Source of the DNA: an uncultured Oscillospiraceae bacterium
Lineage (GTDB): Bacteria; Bacillota; Clostridia; Oscillospirales; Ruminococcaceae
DNA length: 64,000 nt
Assembly (NCBI GenBank): GCA_949295465.1
Contig: CASFKY010000053.1
Span: 1-64,000, forward strand
Reading direction: 5' to 3'
This document shows positions 1-64,000 of this stretch, piece after piece. Within the stretch, counting starts at the first letter, position 1. Every line of letters begins with the position of its first letter. The position numbers and the translations under genes were made by a program. The notes below the pieces were generated by a model. The model saw only the letters and a program-made list of their open reading frames with translations. It was not told where the DNA came from and did not search any database.

Positions 1-134
1 GCCTTCTCCCGCACCAGCTTGTCGATCACCCTGCCCGGGTCCCGATATCCGGCCGCAGCGGCCAGGTGCTCCAGGTGATACAGGGTCTGGGCAGTCACCA
101 GGCAGTGCAGCCGCCTAAGGTTTTTCTTTTCCAT
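1..134 (-). CDS. Partial small element-encoded protein, function unknown
   Basis: The 5' part of a leftward gene (44 codons visible) that runs off the left edge. It begins MEKKNLRRLHCLVTAQTLYH and continues as a basic, helical sequence rich in Leu, His and Arg. A GGAGGAAGAAG ribosome site precedes the ATG, and the start overlaps the end of the upstream 49-residue gene by 20 bases, as expected for a translationally coupled phage-type operon. No family is recognised. Confidence 0.55.
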   Translation of the reverse strand, partial: MEKKNLRRLHCLVTAQTLYHLEHLAAAAGYRDPGRVIDKLVREK

Positions 135-264
135 CTTCTTCCTCCCAGCTCCACAGCAGATCTTCTTCTTTTTCCTCCGGGTCACTGTCCAGCTTCACCA
201 GCAGGCAGACCGCCACCCCGGCCCCCACCAAAATACCTCCCAGAAACAACCACAAAACGCTCAT
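115..264 (-). CDS. Small single-pass membrane protein (49 aa)
   Basis: A short leftward gene. Residues 1-23 (MSVLWLFLGGILVGAGVAVC and following) form one hydrophobic helix with small-residue faces. The rest is a strongly acidic tail (EEKEEDLLWSWEEEDGKEK). The start codon lies inside the 3' end of the upstream 639-residue gene and the stop lies inside the next gene, so it sits in the coupled leftward operon. Tiny membrane proteins of this kind are frequent in phage and ICE early regions; no function can be assigned. Confidence 0.6.
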   Translation of the reverse strand: MSVLWLFLGGILVGAGVAVCLLVKLDSDPEEKEEDLLWSWEEEDGKEKP

Positions 265-2180
265 GTTCTCCCCCTTTTCATCACGTCCGCCAGAGCCTGC
301 TCCCTGGCTCTGGCCAGTTTTTCCGCCTGATCTTCCCGCCCCTGGCGGCGAAGCTGCTCCAGGATCTCTTCCATTTCAGCGATGCATCTTTGCAGCTGCT
401 CAAACAGCAGCGCAAATCGTCCGGTCTGACGATCCGAGGCCACTTCCTGCTCTTTTTCAGCTCTTTGCCGGTCTGCCAAGGCATCCTGGGCAGCCTGGCT
501 CCGGCCCCGCGCAAACCCTTCCTCCCGTGCTGCTTCTACCTTCCGGAACATCTCTTCGTCCCGGCTTTCCAGCATCTTTTGTGCATCTTTCGCTTTTTGC
601 CGTGCTTCTTTCGCCTTTCTTTCGGCCTCTTGCCGGGCTCTGCGTTCTTCTTCCAGCCTTCCGGCCATCTCCACTCTGGCAGCGTCAGCGGCCTGGCTCT
701 GTGCCCTGGTCACCTCTGCTTTGGCTTCCTCCCAGGCCTGGCGCCTCGCCTGAGCTGCCTGTTCTTCCACCCGATTGGCCACCCGCTGCTCCATCTCTGC
801 CACGGCCTGCTCATACAGCTTTTTGTAATTGGCCTCCTGGGCCTTGGCGTCCTCCAGCTCCTCGGCAAACATGCTCAATTGCTGCCCCTGGTCGTTGGCC
901 CTCTTTACCAGGGCCTCCACCTCGGCCACGCTCATCCCTGCCAGATCATGCTCCCGGGCAAATTCCACCCGATCCGGCCCGGTGATCTGGCTCAGCAGCT
1001 GCAGCTTGGTGATCCCCAGCCCGGCATTCTGCTCCATCAGCTGGGGCCCCAGCCGTTCCAGTGTAGATATGTAGGTGTAAGCCTGCCGCTGGCGCAGCCC
1101 TACCCGGCTCTCCACATACTCCTCAAAGCTCTCGCAGCCCAGCCTGCGGTAAAGCCTGCGGTCCCGCATCTCCTTCAGCCGCCGGGCAAACTCCACCAGG
1201 CTCTGGGCCAGCACCTGCCCTCCGGCCAGGATCTTCCCGTGCAGGCTCATGGCCTCAGCCAGTTCCTGGTCGATCTGTTCTTCGGCCACTTCGGCCAGAC
1301 TGGCGGCTCTGGCAGATCTGCCTTCGGCAGCCGGTCTGGCCCCTGTCTGATCGTCAAAGCCGGAGTAGTCAAACCCAGCCGGGACGTCCTCGGCCTCCGG
1401 CTTGTCCGCTTCAGTGGCCGGGATCCACCTGCTCCCCTTTGCTTGGGACGCCAAAGCTTCTTCCATCTTCTCACGCATCGAGATGCCGGCAATGGCCAAA
1501 GGCGGCCAAATTTCAAACGTGGCGCTGCTACTGGGGTCTCTGAACTCCACATGATAAAGGCCCTCATTATCCGGCTCAGGGCTGACCCGGTAAAAACAGC
1601 CGTTTCTTGGGTCCTTGTAGATCATGCGCTCCTCCTTCTTGTGGGCCTTTGCCTTGCCTGTCTCAATGGCAGCCAGGACGTGGGCCTTTTCCTCTTCCGG
1701 GGTCATATCCAGGCGGGCCCCGCTGTCGTCAAAGAACCGGCGCAGCAGCGCAGCCTTGGCGGCAATCCCCTTCTTGTTTTGGGCACAGGTGATGCTCATC
1801 CGGTACCGGCCGCTGCTGCAGTATTCAACCGCCCGGATATCGTCCAGGGAAAATATGCCATGCAGCTCCCCGCCCGGATATGTCTCCCTGATCCAATCGC
1901 TTACCCGGGCCAGGAAATCAAAATCCAGGCCGGCAATGTAACAGCTGCATTTGTCCGTGATGGATCCGGCGAACCGGGTCGCATATTCCAGATCCTTCGA
2001 CATTCGGCATTCATAGCCCTGGACAGCCTGCACATATCCTTTCCCGGCAACATACTGAAACGGCCCCCAGGGCAGCAGGTACGGGCAGCCTTCACATCCG
2101 GCGGTATCCCGGTTGCCGGTGTTGTCGGCGTTCGTGCTTTTGCTCACGATACGGCCGCACTTACATTTATACATGGTCAT
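261..2180 (-). CDS. Large element protein: Cys-rich N-terminus, DUF3102-like middle, long coiled coil
   Basis: A 639-residue protein. Residues 4-35 and 58-80 carry Cys pairs (CKC, CEGC, CSC) that could bind zinc. Residues about 295-400 (EQIDQELAEAMSLHGKIL, then VGLRQRQAYTYIS) resemble the DUF3102 phage-protein family, which includes a helix-turn-helix-like segment. Residues about 430-635 are a nearly continuous Glu/Ala/Arg/Gln-rich coiled coil. The ATG follows directly on the stop of the upstream HTH gene, with GAGGAG eight bases upstream. DUF3102 proteins are common in Firmicute prophages and conjugative elements, with no proven function. A DNA-binding or partition-like role is only an inference. 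Confidence 0.7.
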   Translation of the reverse strand: MTMYKCKCGRIVSKSTNADNTGNRDTAGCEGCPYLLPWGPFQYVAGKGYVQAVQGYECRMSKDLEYATRFAGSITDKCSCYIAGLDFDFLARVSDWIRETYPGGELHGIFSLDDIRAVEYCSSGRYRMSITCAQNKKGIAAKAALLRRFFDDSGARLDMTPEEEKAHVLAAIETGKAKAHKKEERMIYKDPRNGCFYRVSPEPDNEGLYHVEFRDPSSSATFEIWPPLAIAGISMREKMEEALASQAKGSRWIPATEADKPEAEDVPAGFDYSGFDDQTGARPAAEGRSARAASLAEVAEEQIDQELAEAMSLHGKILAGGQVLAQSLVEFARRLKEMRDRRLYRRLGCESFEEYVESRVGLRQRQAYTYISTLERLGPQLMEQNAGLGITKLQLLSQITGPDRVEFAREHDLAGMSVAEVEALVKRANDQGQQLSMFAEELEDAKAQEANYKKLYEQAVAEMEQRVANRVEEQAAQARRQAWEEAKAEVTRAQSQAADAARVEMAGRLEEERRARQEAERKAKEARQKAKDAQKMLESRDEEMFRKVEAAREEGFARGRSQAAQDALADRQRAEKEQEVASDRQTGRFALLFEQLQRCIAEMEEILEQLRRQGREDQAEKLARAREQALADVMKRGRT

Positions 2181-2579
2181 TCAGACCGCTCCTCTTCTTT
2201 TTCCCTCGTTTTCCCGAGGCTTGTGCATCTCAAAAATTTTCTGCCGGATCTCGGCCGAAAGTACCTTGTCATACCGGCCCGCGCGCACGTTTCCCAGCCA
2301 TCCCCAAACGGTCGATATTTGGATGCCGGCCTCCTTGGCCGTCTGGCTGGCCGTCCAGCCGTTGCGGGCCATGTCGGTGATCAGTTCCGCTCGCCTGGCG
2401 AGAGGCAGCACCGTGGGCTTCTTTCTGGGCCGTCGGGGTGGGAACTGGATCTCAAGCCCAAGCAGCTGGGCGATGTCCTCTGGGGTGCAAAGGCATTCTT
2501 GGGCCAGGATGGCCAGCTGTTGCTTTGTGGGGTTTGCGCGATAGCGCCCCTGTATGTAAGCCAAATCATCCCGGTTCAT
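2181..2579 (-). CDS. Helix-turn-helix protein of the mobile element (132 aa)
   Basis: An N-terminal helical segment (residues about 20-45, with the motif CTPEDIAQLLGL) is followed by a second helix-turn-helix at about 60-95 (ARNGWTASQTAKEAGIQIST then VWGWLGN), as in small phage terminase-like or transposase-type DNA-binding modules. The C-terminus is basic. Its ATG overlaps the stop of the upstream gene (ATGA), so the two are translationally coupled. It appears to be a diverged relative of that upstream 232-residue protein, which carries the same PEDIA motif. The DNA target is unknown. Confidence 0.65.
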   Translation of the reverse strand: MNRDDLAYIQGRYRANPTKQQLAILAQECLCTPEDIAQLLGLEIQFPPRRPRKKPTVLPLARRAELITDMARNGWTASQTAKEAGIQISTVWGWLGNVRAGRYDKVLSAEIRQKIFEMHKPRENEGKRRGAV

Positions 2580-3274
2580 TCCGTACCCTCCCCGGCAGCC
2601 GCCAGCCCGGCCTCAAAGCCCAATCCGAAGTGCTGCATCCGCTCGATCATGCTGTCCAGCACAGCCAGTTCTTCCACCGGCAGCACTCCGTACCGTTTGG
2701 CCTCATCCCGCAAGCATCTTGCTCCCTCAACCGCGCTGTGAATTTGGTTGGCCCGCTCCGCCAGGACCTCCACCGAGGGCGCCTGCTTTTCTGCAGCTCT
2801 TTTTTTACCGCTTTCTTCGGCTTGCACATAAGCAGCGGAACTCCGGCAGGGCAATGGCGGCACATCCAATACACCAGGAGCATTCTGCGGCACATCTGCG
2901 GCCGCATTGGTAGGGTTTTCAGCCGCCTCCGGGTAATCCAAAAATTCCTGCCGCGTTTTCCTTGCCTGGGCTACCCACTTGCGTATGGTCACCGGATTCA
3001 TGCCGTATTTTTCGGCCACCGCTACCTGGGTCATCCCCTCCAGCAGCACATCCTTCACGGCCGCCTGTCGGATCTCCGGGTCAGCCCGTCTGCGAATATG
3101 TTTCGCCTGTACTTCCGGCTTTTTCCCCAGATCCAGCGCCCGGGCGATATCCTCCGGACCGCAGGCGTGCAGCTGTGCCACTCGCTCCAGCCTGTCCTCT
3201 GTCCCCAGGTCTCCGTTCCGCTTCCAGTCTTCCCGGATCTCGCCCAGCTCCTCCGGGCTAAATGCTTTATTCAT
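2576..3274 (-). CDS. Helix-turn-helix protein with PEDIA motif (232 aa)
   Basis: Residues about 1-55 contain the motif CGPEDIARALDLGKK. Residues about 65-105 form a transposase/terminase-small-subunit-like HTH (GMTQVAVAEKYGMNPVTIRK). After a Pro/Ala-rich linker (about 115-160), the C-terminal 70 residues are helical and acidic. It overlaps the downstream HTH gene by 4 bases and the upstream gene by 8. It could be a regulator or a terminase-small-subunit-like DNA recogniser. No large terminase is visible in the window, so the latter is not supported. Confidence 0.65.
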   Translation of the reverse strand: MNKAFSPEELGEIREDWKRNGDLGTEDRLERVAQLHACGPEDIARALDLGKKPEVQAKHIRRRADPEIRQAAVKDVLLEGMTQVAVAEKYGMNPVTIRKWVAQARKTRQEFLDYPEAAENPTNAAADVPQNAPGVLDVPPLPCRSSAAYVQAEESGKKRAAEKQAPSVEVLAERANQIHSAVEGARCLRDEAKRYGVLPVEELAVLDSMIERMQHFGLGFEAGLAAAGEGTE

Positions 3275-3572
3275 TCCCGATCTCCTCTTTTCTCCATCCC
3301 CGGTTTCCCATGTTCTTCACCCGGTCCACCGTCTCAAAATGCTGTTCCAGCAGCCGGCGGGCTGCAGGGGCCATCAGTTCCAGCTCAAAACAGGTCCTGG
3401 CCCGGTCGCTGGGCGCCATTCCGTGGGGGCCCTGCTCATTCAGCCAAAGCTGGTACAGGGCCCCCACCGCCGGGTGGTTCAGGTTCATCATGTAATAGGC
3501 CACGCCCGGCCGCCGGGCGGCCATGCTCCGGCGTTCCTCCAGCACTCTCTCGGCCAGCTCTTCCGTTTTCAT
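3267..3572 (-). CDS. Small element protein, function unknown (101 aa)
   Basis: Begins MKTEELAERVLEERRSMAAR and is predicted mostly helical, with an RARTCFELELMAPAARRLLE segment near residues 65-80. I chose the internal ATG because GGGAGG lies at good spacing before it and because the ATG overlaps the upstream stop (ATGA). The open frame extends 19 codons further upstream into a low-quality Gly/Glu stretch. No family is recognised; it belongs to the coupled leftward operon. Confidence 0.55.
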   Translation of the reverse strand: MKTEELAERVLEERRSMAARRPGVAYYMMNLNHPAVGALYQLWLNEQGPHGMAPSDRARTCFELELMAPAARRLLEQHFETVDRVKNMGNRGWRKEEIGNE

Positions 3573-4009
3573 TCCGCCCGCCTCCCTTTCTTCACCTCCA
3601 TGGCCACCTTTGCCCGGAAGTCCCTCCACAGGCAGGGCCGGTCCAGCTCCTCATCTGGGTATTCCATCATCCGGTGGATGGCCTCGATATACAAAAGCAG
3701 CTTGTCCCGCATGGTCAGTGCCCATCTGGCGTGCCCGGGCTGGGCCTCTTCCAGCAGCTCCAGGGCCCGGGTCTCCTCGCCCAGCGCCTTCAGCACCCGG
3801 TCTTTCTCCGGTTCCTCCAGGTCCTCCCAGGCCTTCATATGCGGCCAATACTCCCCCAGCCCCAGGCCCTCCCTCTCGGTGAGATCCCCGATCTTCCACA
3901 GCAGATATTTCAGCTGCTTTTCCTTCTCCAGCCCTGCCAGCCGGTCCTCCATGCTCTCCTGCTTGACCTGCCCGGCCTGGGCGGTATACAATGTATTTGA
4001 AAGTGACAT
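3569..4009 (-). CDS. Helical element protein, function unknown (146 aa)
   Basis: Begins MSLSNTLYTAQAGQVKQESM. The first 60 residues include a Lys/Glu-rich helical stretch, and the remainder has regular Leu/Glu/Trp helices (EYWPHMKAWEDLEEPEKDRV and others). AAAGGA stands upstream of the ATG. A longer open frame extends to 4306, but its extra residues are antisense-type noise that overlaps the next small membrane gene. Function is unknown. Confidence 0.55.
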   Translation of the reverse strand: MSLSNTLYTAQAGQVKQESMEDRLAGLEKEKQLKYLLWKIGDLTEREGLGLGEYWPHMKAWEDLEEPEKDRVLKALGEETRALELLEEAQPGHARWALTMRDKLLLYIEAIHRMMEYPDEELDRPCLWRDFRAKVAMEVKKGRRAE

Positions 4010-4065
4010 ATTTTCCCGTCCTTTCATCCCGGTCGCTTTGCGCTCCACCGCAAAGCGGCCATTTT

Positions 4066-4245
4066 TTATTGTTCTTTTGTCCATTTCCACAGCAGCCGGT
4101 AAAACCAGCCGATCCCCGCCACCGCCGCCAGGGCGCCCCAACCGGTGCTGGCCAGCCATTCCAGCAGCCCGCACAGGGCCGCGAAACAGGCCAGCCCGGC
4201 CAGCAATGCCAGCACCCGCAGCGCCAGGATTCCCAGTGTTCTCAA
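4066..4245 (-). CDS. Small two-helix membrane protein with TTG start (59 aa)
   Basis: Reads (TTG) RTLGILALRVLALLAGLACF and so on, with two hydrophobic segments (about residues 4-28 and 33-50) and a short basic tail ending KWTKEQ. GGAGGGG lies five bases before the TTG, and the TTG overlaps the stop of the upstream gene (TTGA), which decides this start. In Gram-positive prophages such proteins may be holin-like or phage-conversion proteins. No lysis genes accompany it, so function stays open. Confidence 0.5.
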   Translation of the reverse strand: MRTLGILALRVLALLAGLACFAALCGLLEWLASTGWGALAAVAGIGWFYRLLWKWTKEQ

Positions 4246-4715
4246 AAGATCCCCTCCGTTTCATCCGGCACAAAGCCGCCCTCTTCCATCTCCTCGGTCT
4301 GCCCATCCAGCCAACCCAGCCAGGCCTCCAGCAGCCGGTCCCGCAGGCTCCCCGGCCAGGCGTCGGCCCCCAGGGGCATCCCCTCGTCCAGGTAGTTGCG
4401 CCCCACCAGGGCCATCCACTCCTGGGGGCTGTGGGCCTGCTGGTACTTCCACTGGCACATGGCCTTGAGCAGCACGTCCACCGCCCGCTCGCTATGTACT
4501 CCGGGGATATGCAGCCGGTTGCGGGCGGCGCTGGTGCCGGTATGGTTGGCGTTGGTCAGCCATACCCAGAACCCGTTCTCCTCGCTCATGGGCCGCCGGG
4601 CGCCGCCGAAGATGTGGTGCTTTTCCAGTTCGCCGCTCACCGGCATCCCTTCCATCACCGCCCACAGAAAATCCTGCTTTGCATCCGGCTGCAAAATGCT
4701 CTTCGGGTGTCTCAT
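4242..4715 (-). CDS. Phage-type protein with an HNH-like HHIFGGARR motif (157 aa)
   Basis: Residues about 32-70 carry HHIFGGARRPMSEENG, then WVWLTNANHTGTSAARNRLH, a pattern seen in a phage protein group resembling HNH nucleases in which HH and a later NxxH/H replace the zinc-ribbon version. The remaining C-terminal half is an acidic, Trp-rich helical region. No Cys pairs are present except one isolated Cys. The start overlaps the upstream gene by 4 bases. Nuclease activity is inferred from the His pattern only. Confidence 0.5.
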   Translation of the reverse strand: MRHPKSILQPDAKQDFLWAVMEGMPVSGELEKHHIFGGARRPMSEENGFWVWLTNANHTGTSAARNRLHIPGVHSERAVDVLLKAMCQWKYQQAHSPQEWMALVGRNYLDEGMPLGADAWPGSLRDRLLEAWLGWLDGQTEEMEEGGFVPDETEGIF

Positions 4716-4855
4716 GATTTCTCCCCCTTTCTCTGCTGGGCCATAAGGGCCCGGTCATAATACCCTGCCAGGTCTCCGCCGGTCAGCACCCACAACAGTT
4801 CCTGGTAGGCCTCCCTTTCCCGGCCCGTCTCATGTTCTACCTGCACGGCTCTCAT
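4712..4855 (-). CDS. Short element ORF, function unknown (47 aa)
   Basis: Reads MRAVQVEHETGREREAYQEL and continues to KGEKS. It has a GGGAGGCAAGGGC ribosome site and its stop overlaps the next ATG. It appears to head the tightly overlapping leftward set, diverging from the rightward gene at 4927. No family is recognised. Confidence 0.5.
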   Translation of the reverse strand: MRAVQVEHETGREREAYQELLWVLTGGDLAGYYDRALMAQQRKGEKS

Positions 4856-4872
4856 GCCCTTGCCTCCCTTCC

Positions 4873-4921
4873 TTGCCGCCCTCTCCCGGCCCGTGCTATA
4901 CTGACCTTGAAAGGATGTGAT
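4873..4921 (+). promoter_or_regulatory. Promoter-RBS cassette, copy 1
   Basis: TTGCCG (4873-4878), an 18-base spacer and TATACT (4897-4902), followed by GAAAGGATGTGAT. The 37 bases at 4885-4921 recur almost unchanged at 5377-5413 in front of the second rightward gene. Confidence 0.65.
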
Positions 4922-4926
4922 TTTAA

Positions 4927-5229
4927 ATGCGGTTTGATAAAAACGATCTTCCTCTGCTTCGTCGTGCCTTGCTGGCTCTTTCTGGCGCTCCCTATCAAAG
5001 CTTGTCGGGGGTATTCCCCTCTCGATTTGAAGCCCTGAAAAACAATTCCATTGCTCTTTCTCTAAAGCTGAACGGGGATCGCTGCTTCTTTTCCAAGGAC
5101 GATGTTATTACCCTTTTAGCGGCCTGCACTCTTGCCGCCTCTCTCCTTGACCTGTCTGCTTTGGAGTCTGAAATTTTATCCGATTACGCTGCTCAGCTCA
5201 GCGACGATCTCTGCCAAAATGGCGATTGA
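4927..5229 (+). CDS. Element protein, function unknown (100 aa)
   Basis: Starts MRFDKNDLPLLRRALLALSG and has a long amphipathic or hydrophobic stretch near residues 55-80 (KDDVITLLAACTLAASLLDL). It is transcribed rightward, opposite to the surrounding genes, from its own promoter-RBS cassette. Its 3' end overlaps by 32 bases, tail to tail, with a short leftward gene. Base composition is visibly more AT-rich than in the leftward operon. Function is unknown. Confidence 0.6.
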   Translation: MRFDKNDLPLLRRALLALSGAPYQSLSGVFPSRFEALKNNSIALSLKLNGDRCFFSKDDVITLLAACTLAASLLDLSALESEILSDYAAQLSDDLCQNGD

Positions 5230-5353
5230 TCAGGTCTACCAGCCGCCAGCGCTCTTCTTCTGTTATGGCCCCGCTCACTTTCCCGCCCGGCGAACTCGTC
5301 GGGCGATTTTGCTCCTCGGCGGCAACATGGTCATTCTCCCGTATTTCCTGCAT
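5198..5353 (-). CDS. Short leftward element ORF (51 aa)
   Basis: Reads MQEIRENDHVAAEEQNRPTS and ends in an EEERWRLVDLINRHFG helix. GGGGGGAGAG precedes the ATG. It is convergent with the gene at 4927-5229 and divergent from the cassette at 5377. It could be spurious, but the ribosome site and helical C-terminus favour a real gene. Confidence 0.4.
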   Translation of the reverse strand: MQEIRENDHVAAEEQNRPTSSPGGKVSGAITEEERWRLVDLINRHFGRDRR

Positions 5354-5364
5354 TCTCTCCCCCC

Positions 5365-5413
5365 TTTCCTTCCCTCCCCGGCCCGTGCTATACTGGCCGT
5401 GAAAGGATGTGAT
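5365..5413 (+). promoter_or_regulatory. Promoter-RBS cassette, copy 2
   Basis: TTTCCT (5365-5370), an 18-base spacer and TATACT (5389-5394), then GAAAGGATGTGAT. Positions 5377-5413 match 4885-4921 at all but two bases. Confidence 0.65.
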
Positions 5414-5418
5414 GTTCC

Positions 5419-5676
5419 ATGTGTGATATTAAATTCCGCTCTTTGTATGTCCGCTGCTTGCTGCCTTCCGCCCGGTCTTCCATCCGTTTGATGCACTATC
5501 GCATCATTCAAACGCCTTCCGGCCCTTTGGTCCAGTGTTTCGGGTGCGACTTCTGTTCCGGCTCCTCCGTGTGCACAAACTGCATTGAGGCTCTCCGGCA
5601 GCGGGTCGAATCCGGCGAAGAGTTTCCCTTTGCGCCATACTCTTCAGACATTTCCCCAGCTGATGTTGGCCGCTGA
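5419..5676 (+). CDS. Small Cys-rich, zinc-finger-like element protein (85 aa)
   Basis: Begins MCDIKFRSLYVRCLLPSARS. Residues 40-55 contain CFGCDFCSGSSVCTNC, five Cys with CxxC spacing that could hold one zinc, preceded by the strand-like RIIQTPSGPLVQ. It is expressed from the second copy of the promoter-RBS cassette. The last 33 bases overlap, tail to tail, with the leftward gene at 5644. It may be a small DNA- or protein-binding regulator; the role is unknown. Confidence 0.6.
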   Translation: MCDIKFRSLYVRCLLPSARSSIRLMHYRIIQTPSGPLVQCFGCDFCSGSSVCTNCIEALRQRVESGEEFPFAPYSSDISPADVGR

Positions 5677-5904
5677 GCCGAACAACCACAGCAGGGTTTC
5701 CCCTGCCCGCTTTTTCCCTTCCCGGAAGAGCCTTTCTTTCTCCGGGTCTTTCTGGGGCACCTGCACCGGGTCACAACCGGCCAAAGCGAAAAACAGCATC
5801 TCCTCCAGATTGCTCGTCGTCTCCGGCTTTTCCGGCGCCTCCTTCCCGTCCACCTTCACGCTCACGAAGCCATGTTCCCGATCCAGCTCGATCTCAATTT
5901 TCAT
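5644..5904 (-). CDS. Small acidic element protein (86 aa)
   Basis: Reads MKIEIELDREHGFVSVKVDG with an N-terminal beta hairpin, then a charged KDPEKERLFREGKKRAGETL helix. GGAAGGGAGTTAG precedes the ATG. It lies just downstream of the small HTH gene in the same direction and is probably co-transcribed from the leftward early promoter. No family is recognised. Confidence 0.55.
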   Translation of the reverse strand: MKIEIELDREHGFVSVKVDGKEAPEKPETTSNLEEMLFFALAGCDPVQVPQKDPEKERLFREGKKRAGETLLWLFGSAANISWGNV

Positions 5905-5945
5905 CGTCTAACTCCCTTCCCGCCCGGCGAGCCTGCCGGGCATTT

Positions 5946-5960
5946 TCGCATTTTATGCGA
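5946..5960. promoter_or_regulatory. Putative repressor operator O1
   Basis: TCGCATTTTATGCGA is a perfect 6-base inverted repeat with a 3-base centre. It overlaps the stop codon of the small HTH gene. It matches the site at 6197-6211 at 13 of 15 positions. Confidence 0.6.
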
Positions 5961-6171
5961 CATACTGGGCAAAAAAAATTGCATATGCCTCATTTCCACT
6001 AAGGTCAAGAGCTTTTGCAATCAGGTCTGCCTCTCTAATGGTAAATTCGCTCCCGTCGTTGGAAAATCTTCTGTACAGGGTGCTTCTATCAATCCCCAGC
6101 ACCTTGGAAAGCTCTTCTACAGAGCTTCTCTTCTCAACGATTTTCCCTTTCAGCTTGTCCACGTTGACCAT
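5953..6171 (-). CDS. Cro/CI-type small HTH regulator (72 aa)
   Basis: Reads MVNVDKLKGKIVEKRSSVEE, then LSKVLGIDRSTLYRRFSNDG, a compact lambda-repressor-like helix-turn-helix with no extra domain. I chose the second in-frame ATG because AGGGGG lies at proper spacing before it; the ATG 21 bases upstream has no ribosome site. It is divergent from the CI-like repressor and reads from a strong leftward promoter flanked by operators, the classical Cro position. Confidence 0.75.
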   Translation of the reverse strand: MVNVDKLKGKIVEKRSSVEELSKVLGIDRSTLYRRFSNDGSEFTIREADLIAKALDLSGNEAYAIFFAQYVA

Positions 6172-6196
6172 GCTATCTAACCCCCTTTTCATATTT

Positions 6197-6211
6197 TCGC
6201 ACTATATGCGA
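6197..6211. promoter_or_regulatory. Putative repressor operator O2
   Basis: TCGCACTATATGCGA lies just downstream of the leftward -10 box, inside the transcribed leader of the Cro-like gene. It matches the palindrome at 5946-5960. Degenerate relatives (TTGCGA repeats at 6256-6270, TGCACATCTGCGA at 6299-6311) lie in the rest of the divergent region. Confidence 0.6.
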
Positions 6212-6218
6212 CACCATC

Positions 6219-6247
6219 ATACTACTACACCCCTCGGTTCCTGTCAA
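6219..6247 (-). promoter_or_regulatory. Leftward early promoter
   Basis: On the minus strand TTGACA (6242-6247), 17 bases, TAGTAT (6219-6224). It should drive the Cro-like gene and probably the leftward element operon. Confidence 0.7.
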
Positions 6248-6297
6248 TACGATTTTTGCGAGATTTGCGAATTTTCTTTTAAAACTTCTTTTTTGTG

Positions 6298-6326
6298 TTG
6301 CACATCTGCGACGCTTACGCTATAAT
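6298..6326 (+). promoter_or_regulatory. Rightward repressor promoter
   Basis: TTGCAC (6298-6303), 17 bases, TATAAT (6321-6326). A half-site-like TGCACATCTGCGA overlaps the -35 box and spacer, consistent with autorepression of the CI-like gene. Confidence 0.7.
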
Positions 6327-6355
6327 GGGATTATTCCAATGAGAGGATGTTTTTT

Positions 6356-6982
6356 ATGGCTGTAGGCGAAAGAATCAAAGACCGCCGTGTAGAGCTTGGC
6401 CTGTCCGTTGATGACGTGGCCGCAGCCCTTGGCAAAAACAGAGCTACTGTATATCGGTATGAGAGCAACGATATTGAAAATCTTCCATTGAGCGTACTTG
6501 AACCTTTGGCCTCTGTACTCAGGACTACTCCCGCCTACCTGATGGGCTGGGACGTTACCGAGCCGGCCCCCAGCGCCGAGAACGTGATCCCGCTGCCCTC
6601 CACCCGCCGGGTTCCGTTGCTGGGCACCATCGCCTGCGGCACGCCGATTCTGGCCGAAGAGAACGTGGAAGAGCTGGTGGACTGCCCGGACTTTGTCCAT
6701 GCCACCTTTGCGCTGCGCTGCAAGGGCGATTCCATGATCGGGGCCCGCATCCTGGATGGAGACATTGTCTACATCCGTCCGCAGCCGGACGTGGACAACG
6801 GCGAAATTGCGGCGGTTCTCATCGAGGGCGAGGCCACCCTGAAGCGTGTCTATAAAACCCCCGGCCAGCTGGTGCTCCAGCCGGAAAATCCCAAATTTTC
6901 TCCCCTGGTCTACTCGGGCGAGACCCTGGACCACATCCGCATCCTCGGCAAAGCGGTCTATTTTGTCTCTCCGGTAACATAA
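6356..6982 (+). CDS. CI-like repressor with LexA/S24 self-cleavage domain
   Basis: A 208-residue protein. An N-terminal HTH of the lambda-repressor type (residues about 5-60) is joined to an S24 peptidase-like domain. The cleavage dipeptide lies at Cys94-Gly95 in TIACGTPILAEEN. The catalytic pair is Ser126 in KGDSM and Lys163 in EATLKRV. The start is the ATG after GAGAGGATG; the ATG three codons upstream leaves too little space. SOS-triggered, RecA-dependent cleavage would derepress the leftward genes, as in many temperate phages and ICEs. It sits directly upstream of the recombinase and diverges from the Cro-like gene. Confidence 0.9.
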   Translation: MAVGERIKDRRVELGLSVDDVAAALGKNRATVYRYESNDIENLPLSVLEPLASVLRTTPAYLMGWDVTEPAPSAENVIPLPSTRRVPLLGTIACGTPILAEENVEELVDCPDFVHATFALRCKGDSMIGARILDGDIVYIRPQPDVDNGEIAAVLIEGEATLKRVYKTPGQLVLQPENPKFSPLVYSGETLDHIRILGKAVYFVSPVT

Positions 6983-7027
6983 AAAATCCCCCCGCCGGCG
7001 GCAACCGGCGAAGGGATATAGAACAGC

Positions 7028-7082
7028 TTGCCCGAAAAGGTACAATCTGATCCAGCATATTGATTGTACCACCTCCGGGCAG
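7028..7082. repeat. Long inverted repeat in front of the recombinase gene
   Basis: GGTACAATC (7039-7047) pairs with GATTGTACC (7062-7070) around a 14-base loop. An outer TGCCCG/CGGGCA pair (7029-7034 and 7076-7081) extends it. No T-run follows, so it is not a standard terminator. It may be a recombinase-control operator or a leader structure. Confidence 0.55.
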
Positions 7083-7113
7083 GCTTTGACAAGCATACCC
7101 TGTTGGTGTTTTT

Positions 7114-8654
7114 ATGTCCATTCTGCGAGCGGCCGGCTATGCCCGGTTCTCCACAGATAAACAATGTTCCATTGATATACAGTTTGCTCAGATCTCTGCC
7201 TACTGCCAGCAGCATCAGCTGGAGCTGTCCCCGGCCCACCTGTACAGTGACGAGGGAAAAAGCGGAATGCTCACCACCCGGGGCGGGTATCAGCAGCTGC
7301 TCACCGACGCCCGGTCCCACGCCTTCGACGCCATCATCCTGTACGATATCACCCGAGGGAACCGGGATATCTCCAACTGGTTTGCCTTCCGCCGGGAGAT
7401 GAAGCGGCTCCACATCCAGGTGATTTCCCTCAACGACCATTTGGGGGATATCGACGACCCCGCCGATTTCCTGCCCGAACTGATTGCCGCCGGCATGGGC
7501 CAGACCCACGTCCTCACCTCCCGCAAAAAGAGCATGGACAAGGTAGACTATCTGGCGGCACAGGGCAAATTTCTGGGGGGCCTGGCTCCTTTCGGCTACC
7601 GCATCGAGGCGGGGAAATATGTGATTGTCCCCGAAGAAGCCGAAATCGTGCGTCTAATCTTCGATAAGTACGCCCACGGGGCCAGCTATGCCCAGATCAT
7701 GGCTGCTCTGCCGCCCGGTCTGACCGGCCGCAGGGGGCGCCCCATGGGAAAAAACAGTCTGATCACCATTCTTCGGAACGAGCGATACGCAGGCACCTAC
7801 AGCTGGTGTACCCGCCAGGTACGCTATTTCACCCGCTGGGCCGGCGGCGGCCCCAGTGATAGGAGCGTCCGCATCGAGGGCGCCATCCCGCCCATTATTG
7901 ACAGAGCCATTTGGCAGAAAGCGAGGTATCGCATGGAAACCAACAAGCCGAATATCCTCAATCACGGCAAGCGGGAATATCTTCTTTCCGGCCTGCTTCA
8001 TTGCGGGGCTTGCGGCGGGGCCTTTGGCGGCGTCACCACCGTCAACAAAAAGGGGTATGAGTACAAATTTTACACCTGTCTTAATAAGCGCCGCACCCGC
8101 CAATGCAAGGCAAAAAATCTGGCGGCAAACGATATTGAGCCACTGATCTTGTCTCTTCTTCGTCGAGCCCTGCAAAACGATGAGGCTATCCAGTATTGTG
8201 CCGACGCCATTCTGGACGCCGGCAAAAGCCGCAGCGCCAAGAACGACCTGGCCGAAAAGCAGCAGCAGCTGGCAGAGGTCGAGCGCAAGATTTCCAACCT
8301 GGTAAAGGTTTTGGCCTCTGGTTTTGACAGCGATCCCGTCCGGGATGAGCTTTCAGCTCTCTCCACACGTAAGATAGCACTCACCCAGCAAATTACCCAA
8401 GCCCAGGCACGATCTACAGCCGATGGCCTTCTCACCCGAGATTTCCTAATGGAACAGCTCCGGGCCGATGCCGCAGCCCTGCTCCACGATTCCACCCAAG
8501 CCAAGCAGCTGATTCAAAAGTACATTGTCCGCATCGACGTATTCGACGATCAGCTTAAAATCGTCAGCGCTCTGGATCTCAGTCGCAACCCCAGCGCCAT
8601 TTCCTTAGAAAAAGGAAAATCCGCCATCTTAACAGATGACGGATTAACCACAAA

Positions 8655-8676
<22 letters not shown>
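7114..8676 (+). CDS. Large serine recombinase (integrase) of the mobile element
   Basis: A 520-residue site-specific recombinase. The N-terminal resolvase domain (1-145) has the nucleophile Ser13 in YARFSTDKQ and the active-site Arg motif in YDITRGNRD. It is followed by the recombinase domain (about 150-270, GKFLGGLAPFGYRI), a zinc ribbon (Cys297, Cys300, Cys322, Cys331) and a coiled coil (about 370-420) that in this family controls the direction of recombination. No clear ribosome site precedes the ATG, so low or controlled expression is possible. The last six residues and the stop codon are read from the antisense of the tRNA-fMet 3' end, which makes that end the likely attachment site. Confidence 0.92.
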
Positions 8677-8731
<55 letters not shown>

Positions 8732-8759
8732 ATATATTCCCTTGTTTGGGTGCTTAAAT

Positions 8760-8788
8760 AATATATCATATATTTCTCTGTATGTCAA
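8760..8788 (-). promoter_or_regulatory. tRNA-fMet promoter
   Basis: Minus strand TTGACA (8783-8788), 17 bases, TATATT (8760-8765), placed 28 bases before the tRNA 5' end. The tRNA promoter is intact, so integration has not separated the tRNA from it. Confidence 0.8.
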
Positions 8789-8906
8789 GCATTTTTTATT
8801 TTCTTTTCCCTCTGCGCCAGTTTTGTTTATCCCCGTTTTGGCTATTTCCATTTTCAGAAGCCGATTTTGCGCTTTTTGTTGCATGCTTTACCGTTTAGCA
8901 GTTTCA

Positions 8907-8935
8907 TTGACATGGTCAATGCTTCATGATATATT
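8907..8935 (+). promoter_or_regulatory. Promoter of the amidohydrolase gene
   Basis: TTGACA (8907-8912), 17 bases, TATATT (8930-8935), followed by a leader of about 100 bases. Confidence 0.75.
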
Positions 8936-8958
8936 GAAAAAATATTGACAGCCATATG

Positions 8959-9022
8959 CCCAAAGCACCGGCACCCGCGGAATCCTGCCTCGAATTGCCG
9001 CTGCGGCCGAACCTGCTTTGGG
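8959..9022 (+). promoter_or_regulatory. Leader stem-loop before the amidohydrolase
   Basis: CCCAAAGCA (8959-8967) pairs with TGCTTTGGG (9014-9022), enclosing a GC-rich 46-base apical region, and is followed by ACTTTTTC and then the ribosome site. It could act as an attenuator or an RNA-stability element. I do not recognise it as a known riboswitch class. Confidence 0.45.
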
Positions 9023-9044
9023 ACTTTTTCGGGAGGCCCTTTTT

Positions 9045-9857
9045 ATGAAAATCATCGATGCCCATCTTCACCTCTTTAACCCGGATTCACGCAGCGAAGC
9101 CATGGCGCGGGAGGTAGGACATGAAAATTCCCTGCCTTATCTGCAAAAGCTGTACCAGAAACAGGGCGTTGTAGCCGGCGTGGTGATGGGCAACCAAAAA
9201 CTGAGCCCCGACGCCTATCAATTTCCCTCCTTTTTCCACTATTGTATTGCGGTGGGCTCCAAATACCAGGGCCCCAAGGAGGAGGCGGAAACCATTGCCC
9301 TGGCAGAGGAACATCTGAAGCGGCCGGCCTGCGTGGGCGTCAAAATTTATGCCGGCTATACCCTGGCCTATGTGAGCGACGCCCGCTTTGTCCCTTACTT
9401 GCAGCTGGCGCAAAAATACGACAAGCCGGTGGCAATCCATACCGGCATGACCGCCGGCGTGCGGGGACAGCTGAAATACAGCCACCCCCTGACGGTAGAC
9501 GAGGTAGCAGGCGCTTATCCCAAGGTGCAGTTTGTGCTCTGCCATTTTGGGAATCCCTTCCTCAGCGAGGCGGCAGCTGTGATGGAAAAGAACCCCAATG
9601 TGGCCGCGGATCTTTCCGGGCTGCTCAGCGGCATCCCGGATCTGGATCGATACTTTCATCACCATGCAGGCTATGTGGAACTGCTGCGCACTTGGCTGCG
9701 CTATCTGGATGATGACAGCCGCTTCATGTTCGGCACCGACTTTCCCGCTGTGAACATCCCCCGCTACATTGAATATATCCGCCGTCTGGTGGACGAGGAA
9801 AGTCTGGAAAAAATCTTTTTTGAAAATGCCAACCGCATTTACGGTTTAGGCCTGTGA
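9045..9857 (+). CDS. Metal-dependent amidohydrolase (amidohydrolase-2 / TatD-like TIM barrel)
   Basis: A 270-residue predicted cytoplasmic hydrolase. The first metal motif His-x-His is in MKIIDAHLHLFNP (H7, H9). A central Lys and His follow (GVKIYAGYT, AIHTGM), then LCHFGNP, and a C-terminal FGTDFP supplies the catalytic Asp. This is the usual amidohydrolase-2 pattern. The start was chosen at the ATG after GGGAGG rather than nine codons upstream. It has its own promoter and leader. The substrate cannot be told from sequence; the family covers decarboxylases, lactonases and deacylases. Confidence 0.8.
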   Translation: MKIIDAHLHLFNPDSRSEAMAREVGHENSLPYLQKLYQKQGVVAGVVMGNQKLSPDAYQFPSFFHYCIAVGSKYQGPKEEAETIALAEEHLKRPACVGVKIYAGYTLAYVSDARFVPYLQLAQKYDKPVAIHTGMTAGVRGQLKYSHPLTVDEVAGAYPKVQFVLCHFGNPFLSEAAAVMEKNPNVAADLSGLLSGIPDLDRYFHHHAGYVELLRTWLRYLDDDSRFMFGTDFPAVNIPRYIEYIRRLVDEESLEKIFFENANRIYGLGL

Positions 9858-9889
9858 CCCTTCGGCTTTTTTCTTTCCACAAGCTATGG

Positions 9890-9895
9890 TATAAT
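9890..9895 (+). promoter_or_regulatory. -10 element upstream of the ComEC-like gene
   Basis: TGGTATAAT shows a TATAAT box with an upstream TG, as in extended -10 promoters. No convincing -35 box is visible. Confidence 0.45.
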
Positions 9896-10007
9896 AAAAA
9901 ATAATCATTCCCCGTCTGAGGCAAACCGGCACTTTTGCGGTTTGCGGCTGCCAGCGGGTATTTTTCACAGTCGCTTTCAGCCCTCTGCTGAAAGACCCGG
10001 AGGCTTT

Positions 10008-10880
10008 ATGAAACAGCTGATCCGTATTGTGGCTCTTGTGCTGTGTGTCTGGGCTTTGCTGGCCGTGATTCTGTGGGGCACACAAGCGCAAAAGGAGGCC
10101 GATGTGGACCGTTATCAGGCAGATCCCCTTGCGCCGCTCACCGTACAGGTGCTGGATGTGGGCAAGGGAGATGCCATTCTGCTTACCTGCCAGGATTCCT
10201 GTATGGTGATCGACACAGGGTACGACGATACCTTTTCCATCTTGCAGCAGGCCCTGGAAGAAGCAGGGGTAGATCAGGTGGATACTTTGATCCTCACCCA
10301 CTTTGACAAAGACCATGTAGGCGGCGCCGACAAGCTGATCGAAAACTGGCCGGTGGACCAGATTTTGATTCCATCCTATTCTTCTGATTCCAAACAATAC
10401 CGGCAATTCGTGGAGGCTGTCGCCAATGCGGGATTGACTGCGCAAAAGATATCTGAGCCGCTGGAACTCACATTTGCCGGGGCTTCGGGGATCCTTTATC
10501 CGCCTCTTTTGGAAGAGTATGAGGACGAAAACAACTATTCTCTGGCCCTGAGCCTGAGTTACGGGGCGGACAGCTTTCTGTTCCCCGGTGATGCAGAAAA
10601 CGACCGATTGCAGGAAATGATGAGTCAAATGCCGCTGGAACATACTTTCCTCAAAGTTCCTCACCACGGCCGGCCGGAAGAAAACACCTCCGCTTTTTTG
10701 CGAGCCGTCAATCCCCAGTATGCGGTAATCACCTGCGAAGAAAAGGACCCGGACCCCGCAGAGGTGGAGCAGACCCTGGATCTGTTGAAGGCTCAGGATG
10801 TGCAAACCTATCTCACCTGGCAGGGCACCGTTACCCTCACGAGCACCGGCACCGGCGAGCTTTCCGTTCAGCAAGGATAA
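10008..10880 (+). CDS. Membrane-anchored or secreted ComEC-like metallo-beta-lactamase-fold hydrolase
   Basis: A 290-residue protein. Residues 5-25 form an uncleaved signal-anchor or signal peptide. The remainder is a ComEC/Rec2-type MBL fold: VQVLDVGKGDAIL, the metal motif THFDKDHVGG (H98, D100, D102, H103), then FPGDAEND and KVPHHGRPE. In competence proteins this domain is fused to a membrane channel; stand-alone extracellular versions occur in many Firmicutes and may be nucleases or phosphodiesterases. Start chosen at the ATG after GGAGG. It ends at a strong terminator. Confidence 0.82.
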   Translation: MKQLIRIVALVLCVWALLAVILWGTQAQKEADVDRYQADPLAPLTVQVLDVGKGDAILLTCQDSCMVIDTGYDDTFSILQQALEEAGVDQVDTLILTHFDKDHVGGADKLIENWPVDQILIPSYSSDSKQYRQFVEAVANAGLTAQKISEPLELTFAGASGILYPPLLEEYEDENNYSLALSLSYGADSFLFPGDAENDRLQEMMSQMPLEHTFLKVPHHGRPEENTSAFLRAVNPQYAVITCEEKDPDPAEVEQTLDLLKAQDVQTYLTWQGTVTLTSTGTGELSVQQG

Positions 10881-10884
10881 ATCA

Positions 10885-10924
10885 AAAAGCACCTGTCCTC
10901 AAACTGGGGCAGGTGCTTTTTTAG
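10885..10924 (+). terminator. Terminator after the ComEC-like gene
   Basis: The stem AAGCACCTG / CAGGTGCTT is followed by TTTTT. The A-run on the other side lets it work in both directions. Confidence 0.85.
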
Positions 10925-10937
10925 TGACATATGAAAA

Positions 10938-10971
10938 GAGAAAAGAGGGCTGCTCAGCGCAGCCCTCTTTT
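10938..10971 (-). terminator. Terminator of the rnf operon
   Basis: A 12-base stem AAAGAGGGCTGC / GCAGCCCTCTTT with a 5-base loop, followed on the minus strand by TTTTCTCTTTTC. Confidence 0.85.
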
Positions 10972-10983
10972 GAAATGGGGTTT

Positions 10984-11781
10984 TTACTGGATGTCCGCGG
11001 GCATCTTGATAACCTTCTTGGGGCATTTCTCGATGCAGGTGCCACAGCCGGTGCACTTGGAGTAATCGATGCGAGCCACATTGTTCACAACCTTGATGGC
11101 CTGCTCAGGGCAGTTCTTCTCGCACAGATGGCAGGCAATGCAGCCAGCGGTGCACTCCTTGATGACCTTGGCGCCCAACTCGTGGTTGGCGCACATGACC
11201 ACCGGCTTTTTGGGCTCGGAGTGCATCCAGATAATCTTCTTGGGGCAGGCGGCCTTGCAGGCGCCGCAGCCCACGCACTTGTCGGCGTTGACCCGGGCCT
11301 TGCCGTTGACCACCTCAATGGCGCCGAACTGGCAGGCCTTGACGCAGTCGCCCAGGCCGATGCATCCGAAGGCGCAGGCGCTGGGGCCGCCGTACAGCTG
11401 GGCAGCAGCCGCACAGCTGCTGATACCCTGATACTCAAACTTGGACTTGCAGACGCCGTCCTCGCCCTGGCAGCCCACAACGGCCCAGGTCTTGACGGAA
11501 GCGCCGGCCTCCACGCCCATCACCTGGGCGATCTGGGCCGCGCAGGCGGCGCCGCCCACAGCGCATTTGTTGACAGGCGCGCCGCTCTCCACAACGGCTT
11601 TGGCGTAGTCGGCACAGCCAGCGTAGCCGCAACCGCCGCAGTTGGCGCCAGGCAGGCAGGCCGTGATCTCACCCACACGGGGATCTTCCTCAACGTGCAT
11701 GTACTTGGCGGCCAGCACCAGAATCACAGCACCGAGGAGACCGACGATGGTAACCAGAATGATTGCAAACGCGATACTCAT
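10984..11781 (-). CDS. rnfB: Rnf complex ferredoxin subunit RnfB
   Basis: A 265-residue iron-sulphur subunit that passes electrons from reduced ferredoxin into the membrane Rnf complex. Residues 1-25 form a membrane anchor. A Cys-rich segment follows (GANCGGCGYAGC with a later Cys), matching the RnfB 4Fe-4S domain, then several ferredoxin-type CxxCxxCxxxCP repeats (GCIGLGDCVKAC, CVGCGACKAACP, CIACHLCEKNCP, CTGCGTCIEKCP). It is the last gene of rnfCDGEAB, 15 bases after rnfA, and is followed by a terminator. Length and motif order are normal. Confidence 0.95.
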   Translation of the reverse strand: MSIAFAIILVTIVGLLGAVILVLAAKYMHVEEDPRVGEITACLPGANCGGCGYAGCADYAKAVVESGAPVNKCAVGGAACAAQIAQVMGVEAGASVKTWAVVGCQGEDGVCKSKFEYQGISSCAAAAQLYGGPSACAFGCIGLGDCVKACQFGAIEVVNGKARVNADKCVGCGACKAACPKKIIWMHSEPKKPVVMCANHELGAKVIKECTAGCIACHLCEKNCPEQAIKVVNNVARIDYSKCTGCGTCIEKCPKKVIKMPADIQ

Positions 11782-11796
11782 TGTCGTTTTTCCTCC

Positions 11797-12396
11797 TTAT
11801 GCCGCGATCCCGAAGATGCTGCTCATGATGCCGCCGAAGCCCATGAAGGACAGGCTGGTGATGGCAGCCGCCACCAGGGTAATGGGCAGGCCCTTGAAGC
11901 ACTCGGGGGGATTGCCCGCATCCACGCGCTTGCGCACGCCGCTGAACAGGACCATGGCCAGCATGAAGCCAGCGCCGGAACCGGCAGCGCAGAACAGGCT
12001 CTCCACATAGTTGTAACCGTTGGTGAAGTTCAGGATGGTCACGCCCAGCACGCAGCAGTTGGTGGTGATCAGGGGCAGGTAAACGCCCAGGCTGTTGTAC
12101 AGGCCCACCATGTACTTGTGGAGCACGATCTCAATGAACTGAACCAGGACAGCGATAACGATAATGAACACGATGGTCTGCAGATAGCCCAGACCGTTGG
12201 GCTCCAGCACCAAGGCGTACAGAGGCCAGGTCACAGCCGTGGCCAGCACCATGACGAAGATAACAGCCAGAGACATGCCGACGGCAGAGTCCAGCTTCTT
12301 GGAAACGCCCAGGAAGGGGCAGATGCCCAGGAATTTGACCAGAACGTAGTTCTGGACCAGGACCATCGTGAAGAAGATATACAGCAGATTGGCCAT
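11797..12396 (-). CDS. rnfA: Rnf complex membrane subunit RnfA
   Basis: A 199-residue, six-helix integral membrane protein with the family's two half-repeats. Conserved features include VKFLGICPFLGVSKK in the N-terminal half and LGVYLPLITTNCCVLG around the Cys that, with RnfE, ligates an intramembrane iron-sulphur centre. It overlaps rnfE by one base, so the pair is translationally coupled. Together with RnfE it forms the core of the Na+ or H+ translocating module. Confidence 0.96.
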   Translation of the reverse strand: MANLLYIFFTMVLVQNYVLVKFLGICPFLGVSKKLDSAVGMSLAVIFVMVLATAVTWPLYALVLEPNGLGYLQTIVFIIVIAVLVQFIEIVLHKYMVGLYNSLGVYLPLITTNCCVLGVTILNFTNGYNYVESLFCAAGSGAGFMLAMVLFSGVRKRVDAGNPPECFKGLPITLVAAAITSLSFMGFGGIMSSIFGIAA

Positions 12397-13046
12397 TATT
12401 CATCCTCTCCTTCCTTGACGGCGCAGCCGATCTTGCGCTCGATCTTGTTGTTGGTCTTGGTCTCGTACAGCACAACCATTGCCATCAGGAAGCCGAAGCA
12501 GAAGAAGCCGCCGGGGGCGCTGGTCATGATGGTGAGGCGATCGACACTCTCGGGGATGATGGTAATGCCCAGCCAGCTGCCGTTGCCGATGATCTCACGC
12601 AGGGTAGCCATGGCAGTCAGAGACAGGGTAAAACCGATGCCCATGCCCAGGCCGTCCAGAGCGGAATCCACCACGGTGTTCTTGCAGGCAAACATCTCGG
12701 CACGGCCCAGGATGATGCAGTTCACCACGATCAGGGGCAGGTACACACCCAGGGCGGAGTTCAGCGCGGGGGCGTAGGCCTGCACGATCATCTGAACCAA
12801 AGTCACGAAACCGGCAATGATGGTAATGTAGCAGGGCAGATGCACCTTATCGGGGATCACCTTGCGCAGGGCGGAAATAACAATGTTGGAACAGATCAAC
12901 ACGAAGGTAGCCGCCGCGCCCATGCCCAGGGCGTTGGAGACGGCAGTGGAAACAGCCAGCGTGGGGCAGGTGCCCAGAACCAGGCGCAGTACCGGGTTCT
13001 CTTTGATGAGGCCGTTGGTAACAATGGAAAGTTTGCTTTTAGCCAT
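12396..13046 (-). CDS. rnfE: Rnf complex membrane subunit RnfE
   Basis: A 216-residue membrane protein paralogous to RnfA. Signature stretches are LRLVLGTCPTLAVSTAV and LGVYLPLIVVNCIILGRAE, each with the Cys used for the RnfA/E iron-sulphur centre. It ends in a charged tail (VKEGEDE). It sits between rnfG and rnfA in the standard clostridial order. The ATG has GGGGGCTGC upstream, a weak ribosome site that suggests coupling to rnfG, which ends 3 bases before. Confidence 0.96.
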   Translation of the reverse strand: MAKSKLSIVTNGLIKENPVLRLVLGTCPTLAVSTAVSNALGMGAAATFVLICSNIVISALRKVIPDKVHLPCYITIIAGFVTLVQMIVQAYAPALNSALGVYLPLIVVNCIILGRAEMFACKNTVVDSALDGLGMGIGFTLSLTAMATLREIIGNGSWLGITIIPESVDRLTIMTSAPGGFFCFGFLMAMVVLYETKTNNKIERKIGCAVKEGEDE

Positions 13047-13049
13047 GAT

Positions 13050-13610
13050 TTACGCAGCCCCCTTTACTTCATTGTAGCAGGCGATGGCGCTGTTGACCGC
13101 CTCCACAAAGGCTTTGGAAGAAACCGTGCTGCCGGAAACCTGCTGCACATCCACATTCAGAGTGAGCTCGGCATCGCTGCCCAGGCCCAGGAACTGATCG
13201 GTGAAGCTGGGATCGTCGCACTTGGAACCCATGCCGGCGGTCTGGGTGGAGGAATCGCTCCAGATGCCGCAGATGTTGCCGTCGGGGTCAAAGCCCAGGA
13301 TGGTGGTGATCAGGCCGCCATCAAAGCCGCTGGCGGTAGACTTTACGGCATACGCGCCGTCGCTGGTCTTCACAGCAGAGACAGGGCCGGTTTTCTCAGT
13401 GTTGTTCACAGTCAGCTCAGTGAGGTCCTCGGCAGTGGTGCCCTCGGGCAGAACCGCCAGGTAAGCTGCCTGGGTGGTCTTGCGGTCATTCTCGGCAATG
13501 ATGGGGGAGGTGATGTTGTTGGTGACAGCCAGCAAACCGCTGACGATCAGACAGATCACGCCCAACACCAGGATAGGCCGGATGATGCTTTCAAAAGTAT
13601 CGTTTTTCAT
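13050..13610 (-). CDS. rnfG: Rnf complex flavoprotein subunit RnfG
   Basis: A 186-residue subunit with one N-terminal transmembrane helix (residues about 12-34) and an extracytoplasmic FMN-binding domain. The covalent FMN site is the Thr of VSGSTVSS near residue 155, equivalent to the SGAT motif of the family. Other family features are GFDGGLITTILGFDPDG and IWSDSSTQTAGMG. The start overlaps rnfD by 4 bases. FMN attachment by an ApbE flavin transferase would be needed; no apbE gene is in this window. Confidence 0.95.
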   Translation of the reverse strand: MKNDTFESIIRPILVLGVICLIVSGLLAVTNNITSPIIAENDRKTTQAAYLAVLPEGTTAEDLTELTVNNTEKTGPVSAVKTSDGAYAVKSTASGFDGGLITTILGFDPDGNICGIWSDSSTQTAGMGSKCDDPSFTDQFLGLGSDAELTLNVDVQQVSGSTVSSKAFVEAVNSAIACYNEVKGAA

Positions 13611-14617
13611 TTCTTCTCAGCCTCCTTCTTCTTGGGCTTCACATACCCCAGAGGCACCTGCTCGGTCAGGTCGTTGATGTAGGGGGTAACCAGGTTGCCC
13701 AGCAGGATCGAGTAGGAAACACCCTCAGCCAGGCTGCCGAAGTAGCGGATGGCAAAGGTGACGATACCCATGAAGATGCCGTACACCAGCTTGCCCTTCA
13801 GGGTGAAGGGGCTGGTGACATAGTCGGTAGCCATAAAGACCGCGCCGAACAGCAGGCCGCCGGAAAGGATCTCCACCAGAGCGAACTGGAAGCCGTTGCC
13901 GGTGAGCAGGAAGCAGACGAACACGGTAGCCACATAAGTAACAGGGATGGCAGGGCTGATGGTGCGGGTGGCCACCAGGAACACCAGGCCGATGAGGATG
14001 GCCAGGGCGCAGGTCTCACCCATCACGCCGCCGTGGACGCCCAGGAACAGGTCCATCAGGGGCAGGCTGCTGATTTTGTCCACAGCCTCGGTGAGGGCCT
14101 CACCGTCCAGGGAGCCCAGAGGGGTGGAACCGGCCACCTGCAGCGGGGTTGCGGTAGAGAGCGCGTCCTGCACACCGCGGGGAGTAACTCCCAGGTAATC
14201 GGTCATACGGGTGGCAAAGCCGCTGAACAGAACAATACGGCCCACCAGAGCGGGGTTGGCGAAGTTGTAGCCCAGGCCGCCGAACAGCTGCTTGACCAGC
14301 ACAATGGCGACGAAGGCGCCCACAATACCCATCCAGACGGGCAGGCTGGCGGGCAGGTTCATGGCCAGGATGATGCCGGTGACCACAGCGGACAAATCGC
14401 CCACGGGGTTTTTCTTTTTGGTAAGAGCGCACCAGATGTACTCAAAGGCCACGCAGGCAGCAGTGGTCACAACGGTGAGCAGCAGAGCCTTCACCCCAAA
14501 GATCAGCGTGCTGGCGATGACGCAGGGGATCAGAGAGATCACCACATTGCCCATCAGCTTACGGGTGCTGACGTTATCGGTAATATGGGGGGAGGCTGTA
14601 ACGATCAGGTTATCCAT
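13607..14617 (-). CDS. rnfD: Rnf complex membrane flavoprotein RnfD
   Basis: A 336-residue integral membrane subunit with about nine helices. The covalent FMN Thr lies in ALSTATPLQVAG, corresponding to the S(T)GAT-type motif of RnfD/NqrB. Other family signatures are SPHITDNVSTRKLMGNV at the start and GGLGYNFANPALVGR. It starts directly after the rnfC stop with no spacer and overlaps rnfG. It is the membrane partner of RnfG in electron transfer to RnfC and NAD+. Confidence 0.96.
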   Translation of the reverse strand: MDNLIVTASPHITDNVSTRKLMGNVVISLIPCVIASTLIFGVKALLLTVVTTAACVAFEYIWCALTKKKNPVGDLSAVVTGIILAMNLPASLPVWMGIVGAFVAIVLVKQLFGGLGYNFANPALVGRIVLFSGFATRMTDYLGVTPRGVQDALSTATPLQVAGSTPLGSLDGEALTEAVDKISSLPLMDLFLGVHGGVMGETCALAILIGLVFLVATRTISPAIPVTYVATVFVCFLLTGNGFQFALVEILSGGLLFGAVFMATDYVTSPFTLKGKLVYGIFMGIVTFAIRYFGSLAEGVSYSILLGNLVTPYINDLTEQVPLGYVKPKKKEAEKK

Positions 14618-15919
14618 TTATTTGTTCCCTCCCATTCTCTGGAATACTTTTGCGATGGCCATGGTCTGGGTCAGGGGACGCTTGGCGGGGCAGACAAAGC
14701 TGCAGGTGCCGCAGGTGACGCACAGCCCCAGATTCAGCCGGTCCAGCTCTTCCAGATTGTGATCGTTGTAGGCCTTGACGATGCTCACAGGGGACAGGCC
14801 CATGGGGCAGCCGTTGATGCAGCGACCGCAGCGGATGCAGTTGGTGGGCTCAGGCAGGGTGGCCTTCTCCTTGCTGAACAGCAGGATGCCGCCGCTGGCC
14901 TTCTTGGTGGGGGCACTCAGGTCAACCTGAGCCAGACCCATCATGGGGCCGCCGGCGATGACCTTGCCCAGTTCCACACCCTCCTTGATGCCGCCTGCGA
15001 AGTCCACAATGGACTGCATGGAAGAGCCGATGGGCGCCTCGATGTTGCCGGGCTTGGCAGCGGCGTCGCCGTCCACGGTAACGCGGCGGCTGACCAGAGG
15101 CATACCGGTCTTGAGGAACTTGCCCAGGGTGGAAATGCTGGTCACGTTCATGACGATGCAGCCGGCGTCGGCGGGCAGGCCGGGCTTGCCGCTGGGGCCG
15201 TACTGGGGCACCTCGCGGCCGGTGCAGGTCTCGATGAGGTTTTTCTCTGCGCCCTGGGGATAGCGACAGGGCAGCGTCTTGACGCTGACGCCGGTCATAT
15301 CCTTGGTGAGAGTGGTCATCAGGTCGATGCAGTCGGGCTTGTTGGCCTCGATGCCGATGATGCAGCTCTTGATGCCCAGGTACTTGAGCACCGCCTCAAT
15401 GCCGGACACGATGGTGTCGCTGCATTCCAGCACCTCGCGGGTGTCGCTGGCCAGGTAAGGCTCGCACTCGGCGCAGTTGATGACCAGATAGTCGATGTTT
15501 TGGGCAGCCAGCTTGACCTGAGCCGGGAAGCCGGCGCCGCCCAGGCCCACCAGGCCGCAGTCGGCCACAGCCTTGAGCAGGCTGTCCCGGTCGGTAACCA
15601 CCGGCGGCTGAATGGACGGGTCGACGGTCTGGTTGCCGTCTGCGGTGACGACCACCGCGTTTGCGTCAGCCGACAGGACAGTGCCGGATACGCTGGAGTA
15701 GACATTGGCGCTTACAAAGCCGCCGGCCTTGCCCACCAGAGTACCCACATACACGGTGTCGCCTTTCTGCACCACCGGCGTTGCAGGAGCGCCAATGTGC
15801 TGAGACATGAGAAGGGTCACCTGGTCGGGCGCGGGCATTTTTACCGTTGCCACCCCGGCTGTTGCCTTCACATGAGGGACGCCGGCGCCTTCAGCCGAGC
15901 GTTTCAGCTTCTTGAACAT
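14618..15919 (-). CDS. rnfC: Rnf complex NADH/iron-sulphur subunit RnfC
   Basis: The peripheral subunit that carries the NADH and FMN sites. The flavin/NADH-binding stretch GLVGLGGAGFPAQVKLAAQN and NCAECEPYLASD match the family. Two 4Fe-4S motifs lie near the C-terminus (CIRCGRCINGCP and CVTCGTCSFVCP). It is the first gene of the operon, about 430 residues, a short form without the Ala-rich C-terminal extension of proteobacterial RnfC. The ATG at 15919 is preferred because GGGGGAT lies upstream; an in-frame ATG at 15943 lacks a ribosome site. Transcription probably starts at the promoter near 16010. Confidence 0.95.
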   Translation of the reverse strand: MFKKLKRSAEGAGVPHVKATAGVATVKMPAPDQVTLLMSQHIGAPATPVVQKGDTVYVGTLVGKAGGFVSANVYSSVSGTVLSADANAVVVTADGNQTVDPSIQPPVVTDRDSLLKAVADCGLVGLGGAGFPAQVKLAAQNIDYLVINCAECEPYLASDTREVLECSDTIVSGIEAVLKYLGIKSCIIGIEANKPDCIDLMTTLTKDMTGVSVKTLPCRYPQGAEKNLIETCTGREVPQYGPSGKPGLPADAGCIVMNVTSISTLGKFLKTGMPLVSRRVTVDGDAAAKPGNIEAPIGSSMQSIVDFAGGIKEGVELGKVIAGGPMMGLAQVDLSAPTKKASGGILLFSKEKATLPEPTNCIRCGRCINGCPMGLSPVSIVKAYNDHNLEELDRLNLGLCVTCGTCSFVCPAKRPLTQTMAIAKVFQRMGGNK

Positions 15920-15960
15920 GGATTGAACGATCCCCCATTTCATAAAATTGTCGCGCGGAC

Positions 15961-15986
15961 GGGGCAGGGTACGCTCCCCCTGCCCC
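15961..15986 (-). promoter_or_regulatory. Leader hairpin of the rnf operon
   Basis: GGGGCAGGG and CCCTGCCCC form a 9-base-pair stem with an 8-base loop in the 5' leader of rnfC, about 20 bases after the predicted transcription start. No T-run follows. It may protect the mRNA 5' end. Confidence 0.5.
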
Positions 15987-16007
15987 GTTGCAAACTTGTA
16001 CTCTTCT

Positions 16008-16035
16008 ATTTTACCATTTCGCGCGGTGAAGTCAA
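16008..16035 (-). promoter_or_regulatory. rnf operon promoter
   Basis: Minus strand TTGACT (16030-16035), 16 bases, TAAAAT (16008-16013), about 90 bases before the rnfC start. Confidence 0.6.
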
Positions 16036-16162
16036 CAAAAAAATCCAGGAAAAAGGGCCAAAAGCCTGTCCTGCTGTCAAAAAGCGGAGGGCCGCGGCTT
16101 TGGGGAGAACCTGCTCCTCAAACGCCGCGACCCGAAAGCCCCCTTGCGGGGGAAAATGTTCG

Positions 16163-17581
16163 TCAAAGCTCCAGCTGTTGCAGCCGGATCAGCGCCAGAA
16201 TATAGATTTTCAGCGCCCTCAGGAGCCCCTCCTCGGAGGCCGCCTCGTTGGCCCCGTGCATGGGGCCGCCAAAGGGGGGCAGGCTGCTGCCGGGATACTC
16301 GGGGCCGTAGCTCACCGCCCGGGGAAAATGGCGGGCATAGGTGCCGCCCCCCATGGTGAAGGGCTTTTCGCTGCTGCCGGTAACCTGGTTGTAGGTGTCG
16401 ATCAGGGCCCGGATGGGGGCCGAATCGGCCTGGATATAAAAGGGCGGCATGTCCTCGGTCAGGCTCACCCGGGCTCCCTGCCCGGCCGCCTTTTGCACCG
16501 CCCGGCACAGGGCCTTGCCATCGGTGCCGGTGGGATAACGGATGTCCAGGGTCTGCACCAGCCGGCCGTCCTGGCCGGTGCGCATGGTGCCGCCGATCAC
16601 GGTGAGGGGGTCAAAGAGTCCGTCGCCGCCCGCGATGCCCAGCGCCTCGCCGTCGGTGGAGCGGTGGAGTTTTTCCAGCGCCAGGAGATATTCTTTCTCT
16701 TCCGGGCTGCAAATCCCGTTGTCCAGCAGGTAGCGGCCCACCAGCCCGATGGCGTTCACCGTGCCCTGGGGCATGGCCGCGTGGCCGCTCTTGCCCCAGC
16801 CCCGCACCCGGACATTCTCTCCCTCCTGCTCCAGGGTGATGCCCTCGGCCTTGGGCAGACTGGCCAGATCCGCCCGCACCAGGGCGCCGGAGCGGTCCGG
16901 CACCGCGTTTGTGGCCGCACCGCCTTTCCAGGAGAGGATCCGCCCGCCCGGGAAGGGGCCGCCCTCCATGGTCAGGCCGCAGTGGCCTTTTTCCCCGTTG
17001 CAGACCGGAAACTCCGCGTCCGGCGAAAAGCAGAAAATCGGCGCCGGGTTTTGGGCCAGATAGGCGGGCACATCTTCCATGCCGGTCTCCTCGTTGCAAC
17101 CCAGCAGAGCCCGCACCCCGTACCGCAGGGGCACCCCCGCCTCCTTGAGGAATTTGAGGGCGTAGAGGCAGAGCACCGAGGCGCCCTTGTCATCGGCCAC
17201 GCCCCGGCCCAGCAGCCAGCCCTCCCGCCGGCGCATCACAAAGGGGTCGCCGTCCCAGCCTTCACCCGCCGGCACCACGTCCAGATGGGTGATGGTGGCC
17301 AGGTATTCCGGCCTTTCTCCCCTCAGTTCGGCCCAGCCCATCTTGTAATCCTGGTGGCCCGTGGAGAGGCCCATCCCCTGTGCCATCTCCAAGGCCCGGT
17401 CCAGGGCCTGGCGGGGCCCCTCCCCGAAGGGGGCACCGGGCCGGGCCGGCCCCTCTGTGCTGGAGACTTCCACCAGTCGGCCGATGTCCGAAACAAGCCG
17501 CTCCCGATTTTCCCGGATGAAGGCCTCCGCCTTTTCTGCCCAGCCGCCGCAGGCCGGCGACGAGATGTTTTGCTCTGCCAT
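16163..17581 (-). CDS. M20 family dipeptidase (PepV/Sapep type)
   Basis: A 472-residue cytosolic zinc dipeptidase. Metal and catalytic motifs are in order: THLDVVPAGEGW (zinc His and Asp), GRGVADDKGA (bridging Asp), GCNEETGMED (catalytic Glu-Glu), SPDAEFPV, and a late GGGTYARHFP with the final zinc His. A lid/dimer-type insertion occupies about residues 190-350, as in PepV. AAAGGAGAG precedes the ATG. It is monocistronic, divergent from the IclR gene, with its own promoter. Likely role: completing intracellular peptide breakdown. Confidence 0.92.
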   Translation of the reverse strand: MAEQNISSPACGGWAEKAEAFIRENRERLVSDIGRLVEVSSTEGPARPGAPFGEGPRQALDRALEMAQGMGLSTGHQDYKMGWAELRGERPEYLATITHLDVVPAGEGWDGDPFVMRRREGWLLGRGVADDKGASVLCLYALKFLKEAGVPLRYGVRALLGCNEETGMEDVPAYLAQNPAPIFCFSPDAEFPVCNGEKGHCGLTMEGGPFPGGRILSWKGGAATNAVPDRSGALVRADLASLPKAEGITLEQEGENVRVRGWGKSGHAAMPQGTVNAIGLVGRYLLDNGICSPEEKEYLLALEKLHRSTDGEALGIAGGDGLFDPLTVIGGTMRTGQDGRLVQTLDIRYPTGTDGKALCRAVQKAAGQGARVSLTEDMPPFYIQADSAPIRALIDTYNQVTGSSEKPFTMGGGTYARHFPRAVSYGPEYPGSSLPPFGGPMHGANEAASEEGLLRALKIYILALIRLQQLEL

Positions 17582-17702
17582 AGCTCTCCTTTCCGGCGGG
17601 GTTTCCTCCGCCCGGGGCCTCTGGGCCCCGCTCTTTTATATATTGTAATATAAAGAGGCCGCCGGCATCCCTGCCTGTGCCCCGCTCGGGTCTGTATGTT
17701 TC

Positions 17703-17731
17703 ATAGTAGCACAAGAACTTCCCGAAAGCAA
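17703..17731 (-). promoter_or_regulatory. Promoter of the M20 dipeptidase gene
   Basis: Minus strand TTGCTT (17726-17731), 17 bases, TACTAT (17703-17708). The leader of about 110 bases contains a GGGGCC/GGCCCC hairpin. The rest of the 17582-17949 gap holds the IclR promoter region. Confidence 0.55.
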
Positions 17732-17843
17732 AAATTCCGCGGTGTGCCCGTCTTCAGGACCGCTGACTGCGCCGGGTGGGGGCTGAAGTCTGTTTTTTAT
17801 CAGGAAATTTTTTGGGTGTTTTGAGGAATTAAACACTTATTTA

Positions 17844-17850
17844 GAGAACA
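17844..17850 (+). promoter_or_regulatory. GAGAACA half-site upstream of the IclR gene
   Basis: GAGAACA, the same half-site as in the perfect palindrome before hbd, lies 28 bases upstream of the IclR gene's -35 box. An additional GTGTTT/AAACAC inverted repeat (about 17816-17836) precedes it. Possible autoregulation site. Confidence 0.4.
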
Positions 17851-17877
17851 TTTTGGTACAAAACCGGCCATTTGTTC

Positions 17878-17907
17878 TTGACAGGGCAGGAAACCATCGA
17901 ATACAAT
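17878..17907 (+). promoter_or_regulatory. Promoter of the IclR-type regulator
   Basis: TTGACA (17878-17883), 18 bases, TACAAT (17902-17907). Confidence 0.65.
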
Positions 17908-17949
17908 ACACTCGAAGCCCCAAATTCCCCCAAAAAGGAGGCCAGCCGG

Positions 17950-18732
17950 ATGAATTCCGCCGAGAAAACCGTCTGTCTGCTCAAGATTCTGGCCCAAAAG
18001 CCCTATGTCTACGGCGTCACTGAGCTGAGCGCCAAAATCGGATGCGGCAAGAGCGGCACTTTCAAGCTGCTGAGCGTCCTGGTGAAGGAAGGGCTGGCCG
18101 CCCAGACCCCCAACCACAAATACACCCTGGGCATTGCCGCCTACCTGCTGGGCAAGACCTATGAAGACGAGGTAGGGGTGGCCAAGTTTGCCAAGCCCTA
18201 TCTGGCCCGTCTGCGGGATCTGAGCGGGGAGAACGCCGCCCTGGGCATGATGGTGAACGAGCACCCCACCATCATCTACCGGGAGGAGAGCCGCCAGATG
18301 GTGCGGGTTTCCAGCATTGTGGGCACCCGGCGCCCCTTTTACGCCGGCGCGGTGGGCAAAACCCTGGGCGCCTATGAGGACGAGTCGGTGCTGCGCCGCC
18401 ACCTGGTGGAAGAGCCCATAGAGCGATTCACCTCTCACACCCTCACCTCCCCCGCCGCCATCCTGGCCGATCTGGCCCAGATCCGCCGGCAGGGCTATGC
18501 GGTGAGCGACGGGGAACTGAGCGACGACATCATCGGCTTCGGCGCGCCGGTGCGGGACGCCTCCGGCCATGTGTGGGCGGCGGTGTGCATCGACGCCCCC
18601 AAGATGCGGGTGGACGCCTTGAAGCGGGAGCGGTGCATCTTCCTGGTGCAGGAATTCGCCCGCCAGATGAGCGAAGATTCCGGCGCTGCCTTTGAACAGC
18701 CCGGCCTGGCCTCCTCCCCTCTCAACGCCTGA
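17950..18732 (+). CDS. IclR family transcriptional regulator
   Basis: A 260-residue regulator. The N-terminal winged HTH (residues about 3-60; VTELSAKIGCGKSGTFKLL) leads into an IclR effector domain (about 70-250) with FYAGAVGKTLGAY, the diagnostic stretch GYAVSDGELSDDIIGFGAPV, and VWAAVCID. AAGGAGG stands before the chosen ATG; the upstream 26 codons of open frame are in the promoter. It stands immediately upstream of hbd, with matching operator half-sites before both genes, so hbd is its most likely target. The ligand is unknown; family members sense small organic acids or acyl compounds. Confidence 0.9.
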   Translation: MNSAEKTVCLLKILAQKPYVYGVTELSAKIGCGKSGTFKLLSVLVKEGLAAQTPNHKYTLGIAAYLLGKTYEDEVGVAKFAKPYLARLRDLSGENAALGMMVNEHPTIIYREESRQMVRVSSIVGTRRPFYAGAVGKTLGAYEDESVLRRHLVEEPIERFTSHTLTSPAAILADLAQIRRQGYAVSDGELSDDIIGFGAPVRDASGHVWAAVCIDAPKMRVDALKRERCIFLVQEFARQMSEDSGAAFEQPGLASSPLNA

Positions 18733-18929
18733 TTTTTGTATTTGTTCTGGCCGCACGGGCTTGCCCGGGCGGCCTTTTTGCTGCGGCCAGGGGATTTTCC
18801 GATCTTTTCCCGCGTTTTTCAAAGTTTCCTGATCAGAAACAAATTTCCTTATGCTTTTTATCGCTCCTGCTTTTTATTTTGTTCTTTTCAAAAAATCTTT
18901 GACAATTATTTATTTTATTTGGCCAAGCC

Positions 18930-18958
18930 TTGACAACCCTATGCAACGGTGCTATAGT
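18930..18958 (+). promoter_or_regulatory. hbd promoter
   Basis: TTGACA (18930-18935), 17 bases, TATAGT (18953-18958), a near-consensus promoter whose start site (about 18965) lies just before the operator palindrome. Confidence 0.75.
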
Positions 18959-18978
18959 TTTTCCAGGTCGACGGCTTA

Positions 18979-18997
18979 TGTTCTCTATTTGAGAACA
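18979..18997. promoter_or_regulatory. Operator palindrome before hbd
   Basis: TGTTCTC-TATTT-GAGAACA is a perfect 7+5+7 inverted repeat about 15 bases downstream of the predicted transcription start, positioned to block transcription. The half-site also occurs before the IclR gene, which suggests that IclR protein binds it. Confidence 0.65.
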
Positions 18998-19116
18998 CGG
19001 TTGTAAGAAAAGAGTGATGGACCTCGTCCCGCTTTTCCAAATTGCCCGCCCGGCAGCGGGCCGAAAAGCAGGTGGGGACAGGCCATCCGAAGGGCTACAT
19101 ATTGGGAGGTAACACC

Positions 19117-19962
19117 ATGAAAGTGGGTATTATTGGCGCCGGCACCATGGGCACCGGCATTGCACAGGTCTTTGCACAGGCTGAGGGCTATCAGGTGATG
19201 CTCTGCGACATCAACGACAACTTTGCCGCCAAGGGCAAAAATCGGATCCTGCAGGCTTACCAGAAGCGGGTAAAGGCCGGCAAGATGACCGACGAGCAGA
19301 TGGAGACTTACCTGGAGCGGATCACCACCGGCACCAAAGAGCGGCTGTGCGCCGACTGCGACCTGGTGGTGGAGGCAGCCCTGGAGGTAATGGCCATCAA
19401 GAAGGAGACCTTCGAGGCTCTGGATTCCATCTGCAAGCCCGAGTGCATTCTGGCCACCAATACCTCTTCCATGTCCATCACCGAGATCGGCCAGGGCCTG
19501 AGCCGGCCGGTCATCGGCATGCACTTCTTCAACCCCGCCCCTGCCATGAAGCTGGTGGAGGTGAACGTGGGCCTGAATACCCCCGACAGTGTTGCCGAAA
19601 AGATCCATTCCATCAGCAAGGACATCGGCAAGACCCCCATCATCGTGAAGGAGGCCGCGGGCTTTGTGGTCAACCGCATCCTGATGCCCATGATCAACGA
19701 GGCCATTGAGATCTACGCCGAAGGCACCGCCAGCGTGGAGGACATCGACCTGGCCATGAAGCTGGGCGCCAACCATCCCATGGGCCCCCTGGCGCTGGGT
19801 GATCTGGTGGGTCTGGACATTGTGCTGGCCATCATGGAGGTGCTCCAGGCCGAGAGCGGCGACCCCAAGTATCGGCCCCATCCCCTGCTCAAGAAGATGG
19901 TGCGCGGCGGCCGGCTGGGCCGCAAGACCGGGCGCGGCTTCTACGAGTACAGCAACAAGTAA
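19117..19962 (+). CDS. hbd: 3-hydroxybutyryl-CoA dehydrogenase
   Basis: A 281-residue cytosolic enzyme that reduces acetoacetyl-CoA to 3-hydroxybutyryl-CoA with NAD(P)H. The N-terminal Rossmann motif is [13 protein letters not shown]. The catalytic region has [10 protein letters not shown] and [16 protein letters not shown] (catalytic His), and the C-terminal domain has [16 protein letters not shown]. Length is normal. GGGAGG lies before the ATG. Unusually, no crotonase, thiolase or butyryl-CoA dehydrogenase gene is adjacent; the gene stands alone behind its own promoter, operator and terminator. Confidence 0.95.
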
Positions 19963-20031
19963 CCCTGACATTCCCTTTTGCCCCCTTTTGGGCGGCAAAG
20001 TTTCAAGATTCCTCTCCCCCATAACAAATGA

Positions 20032-20075
20032 CCAAGGGCACCTTCCCCGCGGAAGGTGCCCTTGGCCTTTTCTGT
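20032..20075 (+). terminator. hbd terminator
   Basis: A perfect 15-base-pair stem (20032-20046 with 20051-20065) and a CCGC loop, followed by CCTTTTCTGT. From there to the promoter at 20253 I see no gene. Confidence 0.85.
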
Positions 20076-20252
20076 CTCTGTTCTGCCTTGCGGCATGAAA
20101 GCGGCGCAGCTTTCGGCCATTCCGCCTTGCCTTTTGACAAGGATTTTCCCTTCCGAGGACAAGGCTTCCTCTGCGCCCTTTCGTGCCCCATTGCGGTATG
20201 GAAAATCAGAGGCCGTGAGGTCCACAATTCCGGGATACTTTGGTTTTTATGG

Positions 20253-20281
20253 TTGACAAACCAGATTTTTCATAGTATCCT
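20253..20281 (+). promoter_or_regulatory. pflA-pflB promoter
   Basis: TTGACA (20253-20258), 17 bases, TATCCT (20276-20281); a TAGTAT box at 20273 is the alternative with a short spacer. It leads directly into the riboswitch. Confidence 0.55.
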
Positions 20282-20287
20282 GAACCC

Positions 20288-20366
20288 ATGGTGATCATAT
20301 GACTGACGGAATAAGTGGATGAAACCACGTGGAGTATGATCGTGAACCGGCCGACCGTCTGGGCAG
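20288..20366 (+). ncRNA. ZTP (pfl-motif) riboswitch
   Basis: The RNA has the pfl-motif hallmarks. A first helix carries GATCATATGACTGACGG (family form: UCGUGACUGGCG), then a hairpin AAGTGGATGAAACCACGTGG, and after a variable linker the signature CCGACCGTCTGGGCA (family form: CCGNCUGGGC). The last part also forms the 5' arm of a terminator, so ZMP/ZTP binding should prevent termination and switch on pflA-pflB. The class senses the purine/folate intermediate ZMP/ZTP, linking formate production to one-carbon shortage. Recognised by eye, without a covariance-model score. Confidence 0.85.
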
Positions 20367-20396
20367 AAAAAGCCCGGACGGTCGGCTTTTTCTTTT
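20350..20396 (+). terminator. Riboswitch-controlled terminator
   Basis: GCCGACCGTC (20350-20359) pairs with GACGGTCGGC (20377-20386), with GGGC/GCCC stacked inside and TTTTTCTTTTG after. Its 5' arm is the conserved 3' half of the riboswitch, so the two structures exclude each other. Confidence 0.85.
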
Positions 20397-20422
20397 GTCA
20401 AAAAGGAAACAAGGAGGTTTGC

Positions 20423-21160
20423 ATGACACTTGGCCGCATCCATTCCATCGAGTCCATGGGGCTTGTGGACGGGCCGGGCATCCGCACGGTGGTCTTTTTG
20501 CAGGGCTGCCAGCTGCGGTGCCGCTACTGCCACAACCCGGACACCTGGAGCCTGGAGGGAGTACATCCCCAGCTGTTGAGCCCGGAAGAGCTGGTGCGCC
20601 GGCTCTGCCGCTTCAAGCCCTACTACGGCGCCGAGGGCGGGGTCACCTTTTCGGGCGGGGAGCCGCTGCTTCAAAAGGACTTTCTGCTGGAAGTACTGCC
20701 CCTGTGCCGCGAGGCGGGCATCCACACCTGCCTGGACACCGCCGGCTGCGGTGTGGGCGGATATGAAGATATCCTGCGCTGGACGGATCTGGTCCTGTTT
20801 GACGTGAAGCACGAGGACCCGGAGAGCTACAAGAGCCTCACCGGGGCCGAGTCGACCGAGGCCGATCGGTTCCTGGCGGCGGCCCAGAAGGCCGGCACTT
20901 CTCTTTGGATCCGCCATGTGGTGGTGCCCGGGCTCACCGACGGGGCGGAACACCTGGAGGCCCTGCGCCGCTACATCCAGAAACTGGACCACGTGCAGAG
21001 GGTGGAGCTGCTGGCCTACCACACCCTGGGCGTACCCAAATACCACACCCTGGGCATCCCCTATTCCCTGGAAGGGGTGGCCCCGCTGGACCCGGCAGCC
21101 CTGACACCCTGGCAGGAGCGTTTTGCCCAGGACCTGGCCGGGAGGGCCAAAGAGGGCTGA
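20423..21160 (+). CDS. pflA: Pyruvate formate-lyase activating enzyme
   Basis: A 245-residue radical SAM enzyme that makes the glycyl radical on PflB. The CxxxCxxC cluster motif is Cys29, Cys33, Cys36 in CQLRCRYCHNPDTW, followed by VTFSGGEPLLQ and CLDTAGC. AAGGAGG precedes the ATG, which fixes the start after the riboswitch terminator. The gene lies 63 bases before pflB; pflA before pflB is the reverse of the E. coli order but is seen in other Firmicutes. Expression should follow the ZTP switch. Confidence 0.95.
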   Translation: MTLGRIHSIESMGLVDGPGIRTVVFLQGCQLRCRYCHNPDTWSLEGVHPQLLSPEELVRRLCRFKPYYGAEGGVTFSGGEPLLQKDFLLEVLPLCREAGIHTCLDTAGCGVGGYEDILRWTDLVLFDVKHEDPESYKSLTGAESTEADRFLAAAQKAGTSLWIRHVVVPGLTDGAEHLEALRRYIQKLDHVQRVELLAYHTLGVPKYHTLGIPYSLEGVAPLDPAALTPWQERFAQDLAGRAKEG

Positions 21161-21223
21161 GAACGCCGGCATTTTCCGATATTTTCTGAGACATTCACTT
21201 TCAAGATACAGGAGGAACATCCC

Positions 21224-23467
21224 ATGAGCATCGACGTAAATTGCACCGCCTGGCAGGGTTTTCGCACCGGCGAATGGAGACATCTGGTGAACGTGCGCAA
21301 CTTCATCCAGAAAAACTACACCCCCTACGAGGGTGACGAGAGCTTTTTGGCTCCCACCACCACCCGCACCAACAAGGTGTGGGCCAAGGCCAACACCCTG
21401 ATTCTGGAGGAGCTGAAAAAGGGGATCATCGACGTGGAGACCGACGTGGTCTCCGGCATCGACAACTTTGCCCCCGGCTACATCGACCGGGAGAATGAAG
21501 TCATTGTGGGTCTCCAGACCGACGCCCCCCTGAAGCGGATCGTGAACCTGTACGGCGGCATGCGGATGGCCGAATCCGCCCTGGAGCAGTACGGCTACAA
21601 GCTGAACGAGGAGGTGGAAAAGCACTTCCGCCTCTACCGCAAGACCCACAACGACGGCGTGTTTGACGCTTATCCCCGCCGCACCCGCCTGGCCCGCACC
21701 GCCGGGCTGCTCACCGGCCTGCCCGACGCCTACGGCCGGGGCCGGATCGTGGGCGACTACCGCCGGGTACCCCTGTACGGCACCGACTTCCTCAGTGAGG
21801 AAAAGCAGAAGGATCTGGATATGCTGGACGGCCCCATGACCGACGAGCGGATCCGGCTGCGGGAGGAAGTACAGATGCAGATCCGGGCCCTGAAAGAGAT
21901 GGCCTCCATGGCCTCCAAGTACGGCTGCAACATCAGCCGGCCCGCCGAAAACGCCCACGAGGCAGTGCAGAACCTGTACATGGCCTATCTGGCCGGCGTG
22001 AAGGAGAACAACGGCGCCGCCACCAGCCTGGGCCGCACCGCCACCTTCCTGGACATCTACATCCAGCGGGATCTGGACAAGGGCATCCTCACCGAAGAGG
22101 GCGCCCAGGAGCTCATCGACCAGTTCATCATCAAACTGCGGCTGGTGCGGCATCTGCGCACCCCCGAGTACAATGAGCTGTTTGGCGGCGACCCCACCTG
22201 GATCACCGAGTCCCTGGGAGGCATGGGGGTGGACGGCCGCACTCTGGTGACCAAAAACACCTTCCGCTACCTGCACACCCTCACCAACCTGGGCACTGCT
22301 CCCGAGCCCAACCTGACCGTGCTCTGGAGCCAGAACCTGCCCGCCGCCTTCAAGGCCTATTGCTCCCGCATGAGCATCGCCACCGACTCCATCCAGTACG
22401 AGAACGACGACCTGATGCGGCCCATGTACGGGGACGACTACTGCATCTCCTGCTGTGTGTCCGCCATGGCGGTGGGCAAGCAGATGCAGTTCTTCGGTGC
22501 CCGGGCCAACCTGGCCAAGAGCCTGCTCTACGCCATCAACGGCGGCGTGGACGAGAAGAAGGGGCTGCATGTGGTGCCGGACATCCAGCGGGACGAGGAC
22601 GAGGTTCTGGATTACCCCAAGGTGCTGGCCAACTACAAGAAGGTTCTGGCCTATGTGGCCGAGCTGTATGTGGACACCATCAACATCATCCACTTCATGC
22701 ACGACAAGTACGCCTATGAGTCCAGCCAGATGGCCCTCCACGACACCCTGGTGGAGCGGCTGGCGGCATTCGGCGTGGCCGGACTCTCCATCGCCGCCGA
22801 CTCCCTCTCCGCCATCAAGTTCGCCAAGGTGCGCCCGGTGCGCAACGAACAGGGTATTGCCGTGGATTTTGAGGTGGAGGGCGACTTCCCCAAGTACGGC
22901 AACGACGACGACCGGGTGGACGACATCGCGGTGGAGATCGTCTCCTACTTCTCGGCGGAGCTGAAAAAGCATCCCCTCTACCGCAACGCCATCCACACCC
23001 TCTCGGCCCTCACCATCACCAGCAACGTGATGTACGGCAAGAAGACCGGCGCCACCCCGGACGGCCGCAAGGCCGGCGAGCCCTTCGCCCCCGGCGCCAA
23101 CCCCATGCACGGGCGGGATGAGAACGGTGCCCTGGCCAGCCTGAACTCGGTGGCCAAGATCCCCTACCGGGCCGTCTGCCAGGACGGCGTGTCCAACACC
23201 TTCTCCATCGTGCCCAACGCTCTGGGCAAGGATGCGGCCCAGCGCACCGGCAACCTGGTCTCCATTCTGGACGGCTACTTTGTGCAGGGCGCCCATCACC
23301 TGAATGTGAACGTGCTGGACCGGCAGGTGCTGCTGGATGCCATGGATCATCCCGAGCAGTACCCCACCCTCACCATCCGGGTGTCCGGCTACGCGGTAAA
23401 CTTCAACCGCCTCTCCCGGGAGCAGCAGCTGGAGGTCATCAAGCGCACCTTCCACGAGAGCATGTAA
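21224..23467 (+). CDS. pflB: Pyruvate formate-lyase (formate C-acetyltransferase)
   Basis: A 747-residue glycyl-radical enzyme that converts pyruvate and CoA to acetyl-CoA and formate. The adjacent active-site pair is Cys410-Cys411 in [10 protein letters not shown], and the radical Gly722 lies in [14 protein letters not shown] near the C-terminus. GGAGGAA precedes the ATG. Length and motifs are those of true PFL rather than of the glycerol or choline lyase paralogues. It shares the pflA riboswitch leader. The formate can feed formyl-THF and purine synthesis, which explains the ZTP control. Confidence 0.97.
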
Positions 23468-23516
23468 GCCCTCATATCGTATAAATCCATTTTATAATAC
23501 AATTTGTATATAGCGC

Positions 23517-23554
23517 AGAAGGCGGCGGTAGCGATCTTGCTCCCGCCGCCTTCT
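23517..23554 (+). terminator. Hairpin after pflB (possible terminator)
   Basis: A 12-base-pair stem AGAAGGCGGCGG / CCGCCGCCTTCT with a 14-base loop. The following GGCGTCAGG lacks a T-run, so it may protect the 3' end rather than terminate. The remaining gap up to 23872 holds the palindrome listed next and no gene. Confidence 0.5.
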
Positions 23555-23685
23555 GGCGTCAGGCAGCTGGTTTTGGGCAGGGCAGACATGATTTTCAGGC
23601 GTTTGGGGCAGTTTTTTGATAAAATCCCTCTTTTGGAGCGCAATTTTGGGCGGGCAAATCCTGCGAAATCGGGATTTTGCCTGCC

Positions 23686-23704
23686 ATGTTAAAATTGTTA
23701 ACAT
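23686..23704. promoter_or_regulatory. Palindrome ATGTTAA-N5-TTAACAT
   Basis: A perfect 7+5+7 inverted repeat 169 bases before the activase/dehydratase fusion. It resembles the clostridial Rex (NADH-sensing) operator TTGTTAA-N4-TTAACAA but has a 5-base centre and differs in the outer base. Possible -10 boxes (TTTAATACT) lie downstream near 23740. Confidence 0.45.
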
Positions 23705-23872
23705 TTCGCCTCTTCAAATTCTCCTCAAAACGTGCTTTAATACTAAACGGACGGCAAATTTTGTCGCAGGAGGTCGAAGCTCTTTTCCCGGGCCGGAGGG
23801 TACCGGACCCTCCACCCCCTGCGGCCGTCTCCCTCAGGCACAAAACCCGGAAGAAAGAGAAATAGGAAAAAC

Positions 23873-26800
23873 ATGACATTGCAACAAGAACACTCCCCCG
23901 CCCTGGCCCTGGCTGTGGGCATCGACATCGGCTCCACCACCACCAAGGTGGCCGTTCTGGACCCGAACCTGGAAACCCTCCTCTACTCGGACTACCAGCG
24001 GCACCACGCCCACCAGGCCCAGAGCGTTTTGCTGGTGCTGGAGACTCTGGAACAGAAATTTCCCGGCCAGGCCTTCCGCTTCTGTCTCACCGGCTCGGGG
24101 GCCAAGCCCATTGCGGAGGGGCTCAATCTGCCCTTTGCCCAGGAGGTGGCGGCCAATGCCGCCGCCCTCAAGCGCCGTTACCGGCGGGTAGGCAGCGCCA
24201 TTGAGCTGGGCGGCCAGGATGCCAAGATGATCTTTTTCCAGACCGACCCGGCCACCGGCGAGCTGAACGTGGCGGACATGCGGATGAACGGCAGCTGTGC
24301 CGGCGGCACCGGCGCCTTCATCGACGAGATCGCCTCCCTGCTGAAGGTGCCGGTGCAGGACTTCAACGCCCTGGCCGAAAAGGGCAGCTGCGTCTATGAC
24401 ATCTCGGGCCGGTGCGGCGTCTATGCCAAAACCGACATCCAGCCTCTTCTGAACCAGGGGGTAGCCAAGGCGGATCTGGCCCTCTCGGCCTTCCACGCCA
24501 TTGCCAAGCAGACCATCGGCGGTCTGGCCCAGGGGCTGGAGATCACCCGGCCGGTGGCCTTTGAGGGGGGGCCTCTCACCTTCAACCCGGTGCTGGTGCG
24601 GGTATTTGCCCAGCGGCTGGGCCTGAAGGAGGAGGAGATCCTGCTGCCTCCCCACCCTGAACTGATGGTGGCCTGCGGCGCCGCCGTCTGTGCCGGGACG
24701 GTATTTGACCAGGAAAGCCAGCCCATGCAGCCTGCCGGGCTGCTGGAGGAGCTGAGAAGCGGACGGCTGCAAGAGACGGAAGCCCAGGGGCCGGCCTCCC
24801 GCCCCTTTTTTGAATCTCCTGAAGAGCTGGAAGCTTTTCGGGCCCGCAACCCCAAGCATCCCCTTGCCTGGAAACAGCCCCAACCGGGGGAGGAGGTATA
24901 TGCCTACCTGGGCATCGACTCGGGCAGCACCACCACCAAGTTCGTGCTGATGGACGACCGGGAGGAACTGCTGGGCTCCTTTTATGCCTCCAACGCCGGC
25001 GAGCCCCTGAAAGTGGCCAAGAAGGCCCTGCTGGAGATGCGGGATCGGTATCGGAAAGCGGGCGCCCGGCTGCACATCCTGGCGGCGGGCACCACCGGCT
25101 ACGGGGAGATGCTGTTTGCCAAAGCCTTCGGGGCCGAATATCACACGGTGGAGACAGTGGCCCACGCCCGGGCAGCCCGGAAATATGTGAAGGATGCCAC
25201 CTTCATTCTGGACATCGGCGGCCAGGACATGAAGGCCATGTGGCTGGACAAGGGGATCATCACCAACATCCTGGTGAACGAGGCCTGCTCCTCCGGCTGC
25301 GGCTCCTTTCTGGAAAATTTCGCCTCCTCCCTGGGCATCCCCACCCGGCAGATCGAGACGGCGGCCTTCTCCTCCCCCCATCCGGCGGTACTGGGCAGCC
25401 GGTGCACCGTGTTCATGAACAGCAGCATCATCACCGAGCAGCGCAACGGCAAGAGCCCCGAGGACATCATGGCCGGGCTCTGCCGCTCCATCATCGAGAA
25501 CGTGTTCACCAAGGTGATCCGCCTGTCCAACCTGGATTCTCTGGGCGAGCGGGTGGTGGTGCAGGGCGGCACCTTTGAGAACGACGCGGTGCTGCGGGCC
25601 ATGGAGGAGTACATCGGGCGGCCGGTGACCAGAGCCCCCTACCCCGGCCTGATGGGGGCCATCGGCATGGCCCTGATCACCCGGGAGCGGTACCACAAGA
25701 ACCCGGACCGCCGCACCTTCCTGGGGCTGGACGAACTGGAGAACTTCTCCTACCACCAGGAGGAAAATGCCCCCTGCCCCTTCTGCACCAATCACTGCAA
25801 GCGCACCATCCTGCGCTTTTCCAACGGGGAGGCCTGGATCACCAACAACCGCTGCGAGCGGGGAGAAATCCTGGGCGACCCCAAGGATGAGACGGTGCGC
25901 CGCCAGCTGAAGGACACGGTGCAGCGGGCCCGCTCGGTGCCCAACCTCTACCGGGACCGGGAGGCCCTTCTGCTGCGGGAATACCCCTTCCCCGCCCCCG
26001 CCCGGGACCGGGGCATCACCATCGGCATCCCCCGGGTGCTCTTTTTCTGGGAGACGCTGCCCTTCTGGGGCACCTTTTTGCGGGCGCTGGGCTTCCGGGT
26101 CCAGCTCTCCGACCCCAGCACCCGGAAGATCTACGAGCAGGGCATCTCGGCGGTCACCTCCGACACAGTCTGCTTCCCCGCCAAACTGGTCCACGGCCAT
26201 CTGCGCAACCTGGCCCAGAAAAAGGTGGATCGGATCTTCCTGCCCGCGGTGACCGCCGTGCCCTCCGAGAATACCCAGAAGACCAGTCAGTCCATGTGCG
26301 CCGTGGTAAAGGGGTATCCCCTGGTCATCGGCAACTCGGACAATCCGGAAAAGCTCTGGGGCATCCCCTATGACGCCCCCCTGTTCTACTGGTACACCCC
26401 CGAGGACCAGAAAAAACAGCTGAAAGAGTACATGAAGAAAAAATTCCAGATCCCCGAGGAGGAGACGCTGGCGGCTCTGGAGGCGGCCAACAAGGCCCAG
26501 GAGACCTTCCACACCGAGCTGAAGGCCCGGGGCAGCCAGGTGCTGGCCCAGGCGGAACAGAGCGGAAACTTTGCGGTGGTGCTGGCCTCCCGCCCCTACC
26601 AAAACGACGCCCTGGTGAACCACGAGCTGCCGGAAATCTTCACTGGCATGGGAATCCCGGTGCTCACCGCCGACGCCCTGCCCGGCACCGAGCAGGAGGA
26701 CCTGAGCATGAGCCGGCTGAACATCGTGAACAACTTCCACGCCCGGATGCTCTCCTCGGCCATCCTGGCCGCCAAGAACCCCCATCTGGAATATGTGCAG

Positions 26801-28246
26801 ATCGTGAGCTTCGGCTGCGGCCATGACGCCTACCTTTCCGACGAGATCACCCGGCTGATGAAGGAGATCTCCGGCAAGATTCCCCTGATCCTGAAGGTGG
26901 ATGAGAGCGACATTCAGGGACCCCTGCGGATCCGGGTGCGCTCCTTCTTGGAGACGGTGTCCATGCGGCGGGCCCTGGGCGAGGACCCGGAGCCCCATTC
27001 CCTGGCCGACCCCTACCCGGTGAAATTTGAGAAATCGGACCGGGAAAAGACGGTGCTGGTGCCCAACACCTCCCACGCCTTCTGTCGGCTGCTCTCGGCG
27101 GTATTCCGCACCCAGGGCATCCGGGCCGTGCCCCTGGAGGTGGGGCGGGAGGAGGCCATTGAGATGGGCAAGCGGTATGTGCACAACGACATCTGTTTCC
27201 CCGCCCAGATGGTGGTGGGCGAGATCCTCAGCGCCCTGCGCAGCGGCAAATACGACCTGGAGCACACCGCCGTGGCCATGGCCAAGTACATTGGCGACTG
27301 CCGGCTGACCCATTACAGCGCCCTTTTGCGCAAGGCCATGGACGACGCGGGCTTTGCCCGGGTGCCCATCCTCACCAATGACGACCAGGACTCCCACCAT
27401 CTCCACCCGGGATTTCATTTGAACCTGCTCTCCTCCGCCCGCATTGCCTTCGGGCTGCCCATGATCGACGCCCTGGAGGAACTGCTGCGGAAGATCCGCC
27501 CCTATGAAAAGATCCCGGGCAGCGCCAACAAGGCCTTTGACCAGGCCCTGGACGCGGTGATCGAGGGGATGGAACACGCCGGCATCCGGGGGGCCGAAAA
27601 AGGGCTGCGCCGGGGCATCCAGATCCTGAAAGAGGTGCCCTATGATCGGTCCCATCCCCGGCCCCGGGTGCTGATCGTGGGTGAGTACCTGCTCAACTTC
27701 CACCCGGGCGCCAACCGGGACATCGAGGCCTATCTGGAGAAGAACGGCTTTGAGATCATTGAGGCCCGGATGACCGACGTGATCCAGAAGACCTACTTTT
27801 ATCAGGACAGCCAGATCCGGGAAAAACATGTGCATCGTCCCGGCTTCACCAAGATCTGGTGCAGCACTGCCGATCACTTCTTTGACATGGCCCACAATCT
27901 CACCGATCGGATCGCCTGCGCCCATCCCCTCTACCAGAAGGCGGCCCGGATCCAGCAATTGGCCCAGAAGAGCGACCCCATCATCCCCCACACCTTTGAT
28001 GCCGGCGAGGGGATTCTGATTCCCGGAGAGATTCTCCACCACGCAGAGGAGGGCTGCCGGGCCTTCGTGATTTTGCAGCCCTTCGGCTGCCTGCCCAACC
28101 ATGTGGTGGGCCGGGGCATCACCAAAAAGATCAAGGAGGAATATCCCGACGCCCAGATCCTGCCTTTGGACTACGACCCGGACGCCAGCTTTGCCAACAT
28201 CGAAAACCGGCTCCAGATGCTGGTGATGAACGCACACAACGTCTGA
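23873..28246 (+). CDS. Giant fusion: two BcrAD/BadFG-type activase domains plus 2-hydroxyacyl-CoA dehydratase-like domains
   Basis: A 1457-residue protein. Two ATP-binding activase modules start at about residue 15 (GIDIGSTTTKVAVL) and 346 (LGIDSGSTTTKFVLM). Each has the Cys that bridges a 4Fe-4S cluster in homodimeric activators (Cys142 in NGSCAGGTGAF; Cys472/Cys476 in ACSSGCGSF). A CPFCTNHC motif (Cys635-642) precedes a DUF2229-like domain (about 690-910). The last 400 residues resemble HgdB-type dehydratase subunits. Such fusions are widespread in Firmicutes with unknown substrates. By analogy it would use ATP to drive one-electron reduction of a partner or of its own cluster. Confidence 0.88.
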   Translation: MTLQQEHSPALALAVGIDIGSTTTKVAVLDPNLETLLYSDYQRHHAHQAQSVLLVLETLEQKFPGQAFRFCLTGSGAKPIAEGLNLPFAQEVAANAAALKRRYRRVGSAIELGGQDAKMIFFQTDPATGELNVADMRMNGSCAGGTGAFIDEIASLLKVPVQDFNALAEKGSCVYDISGRCGVYAKTDIQPLLNQGVAKADLALSAFHAIAKQTIGGLAQGLEITRPVAFEGGPLTFNPVLVRVFAQRLGLKEEEILLPPHPELMVACGAAVCAGTVFDQESQPMQPAGLLEELRSGRLQETEAQGPASRPFFESPEELEAFRARNPKHPLAWKQPQPGEEVYAYLGIDSGSTTTKFVLMDDREELLGSFYASNAGEPLKVAKKALLEMRDRYRKAGARLHILAAGTTGYGEMLFAKAFGAEYHTVETVAHARAARKYVKDATFILDIGGQDMKAMWLDKGIITNILVNEACSSGCGSFLENFASSLGIPTRQIETAAFSSPHPAVLGSRCTVFMNSSIITEQRNGKSPEDIMAGLCRSIIENVFTKVIRLSNLDSLGERVVVQGGTFENDAVLRAMEEYIGRPVTRAPYPGLMGAIGMALITRERYHKNPDRRTFLGLDELENFSYHQEENAPCPFCTNHCKRTILRFSNGEAWITNNRCERGEILGDPKDETVRRQLKDTVQRARSVPNLYRDREALLLREYPFPAPARDRGITIGIPRVLFFWETLPFWGTFLRALGFRVQLSDPSTRKIYEQGISAVTSDTVCFPAKLVHGHLRNLAQKKVDRIFLPAVTAVPSENTQKTSQSMCAVVKGYPLVIGNSDNPEKLWGIPYDAPLFYWYTPEDQKKQLKEYMKKKFQIPEEETLAALEAANKAQETFHTELKARGSQVLAQAEQSGNFAVVLASRPYQNDALVNHELPEIFTGMGIPVLTADALPGTEQEDLSMSRLNIVNNFHARMLSSAILAAKNPHLEYVQIVSFGCGHDAYLSDEITRLMKEISGKIPLILKVDESDIQGPLRIRVRSFLETVSMRRALGEDPEPHSLADPYPVKFEKSDREKTVLVPNTSHAFCRLLSAVFRTQGIRAVPLEVGREEAIEMGKRYVHNDICFPAQMVVGEILSALRSGKYDLEHTAVAMAKYIGDCRLTHYSALLRKAMDDAGFARVPILTNDDQDSHHLHPGFHLNLLSSARIAFGLPMIDALEELLRKIRPYEKIPGSANKAFDQALDAVIEGMEHAGIRGAEKGLRRGIQILKEVPYDRSHPRPRVLIVGEYLLNFHPGANRDIEAYLEKNGFEIIEARMTDVIQKTYFYQDSQIREKHVHRPGFTKIWCSTADHFFDMAHNLTDRIACAHPLYQKAARIQQLAQKSDPIIPHTFDAGEGILIPGEILHHAEEGCRAFVILQPFGCLPNHVVGRGITKKIKEEYPDAQILPLDYDPDASFANIENRLQMLVMNAHNV

Positions 28247-28264
28247 ACCCGCGGCAGAAACAAA

Positions 28265-28300
28265 AAATCCCCCCGACCGAAAAGGTCGGGGGGATTTTTG
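28265..28300. terminator. Bidirectional terminator between the activase fusion and cstA
   Basis: A 14-base stem, ATCCCCCCGACC with GGTCGGGGGGAT at its heart, a GAAAA loop, and flanking A- and T-runs. It serves both convergent genes. Confidence 0.9.
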
Positions 28301-28334
28301 TTTCAACGTTCAGGGGTCAATACCCGGCAGACAC

Positions 28335-30017
28335 TCAGGCAGCCTGAGCCTCGCTCTCGGTATTGCCGAACAGGTACTTGCAGCCGTCGATCAGCAGCAG
28401 CACCGCCAGCACCAGCATGGGAACGATGATGATGCTCTGCAGCACGTCGGTGAACATAGTGGTGGCATCCAGGCCGCCGCCCATCACAGACTGCACGCGG
28501 GAGATCAGGGTCAGCACCAGGCTGGACATGGAGGCCAGAGCCATGAAGAACATGGGGATGATGAGCATCTTGTAGCCCTTGCCGATCTTCTTCAGGAAGA
28601 CGGCGGCAGCCATCAGAGCGGGCACAGCCACCATCTGGTTGGCAGCGCCGAACAGAGGCCAGATCTTGTCATAGCCGGCAACCACCAGCAGGCCGGCAAA
28701 GGCCAGGTTCACGATGGTGGATATGTACTTGTTCTGCAGAGCGGTCTGCAGGCCAGTGGGCTGAGCGCCCTCCTTGGGCTGGAACATCTCCTGCAGGGTG
28801 AAGCGGCCCAGACGGCAGCAGGTATCCAGAGAGGTGAGGCAGAAGGCGGACACGGCCAGGCAGATGACGGTGTAAGCCACCTCGGCGGCCTGGGCGCCCA
28901 TGCCCATGGTCTCAAAGAAGGTACGCACGCCGGTGGCGAAGACCACGGCGGGGGTGCCGATGGCGGCGTAAGCGCCGTCGCTGGTCAGGTTGCCCACGCA
29001 GACCAGGCTGATCACAGCCAGCACGCACTCGATGAGCATGCCGCCGTAGCCGATCATCTTGGCGTCCTTCTCATTGCTGATCTGCTTGGAAGTGGTGCCG
29101 GAAGCGATCAGGGAATGGAAGCCGGACACAGCGCCGCAGGCGATGGTGATGAACAGGGTGGGGAACAGGTAGGTGCCGTTCAGCTTCCAGCCGATGAAGG
29201 CGGGCAGCTGGATGTCGGGGTTGGCACCAAAGATGCCGATCACCGCGCAGATGATCATGAAGTACAGCAGGAAGCTGTTCAGGTAGTCACGGGGCTGCAG
29301 CAGAATCCACACAGGGGTGACGGAAGCGATGGCGCAGTACACAAAGACCACCACACGCCAGAAGGTGACGTTGTCCACCACCAGGGGGAAGTAGATGCCA
29401 CCGACCACGCACAGGGCCAGCACAATGACGCCCACCACGCTGGAGATGAACAGGGGGGTATGCTTGCGGTACACCGCAAAGCCGAAGGCGATGGCCATGG
29501 GGATGAACAGAAGGCTGGCCATGGCCACGCTGCCGCTGCCGCCGGTGGAGGGGGCGAAGGTCTTGGCCACGATGTCGGCAAAGGCGGCGTCCACCAGCAG
29601 CATCACCAGCCAGGTGAAGACGCTGAACATCATCTTGCACTTATGGCTCAGGGAAACTTCCAGCACTTCGCCGATGGATTTGCCCTTGTTGCGGATGGAG
29701 ACGAACAGGGCGCTGAAGTCCTGCACGGCGCCGATGAAAATACCGCCCAGCAGAATCCACAGCAGGCAGGGCAGCCAGCCGAAATAGGCAGCCTGGATGG
29801 GGCCGTTGATGGGGCCCGCGCCGGCGATAGAAGCAAAATGATGACCCAGCAGCACAGGAGCCTTGGCGGGGCAGTAGTCCACACCATCCTCCAGCTCAAA
29901 GGCAGGGGTCTTGCGAGCAGGATCGATGCCCCACTGTTTCACCAGCCAGCCGCCGTAACCGACATAGCCGACCAGCAAAACAACGATGGCAATCAGCAGC
30001 AATACGATACCACTCAT
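28335..30017 (-). CDS. cstA: CstA family carbon-starvation transporter
   Basis: A 560-residue integral membrane protein with about 14-16 helices. Family signatures include LLGHHFASIAGAGPINGPIQ, GGIFIGAVQDFSALFVSIRN and GTTSKQISNEKDAK. CstA proteins import pyruvate or peptides. A good ribosome site (AAGGAGG) precedes the ATG. It follows, in the same direction and 82 bases downstream, the T-box-controlled unknown gene, so both probably form one operon responding to an uncharged tRNA. It ends at a strong terminator. Confidence 0.93.
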   Translation of the reverse strand: MSGIVLLLIAIVVLLVGYVGYGGWLVKQWGIDPARKTPAFELEDGVDYCPAKAPVLLGHHFASIAGAGPINGPIQAAYFGWLPCLLWILLGGIFIGAVQDFSALFVSIRNKGKSIGEVLEVSLSHKCKMMFSVFTWLVMLLVDAAFADIVAKTFAPSTGGSGSVAMASLLFIPMAIAFGFAVYRKHTPLFISSVVGVIVLALCVVGGIYFPLVVDNVTFWRVVVFVYCAIASVTPVWILLQPRDYLNSFLLYFMIICAVIGIFGANPDIQLPAFIGWKLNGTYLFPTLFITIACGAVSGFHSLIASGTTSKQISNEKDAKMIGYGGMLIECVLAVISLVCVGNLTSDGAYAAIGTPAVVFATGVRTFFETMGMGAQAAEVAYTVICLAVSAFCLTSLDTCCRLGRFTLQEMFQPKEGAQPTGLQTALQNKYISTIVNLAFAGLLVVAGYDKIWPLFGAANQMVAVPALMAAAVFLKKIGKGYKMLIIPMFFMALASMSSLVLTLISRVQSVMGGGLDATTMFTDVLQSIIIVPMLVLAVLLLIDGCKYLFGNTESEAQAA

Positions 30018-30099
30018 TGTTTTGATTCCTCCTTATGTTTCAACATACAATCTATGCCCATAAACGGGCTCTCGCCCGCGGCACCTTGTTTTGGGGACC

Positions 30100-30642
30100 T
30101 CAGCCCTCACCGGCCAGCTTTTTCAGCACCGACTGATGGAACTTGCGCAGTACCCGGCCGTCCCGGTTGGTGTAGATCTTTTTGCCTTCCAGATCCACCA
30201 GCACGATCCGGCCCTCACTGTAGCCCCGCAGGTAAAAATGATAGAACTTCTGGAACCGAAACCGCTTTACGGCCCGGACGGTGTCCGCATCCGGGCTTTT
30301 GGCCGAGATGAGCACCAGGGTCAGGTAAGTGTACATGTGGTCCTTGGGCATGGAAGGCTGCCCCTTGCGGGCCAGCACCGGCTCCATATACTCCCGCACC
30401 ACCGCCTTCAGCCGAGCGATCTCCTCCGGGCCGGGGGCTTCCTGGTAGGTGGAAAACAGGCAGTACTCGTGGCTGTCCACCGCCCAGATCTGGGCCTTTT
30501 TCACCAGCACATACTTGTCCACATGGGCGTGGAAGGCGCCGCAGGCCGCATATTCCCGGCCCTGGATATGGGCGGGCTTTTCCAGGTCGAAGCTGCCCTC
30601 GTAATAGGGCAGCAGCTTTTCAAAATACTCGGCTGCCTGCAC
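30100..30642 (-). CDS. Unknown protein controlled by a T-box (180 aa)
   Basis: Starts at a GTG (VQAAEYFEKLLPYYEGSFDL) with a perfect AAGGAGGAG seven bases upstream; the open frame upstream of it runs through the T-box RNA and is not coding. The protein mixes helices and strands with no membrane segment. Noticeable stretches are HVDKYVLVKKAQIW, a mid-protein DHMYTYLTLVLIS and a basic C-terminal half (RFRFQKFYHFYLRGYSEG). I do not recognise a family. Position between a T-box and cstA suggests a soluble partner of CstA-mediated uptake or an amino-acid-related role; this is inference. Confidence 0.8.
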   Translation of the reverse strand: MQAAEYFEKLLPYYEGSFDLEKPAHIQGREYAACGAFHAHVDKYVLVKKAQIWAVDSHEYCLFSTYQEAPGPEEIARLKAVVREYMEPVLARKGQPSMPKDHMYTYLTLVLISAKSPDADTVRAVKRFRFQKFYHFYLRGYSEGRIVLVDLEGKKIYTNRDGRVLRKFHQSVLKKLAGEG

Positions 30643-30666
30643 GGCCGCGCTCCTCCTTCCCGGGAC

Positions 30667-30905
30667 AAAAAAACGCTTCGTCTCACAAAGAGACGAAGCG
30701 TAACACTCCGCGGTACCACTCTCGGTCCGCGCCCCGGCGCGGCTGCTTTGCGGGCCTTTGGCCCTGCCTGGTAACGGGCGGTCCCGGCCGGGCCTACTCT
30801 TGCGATGTTCAGCCCGGCAGCTCCCAGGTGAGGGGGATCCTTGCCCCTTGCCGCCTCGCACCAGCCGGCGGCTCTCTGAAAAGCGTTCAAAAGATCCTCA
30901 TGTCC
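30667..30905 (-). ncRNA. T-box leader (tRNA-sensing riboswitch)
   Basis: On the minus strand: a stem I with AGAGAGCCGCCGGCTGGTGC (K-turn and apical GGUUGGUG-type motif), then CTGGGAGCTGC and GCTGAACA; the specifier side ends CGCAAGAGTAGGC. The antiterminator carries the conserved AGAGTGGTACCGCGGAGT (about 30704-30722). A 10-base-pair terminator (ACGCTTCGTC/GACGAAGCG) follows, with seven T. By the usual rule (codon directly before AGUAGG) the specifier is AAG, Lys, at 30799-30801; GCA (Ala) one frame back cannot be excluded. It controls the 180-residue protein and probably cstA. Confidence 0.9.
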
Positions 30906-30982
30906 TGTTCACAACTTTTTCATATTTGCACTTATATAGTTTAATCATGTTGACGGTTTTCGTCAAGGAGCAAATCGCCCAA

Positions 30983-31966
30983 TTATTCCGTTTGAGAGGA
31001 GGTCAGATTCAAGAGTTTTTCATAAAAATCCGGGGTCAAAAGGGGGTTTTGACCTTTGGAGTCAGGGTCTTCCAGCCCGGTTTCGTAGCTGCGGCTGCCC
31101 AAAAGCCGCTCCAGCTCCTGCCGGGGAGTGCGCCCCTGCCAGACGCTGCGGCAGGTCAGAAAGCAGGTCACCGCCTGCCGGGTGGCCTCCCCCAAAAGCC
31201 CCATCACCGTGATCTGACAGGTCTGGCCGGTGTAGGGGTTGCGCCACACCACCGGCAGCTTTTCCTTGTCCGACCGGCGGCAGCCTTTGAGCCGGGCCGG
31301 GGACACATGGCCGGTGAGGCTGCCCTTGCCCCCGAACAGCGGCTCCAGCGCCTCCAACAGCTTTTTCTTGACCCCCAGCCGGCTGACAAAGAGGGTGCGC
31401 AGGAAATGGGCGTGGTGGAAGGAATCTCCCAGCGCCTCCAGGCCCACCTCCACCCCGTACACCTCTTTGAGGCACAGCTGCACCAGCTGGGCCACCTGTA
31501 CCAGGGCCGTGCCGGTGAGCCGGGGGTTGGAATGGGCCGCCGAGACGGCGGCGGTGCCGTAATCCTTTTTATGTAGCTCGCTGTCCAGGGCGATCTCAAA
31601 ATAGCCGTGCCCTCCCGGCATGTCATACAGCTGGCCCTTGCCGGTGACCATGGCCACATAGGGGTGGACCGCGCAGTCGGTGAGATAGTGGGAGATGAAG
31701 CCCAGGGCATAACTCTTCTGGGCCTTGGTGGAGGCGTGATCCACCAGGCTCATCAGGAACGCGCCGGTCTTTTCCCGGTGCATCCGGCTGCCCAGGGCCG
31801 GCAGGTTGGGGACACGCCGGTCCGACGATTTCCAGGCCTCAAAGCAGAAAAACTCGTCCGGCCCGTTGGCCCCGGCGCAGAACGCGGCGGGGTGGATCTG
31901 TTTCATCAGGCCGGCGGTATCCGCGGCCTCGCGGGCCACCCGCACATGGGTGTATCCTTCTGGCAT
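30983..31966 (-). CDS. Zinc-dependent phospholipase C-like protein (327 aa)
   Basis: A cytoplasmic-looking protein with no signal peptide that matches the zinc-dependent phospholipase C-like family of Firmicutes. Metal-type residues are in order: YTHVRVAREA, GPDEFFCF, the motif LGFISHYLTDCAVHPYV with His-x3-Asp-x3-His, and a later SFHHAHFLR. Members of this family in gut Firmicutes have no assigned substrate; without a secretion signal a toxin role is unlikely. It is 18 bases downstream of the MFS gene, probably co-transcribed. Confidence 0.7.
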   Translation of the reverse strand: MPEGYTHVRVAREAADTAGLMKQIHPAAFCAGANGPDEFFCFEAWKSSDRRVPNLPALGSRMHREKTGAFLMSLVDHASTKAQKSYALGFISHYLTDCAVHPYVAMVTGKGQLYDMPGGHGYFEIALDSELHKKDYGTAAVSAAHSNPRLTGTALVQVAQLVQLCLKEVYGVEVGLEALGDSFHHAHFLRTLFVSRLGVKKKLLEALEPLFGGKGSLTGHVSPARLKGCRRSDKEKLPVVWRNPYTGQTCQITVMGLLGEATRQAVTCFLTCRSVWQGRTPRQELERLLGSRSYETGLEDPDSKGQNPLLTPDFYEKLLNLTSSQTE

Positions 31967-31984
31967 AGTGCTACCTCTTTTCCT

Positions 31985-33340
31985 TCAGCGGGATTTGCGC
32001 GAGACCCGGGGCAGCACCAAAAAGTACAGCCCGCCTCCCAGCGCAAAGATCAGCAGAATGCCCAGCATCCCCCAGGGGGCCGCCTGGGCGTTCACCGCCT
32101 CGATCTGGGCCGGGGTGGCGCTGGCGCTGGTCAGGCCCTGGCTGGCCAGGATCCTCCCGGCCGCGGCGGCGCTGATCACTCCCACCAGAGCCGGCCCGAT
32201 GATGGCGCTGAACTTGCCGAAAATGTCATAGAAGCCGAAAAACTCGGCGGAGCGGCTCTTGTCCGGGATGAACCGGCCGAACATGCTGCGGCTGAGGGCC
32301 TGGATGCCCCCCTGGCTGGTGGACACCAGAAAGGCCAGCAGCCAGAACTGCCAGGCGCTCTTCATGAAAAAGCCCACCACGCAGGTGATCACATAGACAA
32401 AGAGCCCCGCCCCCACCATGGCCCGGGCCCCGAACCGGGCGCTGAGCCGGATGTACAAAAGGCAGAAGGGCAGCCCCAGCACCTGCACCATCAAAAGGGC
32501 CAGCATCATGTCGGTGGTGCCCAGGCCCACCATATCCCCGTAGGTGGTGGACATGTGGATCACCGTGTTGACCCCGTCGATATAAAAGAAATAGGCCAGC
32601 AAAAAGACCAGCATCTCCTTGTTGTGCCAGATCTCCCCGGCCGTGCCCCTCAGGCCCCGCAGGGCCCGGCCGGCGGCGCCCCGGCAGAAGGGCTCGCCCC
32701 CCTTCTGCCGCACATTCTTCAAAAAGGGGATGGAAAAGGCCAGCCACCACACCCCGGTAAAGGCAAAGATGAAGGCCAGGCTGGTGAGCATGGGCACCCC
32801 CACCCCGTTCATGACGAGGAAGATCAGCAGCGGGATGGTGCTGCCCCCCAGATACCCCAGGCCGTAGCCCATGGTGGAAACCCGGTCCATCCGCTCGTCG
32901 GTGGTCACATCGGACAAAAAGCTGTCGTAGTAGAGGTTTGCCCCCGCAAAGCCCACGGTGGACAGGATGTACAGCGCCAGGATCGCCCCGGCTACCTTGT
33001 CGGCCAGGGCCGGATTGGTGAAATCAGTGAGGGGCGCACCCCCCAGCAGCAGGCAGCTCAGGCAGCCCAGGGCCAGAAAGACCCCGAACAGCTTTTTGCG
33101 CAGCCCCGCAAAATCCCCAAAGGCCCCAAAAATCGGGGCCGCCAGGGCCACAATGGCCATGGCCAGGCTGGTGGCATAACCCCAGGTGCTGATGCTGGAA
33201 ACCGCGTCCGCCGTGTAGCTGGCCACCGTGTTGAAAAAGATGGGCAGGATGGTGACCACGATCACCGAGTGGGCGCTGTTGGCCCAGTCGTAAAACATCC
33301 AGCTTTTTTCTTCCCGGGTAAAACCTTTGAGCAGATTCAC
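31985..33340 (-). CDS. MFS transporter of the UMF1 (Atg22-like) family
   Basis: A 451-residue membrane protein with 12 predicted helices. It opens with EEKSWMFYDWANSAHSVIVV, the hallmark N-terminus of UMF1 proteins (yeast Atg22 vacuolar amino-acid effluxer relatives). LGYATSLAMAI- and GDFAGLRKKLFG-type loops follow, then IGRA-like SMFGRFIPDKSRSAEFFGFY in the second half. Bacterial members are presumed amino-acid or small-solute exporters without proven substrates. It is followed closely by the phospholipase C-like gene. Confidence 0.88.
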   Translation of the reverse strand: MNLLKGFTREEKSWMFYDWANSAHSVIVVTILPIFFNTVASYTADAVSSISTWGYATSLAMAIVALAAPIFGAFGDFAGLRKKLFGVFLALGCLSCLLLGGAPLTDFTNPALADKVAGAILALYILSTVGFAGANLYYDSFLSDVTTDERMDRVSTMGYGLGYLGGSTIPLLIFLVMNGVGVPMLTSLAFIFAFTGVWWLAFSIPFLKNVRQKGGEPFCRGAAGRALRGLRGTAGEIWHNKEMLVFLLAYFFYIDGVNTVIHMSTTYGDMVGLGTTDMMLALLMVQVLGLPFCLLYIRLSARFGARAMVGAGLFVYVITCVVGFFMKSAWQFWLLAFLVSTSQGGIQALSRSMFGRFIPDKSRSAEFFGFYDIFGKFSAIIGPALVGVISAAAAGRILASQGLTSASATPAQIEAVNAQAAPWGMLGILLIFALGGGLYFLVLPRVSRKSR

Positions 33341-33500
33341 AATACCTTCCCCCGTTTTGATCCGGCCGGGAAAAGACTTCTTCCCTCTTCCCCTGTTTTT
33401 GCCGTTTTTCGTCAGGATTTTCTCACACAGTGTAAGTGTAGCATGGAACGGCCCAAATCACAACCACAACTATTTTACATTTCCCCTCTTTTGGGGCGCA

Positions 33501-33535
33501 AAAAAAGGAACAGGGCCCGGAGGGCTCTGTTCCCG
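33501..33535 (-). terminator. Terminator of the DUF368 gene
   Basis: A GGGAACAGAGCCC / GGGCCCTGTTCC stem on the minus strand, followed by seven T, immediately after the DUF368 stop. Confidence 0.88.
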
Positions 33536-33544
33536 AAAAAAAAT

Positions 33545-34432
33545 TCAGTTCTGTTCCTTGCTGCCCATCAGCCAGGTGACCCAGGCCCCTGCCAGTGCCA
33601 GCAGGATGCCCACCCCCAGCTCTGCCGGGCGGATCACCGCCAGCGCGTTGGCGGAATAGAGGATGGCAAAGGGCGAGGAGAGGATCAGCCCGATGATGGC
33701 CGAGTAGGTGTGGGAGGGGAAATTGTTGAACAGGTACTCAATGACCTTGGCGATCAGAAAGATGCCCAGCACCACACCCACGCCGAAGGGGCCCAGCAGC
33801 AGGCAGTTGTGCACCACCCCGGCCAGATCCACGGCCTTGAGGCAGAGGACCGTGTCGGTGAGCAGGTTGAGGATGGAGTTGTAGTACCCCAGAATCAGCA
33901 GCACCATGCTGCCGGACACGCCGGGAATCACCATGGTGGCGCTGGCGATCACTCCCAGCGCAAAGAGGGTGAGGAGGGTGACGGGGTCCACATTGAGCTG
34001 CTTGACCGCCCCCTCGGACCCCTGCAGCAGGGGCATTCCCACACCCACCGCCAAAAGGGCCAGAAAGCAGATCACCTCGCCCAGGCCCAGCTTGCCGGAG
34101 GGCTTTTTGCGCAGGCTGGCCCGCAGGCTGATCCACAGAATGGGCAGCCCGCCCAGGATGAAGCCCACAAAGGTGAGACAGGTGGCCAGCACATAATTGG
34201 CCAGCAGGTACTTCAGCAAAAATCCAAAGCCCACAATGCCGATGGCCATACCCACGCCCAGAGGCAGCAGCAGGCGGATGCTGGCCTTGAAATGGCGGAA
34301 CAGCCCGGTGACCGCGCCGATGAGTTTGTCGTAAATGCCCATGGACACCGCCATGGTGCCGCCGGACACGCCGGGGATGATGTTGGCGATGCCGATGACG
34401 ATACCCCGCAGGATATCCAGTATCTGATTCAT
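33545..34432 (-). CDS. DUF368 family membrane protein (PopT-type undecaprenyl-phosphate translocase)
   Basis: A 295-residue polytopic protein with the inverted-repeat GIANIIPGVSGGTMA near residue 15 and its partner VIPGVSGSMVLLILGYYN near residue 170, the defining feature of DUF368. DUF368 proteins (PopT) recycle the undecaprenyl phosphate lipid carrier across the membrane for cell-wall synthesis. Eight to nine helices are predicted. The gene stands alone with its own terminator. Confidence 0.92.
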   Translation of the reverse strand: MNQILDILRGIVIGIANIIPGVSGGTMAVSMGIYDKLIGAVTGLFRHFKASIRLLLPLGVGMAIGIVGFGFLLKYLLANYVLATCLTFVGFILGGLPILWISLRASLRKKPSGKLGLGEVICFLALLAVGVGMPLLQGSEGAVKQLNVDPVTLLTLFALGVIASATMVIPGVSGSMVLLILGYYNSILNLLTDTVLCLKAVDLAGVVHNCLLLGPFGVGVVLGIFLIAKVIEYLFNNFPSHTYSAIIGLILSSPFAILYSANALAVIRPAELGVGILLALAGAWVTWLMGSKEQN

Positions 34433-34579
34433 GAAAAAATCCTTTCCTTCCCTTGGTCAGAATGGGGCCCTTGGCCCGCACTGCTTTACTGTACCCGATT
34501 TTCCCCCTCTCTGCAAGAGTTTTTGGGAAAAATTTTGGCTCTGGCAAGCAGTTTTGCGGGGCTCGGGGCTCTTTTTGGT

Positions 34580-35332
34580 TTACAGCTCAATTTCCAGCTC
34601 CACCGGGCAGTGGTCGCTGCCCAGTACGTCTCCCCGGATGCGGCAGTCCCGCACCTTTTCCATCAGCCGGTCGGAGACGAGAAAATAGTCAATGCGCCAT
34701 CCCGCGTTGTTCTTGCGGGCGTTGAACCGATAGCTCCACCAGCTGTACTCCACCGCCTGCGGGTACAGCGCCCGGAACACGTCGGTGAAGCCGCTGCCCA
34801 GCAGCTGGGTCATCTTGGCCCGTTCCTCATCCGAAAAGCCCGCGTTGCCCCGGTTGGTGCGGGGGTTTTTCAGGTCGATCTCCTCGTGGGCCACGTTCAG
34901 ATCCCCGCAGTAGATCACCGGCTTTTTTTGGTCCAGGCCCTGCAGATATCCGCGCAGGTCGTCCTCCCAGTGCATCCGATACTCCAGCCGCTTGAGCCCC
35001 TCCTGGCTGTTGGGCACATAGGCGTTCACCAGATAGAAACCGGGGTACTCCAGGGTAATGATCCGCCCCTCGTGGTCGTGTTCCTCCATCCCCAGGCCGT
35101 AGATCACGTTCAGGGGCTTCTGGCGGCACCAGCAGCCGGTGCCCGAATAGCCCTTCTTCTCGGCGCTGTACAGATATTCCTCATACCCTGCCGGGGCAAA
35201 ATCCGCCTGGCCGGGCTGCATCTTGGTTTCCTGCACCGAGAACAGGTCCGCGTCCAGGGCGGCGAAGGTCTCGGCAAAGCCCTTTTGCAGGCAGGCCCGC
35301 AGGCCGTTTACATTCCAGGTGACCAGTTTCAT
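34580..35332 (-). CDS. Exodeoxyribonuclease III (AP endonuclease, ExoA/Xth type)
   Basis: A 250-residue DNA repair nuclease of the EEP fold. Catalytic motifs are all present: VTWNVNGLRA (Asn), SVQETKMQ (metal Glu), NAYVPNSQEG (Tyr), CGDLNVAHEEID (Asp, Asn), RIDYFLVSD and GSDHCPVELEI (Asp-His). One short stretch, SGTGCWCRQKPLN, differs from the hydrophobic family consensus and looks like the product of two compensating single-base indels at 35120-35140. The enzyme is probably still functional, because that loop is not catalytic. Confidence 0.93.
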   Translation of the reverse strand: MKLVTWNVNGLRACLQKGFAETFAALDADLFSVQETKMQPGQADFAPAGYEEYLYSAEKKGYSGTGCWCRQKPLNVIYGLGMEEHDHEGRIITLEYPGFYLVNAYVPNSQEGLKRLEYRMHWEDDLRGYLQGLDQKKPVIYCGDLNVAHEEIDLKNPRTNRGNAGFSDEERAKMTQLLGSGFTDVFRALYPQAVEYSWWSYRFNARKNNAGWRIDYFLVSDRLMEKVRDCRIRGDVLGSDHCPVELEIEL

Positions 35333-35428
35333 GACAATTGTTCCCTTCCGCCCGGTTTTGTTTGCCCGGGCATTGTAAATTTGATTGTATCATACCGGCC
35401 GGGCGCCGCCAAGGGGACCGAAAAAATT

Positions 35429-36829
35429 TTACAAACTGCTCCTGCCCGCCTGGGCGGCCTGGCTCAGATACCGTTTCTGCCAGCCGCCGACCAGATAGCG
35501 GGCGCTGAAGCAGATGATGCGGAAGATCCAGTCGATGACCATGGCGATCCAGACCCCCACAATGCCCATGCCCATCCCCAGGCCCAGGATGTAGCTGAAC
35601 AGGATCCGCCAGCCCACCATGCTGCCCAGGGAGACGAACATGGTGAACCGGGCGTCGTTGGCCGCCCGCAGTGCGTTGGGCAGGGTAAAGGAGAAGGGCC
35701 ACAAGAAAGGCGCCAGCCCGTCGTGGATGAGCACCAGGGTGCAGGCCAGCGCCTTGGCCTCGTCCGAGATGTTGTACAGCCCCACCAGCGGGTTGAGGAA
35801 GAGCAGGGTGGCCCCGCACACCAAAAAGCTCACCAGCACGTCGGCGGTCAAAAGCCGGCGCACATAGTAGCGGGCCTGGTCAAAATCCAGCGCCCCCACG
35901 CACCGGCCCACCACCGTGATCATGGCCCGGTTGAAGGCGTTGCCGGGGATGCAGCCGATGTTGTCCAGGTTGTTGGCCACCGCGTTGGCGGCGATCTGGG
36001 CGGTGCCGAAGAGGGCGATGAGGCTCACCAGCAGGATCCGCCCCAGGTTGAACAGGCAGTTTTCCAGGGCGCTGGGGATGCCGATGGCCAGGATGCGGCG
36101 CACCATCCGCTTTTCCAGCCGCAGGCCGCCGGTCATCCGCACGGGCACCTGATTTTTGGGGTTGGAGACCAGCTTCAGGATCAGCCCTGCCGCCAGCGCC
36201 CAGCTGAAGAGGCTGGGCAGGGCTACCCCGGCCACCCCCATGTGGAGCCCGAAGATGCAGATGGTGTTGCCGGCGATGTTGCACAGGTTCATCAAAAGGC
36301 TGATCTTCATGCTCACCTTGCTGTTGCCCATGCTGCGGAACACCGCCGCCCCCGCGTTGTAGAGAGCGATGAAGGGGAAGGCACAGGCCATGATCCGCAG
36401 ATAGGTGAGCCCCGCCGCCATCACGTCGGGCTCCACCCCGCTGTACAACAGCCCCAGCAGGGGCCCGGCCCCCGCCAGCACCAGCAGCCCCACGCCCAGG
36501 CCCGCAATGCCGGCCAGCAGAGTGAGCTGGTCCGCCGAGCGGCGGGCGTCCTTCACGTCCCGGGCGCCCAGGTACTGGCTGGTGACCACCGCGCCGCCGG
36601 TGCCCAGGGCCGAGAACAGGTTGATGATGACCACGTCGATCATGTCCACCAGGGACACGCCGGACACCGCCGCCTCCCCTGCCTGGCTCACCATCATGGT
36701 GTCGGCCATGCCCACCATCACCGAGAGGGCCTGCTCCACCAGCAAAGGCAGGATCAGCACCCACAGGTCCCGGCCGCTGAACAGCCGCTCCTTTTTTGTA
36801 CTTTCCTTTGTATGTTCCAGGATATTCAC
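35429..36829 (-). CDS. MATE family multidrug/sodium antiporter
   Basis: A 466-residue, 12-helix exporter (two six-helix halves). Typical stretches are LPLLVEQALSVMVGMADTMM near the N-terminus, SLVDMIDVVIINLFSALGTG, and the second-half repeat IPSALENCLFNLGRILLVSL. The start is a GTG (VNILEHTKESTKKERLF) with AGAAGGA upstream; the open frame's extra 52 residues run back through the terminator of the upstream efflux operon. Expected substrates are cationic drugs or metabolites. Confidence 0.9.
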   Translation of the reverse strand: MNILEHTKESTKKERLFSGRDLWVLILPLLVEQALSVMVGMADTMMVSQAGEAAVSGVSLVDMIDVVIINLFSALGTGGAVVTSQYLGARDVKDARRSADQLTLLAGIAGLGVGLLVLAGAGPLLGLLYSGVEPDVMAAGLTYLRIMACAFPFIALYNAGAAVFRSMGNSKVSMKISLLMNLCNIAGNTICIFGLHMGVAGVALPSLFSWALAAGLILKLVSNPKNQVPVRMTGGLRLEKRMVRRILAIGIPSALENCLFNLGRILLVSLIALFGTAQIAANAVANNLDNIGCIPGNAFNRAMITVVGRCVGALDFDQARYYVRRLLTADVLVSFLVCGATLLFLNPLVGLYNISDEAKALACTLVLIHDGLAPFLWPFSFTLPNALRAANDARFTMFVSLGSMVGWRILFSYILGLGMGMGIVGVWIAMVIDWIFRIICFSARYLVGGWQKRYLSQAAQAGRSSL

Positions 36830-36915
36830 GTTTTTCCTTCTCTCTTGTCCATGCCGTTTTGGTATTTTCTCAAAACGTTTTCCAGTATACGCTTCCCGCC
36901 GGGCGGGCGCAAGGG

Positions 36916-36955
36916 GCAAAAAGAGGCGGCCCGGCGTTTGCCGGGCCGCCTCTTT
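36916..36955 (-). terminator. Terminator of the MacAB-type efflux operon
   Basis: A 16-base-pair stem AAAGAGGCGGCCCGGC / GCCGGGCCGCCTCTTT with a 4-base loop, followed on the minus strand by TTTGCC. Confidence 0.85.
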
Positions 36956-36981
36956 GGGGCTAGCAGGATTTCGGGGCCGGT

Positions 36982-38262
36982 TCATTCGTACCGCAAAGCC
37001 TCGATGGGGTCCAACTTGGCGGCCTTGCCGGCCGGGTAGTAGCCAAAGAACATCCCGATGAGCATGGAAAAGCCCACCGCCAGCAGGATCACCCCCAGGC
37101 TGGGCCGGGCCGCATAGCCCAATGCCCCCGCTCCGGCGGCCCCCAGGGCCAGGCCCAGGGCGATGCCCAGCAGCCCGCCCACCAGGCAGATGACCATGGC
37201 CTCCACCAAAAACTGCACCCGGATGGCACCGGCCGGGGCCCCCAGCGCCTTGCGGGTGCCGATCTCCCGGGTGCGCTCCGAGACCGAGACCAGCATGATG
37301 TTCATCACCCCGATGCCTCCCACCAGAAGACTGATGGCCGCGATGGCGCTGATGGCCAGGCTGATGGTGGAGAGCATCTCGGTGAGGGTCTCGATGAGGC
37401 TCTCCATACTGGTGGCCTCCACGGTCCAGGCATCGTTGCGGGTGTAGTAGCTGGCAAAATACTCGCCGGTGGTCTCCAGGAAGGCGCTGGTGTCGGTGCC
37501 GGCGGCAGCCACCACCGTGAAGCTCTGGTACCCCTCGTCGGCGCCGGTGAGGGCCCGGGCAGTGCCCAGGGGCAGGTAAATCTCGGTCACTGGGGTATCC
37601 GAAGAGCCGGTGGTGGCGGTCTCCTCCTCATAGGCATATACGCCCTCTATATAGAATTGGACCGGCCGGCCGCTGAGGGTGAGGGTGACGCTCTGGCCCA
37701 CCGCGTTCTGGGCGGGGATGCCCAGGGCATCCTGAACGAACTGATCCGACACCACGCAGACCTTCCGCTCCCCGTCCTTTTCATTGTTCAGCCAGCGGCC
37801 GTAGAGCATCTGGATGTTTTCCCCCTCCTGGTACTCGTCGTTGGCCCCCGTCAGGGTGGCGGTGACAGTCTCGGAAGCGTCGGCTACGGAGGGGGTGGTT
37901 CCCTGGCCCACGCTGCTGGTGAGCAAAATATAGGCGACTTTGTCCGGGAAGGCCGCCCGGTACTCCTCGATCATCTCCTGGCTGATCAGGTCGCCGGCCT
38001 CGGGCTGGGAGGGCAGGAACATCCGCACCCGCACCGAATCCTGGCCGGAGGAGCTGTCGCTCTCCTTCTGGGTGAGGCTGACCGTGATGTTGGTGGCCCC
38101 GAACTCGCTCATACTGCTGCTGATGGAGCCGGTGAGGGAATTGCCCACCGTCTCGATGGCAATGACCGCCCCGATGCCGATGATGATGCCCAGCATGGTG
38201 AGCAGCGCCCGCATTTTGTTGGCCCGCAGGCTGGCAAAGGCCAGGCCGATGTTATCCAGCAT
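36982..38262 (-). CDS. MacB-type ABC transporter permease
   Basis: A 426-residue permease with one N-terminal helix (MLDNIGLAFASLRANKMRAL), a large extracytoplasmic MacB core domain (about 50-300) and three C-terminal helices of the FtsX domain (ISLLVGGIGVMNIMLVSVSE, then RTREIGTRKALGA). GGGAGGG precedes the ATG, which overlaps the end of the ATPase gene; upstream codons in the same frame are shadows. With the adaptor and ATPase it forms a tripartite-like exporter adapted to Gram-positive cells. Confidence 0.93.
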   Translation of the reverse strand: MLDNIGLAFASLRANKMRALLTMLGIIIGIGAVIAIETVGNSLTGSISSSMSEFGATNITVSLTQKESDSSSGQDSVRVRMFLPSQPEAGDLISQEMIEEYRAAFPDKVAYILLTSSVGQGTTPSVADASETVTATLTGANDEYQEGENIQMLYGRWLNNEKDGERKVCVVSDQFVQDALGIPAQNAVGQSVTLTLSGRPVQFYIEGVYAYEEETATTGSSDTPVTEIYLPLGTARALTGADEGYQSFTVVAAAGTDTSAFLETTGEYFASYYTRNDAWTVEATSMESLIETLTEMLSTISLAISAIAAISLLVGGIGVMNIMLVSVSERTREIGTRKALGAPAGAIRVQFLVEAMVICLVGGLLGIALGLALGAAGAGALGYAARPSLGVILLAVGFSMLIGMFFGYYPAGKAAKLDPIEALRYE

Positions 38263-38995
38263 GGGCAGCCCTCCCTTTCCCGGCCCGCTCTCCCACGATC
38301 CGGCCATCCTGTAGAGTGAGTACCCGCTGGCACTCCTCGGCCAGGGCCTGGTTGTGGGTGATGAGCACGATGGTTTTCCCCTGTTCCCGGTGCAGCCGGT
38401 GGAAAATATCCATGACGGTGCGGCTGGTCTGGCTGTCCAGGGCGCCGGTGGGCTCGTCGGCCAGCAGCACGTCCGGGTCATTGGCCATGGCCCGGGCAAT
38501 GGCCACCCGCTGCTTCTGGCCGCCCGAGAGCTCGCTGGGCTGGTGGCGGCACCTGTCGTCCATCTCCACCATGGCCAGCAGCTGGTGGGCCCGGCGGGTG
38601 CGCTGCCGGGCGGGAACCCCCGCGTACAGCATGGGCAGCTCCACATTTTTCAGGGCGCTCTGCCGGCCGATCAGGTTGTAGGTCTGGAACACAAAACCGA
38701 TCTTTTTGTTCCGAATGGCGGAGAGCTCCCGGTCCCCCGCCTGTTCCACATCCACCCCGGCCAGCCGGTAGCTGCCCTGGGTGGGCTTATCCAGGGCCCC
38801 GATGATGTTCATGAGGGTGGATTTGCCCGAGCCGGACTCCCCCACAATGGCCAGGAACTCCCCCGCCGGGACGGTGAGATCGATGCCGTGGAGGATCTCC
38901 AGCTCATTGGGGCGGCCCAGATAGTAGCTCTTGCGGATGCCCCGCATCTGGATGATGGGCTCGCCCTGTTTGAATACCGCTTGTTCCATTCTCAC
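38252..38995 (-). CDS. MacB/LolD-type ABC transporter ATPase
   Basis: A 247-residue ATPase. Walker A GESGSGKSTLMNIIG, Q-loop VFQTYNLIG, signature ELSGGQKQRVAIARAM, Walker B VLLADEPTGALD and the H-loop ITHN are all intact. It overlaps the adaptor gene by 4 bases and the permease by 11, so the operon is tightly coupled. The subfamily exports peptides, macrolides or lipoproteins. Confidence 0.95.
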   Translation of the reverse strand: MRMEQAVFKQGEPIIQMRGIRKSYYLGRPNELEILHGIDLTVPAGEFLAIVGESGSGKSTLMNIIGALDKPTQGSYRLAGVDVEQAGDRELSAIRNKKIGFVFQTYNLIGRQSALKNVELPMLYAGVPARQRTRRAHQLLAMVEMDDRCRHQPSELSGGQKQRVAIARAMANDPDVLLADEPTGALDSQTSRTVMDIFHRLHREQGKTIVLITHNQALAEECQRVLTLQDGRIVGERAGKGRAAHAG

Positions 38996-40725
38996 ATGCC
39001 TCCCGGGGCCCGGCCTCCGGCCAGCGCGCCGCCGCCGGAGGGCATCTCCCCGCCGGGCATGCCGCCGCCCATGATGAAGGCGGGCTCCTGGGCATCACTG
39101 GCGGAATCGCCCTCGCTCACCGTCTCGGCGCCCTGGCTCAGGTCGGCGGAGGAACGGATGACCATCCCCTCCTGCAATTCGTCCCCCTGGATCTCCACAT
39201 AGTAGTCGTTGCTCTGGCCGGTGGTCACATAGAGCTTTTCAAAGGTGGCGTCCACCCCTTCCCCGCCGGTCTGCCGGTAGACAAAGGTGCCGTTTTCGTC
39301 CTCATCCACCGCATCCAGGGGCACCACATACACATCCTCGGCCACATTCTGGACGATCTCCACGCTGGCGTTCATCCCGATGAGCAGCCCGTTGGAGCCG
39401 TTCTCCACCTGCACCTGGGCCGAGAATTCCCCGTTTTCCCCGGCGGTGGGGCTCACCTGGGTGAGGCTGCCCGGGATGGTGTCCTCGGTGGCGTCGGTGG
39501 TGATCTTGCAGTCCATCCCCAGCTCCACGTTCTTCACGTCATCCTCCGAGATGGTGATGTCCACCACCAGGTTCTCGGTGTCCTGGATGGTGGCCACCGT
39601 GCCGTTGCAGACCGAGCCCACCGTGGCGTTCAGGGCCGTGACGGTGCCGCTGGTCTGGGCGGTGAGGGTGCACTCCTCCAGCTGATCCTGCAAATCGGAG
39701 AGCTCGTCATCCTCTCCGGCATTTTCCAGGTTTTTGCGGGCCGTGTCCACCGCCTCCTGGGCGTCGTCCACCTTGTCGCAGGCGGTCTCATAGGCAGTCT
39801 CGCACTGGTTCAGCTGTTCCTCGGCGGTGCTGTAGGCCTGCTTGAGGTTGGTCAGGTCCATGGTGTTCTGGGCGTCCTGCCACTGGCTGCTCAGATTGTT
39901 GGTCTCGTTGTAGGTACCGTCCACCCCGCTGGCGTCAAAGCCCGAGACGGTGGGGGCCTTGCCGCTGTACTTCAGGCTGGCCTCGTAGTACCGGCGCACC
40001 ACGTCGGTGTAGCTGCCGCTGCCCAGATCCTGGCTGCCGTTCTCAGCCTCGCTGTAGCTGCCAAAGGCATCCAGATAGCTGTTGTACAGCTCCAGAGCGT
40101 CCTCCAGGGCGCTCTGGGCCTCCAGATACTGCTGCTGGATGGAGCCCACGCTGGCCTGGGCGTCATAGTAGGTGTCGTGGATGCTGTCGTACTCCGCCTG
40201 GGCATCCTCCCAGTCCTGCCAGGCCTCCTCCTTGTCCGCCACCGCCTCGTTGTAGCTCTCCACCGATTTGTCGTAGTTTTCCTGGGCCGTCTGCTGGGCG
40301 TCGGCCACGCTCTCCTGCTTGCGCTGGATCTGCTTTTCCAGGCTCTCGGTGTCCAGGGTGCAAATCACATCTCCGGCCTGCACCGTATCCCCCACCTGCA
40401 CAAACACCTCTTTTACCGGGTATTGCAGGCTGGTGGTCACGCTGGACACATCGTTGCTGGCAATGGTGCCGGTGGCGCTCACCGAATTTTCCAGGCTGCT
40501 CTTTTGCAGGGTGGTGGTGCGGATAAAGCTGTAGCTGGCCTGGGCCGGCCGGGCGGCTCGCAGCCGGCTCCAGCCGAAGACAGCGGCCGCCAGGACGGCG
40601 GCCAGAATCAATACGCAGACCAGCCGGTGCCGGCCTGCCCAGCCCCCCAGCCGCCGGGCAGCACCGCCCAGCCCGTTTTTCAGCCGCTTAAGCGGCTCTT
40701 TCTTGGCTATTTCTCGATCGCTCAT
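38992..40725 (-). CDS. HlyD/MacA-type efflux adaptor with long coiled coil and Gly/Met-rich tail
   Basis: A 577-residue membrane-fusion-type protein with one N-terminal helix (about 33-52). The first lipoyl half (VGDTVQAGDVICTLDTE) is followed by a long coiled-coil hairpin of about 250 residues rich in Ala, Gln, Tyr and Asp, then the second lipoyl half (TSGTVTALNATVGSVCNGTV) and a beta-barrel domain. The last 30 residues are a Met/Gly-rich tail (MGGGMPGGEMPSGGG). It heads the efflux operon. It bridges the wall side of the MacB permease; the substrate is unknown. Confidence 0.9.
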   Translation of the reverse strand: MSDREIAKKEPLKRLKNGLGGAARRLGGWAGRHRLVCVLILAAVLAAAVFGWSRLRAARPAQASYSFIRTTTLQKSSLENSVSATGTIASNDVSSVTTSLQYPVKEVFVQVGDTVQAGDVICTLDTESLEKQIQRKQESVADAQQTAQENYDKSVESYNEAVADKEEAWQDWEDAQAEYDSIHDTYYDAQASVGSIQQQYLEAQSALEDALELYNSYLDAFGSYSEAENGSQDLGSGSYTDVVRRYYEASLKYSGKAPTVSGFDASGVDGTYNETNNLSSQWQDAQNTMDLTNLKQAYSTAEEQLNQCETAYETACDKVDDAQEAVDTARKNLENAGEDDELSDLQDQLEECTLTAQTSGTVTALNATVGSVCNGTVATIQDTENLVVDITISEDDVKNVELGMDCKITTDATEDTIPGSLTQVSPTAGENGEFSAQVQVENGSNGLLIGMNASVEIVQNVAEDVYVVPLDAVDEDENGTFVYRQTGGEGVDATFEKLYVTTGQSNDYYVEIQGDELQEGMVIRSSADLSQGAETVSEGDSASDAQEPAFIMGGGMPGGEMPSGGGALAGGRAPGGM

Positions 40726-40828
40726 GTTCTTCCCAATCCCTTCCTCATTTCAATCAATCGCTGGTACGTCTGGTTTGATTGTACGAACCGCTTGTGTTCA
40801 TTTTGTGTGAGCTTTGTGGGAAAAGAAA

Positions 40829-40862
40829 GGAAAAGCGGGCGGCCCCGAAGGGCCGCCCGCCG
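40829..40862 (-). terminator. Terminator of the BMP-type ABC operon
   Basis: A GCGGGCGGCC / GGCCGCCCGC stem with a short CCGAAG loop, followed on the minus strand by TTTTCCTTTC. Confidence 0.8.
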
Positions 40863-40882
40863 CAGGATGAAACAGATTTTGT

Positions 40883-41890
40883 TCAGCGATCTTCCCGGAA
40901 ATAGGACAGCCCCAGGCTGGCGGGGGGCTGTTCCTCCGCCCGGCGCCGCAGGCTGGAAACCACCAGCACCAGGATGGTGACCAGGTAGGGCAGCATCTTC
41001 AGGATCTCCTGGGCCGCATCCCCCAGAGGGATGTAGGCAAAGAGGATATACAGCCCGCCGAACACGAAGCTGCCCCAGATGGCCCGCAGCGGCCGCCAGA
41101 GGGCAAAGATGACCAGCGCGATGGCCAGCCAGCCCCGGTCGCCGAAGCCGTTGTTTTGCCAGGTGCCGCCCAGGTACTCCATCACGAAGTACAGTCCGCC
41201 CAGGCCGGCCACAGCGCCGCCCAGGATGGTGAAGAAGTACTTGTATCGGGTGACGTTGATGCCGGCGGCGTCGGCGGTGGCCGGGTTTTCGCCCACAGCC
41301 CGCAGGTTCAGCCCGTACCGGGTGCGCACCAGCAGGTAGGCAAAGAAGAGGGCCAGCGCCAGGGAGAGGTAGGTCAGAAAGCCGTAGGAGAAGAAGAGGG
41401 GCCCCACCACCGGGATCTGGGACAGGCCGGGGATGGTGGTGCGGAAGGCCTGGCCGGTGGTGTAGACGGTGATCTGGCCGGAGGTGCCGGCGATCTTGGA
41501 GAGGGAGCCGCCGATGAAGTTGCCCACGCCGGTGCCGAAGGTGGTGAGGGCCAGGCCGGTGACGTTCTGGTTGGCCCGCAGGGTGATGGTGAGCAGAGCG
41601 TAGATGAAGGCCCCGAAGGCCGAAAAGAGCAGCGCGCCCACAAAGGCCAGCAGCACCCCCACCGCGCCGGAGGGGTCGGGATTGTTCAGCTCATAGAAGA
41701 AGGCCCCGGTGAGGCCGCCCACCGCCCCCATATACATGATGCCGGGGATGCCCAGGTTCAGGTTGCCGGCCTTCTCGGTGAGGATCTCGCCGGTGGCGCC
41801 GAAGAGCAGGGGCACCCCCTGGGTGACCGCCTTCTGGAAGAAGGTGACCGTAAAGACCTTGGACAGGATGGTCAGGATCAGTTCCATCAT
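40883..41890 (-). CDS. Nucleoside/BMP ABC transporter, second permease
   Basis: A 335-residue BPD_transp_2-family permease with about 9 helices. Features include GVPLLFGATGEILTEKAGNLNLGIPG, the family's NLGxxG-type segment, and LRAVGENPATADAAGI. The start overlaps the upstream permease stop (ATGATG, with GGAGG upstream; the second ATG at 41887 has the better spacing). It is last in the bmpA-ATPase-permease-permease operon. Homologues import purine or pyrimidine nucleosides. Confidence 0.92.
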   Translation of the reverse strand: MMELILTILSKVFTVTFFQKAVTQGVPLLFGATGEILTEKAGNLNLGIPGIMYMGAVGGLTGAFFYELNNPDPSGAVGVLLAFVGALLFSAFGAFIYALLTITLRANQNVTGLALTTFGTGVGNFIGGSLSKIAGTSGQITVYTTGQAFRTTIPGLSQIPVVGPLFFSYGFLTYLSLALALFFAYLLVRTRYGLNLRAVGENPATADAAGINVTRYKYFFTILGGAVAGLGGLYFVMEYLGGTWQNNGFGDRGWLAIALVIFALWRPLRAIWGSFVFGGLYILFAYIPLGDAAQEILKMLPYLVTILVLVVSSLRRRAEEQPPASLGLSYFREDR

Positions 41891-43002
41891 TCCGCCTCCT
41901 TTTCGTTGCGGCTGCAGCGCAGCACCCGGTAGTTGATGAAGAACTCGCTGCCCAGAATGAAGAACAGGATGATGCCGGTGATGATGTCGCTGGCCGACTC
42001 GTTCAGGCCGAAGTCGCTGGCGATCTGGCCGGCGCCCCGGGTGAGGAAGGTGAGCAGGAAGGAGATGGCGATCATTCCGAAGGGGTTGAACTTGGCCAGC
42101 CAGGAGACCACAATGGCGGTGAAGCCGTCGCCGCCGGCGGTGTTCACGCTGATGGTGTGGTTGGAGCCGGACACCAGCAGGAAGCCCACCAGGCCGCACA
42201 GCGCGCCGGAGAGGGCCACAGTGCGCAGGATGACCCGCCGCACGCTGATGCCCGCGTACCGGGCGGTGTTCTCGCTCTCGCCCACCACCGCGATCTCATA
42301 GCCGTGCTTGGTATAGTTCAGGTACACAAAGATGAACAGGGTGATGAGCAGCACCAGGGTGGTGTTGATGCTGTAGTTGAACCGGCCGAAGATGCCGGAG
42401 AGAAAGCCGGTGTCGATCCAGCCGGCCTTGGTGCTCTGGTTGATGACGCCGATGGTGCCGCTGCCCTTCACCGCCTCCCACTTGATGCTCAGGTAGGAGA
42501 CCAGCTGGATGGCGATGTAGTTCATCATCAGGGTGAAGAGGGTCTCGTTGGTGTTCCACCGGGCTTTGAACCAGGCAGGCACCAGCCCCCATACCAGGCC
42601 GCTGAGAAGGCTCACCACCACCATCAGGGCAAAGAGGGCGGGGGTGGCCAGGCTCTCGCCGCAGTAGCGCATCACCGCCGCGGTGGCGGCGCCGCCCACC
42701 AGGATCTGCCCCTCGGCGCCGATGTTCCAAAAGCGCATCTTGAAGGCAGGGGTGATGGCCAGGGCGATGCACAGCAGGATCATGGCGTCGTTCACCGTGT
42801 TCCAGATACGGCGGTTGGTGCCGAAGGCCCCGTCAAACATGCTGGCATACACCGACAGGGGGTTGAGCCCGGTGACGCTGTTGATGAAGACGGCGCAGAC
42901 CACCAGGGCCAGTAGGATGGAGGCCAGCCGGACAGCCCATGCCTTCCACAGGGGCATGGCGTCCCGCTTGACGATATGAAAAAGGGGTGTTTTCTGTTCC
43001 AT
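41887..43002 (-). CDS. Nucleoside/BMP ABC transporter, first permease
   Basis: A 371-residue BPD_transp_2-family permease. It has MRFWNIGAEGQILVGGAAT near residue 90 (the NIGxEGQ motif typical of nucleoside ABC permeases), NETLFTLMMNYIAIQL, and VVGESENTARYAGISVRRVI. The ATG overlaps the ATPase stop (ATGA), which sets this start rather than the longer open frame. It pairs with the second permease as a heterodimer. Confidence 0.93.
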   Translation of the reverse strand: MEQKTPLFHIVKRDAMPLWKAWAVRLASILLALVVCAVFINSVTGLNPLSVYASMFDGAFGTNRRIWNTVNDAMILLCIALAITPAFKMRFWNIGAEGQILVGGAATAAVMRYCGESLATPALFALMVVVSLLSGLVWGLVPAWFKARWNTNETLFTLMMNYIAIQLVSYLSIKWEAVKGSGTIGVINQSTKAGWIDTGFLSGIFGRFNYSINTTLVLLITLFIFVYLNYTKHGYEIAVVGESENTARYAGISVRRVILRTVALSGALCGLVGFLLVSGSNHTISVNTAGGDGFTAIVVSWLAKFNPFGMIAISFLLTFLTRGAGQIASDFGLNESASDIITGIILFFILGSEFFINYRVLRCSRNEKEAE

Positions 43003-44531
43003 CAGGCGTCCTCCTTTTCCTGCCGGGCCATGAGCGTGCCCACCTGGGCCTTGGTGGTCTTGCGGGCGTCCACCAGGCCGGTGAGTTTGCCGCCGCAGAG
43101 CACCGCGATCCGATCGCACAGCTCCAGCATCACGTCCAGGTCCTCGCCCACATAGATGACGGCCACGCCCTTTTCCTTCTGCTGGTTGAGCAGGTCATAG
43201 ATGGTATAGGAAGAATTGATGTCCAGCCCCCGCACCGGGTAGGCGGCCATCAGCACGGTGGGGGCGGCCGCGATCTCCCGGCCCACCAGCACCTTCTGCA
43301 CATTGCCGCCGCTGAGCCGGCGCACCGGGTAGTTTACCCCGGGAGTCACGATGTCCAGCTGCTCTTTCAGCCGCTGGGCCAGCTGGCGGGGAGCCTTGCG
43401 GTCGGTGAAGATTCCCTTGCCGCTGCGGTAGCTGCGCAGCATCACGTTGCCGGTCATGCCCATGCTGCCCACCAGGCCCATGCCCAGCCGGTCCTCGGGG
43501 ACAAAGCTCAGATGGATGCCCAGATCCCGGATCTGGAGAGGGGTCTTGCCCCGCAGCTCCTCGGCGGCGCCGGTGCGCACATCGTCATAGCAGATGCTGC
43601 CCTCGCTGATGGGCTGTAGCCCCGCAATGGCCTCCAGCAGCTCCTTCTGGCCGCTGCCGGCCACCCCGGCAATCCCCAGGATCTCGCCGGAAAAGACGGT
43701 GAGGCTCACCTTGTCCAGGGTGTGCACCCCTTCGGCACTCACGGCGCTCACATCCTTGAGCACCAGCCGGGGAGCCGGCGCCTTGGGCAGAGGCCGGTCC
43801 AGGTGCAAATCCACCTTCTGGCCCACCATCATCTCGGTGAGGGAGTCGGCAGTGGCCTCGGCGGTGTTCACCGTGCCCACATACTCGCCCTTGCGCAGCA
43901 CGCTCACCCGGTCCGACAGGGTCAGCACCTCGTGGAGCTTGTGGGTGATGATCACCACCGCCTTGCCGTCCGCCTTCATGTTGCGCAAAACGGCAAAGAG
44001 CTTGTCCGTCTCCTGGGGGGTGAGCACGGCGGTGGGCTCGTCCAGAATCAGGATCTGGGCCCCCCGGTAGAGCACCTTCACGATCTCCACCGTCTGCTTT
44101 TCGCTCACCGACATGTCATAGATCTTTTTGTCCGGGTCCAGCTCGAAGCCGTACCTCTGGCAGATCTCCTTCACCCGGGCTGTCACCGCCCGGATGTCGT
44201 AGCGGCCTTTTTCCTCATAGCCCAGAGCGATGTTCTCGGCGGCGGTAAACACGTTCACCAGCTTGAAATGCTGATGCACCATGCCGATGCCCAGCGCAAA
44301 GGCGTCCTTGGGGCCCCGGATTGTCACAGGTTTTCCGTCCACCAAAATCTCGCCGCTGTCCGGGTAATAGATGCCCGAGAGCATGTTCATGAGGGTGGTC
44401 TTGCCGCTGCCGTTTTCGCCCAGCAAAGAGAGGATCTCCCCCTTTTTCACGGTCAGGTTGACCCCGTTGTTGGCCACCACCTGCCCGAACCGCTTGGTCA
44501 GGTTGCGGCATTCGATCGCGTTCTGCTCCAC
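43002..44531 (-). CDS. Nucleoside/BMP ABC transporter ATPase (duplicated ABC domains)
   Basis: A 509-residue ATPase of the sugar/nucleoside type with two fused nucleotide-binding domains. The first has Walker A GENGSGKTTLMNMLSG, the signature MSVSEKQTVEIVKVL and Walker B ILILDEPTAVLTPQE. The second has a degenerate Walker A (GVAGSGQKELLEAI) and RRLSGGNVQKVLVGREI. The degenerate second site is normal for this family. It follows a strong stem-loop that separates it from the binding-protein gene. Confidence 0.94.
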   Translation of the reverse strand: MEQNAIECRNLTKRFGQVVANNGVNLTVKKGEILSLLGENGSGKTTLMNMLSGIYYPDSGEILVDGKPVTIRGPKDAFALGIGMVHQHFKLVNVFTAAENIALGYEEKGRYDIRAVTARVKEICQRYGFELDPDKKIYDMSVSEKQTVEIVKVLYRGAQILILDEPTAVLTPQETDKLFAVLRNMKADGKAVVIITHKLHEVLTLSDRVSVLRKGEYVGTVNTAEATADSLTEMMVGQKVDLHLDRPLPKAPAPRLVLKDVSAVSAEGVHTLDKVSLTVFSGEILGIAGVAGSGQKELLEAIAGLQPISEGSICYDDVRTGAAEELRGKTPLQIRDLGIHLSFVPEDRLGMGLVGSMGMTGNVMLRSYRSGKGIFTDRKAPRQLAQRLKEQLDIVTPGVNYPVRRLSGGNVQKVLVGREIAAAPTVLMAAYPVRGLDINSSYTIYDLLNQQKEKGVAVIYVGEDLDVMLELCDRIAVLCGGKLTGLVDARKTTKAQVGTLMARQEKEDA

Positions 44532-44582
44532 TGTATCATCTCCCGCCTATAGTCTGTCTCATATCATTGTCTAAACCCAAAA

Positions 44583-44632
44583 CCGGCGGGGCAGCGGCGG
44601 CCGGAACTTCCGGCTGCCGCCGGCCCCGCCGG
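44583..44632 (-). other. Large intercistronic stem-loop
   Basis: A long GC-rich imperfect hairpin (arms CCGGCGGGGC and GCCCCGCCGG, with an inner GGCCGGAA/TTCCGGCT stem) lies between the solute-binding-protein gene and the ATPase gene, followed on the minus strand by TTTTGGGTTTAG. Such elements often give partial termination or 3' protection, so the binding protein is made in excess. Confidence 0.65.
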
Positions 44633-44660
44633 CAAATCTCGCTATGTTCTGCGGGCCGGA

Positions 44661-45923
44661 TCAGACCATCTGGTTCAGCTCGGTGATGCCGTCGATGACG
44701 AAGGCAAAGGCAGGGGCGCTGGCCAGGGTGGACTCGGCAAAGGCGCCGTCCACAATGTACTCCTGACCATGGTAGAACTCATCCAGGTCCTCGGTGGCAG
44801 TGGTGGTGATGGTCTGGCCGTCCACCGTCCAGGTGGAGGTGTCGAACACCTTCAGGCTGCCGTCGATGATGGCGCTCTCCACCTCGGCCACCTTGGCCTT
44901 CACGGCCTCAATGTCCTCAAAGGCATTCTCGTTCAGATCGGTGATCCGATCGGCGCCCTCGTCGTAGCCCTGGCACCAGTCGGTGACGATGGTCTCACCG
45001 TCCAGCATGCACTGGGTGGCATAGATGTAGTAGGGAGCCCAGTTGATGGAGGCGCTGGTGAGAGCCCAGTTGGGGGCAGCCTCCAGCATGCTGATGTTGT
45101 AGCCCACGTCGGGCACGCCGGCAGCCTCACAGGCAGTGGCCGCGCCGGTGGTGTCGGCATGCTGGCTGATCAGCACGCAGCCGTCGGCAATGAGGGCCTC
45201 GGCGGTCTCCTTCTCCAGAGCCTGATCCGCCCAGGAGCCGGTGTATTTCACTTCCATGGTGGCGCTGGGGCAGACGCTGCGCACGCCCAGGAAGAAGGCG
45301 GTGTAGCCGCTCTTCACCTCAGCGTAGCTGTAGGCGCCCACATAGCCGATCTTGCAGGCGTCCTCGGTGAGGGTGCCGTCGGCGATCATCTCGTTCAGCT
45401 TCATGCCGGCCACCACGCCGGAGACGTAGCGGCTCTCAAATACCCGGGTGAAGTAGTTGTGCATGTTGGAAAGGCCGGAAGAGGCAGCCTGGTAGCCGGT
45501 GGCATGGCAGAACTGCACCTCGGGGTACTCCTCGGCAGCCTGGATCATGTAGCCCTCAAAGCCGAAGCTGTTGCCGAACACGATCTGGCAGCCCTGCTCG
45601 GCCAGGTCCACCGCGGCCTCGTAGCACTCGTCTCCCTCGGGGATGTTGTACTTGATGATGACCTGGTCATCGGTCAGGCCCAGCTCGTCCTTCATCTCCT
45701 GGATGCCGTTGATGTGGGCCAGGGAGTAGCCCTCGTTCTCGTCACCAATGAGGATGACGCCCACCTTCAAATCTTCCTTGGCGATGCCGGCAACCTGGGA
45801 AGCGGCAGTGGAAGAAGCAGTGCTGGCAGCGGTGCTGCCGGTGCTTTCGGACGAAGAGCCGGAACAGGCCGCCAGGCTGAAAGCCATTGCAGCGGACAGC
45901 GCCAGTGCAAGAATCTTTTTCAT
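44661..45923 (-). CDS. BMP family nucleoside-binding lipoprotein
   Basis: A 420-residue substrate-binding lipoprotein. The signal peptide MKKILALALSAAMAFSLAAC has lipid-attachment Cys20, followed by a Ser/Thr/Ala linker. The BMP (PnrA/Med-like) domain has KVGVILIGDENEGYSLAHIN at its start, then IVFGNSFGFEGYM, KIGYVGAYSYAEVKSGYTAF and LISQHADTTGA. It binds nucleosides or related ligands and delivers them to the permease pair downstream. It is the first gene of the operon. Confidence 0.94.
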   Translation of the reverse strand: MKKILALALSAAMAFSLAACSGSSSESTGSTAASTASSTAASQVAGIAKEDLKVGVILIGDENEGYSLAHINGIQEMKDELGLTDDQVIIKYNIPEGDECYEAAVDLAEQGCQIVFGNSFGFEGYMIQAAEEYPEVQFCHATGYQAASSGLSNMHNYFTRVFESRYVSGVVAGMKLNEMIADGTLTEDACKIGYVGAYSYAEVKSGYTAFFLGVRSVCPSATMEVKYTGSWADQALEKETAEALIADGCVLISQHADTTGAATACEAAGVPDVGYNISMLEAAPNWALTSASINWAPYYIYATQCMLDGETIVTDWCQGYDEGADRITDLNENAFEDIEAVKAKVAEVESAIIDGSLKVFDTSTWTVDGQTITTTATEDLDEFYHGQEYIVDGAFAESTLASAPAFAFVIDGITELNQMV

Positions 45924-45996
45924 TGAAGCAATTCCCTCCGTGATGTTTCTTGTGACAGATCCCGCCGGATCGCCGGCGGAAAGCGAAAAATAATTT

Positions 45997-46017
45997 GCCC
46001 CGGACGATGCCCGGGGC
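45997..46017 (-). promoter_or_regulatory. Leader hairpin of the BMP operon
   Basis: GCCCCGG / CCGGGGC with a 7-base loop about 15 bases after the predicted start of transcription. A 5'-protecting structure is the simplest reading. Confidence 0.4.
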
Positions 46018-46036
46018 GAAAGAATTTTACAGCTCT

Positions 46037-46065
46037 ATTGTACAGGAAAACCCCACCGGGGGCAA
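46037..46065 (-). promoter_or_regulatory. BMP operon promoter
   Basis: Minus strand TTGCCC (46060-46065), 17 bases, TACAAT with a preceding TG (46037-46042). Confidence 0.65.
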
Positions 46066-46167
46066 CACATATCGGTCACAGAATTGACACCAATTTTTCA
46101 CAGGCTTTTGTAGCTTTTGACCGAAATCGTCGACCTTTTTAGGGCAAAAGTATGACTTTTCCTTGTT

Positions 46168-46743
46168 TTATGCCTCGGCCGGAGCCAGGCCCAGCTCGTC
46201 CATGTGGGCCCGCATCCCCTCGATGCACAGGCCGATGACTTCCTCCAGGGGCATATCCAGCATCTCGCATCCCTGCCGGATCAGCTCCCGCTTGATCTTG
46301 GCGGCAAACTTTTTGTCCTTGAACTTTTTCTTGACGCTGGACACCTCCAGATCGCTCAGCTTGCCGGGGCGCATACGGGCGGTGGCCCCCACCAGGCCGG
46401 TAAGCTCGTCCACCGTGAAAAGGCTCTTTTCCATGGGGGTGAGGGGCTCCACATCGGTGCAGCCGCCGTACCCGTGGGCCAGAATGGCCCGGATGGCCAC
46501 CTCGTCGTCCACCCCGGCAGCCCGCAGTTCGTCGGCGGTGTGGTGCAAATGCTCCTCGGGGAACTGCTCGTAATCATAGTCGTGCAGATATCCCACTGCC
46601 TCCCAGTAGGCGGGGTCCTCCCCGAAATGCCGGGCCATGGCGCCCATGGCGGCGCTCACGCCGATGGCGTGCTCAAACAGATGCTGCTGGGTGGTGGTGG
46701 TGGCCAGAAGGGCTTTGGCCTGTTCCATGGTAAGCTGAGACAT
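46168..46743 (-). CDS. HD-domain hydrolase (191 aa)
   Basis: A small HD-superfamily metal-dependent phosphohydrolase: LFEHAIGVSAAM supplies the first His, VGYLHDYDYEQFPEEHLHHT the His-Asp pair and a further His pair, and ILAHGYGG another ligand. Similar short HD proteins in Firmicutes are annotated as HDIG hydrolases of unknown substrate. It lies 37 bases downstream of folT in the same direction, so it may belong to the THF-riboswitch transcript. AGGAGAGG precedes the ATG. Confidence 0.82.
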   Translation of the reverse strand: MSQLTMEQAKALLATTTTQQHLFEHAIGVSAAMGAMARHFGEDPAYWEAVGYLHDYDYEQFPEEHLHHTADELRAAGVDDEVAIRAILAHGYGGCTDVEPLTPMEKSLFTVDELTGLVGATARMRPGKLSDLEVSSVKKKFKDKKFAAKIKRELIRQGCEMLDMPLEEVIGLCIEGMRAHMDELGLAPAEA

Positions 46744-46780
46744 ACAAACCTCTCCTTTTCACAATGGGGCTTTCTGCCCC

Positions 46781-47401
46781 TTACAGCCAGGGGATGCGGC
46801 CGGTCTCGTTGCCGGTGGCCGGGACAAGGCCGCTTTTATACAGCGCGGGCAGCAGGATTCGGAACACCGCCGCCAGCAAGAGCACTTCTATCGGCAGCAT
46901 CAGGGTGTTTTTGAGGAGGCCGGCGGTGAAATAATAGTAGTAGCCCTTGCCGTAGAGCATGGCTTTCCAGACGCTGCCCAGCAATACGTTGATGCCGTAG
47001 TTGATCACCAGCCGCAGCACCACCAGCCGCAGGATGTTGATCCGGCGGTGAAACAAAAACAGCCCGTAGATCAGCCCCGAGAGCATGGCGGTGAGCATAT
47101 AGCCGGGGAAATAGGGGTCTCCGAAGCTGGAGACGAGAAAGCCCAATGTGTCGATGACCGCCCCGGCCAGGATGCCCACCGAGGGCCCGTAGACGCAGCA
47201 GCCCACCGAGATGACCAGAAAGCTGAACTGGATCTTGAGGGTGTTGCCCAGCAAAAAGACGGGCATTCCCTGCAGGATGATGGCCATGGCTGAGACAAGG
47301 CCTGCCAGGGCCAGCATCCGCACGCTTTTGAGCTGGGCGTTGGCCTGCCGCCAGTAGGCGGCGCCAAGGGGAAAGGCGGGTGCAAGACTGTTTTGCTGCA
47401 T
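46781..47401 (-). CDS. folT: Folate-specific ECF transporter S component
   Basis: A 206-residue membrane protein with six helices, matching the FolT family (VRMLALAGLVSAMAIILQGM; LKIQFSFLVISVGCCVYGPS; GYMLTAMLSGLIYGLFLFHR). It binds folates and docks with a shared EcfAA'T energising module encoded elsewhere. The identification is strongly supported by a tetrahydrofolate riboswitch in its leader. AAGGAGG precedes the ATG. Confidence 0.93.
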   Translation of the reverse strand: MQQNSLAPAFPLGAAYWRQANAQLKSVRMLALAGLVSAMAIILQGMPVFLLGNTLKIQFSFLVISVGCCVYGPSVGILAGAVIDTLGFLVSSFGDPYFPGYMLTAMLSGLIYGLFLFHRRINILRLVVLRLVINYGINVLLGSVWKAMLYGKGYYYYFTAGLLKNTLMLPIEVLLLAAVFRILLPALYKSGLVPATGNETGRIPWL

Positions 47402-47526
47402 AAAAACATACCTCCTTTTATGTCAGCGGTTCAGGCTGCAAAAAAGGAAGCAGAAACATGGAATGGAAGACCGGGCCCGGCGCGCAGGCCGTCCCTCTCT
47501 CCCCGTTCACCTGCACGCCTTTTGCA

Positions 47527-47633
47527 GCAGCGGGATGCAGGGCCGGCACCGCAAGTTTCCTCTCGGCTCCTTTTCGTCCGCTCCACAACTCCCCGTTGGT
47601 GCGGCACTTAACGCGCAGGCCCTTACTCTGCGA
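47527..47633 (-). ncRNA. Tetrahydrofolate (THF) riboswitch
   Basis: The minus-strand RNA shows the THF-class landmarks in order: CAGAGTA, then GCGCGTTAAGTG, GAGCGGACGAAAAGG, CCGAGAGG, and TTGCGGTGCCGGCCCTGCATCCC, corresponding to the conserved GAGUA, GCGUUAAG, CGA and GGUGCCGG-type three-way-junction elements. It starts right after the folT promoter. A downstream CTGCAAAAGG can pair with CCTTTTTTGCAG near the ribosome site, a candidate expression platform. Reduced folate should lower folT expression. Recognised by eye only. Confidence 0.88.
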
Positions 47634-47641
47634 ACAGTCCT

Positions 47642-47670
47642 ATTATAAGCCCCCTTGCGCCCGCTGGCAA
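47642..47670 (-). promoter_or_regulatory. folT promoter
   Basis: Minus strand TTGCCA (47665-47670), 17 bases, TATAAT (47642-47647), directly before the THF riboswitch. It diverges from the M3 peptidase promoter 12 bases away. Confidence 0.8.
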
Positions 47671-47682
47671 GGCCCTCTTTGT

Positions 47683-47711
47683 TTGCACGGCCCCGCCGGG
47701 GATGCTATACT
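47683..47711 (+). promoter_or_regulatory. Promoter of the M3 peptidase gene
   Basis: TTGCAC (47683-47688), 17 bases, TATACT (47706-47711). Confidence 0.75.
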
Positions 47712-47805
47712 ACCATATAAAGAGCGCACCCCTGCCGGGCCCGGGCCCGGCACCGAGGATTTTGCGGGGATTTTCCCCTTGTATTTTGATTCAGGAGGCT
47801 TTTGC

Positions 47806-49494
47806 ATGAAATTCACCGAATTTCCCTATCACCGGCCGGACGTGCCCGCCCTGCTGGCCGCCTACCGGGAACTGACCGACCGGGTTGCCCGGGCCGGGGA
47901 CGACCAGGAGCTGCTGGCTCTCTGGGAGGAACACGAAAAGCAGGACGAGGCCTACAGCCAGATGGCCCGCCTGGCCCAGATCCGCCACACCATCGACACC
48001 CGGGACGAATTCTACAACGGCGAAAATGACTTTTTTGACCAGAACAACCCGGGGGTGAGCAACGCCCAGCTCTCCTTTTACCGGGCCTGCCTGGCCAGCC
48101 CCCGCAGGGAGGCCCTGGCCCGCCGGTACGGCGAGATCCTGCTCACCATCCTGGAACTGGCGGTGCGGGGGGCCGACGACCGGGTGTTGGGGCTGATGCA
48201 GGAGGACAACGCCCTGGTGAGCCGGTACCAGAACCTGTATGCCGGCGCCCTGGTGGACTTTGAGGGCCAGAAGCTCACCCTGCCCCAGTTGGGCCCCCAC
48301 AAGCAGAGCCTGGACCGCGCCAAGCGCCGGGAGGCCTTCTGCGCCGAGGGCGAGTGGTTCGACGCCCACCGGGAGGAATTTGACGAGATCTACGATCGGA
48401 TGGTGGCCAACCGGAACGCCCAGGCCCGCACCCTGGGCTTTGAGGATTACTCCCAGCTGAGCTATCTGCGGATGGGCCGGATCGGCTACGGCCCCAAAGA
48501 GGTGGAAAGCTACCGCCGCCAGGTACTGCGGGATCTGGTACCCCTGGTGAAGCGTTTGCAGGAGCTGAAATTCCGCCGGGTGGGCCTTTCCGACCCGAAG
48601 TTCTACGATCTGCCGGTCTATTTCCGGGACGGCAACGCCCTGCCCCACGGCACCCCGGACCAGCTGCTGGAGGGCTGCCGGAAGATGTACCGGGAGCTGA
48701 GCCCCGAGACCGCCGAGTTCATCGACTTCATGTTTGACAACCAGCTCTTTGACCTGCTCACCAAGCCCGGCAAGGCCCCCGGCGGGTATATGGAGCAGAT
48801 CAGCGGCTACGCCCCCTTTGTCTTCTCCAACTGGAACGGCACCTCGGGGGATGTGGACGTGATCACCCACGAGATGGGCCACGCCTTCCAGGCCTATATG
48901 GCCCAGAAGCAGGGGCTGATCAGCGAGCTGTTCAGCCCGGGCATGGAGAGCTGCGAGATCCACAGCATGAGCATGGAGTTTCTCACCTCCCCCTGGCACC
49001 ACCTGTTCTTTGGCCCCGACACCGCCAAGTACCAGCTGGCCCACGCCGAGGACAGCGTCTTTTTCCTGCCCTATGGCAGCCTGGTGGATGAGTTCCAGCA
49101 TCTCATGTACCGCCAGCCCCACCTGACCCCCGAAGAGCGCAACCGCACCTGGCTGGAGCTGGAGCGCCGCTATCGCCCCTGGATCGACTTTGACGGCCTG
49201 CCCTTCTACGGCCGGGGCGCTGGCTGGCAGCGGCAATTGCACATCTACGAGTGCCCCTTCTATTATATCGATTACTGCCTGGCCCAGACGGTGGCCCTCC
49301 AGTTCTTCACCGCCTTCCTCCACAACCCGAAGGACGCCTGGCAGCGGTATCTGACTCTGGTGAAAAAGGGCGGTACCGAGAGCTACGCCGGACTGGTACA
49401 GTCGGCGGGCTTTGCAGTGCCCTTTGAGGACGGCAGTCTGGCCCCGGTGGCCCGGGAGGTGGCCCGCTGGATCGAGACCCACCAGCAGGTATGA
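47806..49494 (+). CDS. M3 family oligoendopeptidase
   Basis: A 562-residue cytosolic zinc oligopeptidase of the PepF/M3 family. The active site HEMGHAFQAYMAQ has His355, Glu356 and His359, with the third ligand in GMESCEIHSMSMEF. The Tyr-rich C-terminal stretch (YRPWIDFDGLPFYGRGAGWQ, then FYYIDYCLAQ) is typical of the M3B group. CAGGAGG precedes the ATG. Upstream open frame lies in the promoter and folT leader region. It cuts short peptides taken up or produced inside the cell. Confidence 0.94.
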   Translation: MKFTEFPYHRPDVPALLAAYRELTDRVARAGDDQELLALWEEHEKQDEAYSQMARLAQIRHTIDTRDEFYNGENDFFDQNNPGVSNAQLSFYRACLASPRREALARRYGEILLTILELAVRGADDRVLGLMQEDNALVSRYQNLYAGALVDFEGQKLTLPQLGPHKQSLDRAKRREAFCAEGEWFDAHREEFDEIYDRMVANRNAQARTLGFEDYSQLSYLRMGRIGYGPKEVESYRRQVLRDLVPLVKRLQELKFRRVGLSDPKFYDLPVYFRDGNALPHGTPDQLLEGCRKMYRELSPETAEFIDFMFDNQLFDLLTKPGKAPGGYMEQISGYAPFVFSNWNGTSGDVDVITHEMGHAFQAYMAQKQGLISELFSPGMESCEIHSMSMEFLTSPWHHLFFGPDTAKYQLAHAEDSVFFLPYGSLVDEFQHLMYRQPHLTPEERNRTWLELERRYRPWIDFDGLPFYGRGAGWQRQLHIYECPFYYIDYCLAQTVALQFFTAFLHNPKDAWQRYLTLVKKGGTESYAGLVQSAGFAVPFEDGSLAPVAREVARWIETHQQV

Positions 49495-49502
49495 CTTTAG
49501 AC

Positions 49503-49541
49503 AAAAAGAGACTCTTTGCCAAGGCAAAGAGTCTCTTTTTT
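49503..49541. terminator. Bidirectional terminator
   Basis: AAAAGAGACTCTTTGCC / GGCAAAGAGTCTCTTTT with a minimal loop and A/T flanks, between convergent M3 peptidase and glycosyltransferase genes. Confidence 0.9.
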
Positions 49542-49555
49542 ATGGGTTTCGGGAT

Positions 49556-50518
49556 TTATTCCTGCGGAGGACGCTCGTCCTCCTCCTCGCTGGTGGTCTT
49601 GGCGATGTAGATGGGCCGGCGCTTGACCTCCAGGTAGGTCTTGGCCAGGTACTCTCCCACCACCCCGGTGCAGAACAGCTGGACGCCGCTGCACAAAAGC
49701 AGGATGCAGATGGTGCTGGGCCAGCCGGCGGTGGGGTCCCCGAACAGGAGAGCCCGCGCCACAATGAACACGATGCCCACAAAGGCGCACAGGCAGAAGA
49801 AGAGCCCGATGAGGGCCGCCAATGCCAGGGGCGCGGTGGTGAAGCCCACGATCCCCTCGATGGAATAGAGGAAGAGCTTCCAGAAATTCCACTTGGTCTT
49901 GCCGGCCACCCGCTCCACATTCACATATTCAAACCACTTGGTGCGAAAGCCCACCCAGCTGAAGATTCCCTTGGAAAACCGATTGTATTCCCCCAGGGCC
50001 AGCACCGCGTCCACCATCTTGCGGCTCATCAGCCGGTAATCCCGGGCGCCGTCCACGATCTCGGTGTCGCTCATCTTATTGATGATCTTGTAGAACAGCC
50101 GGGCAAAAAAGCTGCGGATGGGCGGCTCCCCCTGGCGGGTGGTGCGCCGGGTGGCGGCGCAGTCGTACTCTCCGCTGAGCAATTGGTCCAGCATCTGAGG
50201 CAAAAGGCTGGGCGGGTCCTGCAAGTCTGCGTCCAGCATGGCCACATAGTCTCCCCGGGCCGCCTTGAGCCCCGCATAAATGCCCGCCTCCTTGCCAAAA
50301 TTCCGGCTGAAAGAGACAAAGCGCACCCGGGCGTCCTTTTGGTGCAGGGCCCGGGCCTCCCGGAGGGTGTTGTCCCCGCTTCCGTCGTCCACAAAGATGA
50401 ACTCAAACTCGGCGCCGTGGCTCTCCTTCATCTGGGCAGCCACCCGGGACGCCTCCCGATAAAACAGGGGCAGGGCCTCCTCCTCATTGTAGCAGGGCAC
50501 CACCAGACTGATCAGCAT
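49556..50518 (-). CDS. Family 2 glycosyltransferase with two C-terminal membrane helices (GtrB/DPM1-like)
   Basis: A 320-residue enzyme. The GT-A domain starts MLISLVVPCYNEEEALPLFY and has FVDDGSGDNT, the DxD-type MLDADLQDPP and a QGEPPIRSF region. Two helices near the C-terminus (about 235-300) anchor it. Relatives transfer sugars to undecaprenyl phosphate for wall or teichoic-acid decoration. The start with AGGAG upstream is preferred to an ATG 75 bases earlier. It is monocistronic. Confidence 0.88.
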   Translation of the reverse strand: MLISLVVPCYNEEEALPLFYREASRVAAQMKESHGAEFEFIFVDDGSGDNTLREARALHQKDARVRFVSFSRNFGKEAGIYAGLKAARGDYVAMLDADLQDPPSLLPQMLDQLLSGEYDCAATRRTTRQGEPPIRSFFARLFYKIINKMSDTEIVDGARDYRLMSRKMVDAVLALGEYNRFSKGIFSWVGFRTKWFEYVNVERVAGKTKWNFWKLFLYSIEGIVGFTTAPLALAALIGLFFCLCAFVGIVFIVARALLFGDPTAGWPSTICILLLCSGVQLFCTGVVGEYLAKTYLEVKRRPIYIAKTTSEEEDERPPQE

Positions 50519-50584
50519 ACCCCCGGCTCCTTCCTCCCCGTCCCGCATGATTTTTAGGATTCGGGACAGGCTATCTCTGTAAGT

Positions 50585-50613
50585 ATTATACAAATCCGCC
50601 GCCGGCTTGTAAA
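50585..50613 (-). promoter_or_regulatory. Glycosyltransferase promoter
   Basis: Minus strand TTTACA (50608-50613), 17 bases, TATAAT (50585-50590). Confidence 0.7.
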
Positions 50614-50655
50614 GCCGGCCCGGGGTGGCCTGCGGGCCGGAAGCAGGAGCCTTCC

Positions 50656-52233
50656 ATGACAGAATATCTTTTTTACGGCGGCCCCATCCTCACCATGGAA
50701 CGCCCCTCCGACGCGCCCGAGGCCCTGACGGTGCGGGAGGGTCGGATCCGGGCCGTGGGCACCTTTGAGGCGCTGCGGGCCCAGAGCCCGGGGGCCTGGC
50801 TGATCAACCTGAAGGGGCGGGCCCTGCTGCCCGCCTTTCTGGACTGTCACGGCCACTTTGTCCAGTATGCGGGTACCCTGGAGCGGGCCGACCTGACCGG
50901 CTGTGCCAGCCTGGAACAGCTGGCGCGGCGGATGAACAATTTCATCCGTCAAAACGGCATCCAGCCGGGCCAGACGGTGGTGGGCTTTGGCTACGACCCT
51001 GCCCGCATGGAGGGCTGCCAGCCGGACCGGGCCCTGCTGGACAGGGTGAGCCGGGTCCACCCCATCCTCCTCATCCACCGCAGCGGCCGGATGGGGGTGC
51101 TGAACAGCCTGGCTCTGGCCACACTGGGCCTGGCGGAAGACGTCCCCGACCCGCCCGGCAGCCGCTACGGCCGGGACGGGGCCGGCCGGCTCACCGGCCT
51201 GGTGGAAGGAGAGGCTTTTTGTGCCCTGAGCGGCGGCCTGGCCGACTCGCCCGGGGAACGGCAGGCACTTGAGCTTCTTCAAAAGGCCCAGCAGCTCTAT
51301 TTTTCCCAGGGGTTCACCACCGCCCAGGAGGGCTTTGCCCAAAGCTATGAGGCGGGACTGCTGCGCCGGGCCGCCGACGAGGGGCTTCTTCAGCTGGACC
51401 TGGTGGGCTATGCGGATATTCGGGGCCACGCCGACCTTCTGCCCCAAGAGCCGGCCCGGCGGCAAAGCTACCAAAATCATTTTCGGATGGGCGGCTATGC
51501 GCTCGCCTTGGACGGCACCCCCCAGGACCGGGCCGCCTGGACGAGGGAGGACTACGCCGACCAGCCCGGCTACCGGGGAACGTCCCTCCTCTCCGGGCAG
51601 GAAATCACCGGCTTGGTGGCTCTGGCCCGGGCCCGCCGGGCCCAGCTGCTCTGTCATTGCAGCGGGGACGAGGCGGCGGCCCGGTTCCTGGCGGCCCACG
51701 CAGAGCCCTCGCCCTGCCGGGACGTACTGCTGGGCGCCCAGCTGGTGCGGCCCGACCAGATGACTGCCCTGAAAAAGGCCGGCATCCTGCCCAGCTTTTT
51801 TGTGGCCCACACCCACTATTGGGCGGACAGCTGCCTGCGCTTTTTCGGCCCTGCCCGCACCCTTCTTTCCAGCCCGGCGGCCAGCGCCCGGGCGGCGGGG
51901 CTGCCCTACACCTTCCACAGCGACAGCCCGGTGCTGCCCCCCAGCGCCCCGGAGATGCTCTGGTGCGCCTGCAACCGGCGCACCGGCCGGGGCCTGGAGC
52001 TTTCCCCCGAAGAAAAGCTGCGGGCCTGGGATGCGCTGCTGGGCCTGACCCGATACGGTGCCTGGCAGTATGGGGAGGAGGCGGAAAAGGGCACCCTGAC
52101 CCCCGGCAAAAAGGCCGATCTGGTCATTCTGTCGGCCGACCCCCGCACCCTGCCCCCGGAAGAGCTGCTGGAGCTGACCGTGGAGGCCACCTTCAAGGAG
52201 GGGGTGCCGGTCTACCGGCGGGAAAAGCCCTGA
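50656..52233 (+). CDS. YtcJ-like amidohydrolase (amidohydrolase-3 family)
   Basis: A 525-residue metal-dependent hydrolase. It opens with a small beta domain (MTEYLFYGGPILTMERPSDA). The metal motif DCHGHFVQYAG follows near residue 63, with LCHCSGDEAA, PSFFVAHTHYW and TFHSDSPVLPP supplying later ligands, and a closing GTLTPGKKADLVILSADP. The YtcJ group includes amide and N-formyl hydrolases but has no general substrate. GGAG-type upstream sequence precedes the ATG. Ends in a terminator. Confidence 0.87.
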   Translation: MTEYLFYGGPILTMERPSDAPEALTVREGRIRAVGTFEALRAQSPGAWLINLKGRALLPAFLDCHGHFVQYAGTLERADLTGCASLEQLARRMNNFIRQNGIQPGQTVVGFGYDPARMEGCQPDRALLDRVSRVHPILLIHRSGRMGVLNSLALATLGLAEDVPDPPGSRYGRDGAGRLTGLVEGEAFCALSGGLADSPGERQALELLQKAQQLYFSQGFTTAQEGFAQSYEAGLLRRAADEGLLQLDLVGYADIRGHADLLPQEPARRQSYQNHFRMGGYALALDGTPQDRAAWTREDYADQPGYRGTSLLSGQEITGLVALARARRAQLLCHCSGDEAAARFLAAHAEPSPCRDVLLGAQLVRPDQMTALKKAGILPSFFVAHTHYWADSCLRFFGPARTLLSSPAASARAAGLPYTFHSDSPVLPPSAPEMLWCACNRRTGRGLELSPEEKLRAWDALLGLTRYGAWQYGEEAEKGTLTPGKKADLVILSADPRTLPPEELLELTVEATFKEGVPVYRREKP

Positions 52234-52246
52234 ACAAGCCCCAAAC

Positions 52247-52302
52247 ACGGCGGCCCTCCGCCCGGAAAACTCCGGGCAGCGGGCCGCCGTTCTCTCTTTT
52301 TA
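52247..52302 (+). terminator. Terminator after the amidohydrolase
   Basis: ACGGCGGCCC / GGGCCGCCGT with an inner CCCGGA/TCCGGG stem, followed by TCTCTCTTTTTATTT. Confidence 0.8.
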
Positions 52303-52611
52303 TTTCCACTTGACGGCAGTGCCGTAGGCCATCACCTCGGCCGCCGACTGCATGACGCTGGCCGAGGCGTACCGAAGTCCCAGCACCGCGTCGGCCCCCA
52401 TCTCCTCGGCCTCATGGGCCATCCGGCCGGTGGCGATCTGCCGGGCCTCGATGAGCATCTCGGTGTAGTCCTTCACCTCGCCGCCCACCAGGCTCTTCAT
52501 GGCGCTCATGAAATCCTTGCCGAAGTTTTTGGAATACACCACGCTGCCCTTGACGGTGCCCAGCACCTCAAACTCCCGGCCCGGCCAGTTCTCAATAGTT
52601 ACGATAGTCAT
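52300..52611 (-). CDS. YbjQ family (UPF0145) protein
   Basis: A 103-residue protein of the YbjQ fold, pentameric in solved members. Family stretches are FEVLGTVKGSVVYSKNFGKD, a RQIATGRMAHEAEEMGADAV helix and GLRYASASVMQSAAEVMAYG. Function is unproven; it is often labelled heavy-metal-binding without biochemical proof. Its start overlaps the MerR-type membrane regulator gene by 20 bases, so the two are co-translated. Confidence 0.88.
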   Translation of the reverse strand: MTIVTIENWPGREFEVLGTVKGSVVYSKNFGKDFMSAMKSLVGGEVKDYTEMLIEARQIATGRMAHEAEEMGADAVLGLRYASASVMQSAAEVMAYGTAVKWK

Positions 52612-53242
52612 CTTCTTCTCCTTTTCTGATTTCTTTTACCCGCTGGATGAGGGCCGCGATCACGCCTGCCCCGCAGATCAGCGGGATTGCCACCAAAAAC
52701 ACCATCACCGGCAGGGGCGGCGCCTCTTCCGGCTGGCTGAGGAAGGCCCAGAGCATCAGGGCGGCGGTGAATATCATCAGCGCCAGAAAGATGGACGCCC
52801 CCAGCGCCGCCCCCAGATAGGCCTGCCTGCGATCGGTTTTTTGAATATTCACAAAGGGCACCCCCTTTTTCTCCTCGGTATTCAGATCCTCCAGGAAGGC
52901 CCGGGCGTCCAGATCGCTGAGGGCGGCCGGCCCCTCCTGAAGCCGCCGGCAAAGGCTGGCCGCCGCTTCCAGACCGGCCTGCCGGTTTTGCAGCAGCAGC
53001 TGGTGGCGGGCCATTCCCTCCCGCAGGGAGAGCTGCCCCTCCAGCATGGCCTTCACCTCGGCGATGGGCACATCCAGCTTGCGCAGCAGCTTGATCCGCC
53101 GCAATATCTCCACATCCTCCTGGCTGTAGCTGCGGTAGCCGTTGCTCACCTCCCGCCGGGGACTCAGCAGCCCCTGGGATTCATAATACCGAATGTTCTT
53201 TTTGGTGACCCTCACCAGTGATTCCACCTCATTGATCTTCAC
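52592..53242 (-). CDS. MerR-type regulator with C-terminal membrane domain (216 aa)
   Basis: The N-terminal MerR winged HTH (KINEVESLVRVTKKNIRYYE, SQGLLSPRREVSNGYRSYSQ) and dimerisation helix cover residues 1-110. After a linker come two transmembrane helices (about 145-172 and 180-202) and a basic tail. The start is a GTG, with GGAGGA nine bases upstream; the ATG nine codons earlier would remove the ribosome site. A MerR-style operator with a 19-base spacer lies directly upstream, indicating autoregulation. Membrane-bound MerR proteins may sense envelope signals; the ligand is unknown. Confidence 0.85.
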   Translation of the reverse strand: MKINEVESLVRVTKKNIRYYESQGLLSPRREVSNGYRSYSQEDVEILRRIKLLRKLDVPIAEVKAMLEGQLSLREGMARHQLLLQNRQAGLEAAASLCRRLQEGPAALSDLDARAFLEDLNTEEKKGVPFVNIQKTDRRQAYLGAALGASIFLALMIFTAALMLWAFLSQPEEAPPLPVMVFLVAIPLICGAGVIAALIQRVKEIRKGEEDDYRNY

Positions 53243-53267
53243 CTGGAGTCTTCCTCCTTTCAAGAGC

Positions 53268-53298
53268 ATGATACACCTTCCAGCGGGCGGAAGGTCAA
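53268..53298 (-). promoter_or_regulatory. MerR-type promoter/operator with 19-base spacer
   Basis: Minus strand TTGACC (53293-53298), a 19-base spacer, TATCAT (53268-53273). The dyad ACCTTCC-N7-GGAAGGT (53275-53295) fills the spacer, the classical layout of MerR-activated promoters. Confidence 0.8.
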
Positions 53299-53419
53299 GG
53301 GTTTCTGTGCAGATGCGCGGGATTGTTCCGTTTGCTGTTTCGTGCTTTTTTGTGCCGTGCGCCTAAGGAACGATTTTCGGAGACTGTAAAGCTGCCTTCC
53401 CGCCGGGGGAATCTTTGCA

Positions 53420-53455
53420 AAAAAGCCCCGGCGCCAAAAATCGCGCCGGGGCTTT
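53420..53455 (-). terminator. Terminator of the DEAD-box helicase gene
   Basis: AAAGCCCCGGCGC / GCGCCGGGGCTTT with an 8-base loop, followed on the minus strand by TTTGC. Confidence 0.88.
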
Positions 53456-53467
53456 GGGCAGCCGGGC

Positions 53468-54652
53468 TCAGAAATAGCTGCGGATCTGCCATTTGTCGGT
53501 TTTTTCTACCTTTTCCTCCACCAGCTTCTGGTGGGCCTCGTCAAACTTCACCGGGCGGCACAGCTCGGTGTTGCGGGTGAGGCGCAGCAGCTCGTTCACC
53601 CGCTTTTCCTCCTCGGGGGTGTACATCAGGTAGCTGACCCCCTCCCGCCGGGCCCGGCCGGTGCGGCCGATGCGGTGGGTGTAGTGCTCGTTGGACTCGG
53701 GCACGTCGTAGTTGATCACCGCGTCCACATCCTCCACGTCGATGCCCCGGGCGGCCACGTCGGTGGCCACCAGCACGTTCAGCTTGCCCTCCTTGAAGGT
53801 GGTCATGATCTTGTTGCGCTCGGCCTGGGAGAGGTCGCCGTGGAGGCAGTCCACATTAAAATTCAGCCGGGCCAGCTGGTTGCCCAGGGTGGCGGTGGTG
53901 AACTTGGTGTTGCAGAACACCATCACCCGCTCATACCCGCCGGAAAGGATGATCTGGGCCAGATCGGCCAATTTGTCCCGCCCGGTGGTGCGCAGCTTGT
54001 ACTGGTGGATCTTGGGCAGGCTCTCTTCCACCGGCTGGACGGTGATCTCCTCCGCATCCCGCTGGTAGAGCCAGCCGATGTCCATTACTTCCCGGCTGAT
54101 GGTGGCGCTGAACATGGACAGGCTGCGCCGGGCTTTCATGATGTCGATGATGTGCCGCACATCCTTGTAAAAGCCCATGTTCAGCATCTCGTCGGCCTCG
54201 TCCAGCACCACCATGGTGACGGCGCTGATGTCCACGGTGCGGCGCTTCACATGGTCCATCAGACGGCCGGGGGTGGCCACCAGGATCTGGCAGCCCTTTT
54301 TCAGCTGGTCGATCTGCTTTTGCATGTTGGCGCCGCCGTACAGGCAGGCGATGCGAATCTTGGGCAGGAAATAGGCCAGATCCCGCAGGTCTCCGGCAAT
54401 CTGCTGGGCCAGCTCCCGGGTGGGGGCCAGGATCACCGTCTGGGGCTGGGCCTTGTCCTGGTCCACCTCCTGGATCACCGGGATGCCGAAGGCACAGGTC
54501 TTGCCGGTGCCGGTGGGGGCTTTGGCGATCACGTCCTTGCCTCTGAGCATCACCGGGATGGCTTTCTGCTGCACCTCGGTCATCTCCACAAAGCCCATCC
54601 GCTCCACCGCCTGCTGGATCTCGGGCAGGAGGGAAAGTTCCGTATATTTCAT
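53468..54652 (-). CDS. DEAD-box RNA helicase
   Basis: A helicase of about 394 residues. Motifs are in order: Q motif (FVEMTEVQQKAIP), I (APTGTGKT), Ia (PTRELAQQ), Ib (TPGRLMDH), II (VLDEADEML), III (SATI), IV (VMVFCNTK), V (ATDVAARGIDV) and VI (HRIGRTGR). It has the short core form plus a brief C-terminal tail, without the RNA-binding domain of DeaD/CsdA or DbpA. The start at 54652 is preferred; AAAGGA lies 12 bases upstream, and two in-frame starts further up lack a usable site. Probable role: RNA remodelling in ribosome assembly or decay. Confidence 0.93.
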   Translation of the reverse strand: MKYTELSLLPEIQQAVERMGFVEMTEVQQKAIPVMLRGKDVIAKAPTGTGKTCAFGIPVIQEVDQDKAQPQTVILAPTRELAQQIAGDLRDLAYFLPKIRIACLYGGANMQKQIDQLKKGCQILVATPGRLMDHVKRRTVDISAVTMVVLDEADEMLNMGFYKDVRHIIDIMKARRSLSMFSATISREVMDIGWLYQRDAEEITVQPVEESLPKIHQYKLRTTGRDKLADLAQIILSGGYERVMVFCNTKFTTATLGNQLARLNFNVDCLHGDLSQAERNKIMTTFKEGKLNVLVATDVAARGIDVEDVDAVINYDVPESNEHYTHRIGRTGRARREGVSYLMYTPEEEKRVNELLRLTRNTELCRPVKFDEAHQKLVEEKVEKTDKWQIRSYF

Positions 54653-54701
54653 AGTTTCGTCCATTCCTTTATATTTCACAATATTTCAAGAGATTTTTTT
54701 C

Positions 54702-54730
54702 ATTATAGCACAGCCGCCCCGAAAGCGAAA
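54702..54730 (-). promoter_or_regulatory. Helicase gene promoter
   Basis: Minus strand TTTCGC (54725-54730), 17 bases, TATAAT with a preceding TGTGC (54702-54707). Confidence 0.6.
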
Positions 54731-54756
54731 GCCCCGCCTCCCCCCTCAAAAAAGCA

Positions 54757-54785
54757 TTGTCCCCCGCCCGGAATCGTGTTATGCT
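54757..54785 (+). promoter_or_regulatory. Promoter of the c-di-AMP receptor gene
   Basis: TTGTCC (54757-54762), 17 bases, TATGCT (54780-54785). Confidence 0.6.
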
Positions 54786-54870
54786 AAGGGTAGGCCCACA
54801 AGGGCCGGCCGGGCAGCTTTTGGGCCCCGGCGGGCCCGGCGCCCCTGACTTTGCCAAGGAGGTACTTACC

Positions 54871-55221
54871 ATGGGAAACGAATCCAAGAACAAGCTGATC
54901 CTGGCCGTGCTGCAGGGCGAGGACTATGACGACACCGTCTACGAACTGAACCGCAACGGTTTCTTTGCCACCCTGCTCAGTTCTACCGGCGGCTTCTTGA
55001 AAAAGCGCAGCGTCACCCTGATGATCGGCGTCTCGGCCGACCAGGCCGACCAGGTGCTGGCCATCCTGAAAAAGCGGGCCGGCAAGCGCACCGAGACCAT
55101 CTATCAGTCCATGGCGCCCCTGAACGGGCATTCCGCCGCGCTGCCTGCGGTGCCGGTGGAGCGGGAGGCCGGCGGCGCCGCCATCTTTATTTTGGACCTG
55201 GAGTCTTTGCAGAAATTCTGA
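54871..55221 (+). CDS. darA: Cyclic-di-AMP receptor (DarA/PstA, PII-like)
   Basis: A 116-residue PII-like trimeric protein that binds cyclic-di-AMP. Family motifs are KLILAVLQGEDYDDTVYELN, the ligand loop FFATLLSSTGGFLKKRSVTL, and MIGVSADQADQVLAILKKRA. The T-/B-loop arrangement, with a short linker and a final AAIFILDLESLQKF strand, fits DarA. AAGGAGG precedes the ATG. The partner protein is unknown in the family. It stands alone between the divergent helicase gene and the convergent HU gene. Confidence 0.92.
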   Translation: MGNESKNKLILAVLQGEDYDDTVYELNRNGFFATLLSSTGGFLKKRSVTLMIGVSADQADQVLAILKKRAGKRTETIYQSMAPLNGHSAALPAVPVEREAGGAAIFILDLESLQKF

Positions 55222-55293
55222 GGCGCCTGCCGGGAAAGGGGCGGCCTCTCCCCGCCTCTTTCTGTATATCCGCCGCGCCAAACTCAAAACACC

Positions 55294-55345
55294 AAACGCC
55301 GGCCTGTGCGTCCCCCTTTGCGGGGCACACAGGCCGGCGTTTTTG
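55294..55345 (+). terminator. Terminator between darA and the HU gene
   Basis: AACGCCGGCCTGTG / CACAGGCCGGCGTT around a CCCC/GGGG apical stem, followed by TTTGG; A-rich on the other side, so it can act in both directions. Confidence 0.85.
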
Positions 55346-55360
55346 GCTCGAAAACCCGGA

Positions 55361-55636
55361 TTATTTGCTGAGTTTCTCTTTCAGACGACCGCTGGCCTTG
55401 AAGCCGGGGATCGTCGTGGGTTGCAGCTGACTGGATACCTTGGTTTTGGGATTGGTGAAGGACTTGGTTTTGCGTTCCCGCATCTCAAAGCGGCCGAAAC
55501 CCGCGATGGTGACCTTATCCCCCTCCCGCAGTTTCTCCACGATGGTATCAAAAATACCATCCATCACAGTTTCTACCATCGGCTCCGAAATACCGGTATC
55601 TCGTGACACCTTTGTGATCAACTGGGATCTGGTCAT
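55361..55636 (-). CDS. hup: HU family DNA-binding protein
   Basis: A 91-residue nucleoid protein. The N-terminal helical part (MTRSQLITKVSRDTGISEPM) and the beta-arm signature GDKVTIAGFGRFEMRERKTK match HU/IHF. The DNA-contacting arm reads SFTNPKTKVSSQLQPTTIPG, in which the usual Arg-Asn-Pro tip is Thr-Asn-Pro. It bends and compacts DNA. Monocistronic, with its own promoter and a GGGGGAAG ribosome site. Confidence 0.95.
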   Translation of the reverse strand: MTRSQLITKVSRDTGISEPMVETVMDGIFDTIVEKLREGDKVTIAGFGRFEMRERKTKSFTNPKTKVSSQLQPTTIPGFKASGRLKEKLSK

Positions 55637-55769
55637 ACTGAAACACTTCCCCCTTACTTTGACTTTTTTCAGCGGACTTCTGCCTACTGGCGTTTTTTAT
55701 TATGAAGCATTGCCGACCCATCTTCCCTCTATCTCATTTATACAGGCAAACTATAGTTTCGGCTTTACC

Positions 55770-55798
55770 ATTTTACGTTATTTTTTGAGCTTTTGCAA
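55770..55798 (-). promoter_or_regulatory. HU gene promoter
   Basis: Minus strand TTGCAA (55793-55798), 17 bases, TAAAAT (55770-55775). The surrounding 55690-55920 stretch is AT-rich and holds no other gene; the rest of this 354-base gap is the carB terminator. Confidence 0.7.
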
Positions 55799-55912
55799 GA
55801 CTGTTTTCTTTCCTTTTTTTCCGCTTTGAAAATCTTCCTGTTGAATCGACATTTTTTTGCCGAACTTTTTTGTTACGAAATTGTGTATTTTTTTGTTTTT
55901 AACAACATTAAC

Positions 55913-55950
55913 AAAAAAGGGCCCCGCCGAAGCGTCGGCAGGGCCCTTTT
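55913..55950 (-). terminator. Terminator after carB
   Basis: GGGCCCTGCCGA / TCGGCGGGGCCC with a small CGCT loop (one bulge), followed on the minus strand by TTTTTTG. Confidence 0.88.
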
Positions 55951-55990
55951 GTCTGGTATCTTTTTGGGGTCTTGCGGGGAAAAAATCGCC

Positions 55991-59192
<3,202 letters not shown>

Positions 59193-59200
<8 letters not shown>

Positions 59201-60299
59201 TTCCCTTGGCCTCCTTGCTCTTCTTGATACGGTCCACAAAGCGGTCGAACAGGAACTCCACATCCTTGGGGCCGCCGCAGGCCTCGGGATGGAACTGGAC
59301 CGTGAAGCAGTTCCACCGGCTGTACTCGACGCCCTCGCAGGTGCCGTCGTTGGCGTTCACATGGCTCACCTTGCCGGCCTCGGCGGGCAGAGTGTCGCCG
59401 TCCACCGCGTAGCCGTGGTTCTGGCTGGTGATAAAGGTGCGGCCCAGGGCAAAGTCGGTGACCGGCTGGTTGGCGCCCCGGTGGCCGTATTTCATCTTGA
59501 CGGTGTGGGCCCCCGCCGCCAGGGCGGTGAGCTGGTGGCCCAGGCAGATGCCGAAGGCCGGGATGCCGCTGTCCAGCATGGTGCGGATGTTCTGGATGAT
59601 CTGGGTGTTGTCGGCCGGGTCGCCGGGGCCGTTGGTGAGCATCAGGCCGTCCGGCTGGAGGGCCATCACCTGCTCGGGGGTGGTCTGGGCGGGCAGCACC
59701 GTCACCTTGCAGCCCCGCTTGACCAGGCAGCGGATGATGTTCTTCTTGCAGCCGTAGTCCATGAGGGCCACATGGATCTTGCCCTCCTGGTTGAGGGTAT
59801 AGGGCTCCTTGCAGCAGACTGTCTCCACCGCGCCGGTGATGGTGTAGGCCTGGATCTTGGCCATCAGCTCCTCCAGGGCCGGGGCGTCGGCGGGGTCGAT
59901 TTCGGTGGTGATGGCCCCGTTCATGACGCCGCTCTCCCGCAGAATCCGGGTGAGGCGGCGGGTGTCCACCCCCTCGATGCCGATGATCTTGTTCTCTTTG
60001 AGGAAGGCATCCAGGGTGGTCTCACTGCGCCAGTTGGAGGGATGCTGGCAGGCCTCCCGCACGATGTAACCCCGGCACCATACCCGGTCGGACTCCTTGT
60101 CCTGGCTGTTCATGCCGTAGTTGCCGATAAGGGGATAGGTCTGGGTGATGATCTGGCCGTAGTAGCTGGGGTCGGTGAGGGTCTCCTCAAAGCCCACCAT
60201 GCCGGTGGTGAACACCACCTCGCCCACAGTGGTGCCGGGCATGCCCACCGAGCTGCCCTGCAAAACCAGGCCGTTGGCCAGGATGAGATATGCTTTCAT
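59193..60299 (-). CDS. carA: Carbamoyl-phosphate synthase small (glutaminase) subunit
   Basis: A 368-residue amidotransferase subunit that releases ammonia from glutamine for CarB. The N-terminal half has GEVVFTTGMVGFEETLTDPS and YYGQIITQTYPLIGNYGMN. The class I glutaminase domain has GPGDPADN, the nucleophile Cys252 in FGICLGHQLTALAAG, and the His-Glu pair in QFHPEACGGPKD. GAGGTACC-type site upstream; 24 bases after pyrE. Normal length. Confidence 0.97.
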
Positions 60300-60323
60300 A
60301 ACGGTACCTCTTTTCTGCGGGTT

Positions 60324-60935
60324 TCAGGCGTTGATGGTCTGCACGGCCTGCTCTTTCATCTTGCGGCTGCCCAGATGCACCAGGGGCAGCTTGCCCTCCT
60401 TGCAGATGGGGCACTCTTCGGGGGTGTAGCTGGGCAGTTCCAGCTTGAGGGCGCTGGCCAGGATGGGGATGGGCGAGGGCTTGTCGGCGGTGGTGCGGTC
60501 CACCACGCAGGTGATGCCCAGGCAGACGCCGCCCGCCTCCTCGATGACCCGCTTGGTTTCCAGGCTGGAGATGCCGGTGGTCACCACGTCCTCGGCGATG
60601 ATGCACCGCTCGCCCGGATGGATGGTGAACCGCTTGAGGGTCATCACATTGTCCACCCGCTCGGTGAAGATGGCCCGCTTGCCCAGCTGGCGGCCCAGCT
60701 CGTAGGCGTACACAATGCCGCCCATGGCCGGCCCCACCACCACGTCAATGGGGGTATCCTTCAGTTTTTCGGCCACCAGAGCCATCACCTGCTCGCACTT
60801 GTCCGGGTACTGCTGCAGGTAGGCCATCTGGCAGTAGGCGCCCGAGTGGCGGCCGCTGCTCAAAAGGAAGTGCCCTTCCAGGAAGGCCTCGCACTCCCGC
60901 AGGATCTCTTTGGGCTGTACCGTCTTCTGTTCCAT
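60324..60935 (-). CDS. pyrE: Orotate phosphoribosyltransferase
   Basis: A 203-residue enzyme that converts orotate and PRPP to OMP. The PRPP-binding motif is CIIAEDVVTTGISS. The N-terminal FLLSSGRHSGAYCQM and GPAMGGIVYAYELGR match the family. A Cys-pair ending (YTPEECPICKEGKLP) occurs in the clostridial form and may bind a metal. The ATG with AAAGGA upstream was chosen over one three codons earlier. It begins a second block (pyrE-carA-carB) after a gap of 163 bases. Confidence 0.95.
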   Translation of the reverse strand: MEQKTVQPKEILRECEAFLEGHFLLSSGRHSGAYCQMAYLQQYPDKCEQVMALVAEKLKDTPIDVVVGPAMGGIVYAYELGRQLGKRAIFTERVDNVMTLKRFTIHPGERCIIAEDVVTTGISSLETKRVIEEAGGVCLGITCVVDRTTADKPSPIPILASALKLELPSYTPEECPICKEGKLPLVHLGSRKMKEQAVQTINA

Positions 60936-61010
60936 CGTAAACATCCTTTCTCTTCCCGTCTTTCCGTCTTATCACCATTGCCCCGTGGGGCGTTTTGTCT
61001 TCATCCTGAA

Positions 61011-61024
61011 TATTTTATCCCAAT
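61011..61024 (-). promoter_or_regulatory. Repeated ATTGGGATAAAATA element before pyrE
   Basis: On the minus strand ATTGGGATAAAATA, containing a plausible -10 box TAAAAT. The identical 14-mer stands before pyrF at 63667-63680. AT-rich sequence with TTGCAT and TTTATA lies just upstream. Confidence 0.5.
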
Positions 61025-61098
61025 TTTCCTGAATATAAAAGGGGTTTATGCAAGAATATTCAATTTTAACGAATTTTTATTCACATTTCCCCGAATTT

Positions 61099-62025
61099 TC
61101 AGGGCCGGGCGCAGCCCCGGATCTCCGCGAGGCTCTCAACGCCGTTGGCCTCCATCCAGGCCTCCATCTCCTCATAGATGCGGTTGATAGAGCGGGGGTC
61201 CACAAAGTTGGCAGCCCCCACCTGGACGGCCTGGGCGCCGGCCATGATGAACTCCAGGGCGTCCCGGCCGGTGGCAATGCCGCCCAGGCCCACCACCGGG
61301 ATTTTCACGGCCCCCACCGCCTGCCAGACCATCCGCAGGGCCAGAGGCCGAATGGCCGGCCCTGAGAGCCCTGCAAAGATGTTGTCAAACACCGGGCGGC
61401 GCTTTTCCAGGTCGATGGCGCAGCCCTGGAAGGTGTTGGTGAGGCTGAGGGCGTCGGCGCCGGCCTCCTCCACCGCCCGGCACATGGCCGGGATGTCCTC
61501 GGCCTGGGGGCTGAGCTTGACCATCAGGGGCTTTTTGCAGGCGGCCCGCACCCGGCGCACCACCTGGGCCGCAGCCTCGGCCTTGACCCCGTACACCATG
61601 CCCCCCTGCTTCACATTGGGGCAGCTGATGTTCAGCTCGATCATGTCCGCGCTGCTGGCGCTGAGCAGGGCCGCGCCCTCCTCATATTCCTCCTCGCTGT
61701 GGCCGCCCAGGTTGGCGATGATGGCCACCCCGGCCGGGCGCAGCTGTGCCTCCATCTGGGGCAATTCCACCTGGATGAAGTGCTCCACTCCGGGGTTTTG
61801 CAGCCCGATGCTGTTCATGAGGCCGGCGGGGGTCTCCCACAGCCGCTCGCCCTCGTTGCCGTACTGGCCGTGGAGGGTGAGGCCCTTGCCGCACACAGCC
61901 CCCAGCTTGGGCAGATCTACCATGTGGGCGTACTCCACCCCGTAGCCGAAGGTGCCGGAGGCCCCCATGAGGGGGCTGTTCATCTCAAAACCCAGCAGGC
62001 TGGTTTTCAGTTCCGGCTTGCTCAT
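61099..62025 (-). CDS. pyrD: Dihydroorotate dehydrogenase B, catalytic subunit
   Basis: A 308-residue class 1B enzyme that oxidises dihydroorotate to orotate using FMN. Motifs are LMGASGTFGYG, NSIGLQNPGVEHF and the catalytic Cys135 in ELNISCPNVKQGG (Cys, not Ser, marks class 1). PVVGLGGIATGRDALEFIMA binds FMN phosphate. It pairs with PyrK, whose stop it overlaps (ATGA), to transfer electrons to NAD+. Confidence 0.97.
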   Translation of the reverse strand: MSKPELKTSLLGFEMNSPLMGASGTFGYGVEYAHMVDLPKLGAVCGKGLTLHGQYGNEGERLWETPAGLMNSIGLQNPGVEHFIQVELPQMEAQLRPAGVAIIANLGGHSEEEYEEGAALLSASSADMIELNISCPNVKQGGMVYGVKAEAAAQVVRRVRAACKKPLMVKLSPQAEDIPAMCRAVEEAGADALSLTNTFQGCAIDLEKRRPVFDNIFAGLSGPAIRPLALRMVWQAVGAVKIPVVGLGGIATGRDALEFIMAGAQAVQVGAANFVDPRSINRIYEEMEAWMEANGVESLAEIRGCARP

Positions 62026-62792
62026 TCTCCGAACACCTCGCTTCCCTCAAAGACCGGGCCGTTCTTGCAGACCGAGCGGGGCCCCTCCTTGGTGTGGCAG
62101 GTGCAGCCCAGGCAGGCCCCGATGCCGCAGGCCATCTTGTTTTCCATGCTCACCAGGCAGCGCACCCCGGCGGCAGCACATTTCTGGTATACGCCCCGCA
62201 TCATGGGCACCGGGCCGCAGGTGAGAATCAGATCGTATTTTTCCGGCTCCAGCATCTCGGTGACCAGCCCGTGGAAGCCGAACCGGCCGCTGTCGGTGGC
62301 CACCCGCACCACCTCACACAGACCCCGGAAGCTCTCCATGGCGAAGGGCTCATCCCGGAAGCCGAAGTAACCGTCCGGCCGGATGCCCCGGCCGTTCAGC
62401 TCCTTGGCCAGCTGGTAGAGGGGGGCGGTGCCGATGCCGCCGCCCACCAGGGCCAGGCGGGCCCCCTGGGGGATGGCTTGCACATCAAAGCCATTGCCGG
62501 CCGGGCCGGTGAGCTGGATGGCGTCCCCTGCCTCCAGCTGAGACAGCCGGCGGGTGCCCTCCCCCTTGATCTCGTAGAGAAACTCCACCGTCTTTTTTCC
62601 CTCGTCCCAGTGGTGCAGGCTGATGGGGCGGGAGAGGAAGGGCCCTTCCCCCAGCCCCCAGCACCGCAGCATAAAGAACTGGCCCGCATGGGGCAGGTGC
62701 TCCGGGTCACCCCAGCTGGCGCTCAGCAGCCGCACCGTATCGGTGAGGGCGATCTGATCCAGCACCACGCTGTCACAGCAGACTGCAGGCAT
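62022..62792 (-). CDS. pyrK: Dihydroorotate dehydrogenase B, electron-transfer subunit
   Basis: A 256-residue FAD and 2Fe-2S protein of the ferredoxin-reductase fold. The FAD-binding RPISLHHWDEG, the NAD-binding LALVGGGIGTAPLYQLAKEL and the C-terminal cluster motif CGIGACLGCTCHTKE (C-x4-C-x2-C-x11-C) are intact. It forms a heterotetramer with PyrD. The ATG is preferred over an in-frame TTG two codons upstream because GGAGG is well placed. It overlaps pyrF by 20 bases. Confidence 0.96.
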   Translation of the reverse strand: MPAVCCDSVVLDQIALTDTVRLLSASWGDPEHLPHAGQFFMLRCWGLGEGPFLSRPISLHHWDEGKKTVEFLYEIKGEGTRRLSQLEAGDAIQLTGPAGNGFDVQAIPQGARLALVGGGIGTAPLYQLAKELNGRGIRPDGYFGFRDEPFAMESFRGLCEVVRVATDSGRFGFHGLVTEMLEPEKYDLILTCGPVPMMRGVYQKCAAAGVRCLVSMENKMACGIGACLGCTCHTKEGPRSVCKNGPVFEGSEVFGE

Positions 62793-63642
62793 GGGCAATA
62801 TCCTCCTTCATCCGCACACATTCGTTGTAGGCGGCCTCATCAAAGGCCACACCCTCCTGCTTTTTGTAGGCCAGCAGGACGCCTCGGCTGGAGTTGACCG
62901 TGCCGCCGTTGCCCTTGTTCAGGTAGCGGGCGATGTCCTCGGCCTTGCCCCCCTGGGCCCCATAGCCGGGGATGAGGAAAAAGGTGGAGCCATACCGGGC
63001 CCGGATCTCCTCGGCCTCCTCGGTGTGGGTGCCGCCGATGACCAGGCCAATGGAGGAATACCCCTTTTCGCCCATGTAGTCCCGGCCCAGCTCCACCAGC
63101 TTGTCGCCCACCAGGTCGTACACATGGCGGCCGTCGGCCAGCTTCTCGTATTCAAAATCCTTGGCGCCCCCGTTGGAGGTGCGGCAGAGCACGAACAGTC
63201 CCTTGCCGCTCTTCTGGGCGTAGGGCAGATAGGGGCTGATGGAGTCCAGCCCCATATAGGGGGCCCGGGTGACGAAGTCCGCCTCGAAATCCCCCTCAAA
63301 ATGGCCCTTGGCATACATCTCGGCGGTCTTGGCAATGTCGCCCCGCTTGATGTCGGCAATCACCGGGATGCCCGCCTGGCGCACCATGGCCAGGGTGTCC
63401 CGGTAGGCCCGCATCCCGTCCAGGCCCAGGGCCTCATAATAGGCCACCTGCACCTTGTAGCAGCCGGCCACCCCCTTGGTGGCCTCCAGGATGGCCCGGT
63501 TGAAGCGGACGATGTTCTCACCGCAGGTGAGCTCCGGCTTGACGAAATCCGCGGGCAGATAGGAAAAATCGGTGTCCAGGCCCACGCACACCGGGCCCCG
63601 GCTCTCCACCGCCTGGTAGAGCTTGTCCATATTGGTCATCAT
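62773..63642 (-). CDS. pyrF: Orotidine-5'-phosphate decarboxylase (group 2)
   Basis: A 289-residue enzyme that decarboxylates OMP to UMP. The catalytic motif is VIADIKRGDI (Asp-x-Lys-x-x-Asp), with GLDTDFSYLP and TRAPYMGLDSISPYL as family markers; the long form is typical of group 2 (PyrF type 2). The ATG is preceded by AAGAGGT. It lies 42 bases after pyrC and begins the pyrF-pyrK-pyrD block, behind one copy of the repeated promoter-like element. Confidence 0.95.
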   Translation of the reverse strand: MMTNMDKLYQAVESRGPVCVGLDTDFSYLPADFVKPELTCGENIVRFNRAILEATKGVAGCYKVQVAYYEALGLDGMRAYRDTLAMVRQAGIPVIADIKRGDIAKTAEMYAKGHFEGDFEADFVTRAPYMGLDSISPYLPYAQKSGKGLFVLCRTSNGGAKDFEYEKLADGRHVYDLVGDKLVELGRDYMGEKGYSSIGLVIGGTHTEEAEEIRARYGSTFFLIPGYGAQGGKAEDIARYLNKGNGGTVNSSRGVLLAYKKQEGVAFDEAAYNECVRMKEDIAHACSLL

Positions 63643-63666
63643 TCTATACCTCTTGTATATCTATAT

Positions 63667-63680
63667 TATTTTATCCCAAT
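63667..63680 (-). promoter_or_regulatory. Repeated ATTGGGATAAAATA element before pyrF
   Basis: Identical to the 14-mer at 61011-61024. It lies just after the pyrC stop, so it could be an internal promoter for pyrF-pyrK-pyrD. Confidence 0.5.
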
Positions 63681-63684
63681 CGTT

Positions 63685-64000
63685 TTACTCTTCATCCCGG
63701 TAGGTCATCCGGCCGCCCTTGAATGTGTACTTCACCCGGCCATAGAGGGTGGCGCCCCCAAAGGGGGTATTGTGGCTCTTGGAGTGGAAGCGGCTGGGGT
63801 CCACCACCCAAGGGGTGTCCAGATCCGCCAGAACCAGGTCGGCGGCATAACCCAGGGCCAGCTTGCCCCGGCTTTCCAGCCCCAGCACCCGGGCGGGGCC
63901 GGCGCTCATCAGTTCGCTCAGGGTGCTCAGGGGCAGGCCCTTTTCCCGGCAGAGCTTGGTGTAGCAGACCCCGAAGGCGGTCTCACTGCCCACCATGCCC
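63685..64000 (-). CDS. pyrC: Dihydroorotase, 3' part (cut by the window edge)
   Basis: The C-terminal 104 residues of a dihydroorotase-type amidohydrolase: GMVGSETAFGVCYTKLCREK is the family's G-x-E-T motif, followed by LGLESRGKLALGYAADLVLA, KSHNTPFGGATLYGRV and a final TFKGGRMTYRDEE. In pyrimidine synthesis it closes carbamoyl aspartate to dihydroorotate. Context (immediately before pyrF) supports PyrC over the related allantoinase or hydantoinase. The N-terminal metal-binding part lies beyond position 64000. Confidence 0.9.
   Translation of the reverse strand, partial: GMVGSETAFGVCYTKLCREKGLPLSTLSELMSAGPARVLGLESRGKLALGYAADLVLADLDTPWVVDPSRFHSKSHNTPFGGATLYGRVKYTFKGGRMTYRDEE

Follow-up and report, generated by a model that had tools for sequence, protein, structure and literature searches.

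A T-box leader with a predicted leucine specifier precedes cstA and a conserved gene for a 180-residue protein in Fournierella

The window, the whole stretch of 64,000 nucleotides analysed here, comes from a Fournierella species of the gut, with which the sister species Fournierella massiliensis was compared. The locus lies on the minus strand. Its distal gene, cstA (28335..30017), encodes a 560-residue transporter of the carbon-starvation family (PF02554, E 2.6e-152; 508.8 bits against a curated cut-off of 27). Before it lies a gene for a protein of 180 residues (30100..30642), which starts with GTG at 30642, stops at 30100 and is preceded by the ribosome binding site GGAGGAG (30650-30656). 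Upstream of this gene, cmscan placed a T-box leader reaching from stem I to the antiterminator (RF00230, 30686..30921; 101.9 bits, E 2.4e-21). The match covered the full length of the model (1-219 of 219) and exceeded the gathering cut-off of 93. The leader ends in an intrinsic terminator (30673..30701), which the terminator scan resolved as a 12-pair hairpin followed by TTTTTT. These matches uphold the preliminary description, in which a complete T-box with its terminator, the 180-residue gene and cstA all lay on one strand. The range that it gave, 28335-30905, was right at the cstA end but short at the upper bound, since the T-box extends to 30921.

A sigma-70-like promoter (TTGACG-17-TAAACT, 30938..30966, minus strand) was identified 5' of the T-box by a consensus scan. 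This match is weak by itself; the scan returned 3 promoter-like sites in the region compared with 1.2 expected in shuffles. At the other end, a strong intrinsic terminator of 16 pairs (28263..28299, minus strand) was called 3' of cstA, and the gene beyond it (23873-28246), which carries acyl-CoA dehydratase activase domains according to Pfam and NCBIfam, runs in the opposite direction. A terminator between the 180-residue gene and cstA had been named beforehand as a finding that would speak against a common transcript; the terminator scan found no canonical terminator in the 82-nt gap. The gap holds the short hairpin CGGGCGAGAGCCCG (30065..30078, minus strand), whose loop is GAGA in the window and GCAA in the sister. 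As an intergenic terminator this hairpin was rejected: only TTTAT follows it, its fold (z -1.24) was not significant, and the scan did not call it. The T-box, the 180-residue gene and cstA are thus supported by sequence as one T-box operon, in which transcription would read through to cstA.

The same order of T-box, 180-residue gene and cstA was found in F. massiliensis, where the T-box leader is kept (L011/L043/L115) and the 180-residue gene starts with ATG at the position of the window's GTG. Identity between window and sister was 91-93% for the 180-residue protein and about 95% for CstA. Directly 5' of the operon, the window encodes a zinc-dependent phospholipase C-like protein (PF00882, 30983-31966, minus strand), which is also kept in the sister. 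Two other RNA elements of the window scored above their Rfam cut-offs, a THF riboswitch (47632-47526, minus strand) and a ZMP/ZTP riboswitch (20289-20371, plus strand).

The 180-residue protein matched no family in Pfam, NCBIfam or PDB sequence searches. When 13 members of its family were scanned, the best E values were 0.13 with Pfam and 0.0058 with NCBIfam, with matches in one member each. Residues H102 and G140 are invariant among 49 members and E59 is present in 48. No membrane helix was detected in the family, in which the highest mean hydropathy over 19 residues was 1.47. An AlphaFold2 model built from five sequences had a pLDDT of 79 and a pTM of 0.79, and a Foldseek search of the PDB with this model gave no convincing match (best E 0.024, TM 0.26), so that it is gene order that argues for a role as a partner of CstA.

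Gene order was conserved. Relatives of the protein included four from named genomes. Within the bacterial family, 10 of 396 genomes (own genome included) had a match, and a profile search of 398 sampled Bacillota genomes detected the family in 41. In 38 of these 41 the partner gene lies next to cstA, as judged from loci for 30 genomes and from further CstA loci and coordinates for the other 11; G048 and G811 were exceptions, and G556, with partner and cstA on different contigs, may be a third. Among the loci read by script (L043-L083, own locus included), cstA was beside the partner on the same strand in 39 of 41, with the partner first in 36 and cstA first in 3, while L053 and L055 had no cstA beside the family gene. 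In three loci (L049-L051) the two genes touch, stop on start. Viewed from the transporter, 23 of the best 30 CstA loci from the 398 genomes (own included) had an adjacent partner, 18 before cstA and 5 after it. The other seven had none, indicating that not all CstA proteins need a partner. The assignment of the 180-residue protein to CstA, and the conserved linkage proposed as a check on it, were thus both borne out. The 180-residue gene and cstA are a conserved unit, as judged from gene neighbourhoods; T-box control appears as a local addition and does not define the unit, since the two genes are linked in many more genomes than have a T-box there.

By its position the protein recalls YbdD of Escherichia coli, and a CstA accessory would be its simplest role. 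In both systems the gene of a CstA-family transporter has that of a small protein as its neighbour, and YbdD is needed for pyruvate uptake, which fell to 20% after loss of YbdD and to 13% after loss of cstA in the account given in parts of PMC5847655. The 180-residue protein matched neither the YbdD/YjiX family nor any other Pfam or NCBIfam model and so is not of the YbdD family, and its gene mostly precedes cstA. E. coli CstA has 701 residues compared with 560 in the window, and the window CstA scored 267.8 bits against the equivalog for E. coli-type pyruvate/proton symporters (NF011590), below the cut-off of 1188. YbdD-like open reading frames (ATG start, 40-120 residues, on the cstA strand, beginning at most 350 nt after cstA) were absent from 11 of 12 CstA loci picked; the sole one, in the window's own locus, starts 218 nt downstream of cstA and past the terminator. 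We know of no T-box in E. coli. In a CstA tree made by a quick method (60 rows, long branches), partner-bearing and partner-free proteins fell into different clades with one exception. The partner-free proteins formed one clade of 19 (support 87); outside it lay row L144, which has a long branch, and four distant paralogues. Two distant CstA paralogues of related genera (L018, L025) stand beside genes that by eye resemble those of response regulators, an arrangement that recalls pyruvate-sensing systems.

To place the specifier, the lower stem-I helix was paired and the three bases ending one base before the helix were read, which is the preferred frame of TBDB in the sections of PMC7778990 that deal with it. 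A loose form of the rule was run first and then narrowed, and the narrowed rule is accordingly not a blind test. In the window the lower helix is formed by CAGG (30907-30904) and CCUG (30828-30825), and the narrowed rule gave CUC (Leu; 30830..30832, minus strand), followed by A at 30829, as the sole candidate, as it did in F. massiliensis. With the loose rule another helix ranked first for the cstA T-boxes, and CUC was third in the window and second in the sister. The specifier had been taken to be AAG (Lys), with GCA (Ala) as the alternative. Stem-I pairing does not agree with either, as these triplets sit in upper stem I, away from the lower helix, and points to CUC (Leu) as the probable specifier of the cstA T-box. 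The same triplet is the specifier in 74% of the Leu T-boxes of TBDB, again according to the sections of PMC7778990 at hand. The antiterminator T-box sequence AGAGTGGTACCGCGGAG (30707..30723, minus strand), placed by the cmscan alignment and read directly, contains UGGU, which would match a tRNA whose discriminator base is A.

The rule was assessed on 15 control T-boxes from the two Fournierella genomes whose target, checked by NCBIfam, names an amino acid. It called 13 of them and gave the expected amino acid in eight (valS twice, thrS, ilvB, leuA, pheS, tyrS and one ilvA). Both aspS T-boxes (L007, L123) read AAC (Asn), which would presumably suit an AspRS able to charge tRNA-Asn as well. The misses in the remaining three (one ilvA and both cysS) were off by one base, with the expected codon ranked second. 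Two alaS T-boxes received no call and show GCC in the Rfam alignments. The rule is therefore imperfect, being fully correct for 8 of the 13 controls that it called.

The specifier region departs from the usual design. Like the leaders of the leucine regulon (RF00230, for example that of F. massiliensis leuA), the window's leader has stem I, a specifier, a AGTGGTACCGCG bulge and a competing terminator, but the GAA/AGUA motif usual in such loops is absent from its specifier loop, whose 5' strand is complementary to the specifier. This facing strand, UGAGG (30896-30900), is complementary to CCUCA (30829-30833), is kept in the sister and, as we take it, resembles the anticodon loop of tRNA-Leu(GAG). 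When 27 T-boxes (29 minus the two of alaS) were checked for four bases at nt 18-32 complementary to the specifier and the base after it, 3 had them, namely both cstA T-boxes and the F. massiliensis ilvA T-box. Folding of stem I alone gave no signal (z 0.25 and 0.33). The UGAGG strand is possibly an internal competitor, or it may be there by chance. It also bears on a different reading, in which the specifier is shifted by one base to CCU (Pro) or UCA (Ser). Frames -1 and +1 are also weighed in TBDB, as the same parts of PMC7778990 state, and UCA at frame +1 is common to both lineages of cstA T-boxes described below. The loop is non-canonical, the UGAGG/CCUCA helix is the one ranked top by the loose rule (with UCC in the window and CCC in the sister), the minimum-energy fold of the window stem I forms this helix although the sister stem I folds otherwise, and three called controls were shifted by just one base. 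We nevertheless regard a shifted frame as improbable, given the eight correct controls, the two aspS calls of Asn, and the second rank of the expected codon in all three misses; moreover, the Fournierella cstA T-boxes give one candidate and the other nine give AUC first. A Ser frame would also match poorly at the acceptor end, as the discriminator base of tRNA-Ser is G, which UGGU fits only by wobble.

Among the loci scanned, T-boxes before cstA had a narrow distribution. Rfam found no T-box at its cut-off in L044-L053 and none at E up to 0.01 in L055-L074 or L075-L083, and a further Rfam scan of loci returned a T-box only in the two Fournierella loci. Because the Rfam cut-off may miss weak T-boxes, a model was built of the 3' half alone. 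It recovered 9 of 9 known T-box control loci and found nothing in the remaining 59 of 68 sources, among them 46 loci with partner and cstA from genera other than Fournierella. In a second genus, of which 16 genomes were examined, all with a CstA-like match, a T-box was present before a cstA that has no partner. T-boxes were found by Rfam before cstA in 8 of 16 loci scanned, which with the first case (L104, genome G776) makes 9 of 16 genomes. Their scores, 71.5-84.3 bits, fell short of the cut-off of 93, and E did not exceed 1.7e-13; the specifier was AUC (Ile) in all nine. Four loci of this genus with partner-type CstA (L129-L131, L140) had no T-box by Rfam or by the 3'-half model. The next gene was RelA_SpoT-domain-like in five of the nine T-box-cstA loci (L104, L133, L134, L135, L138), as assigned by Pfam in L104 and by eye in the other four.

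The occurrence of cstA T-boxes in Fournierella (2 of 2 genomes) and a single further genus, and nowhere else among the scanned loci, with none by the 3'-half model in the 46 partner-cstA loci elsewhere and Rfam in agreement where it was applied, is what one might expect if a chance rearrangement had brought a T-box in front of an existing partner-cstA pair with no special link to the substrate of CstA. That account seems quite unlikely to us: the arrangement is kept in both Fournierella species, and in the second genus the T-box stands before cstA genes of a distant clade and has a branched-chain specifier there too. In the quick tree the T-box CstA of the second genus lies in the partner-free clade, far from the CstA of Fournierella, and two separate gains are the simplest account. 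CstA would thus have been tied twice to a shortage of branched-chain amino acids, once through a Leu T-box and once through an Ile T-box.

In the window's own genome, an AUC T-box precedes an SBF transporter (L002 1501-2801, G000:C14) that resembles the ketopantoate/pantothenate transporter PanS at 302 bits, below the cut-off of 400, and a CUG T-box precedes a CitMHS/MatC-like transporter (L006 44-1735, G000:C55); both loci come from contigs other than that of the window, in a draft whose contamination is estimated at 2.8%. Known members of these two transporter families carry organic acids. The SBF/PanS-like and CitMHS/MatC-like genes are absent among the targets of the 11 T-boxes of F. massiliensis, which are the cstA pair, ilvB, leuA, ilvA, pheS, alaS, tyrS, valS, aspS, cysS and an L-lactate-dehydrogenase-like gene. 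In that species ilvB, ilvC and ilvD are lined up behind one T-box and leuA stands behind another, which reads CUG compared with CUC for cstA. The window's own genome, which is 84% complete, yielded two ilvD-like genes, one of them over the cut-off; ilvC and leuA, both present in the sister, were not found in it and, given the completeness, may be missing from the assembly only.

A Leu-type T-box before the cstA pair suggests a part for CstA in the supply of leucine or of the compounds from which it is made. The preliminary description had gone further and read the T-box as a sign of amino-acid or peptide uptake instead of pyruvate uptake. The tie to amino-acid supply stands; the exclusion of pyruvate does not, since pyruvate is itself a branched-chain precursor: the synthesis of valine and of leucine starts from it, and that of isoleucine uses it as one of two starting compounds. 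According to the available text of PMC7730263, E. coli CstA transports pyruvate with narrow specificity. The organic-acid families of the other transporters, the pyruvate specificity of the E. coli protein and the place of pyruvate as a precursor together make import of pyruvate or a branched 2-oxoacid our first choice. We put at about an even chance the combined proposal that a tRNA-Leu T-box governs the two-gene operon, that CstA imports a 2-oxoacid for branched-chain synthesis and that the 180-residue protein is its partner. By this proposal, uncharged tRNA-Leu with anticodon GAG would pair with the CUC specifier and its acceptor end with the UGGU bulge, the antiterminator would be held, and RNA polymerase would read through into the 180-residue gene and cstA; with charged tRNA-Leu the terminator at 30701-30673 would form. 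Leucine starvation would then lead to import by CstA of a branched-chain precursor, most simply pyruvate and possibly a branched 2-oxoacid. The 180-residue protein would act as a soluble partner needed by CstA proteins of its own clade, a Bacillota counterpart of YbdD in role and not in sequence.

The leader could also be an ordinary uptake T-box, with CstA importing leucine-containing peptides or an amino acid; we consider this main rival rather unlikely. T-box-controlled amino-acid transporters are known (PMC2494555, in the part available), amino-acid transporters make up 4 of 25 T-box units of Clostridioides difficile in the portion of PMC11477304 at hand, and Campylobacter and Salmonella mutants in CstA-family genes are cited in PMC7730263 as poor at peptide use. 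Import of the finished amino acid would moreover be more useful if ilvC and leuA, not found in the own genome, were absent. Against this, only pyruvate and bromopyruvate competed in the uptake tests of E. coli CstA reported in the same text, and the other branched-chain T-box transporters of the own genome belong to organic-acid families. A pure pyruvate reading is itself sensitive to these two genes: if ilvC and leuA are truly absent there would be no route from pyruvate to leucine, and a branched 2-oxoacid or a peptide would fit better. The CUG of the leuA T-box in the sister, in place of CUC, and the CstA loci that have no partner also count against the combined proposal.

T-boxes and CstA are each known already, and we make no claim of a first report for a T-box over this cstA or for the 180-residue family. 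A close precedent is the LIVCS transporters, likewise placed under branched-chain T-boxes in the accessible part of PMC2494555; these are amino-acid:cation symporters, whereas the known substrate of CstA is pyruvate. Leucine-regulon T-boxes differ in that here a CstA-type transporter is the target, together with a partner from an unnamed family. The literature searched showed no T-box over this cstA, including the accessible parts of PMC2784878, PMC2494555, PMC3766115, PMC7778990 and PMC11477304, nor was the 180-residue family found in it; the search covered main texts other than the main surveys PMC2271356 and PMC2650889 and not supplements. The CstA of PMC10715087 is a sulfurtransferase, and the sections of that paper available hold no T-box on a cstA of the window type.

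The substrate of CstA is disputed between pyruvate and peptides, and branched-chain T-boxes in two distant lineages offer a physiological clue that is independent of homology. In Bacillota, the conserved 180-residue neighbour, from a family with no Pfam or NCBIfam match, gives the search for a CstA partner a concrete candidate. More tentatively, some gut Bacillota may answer branched-chain starvation, through Leu and Ile T-boxes, by salvage of keto acids and not by uptake of amino acids, with three unrelated organic-acid transporters (CstA and the PanS-like and CitMHS/MatC-like proteins) behind branched-chain T-boxes and the 180-residue family as an obligate subunit or activator of CstA; if so, this family would be the Gram-positive answer to YbdD for one CstA clade. 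As a separate observation, a UGG (Trp) T-box of F. massiliensis (L122 1501-3226, G001:C7) precedes the L-lactate-dehydrogenase-like gene and a gene for an ABC substrate-binding protein, a dehydrogenase being an odd target for a Trp T-box.
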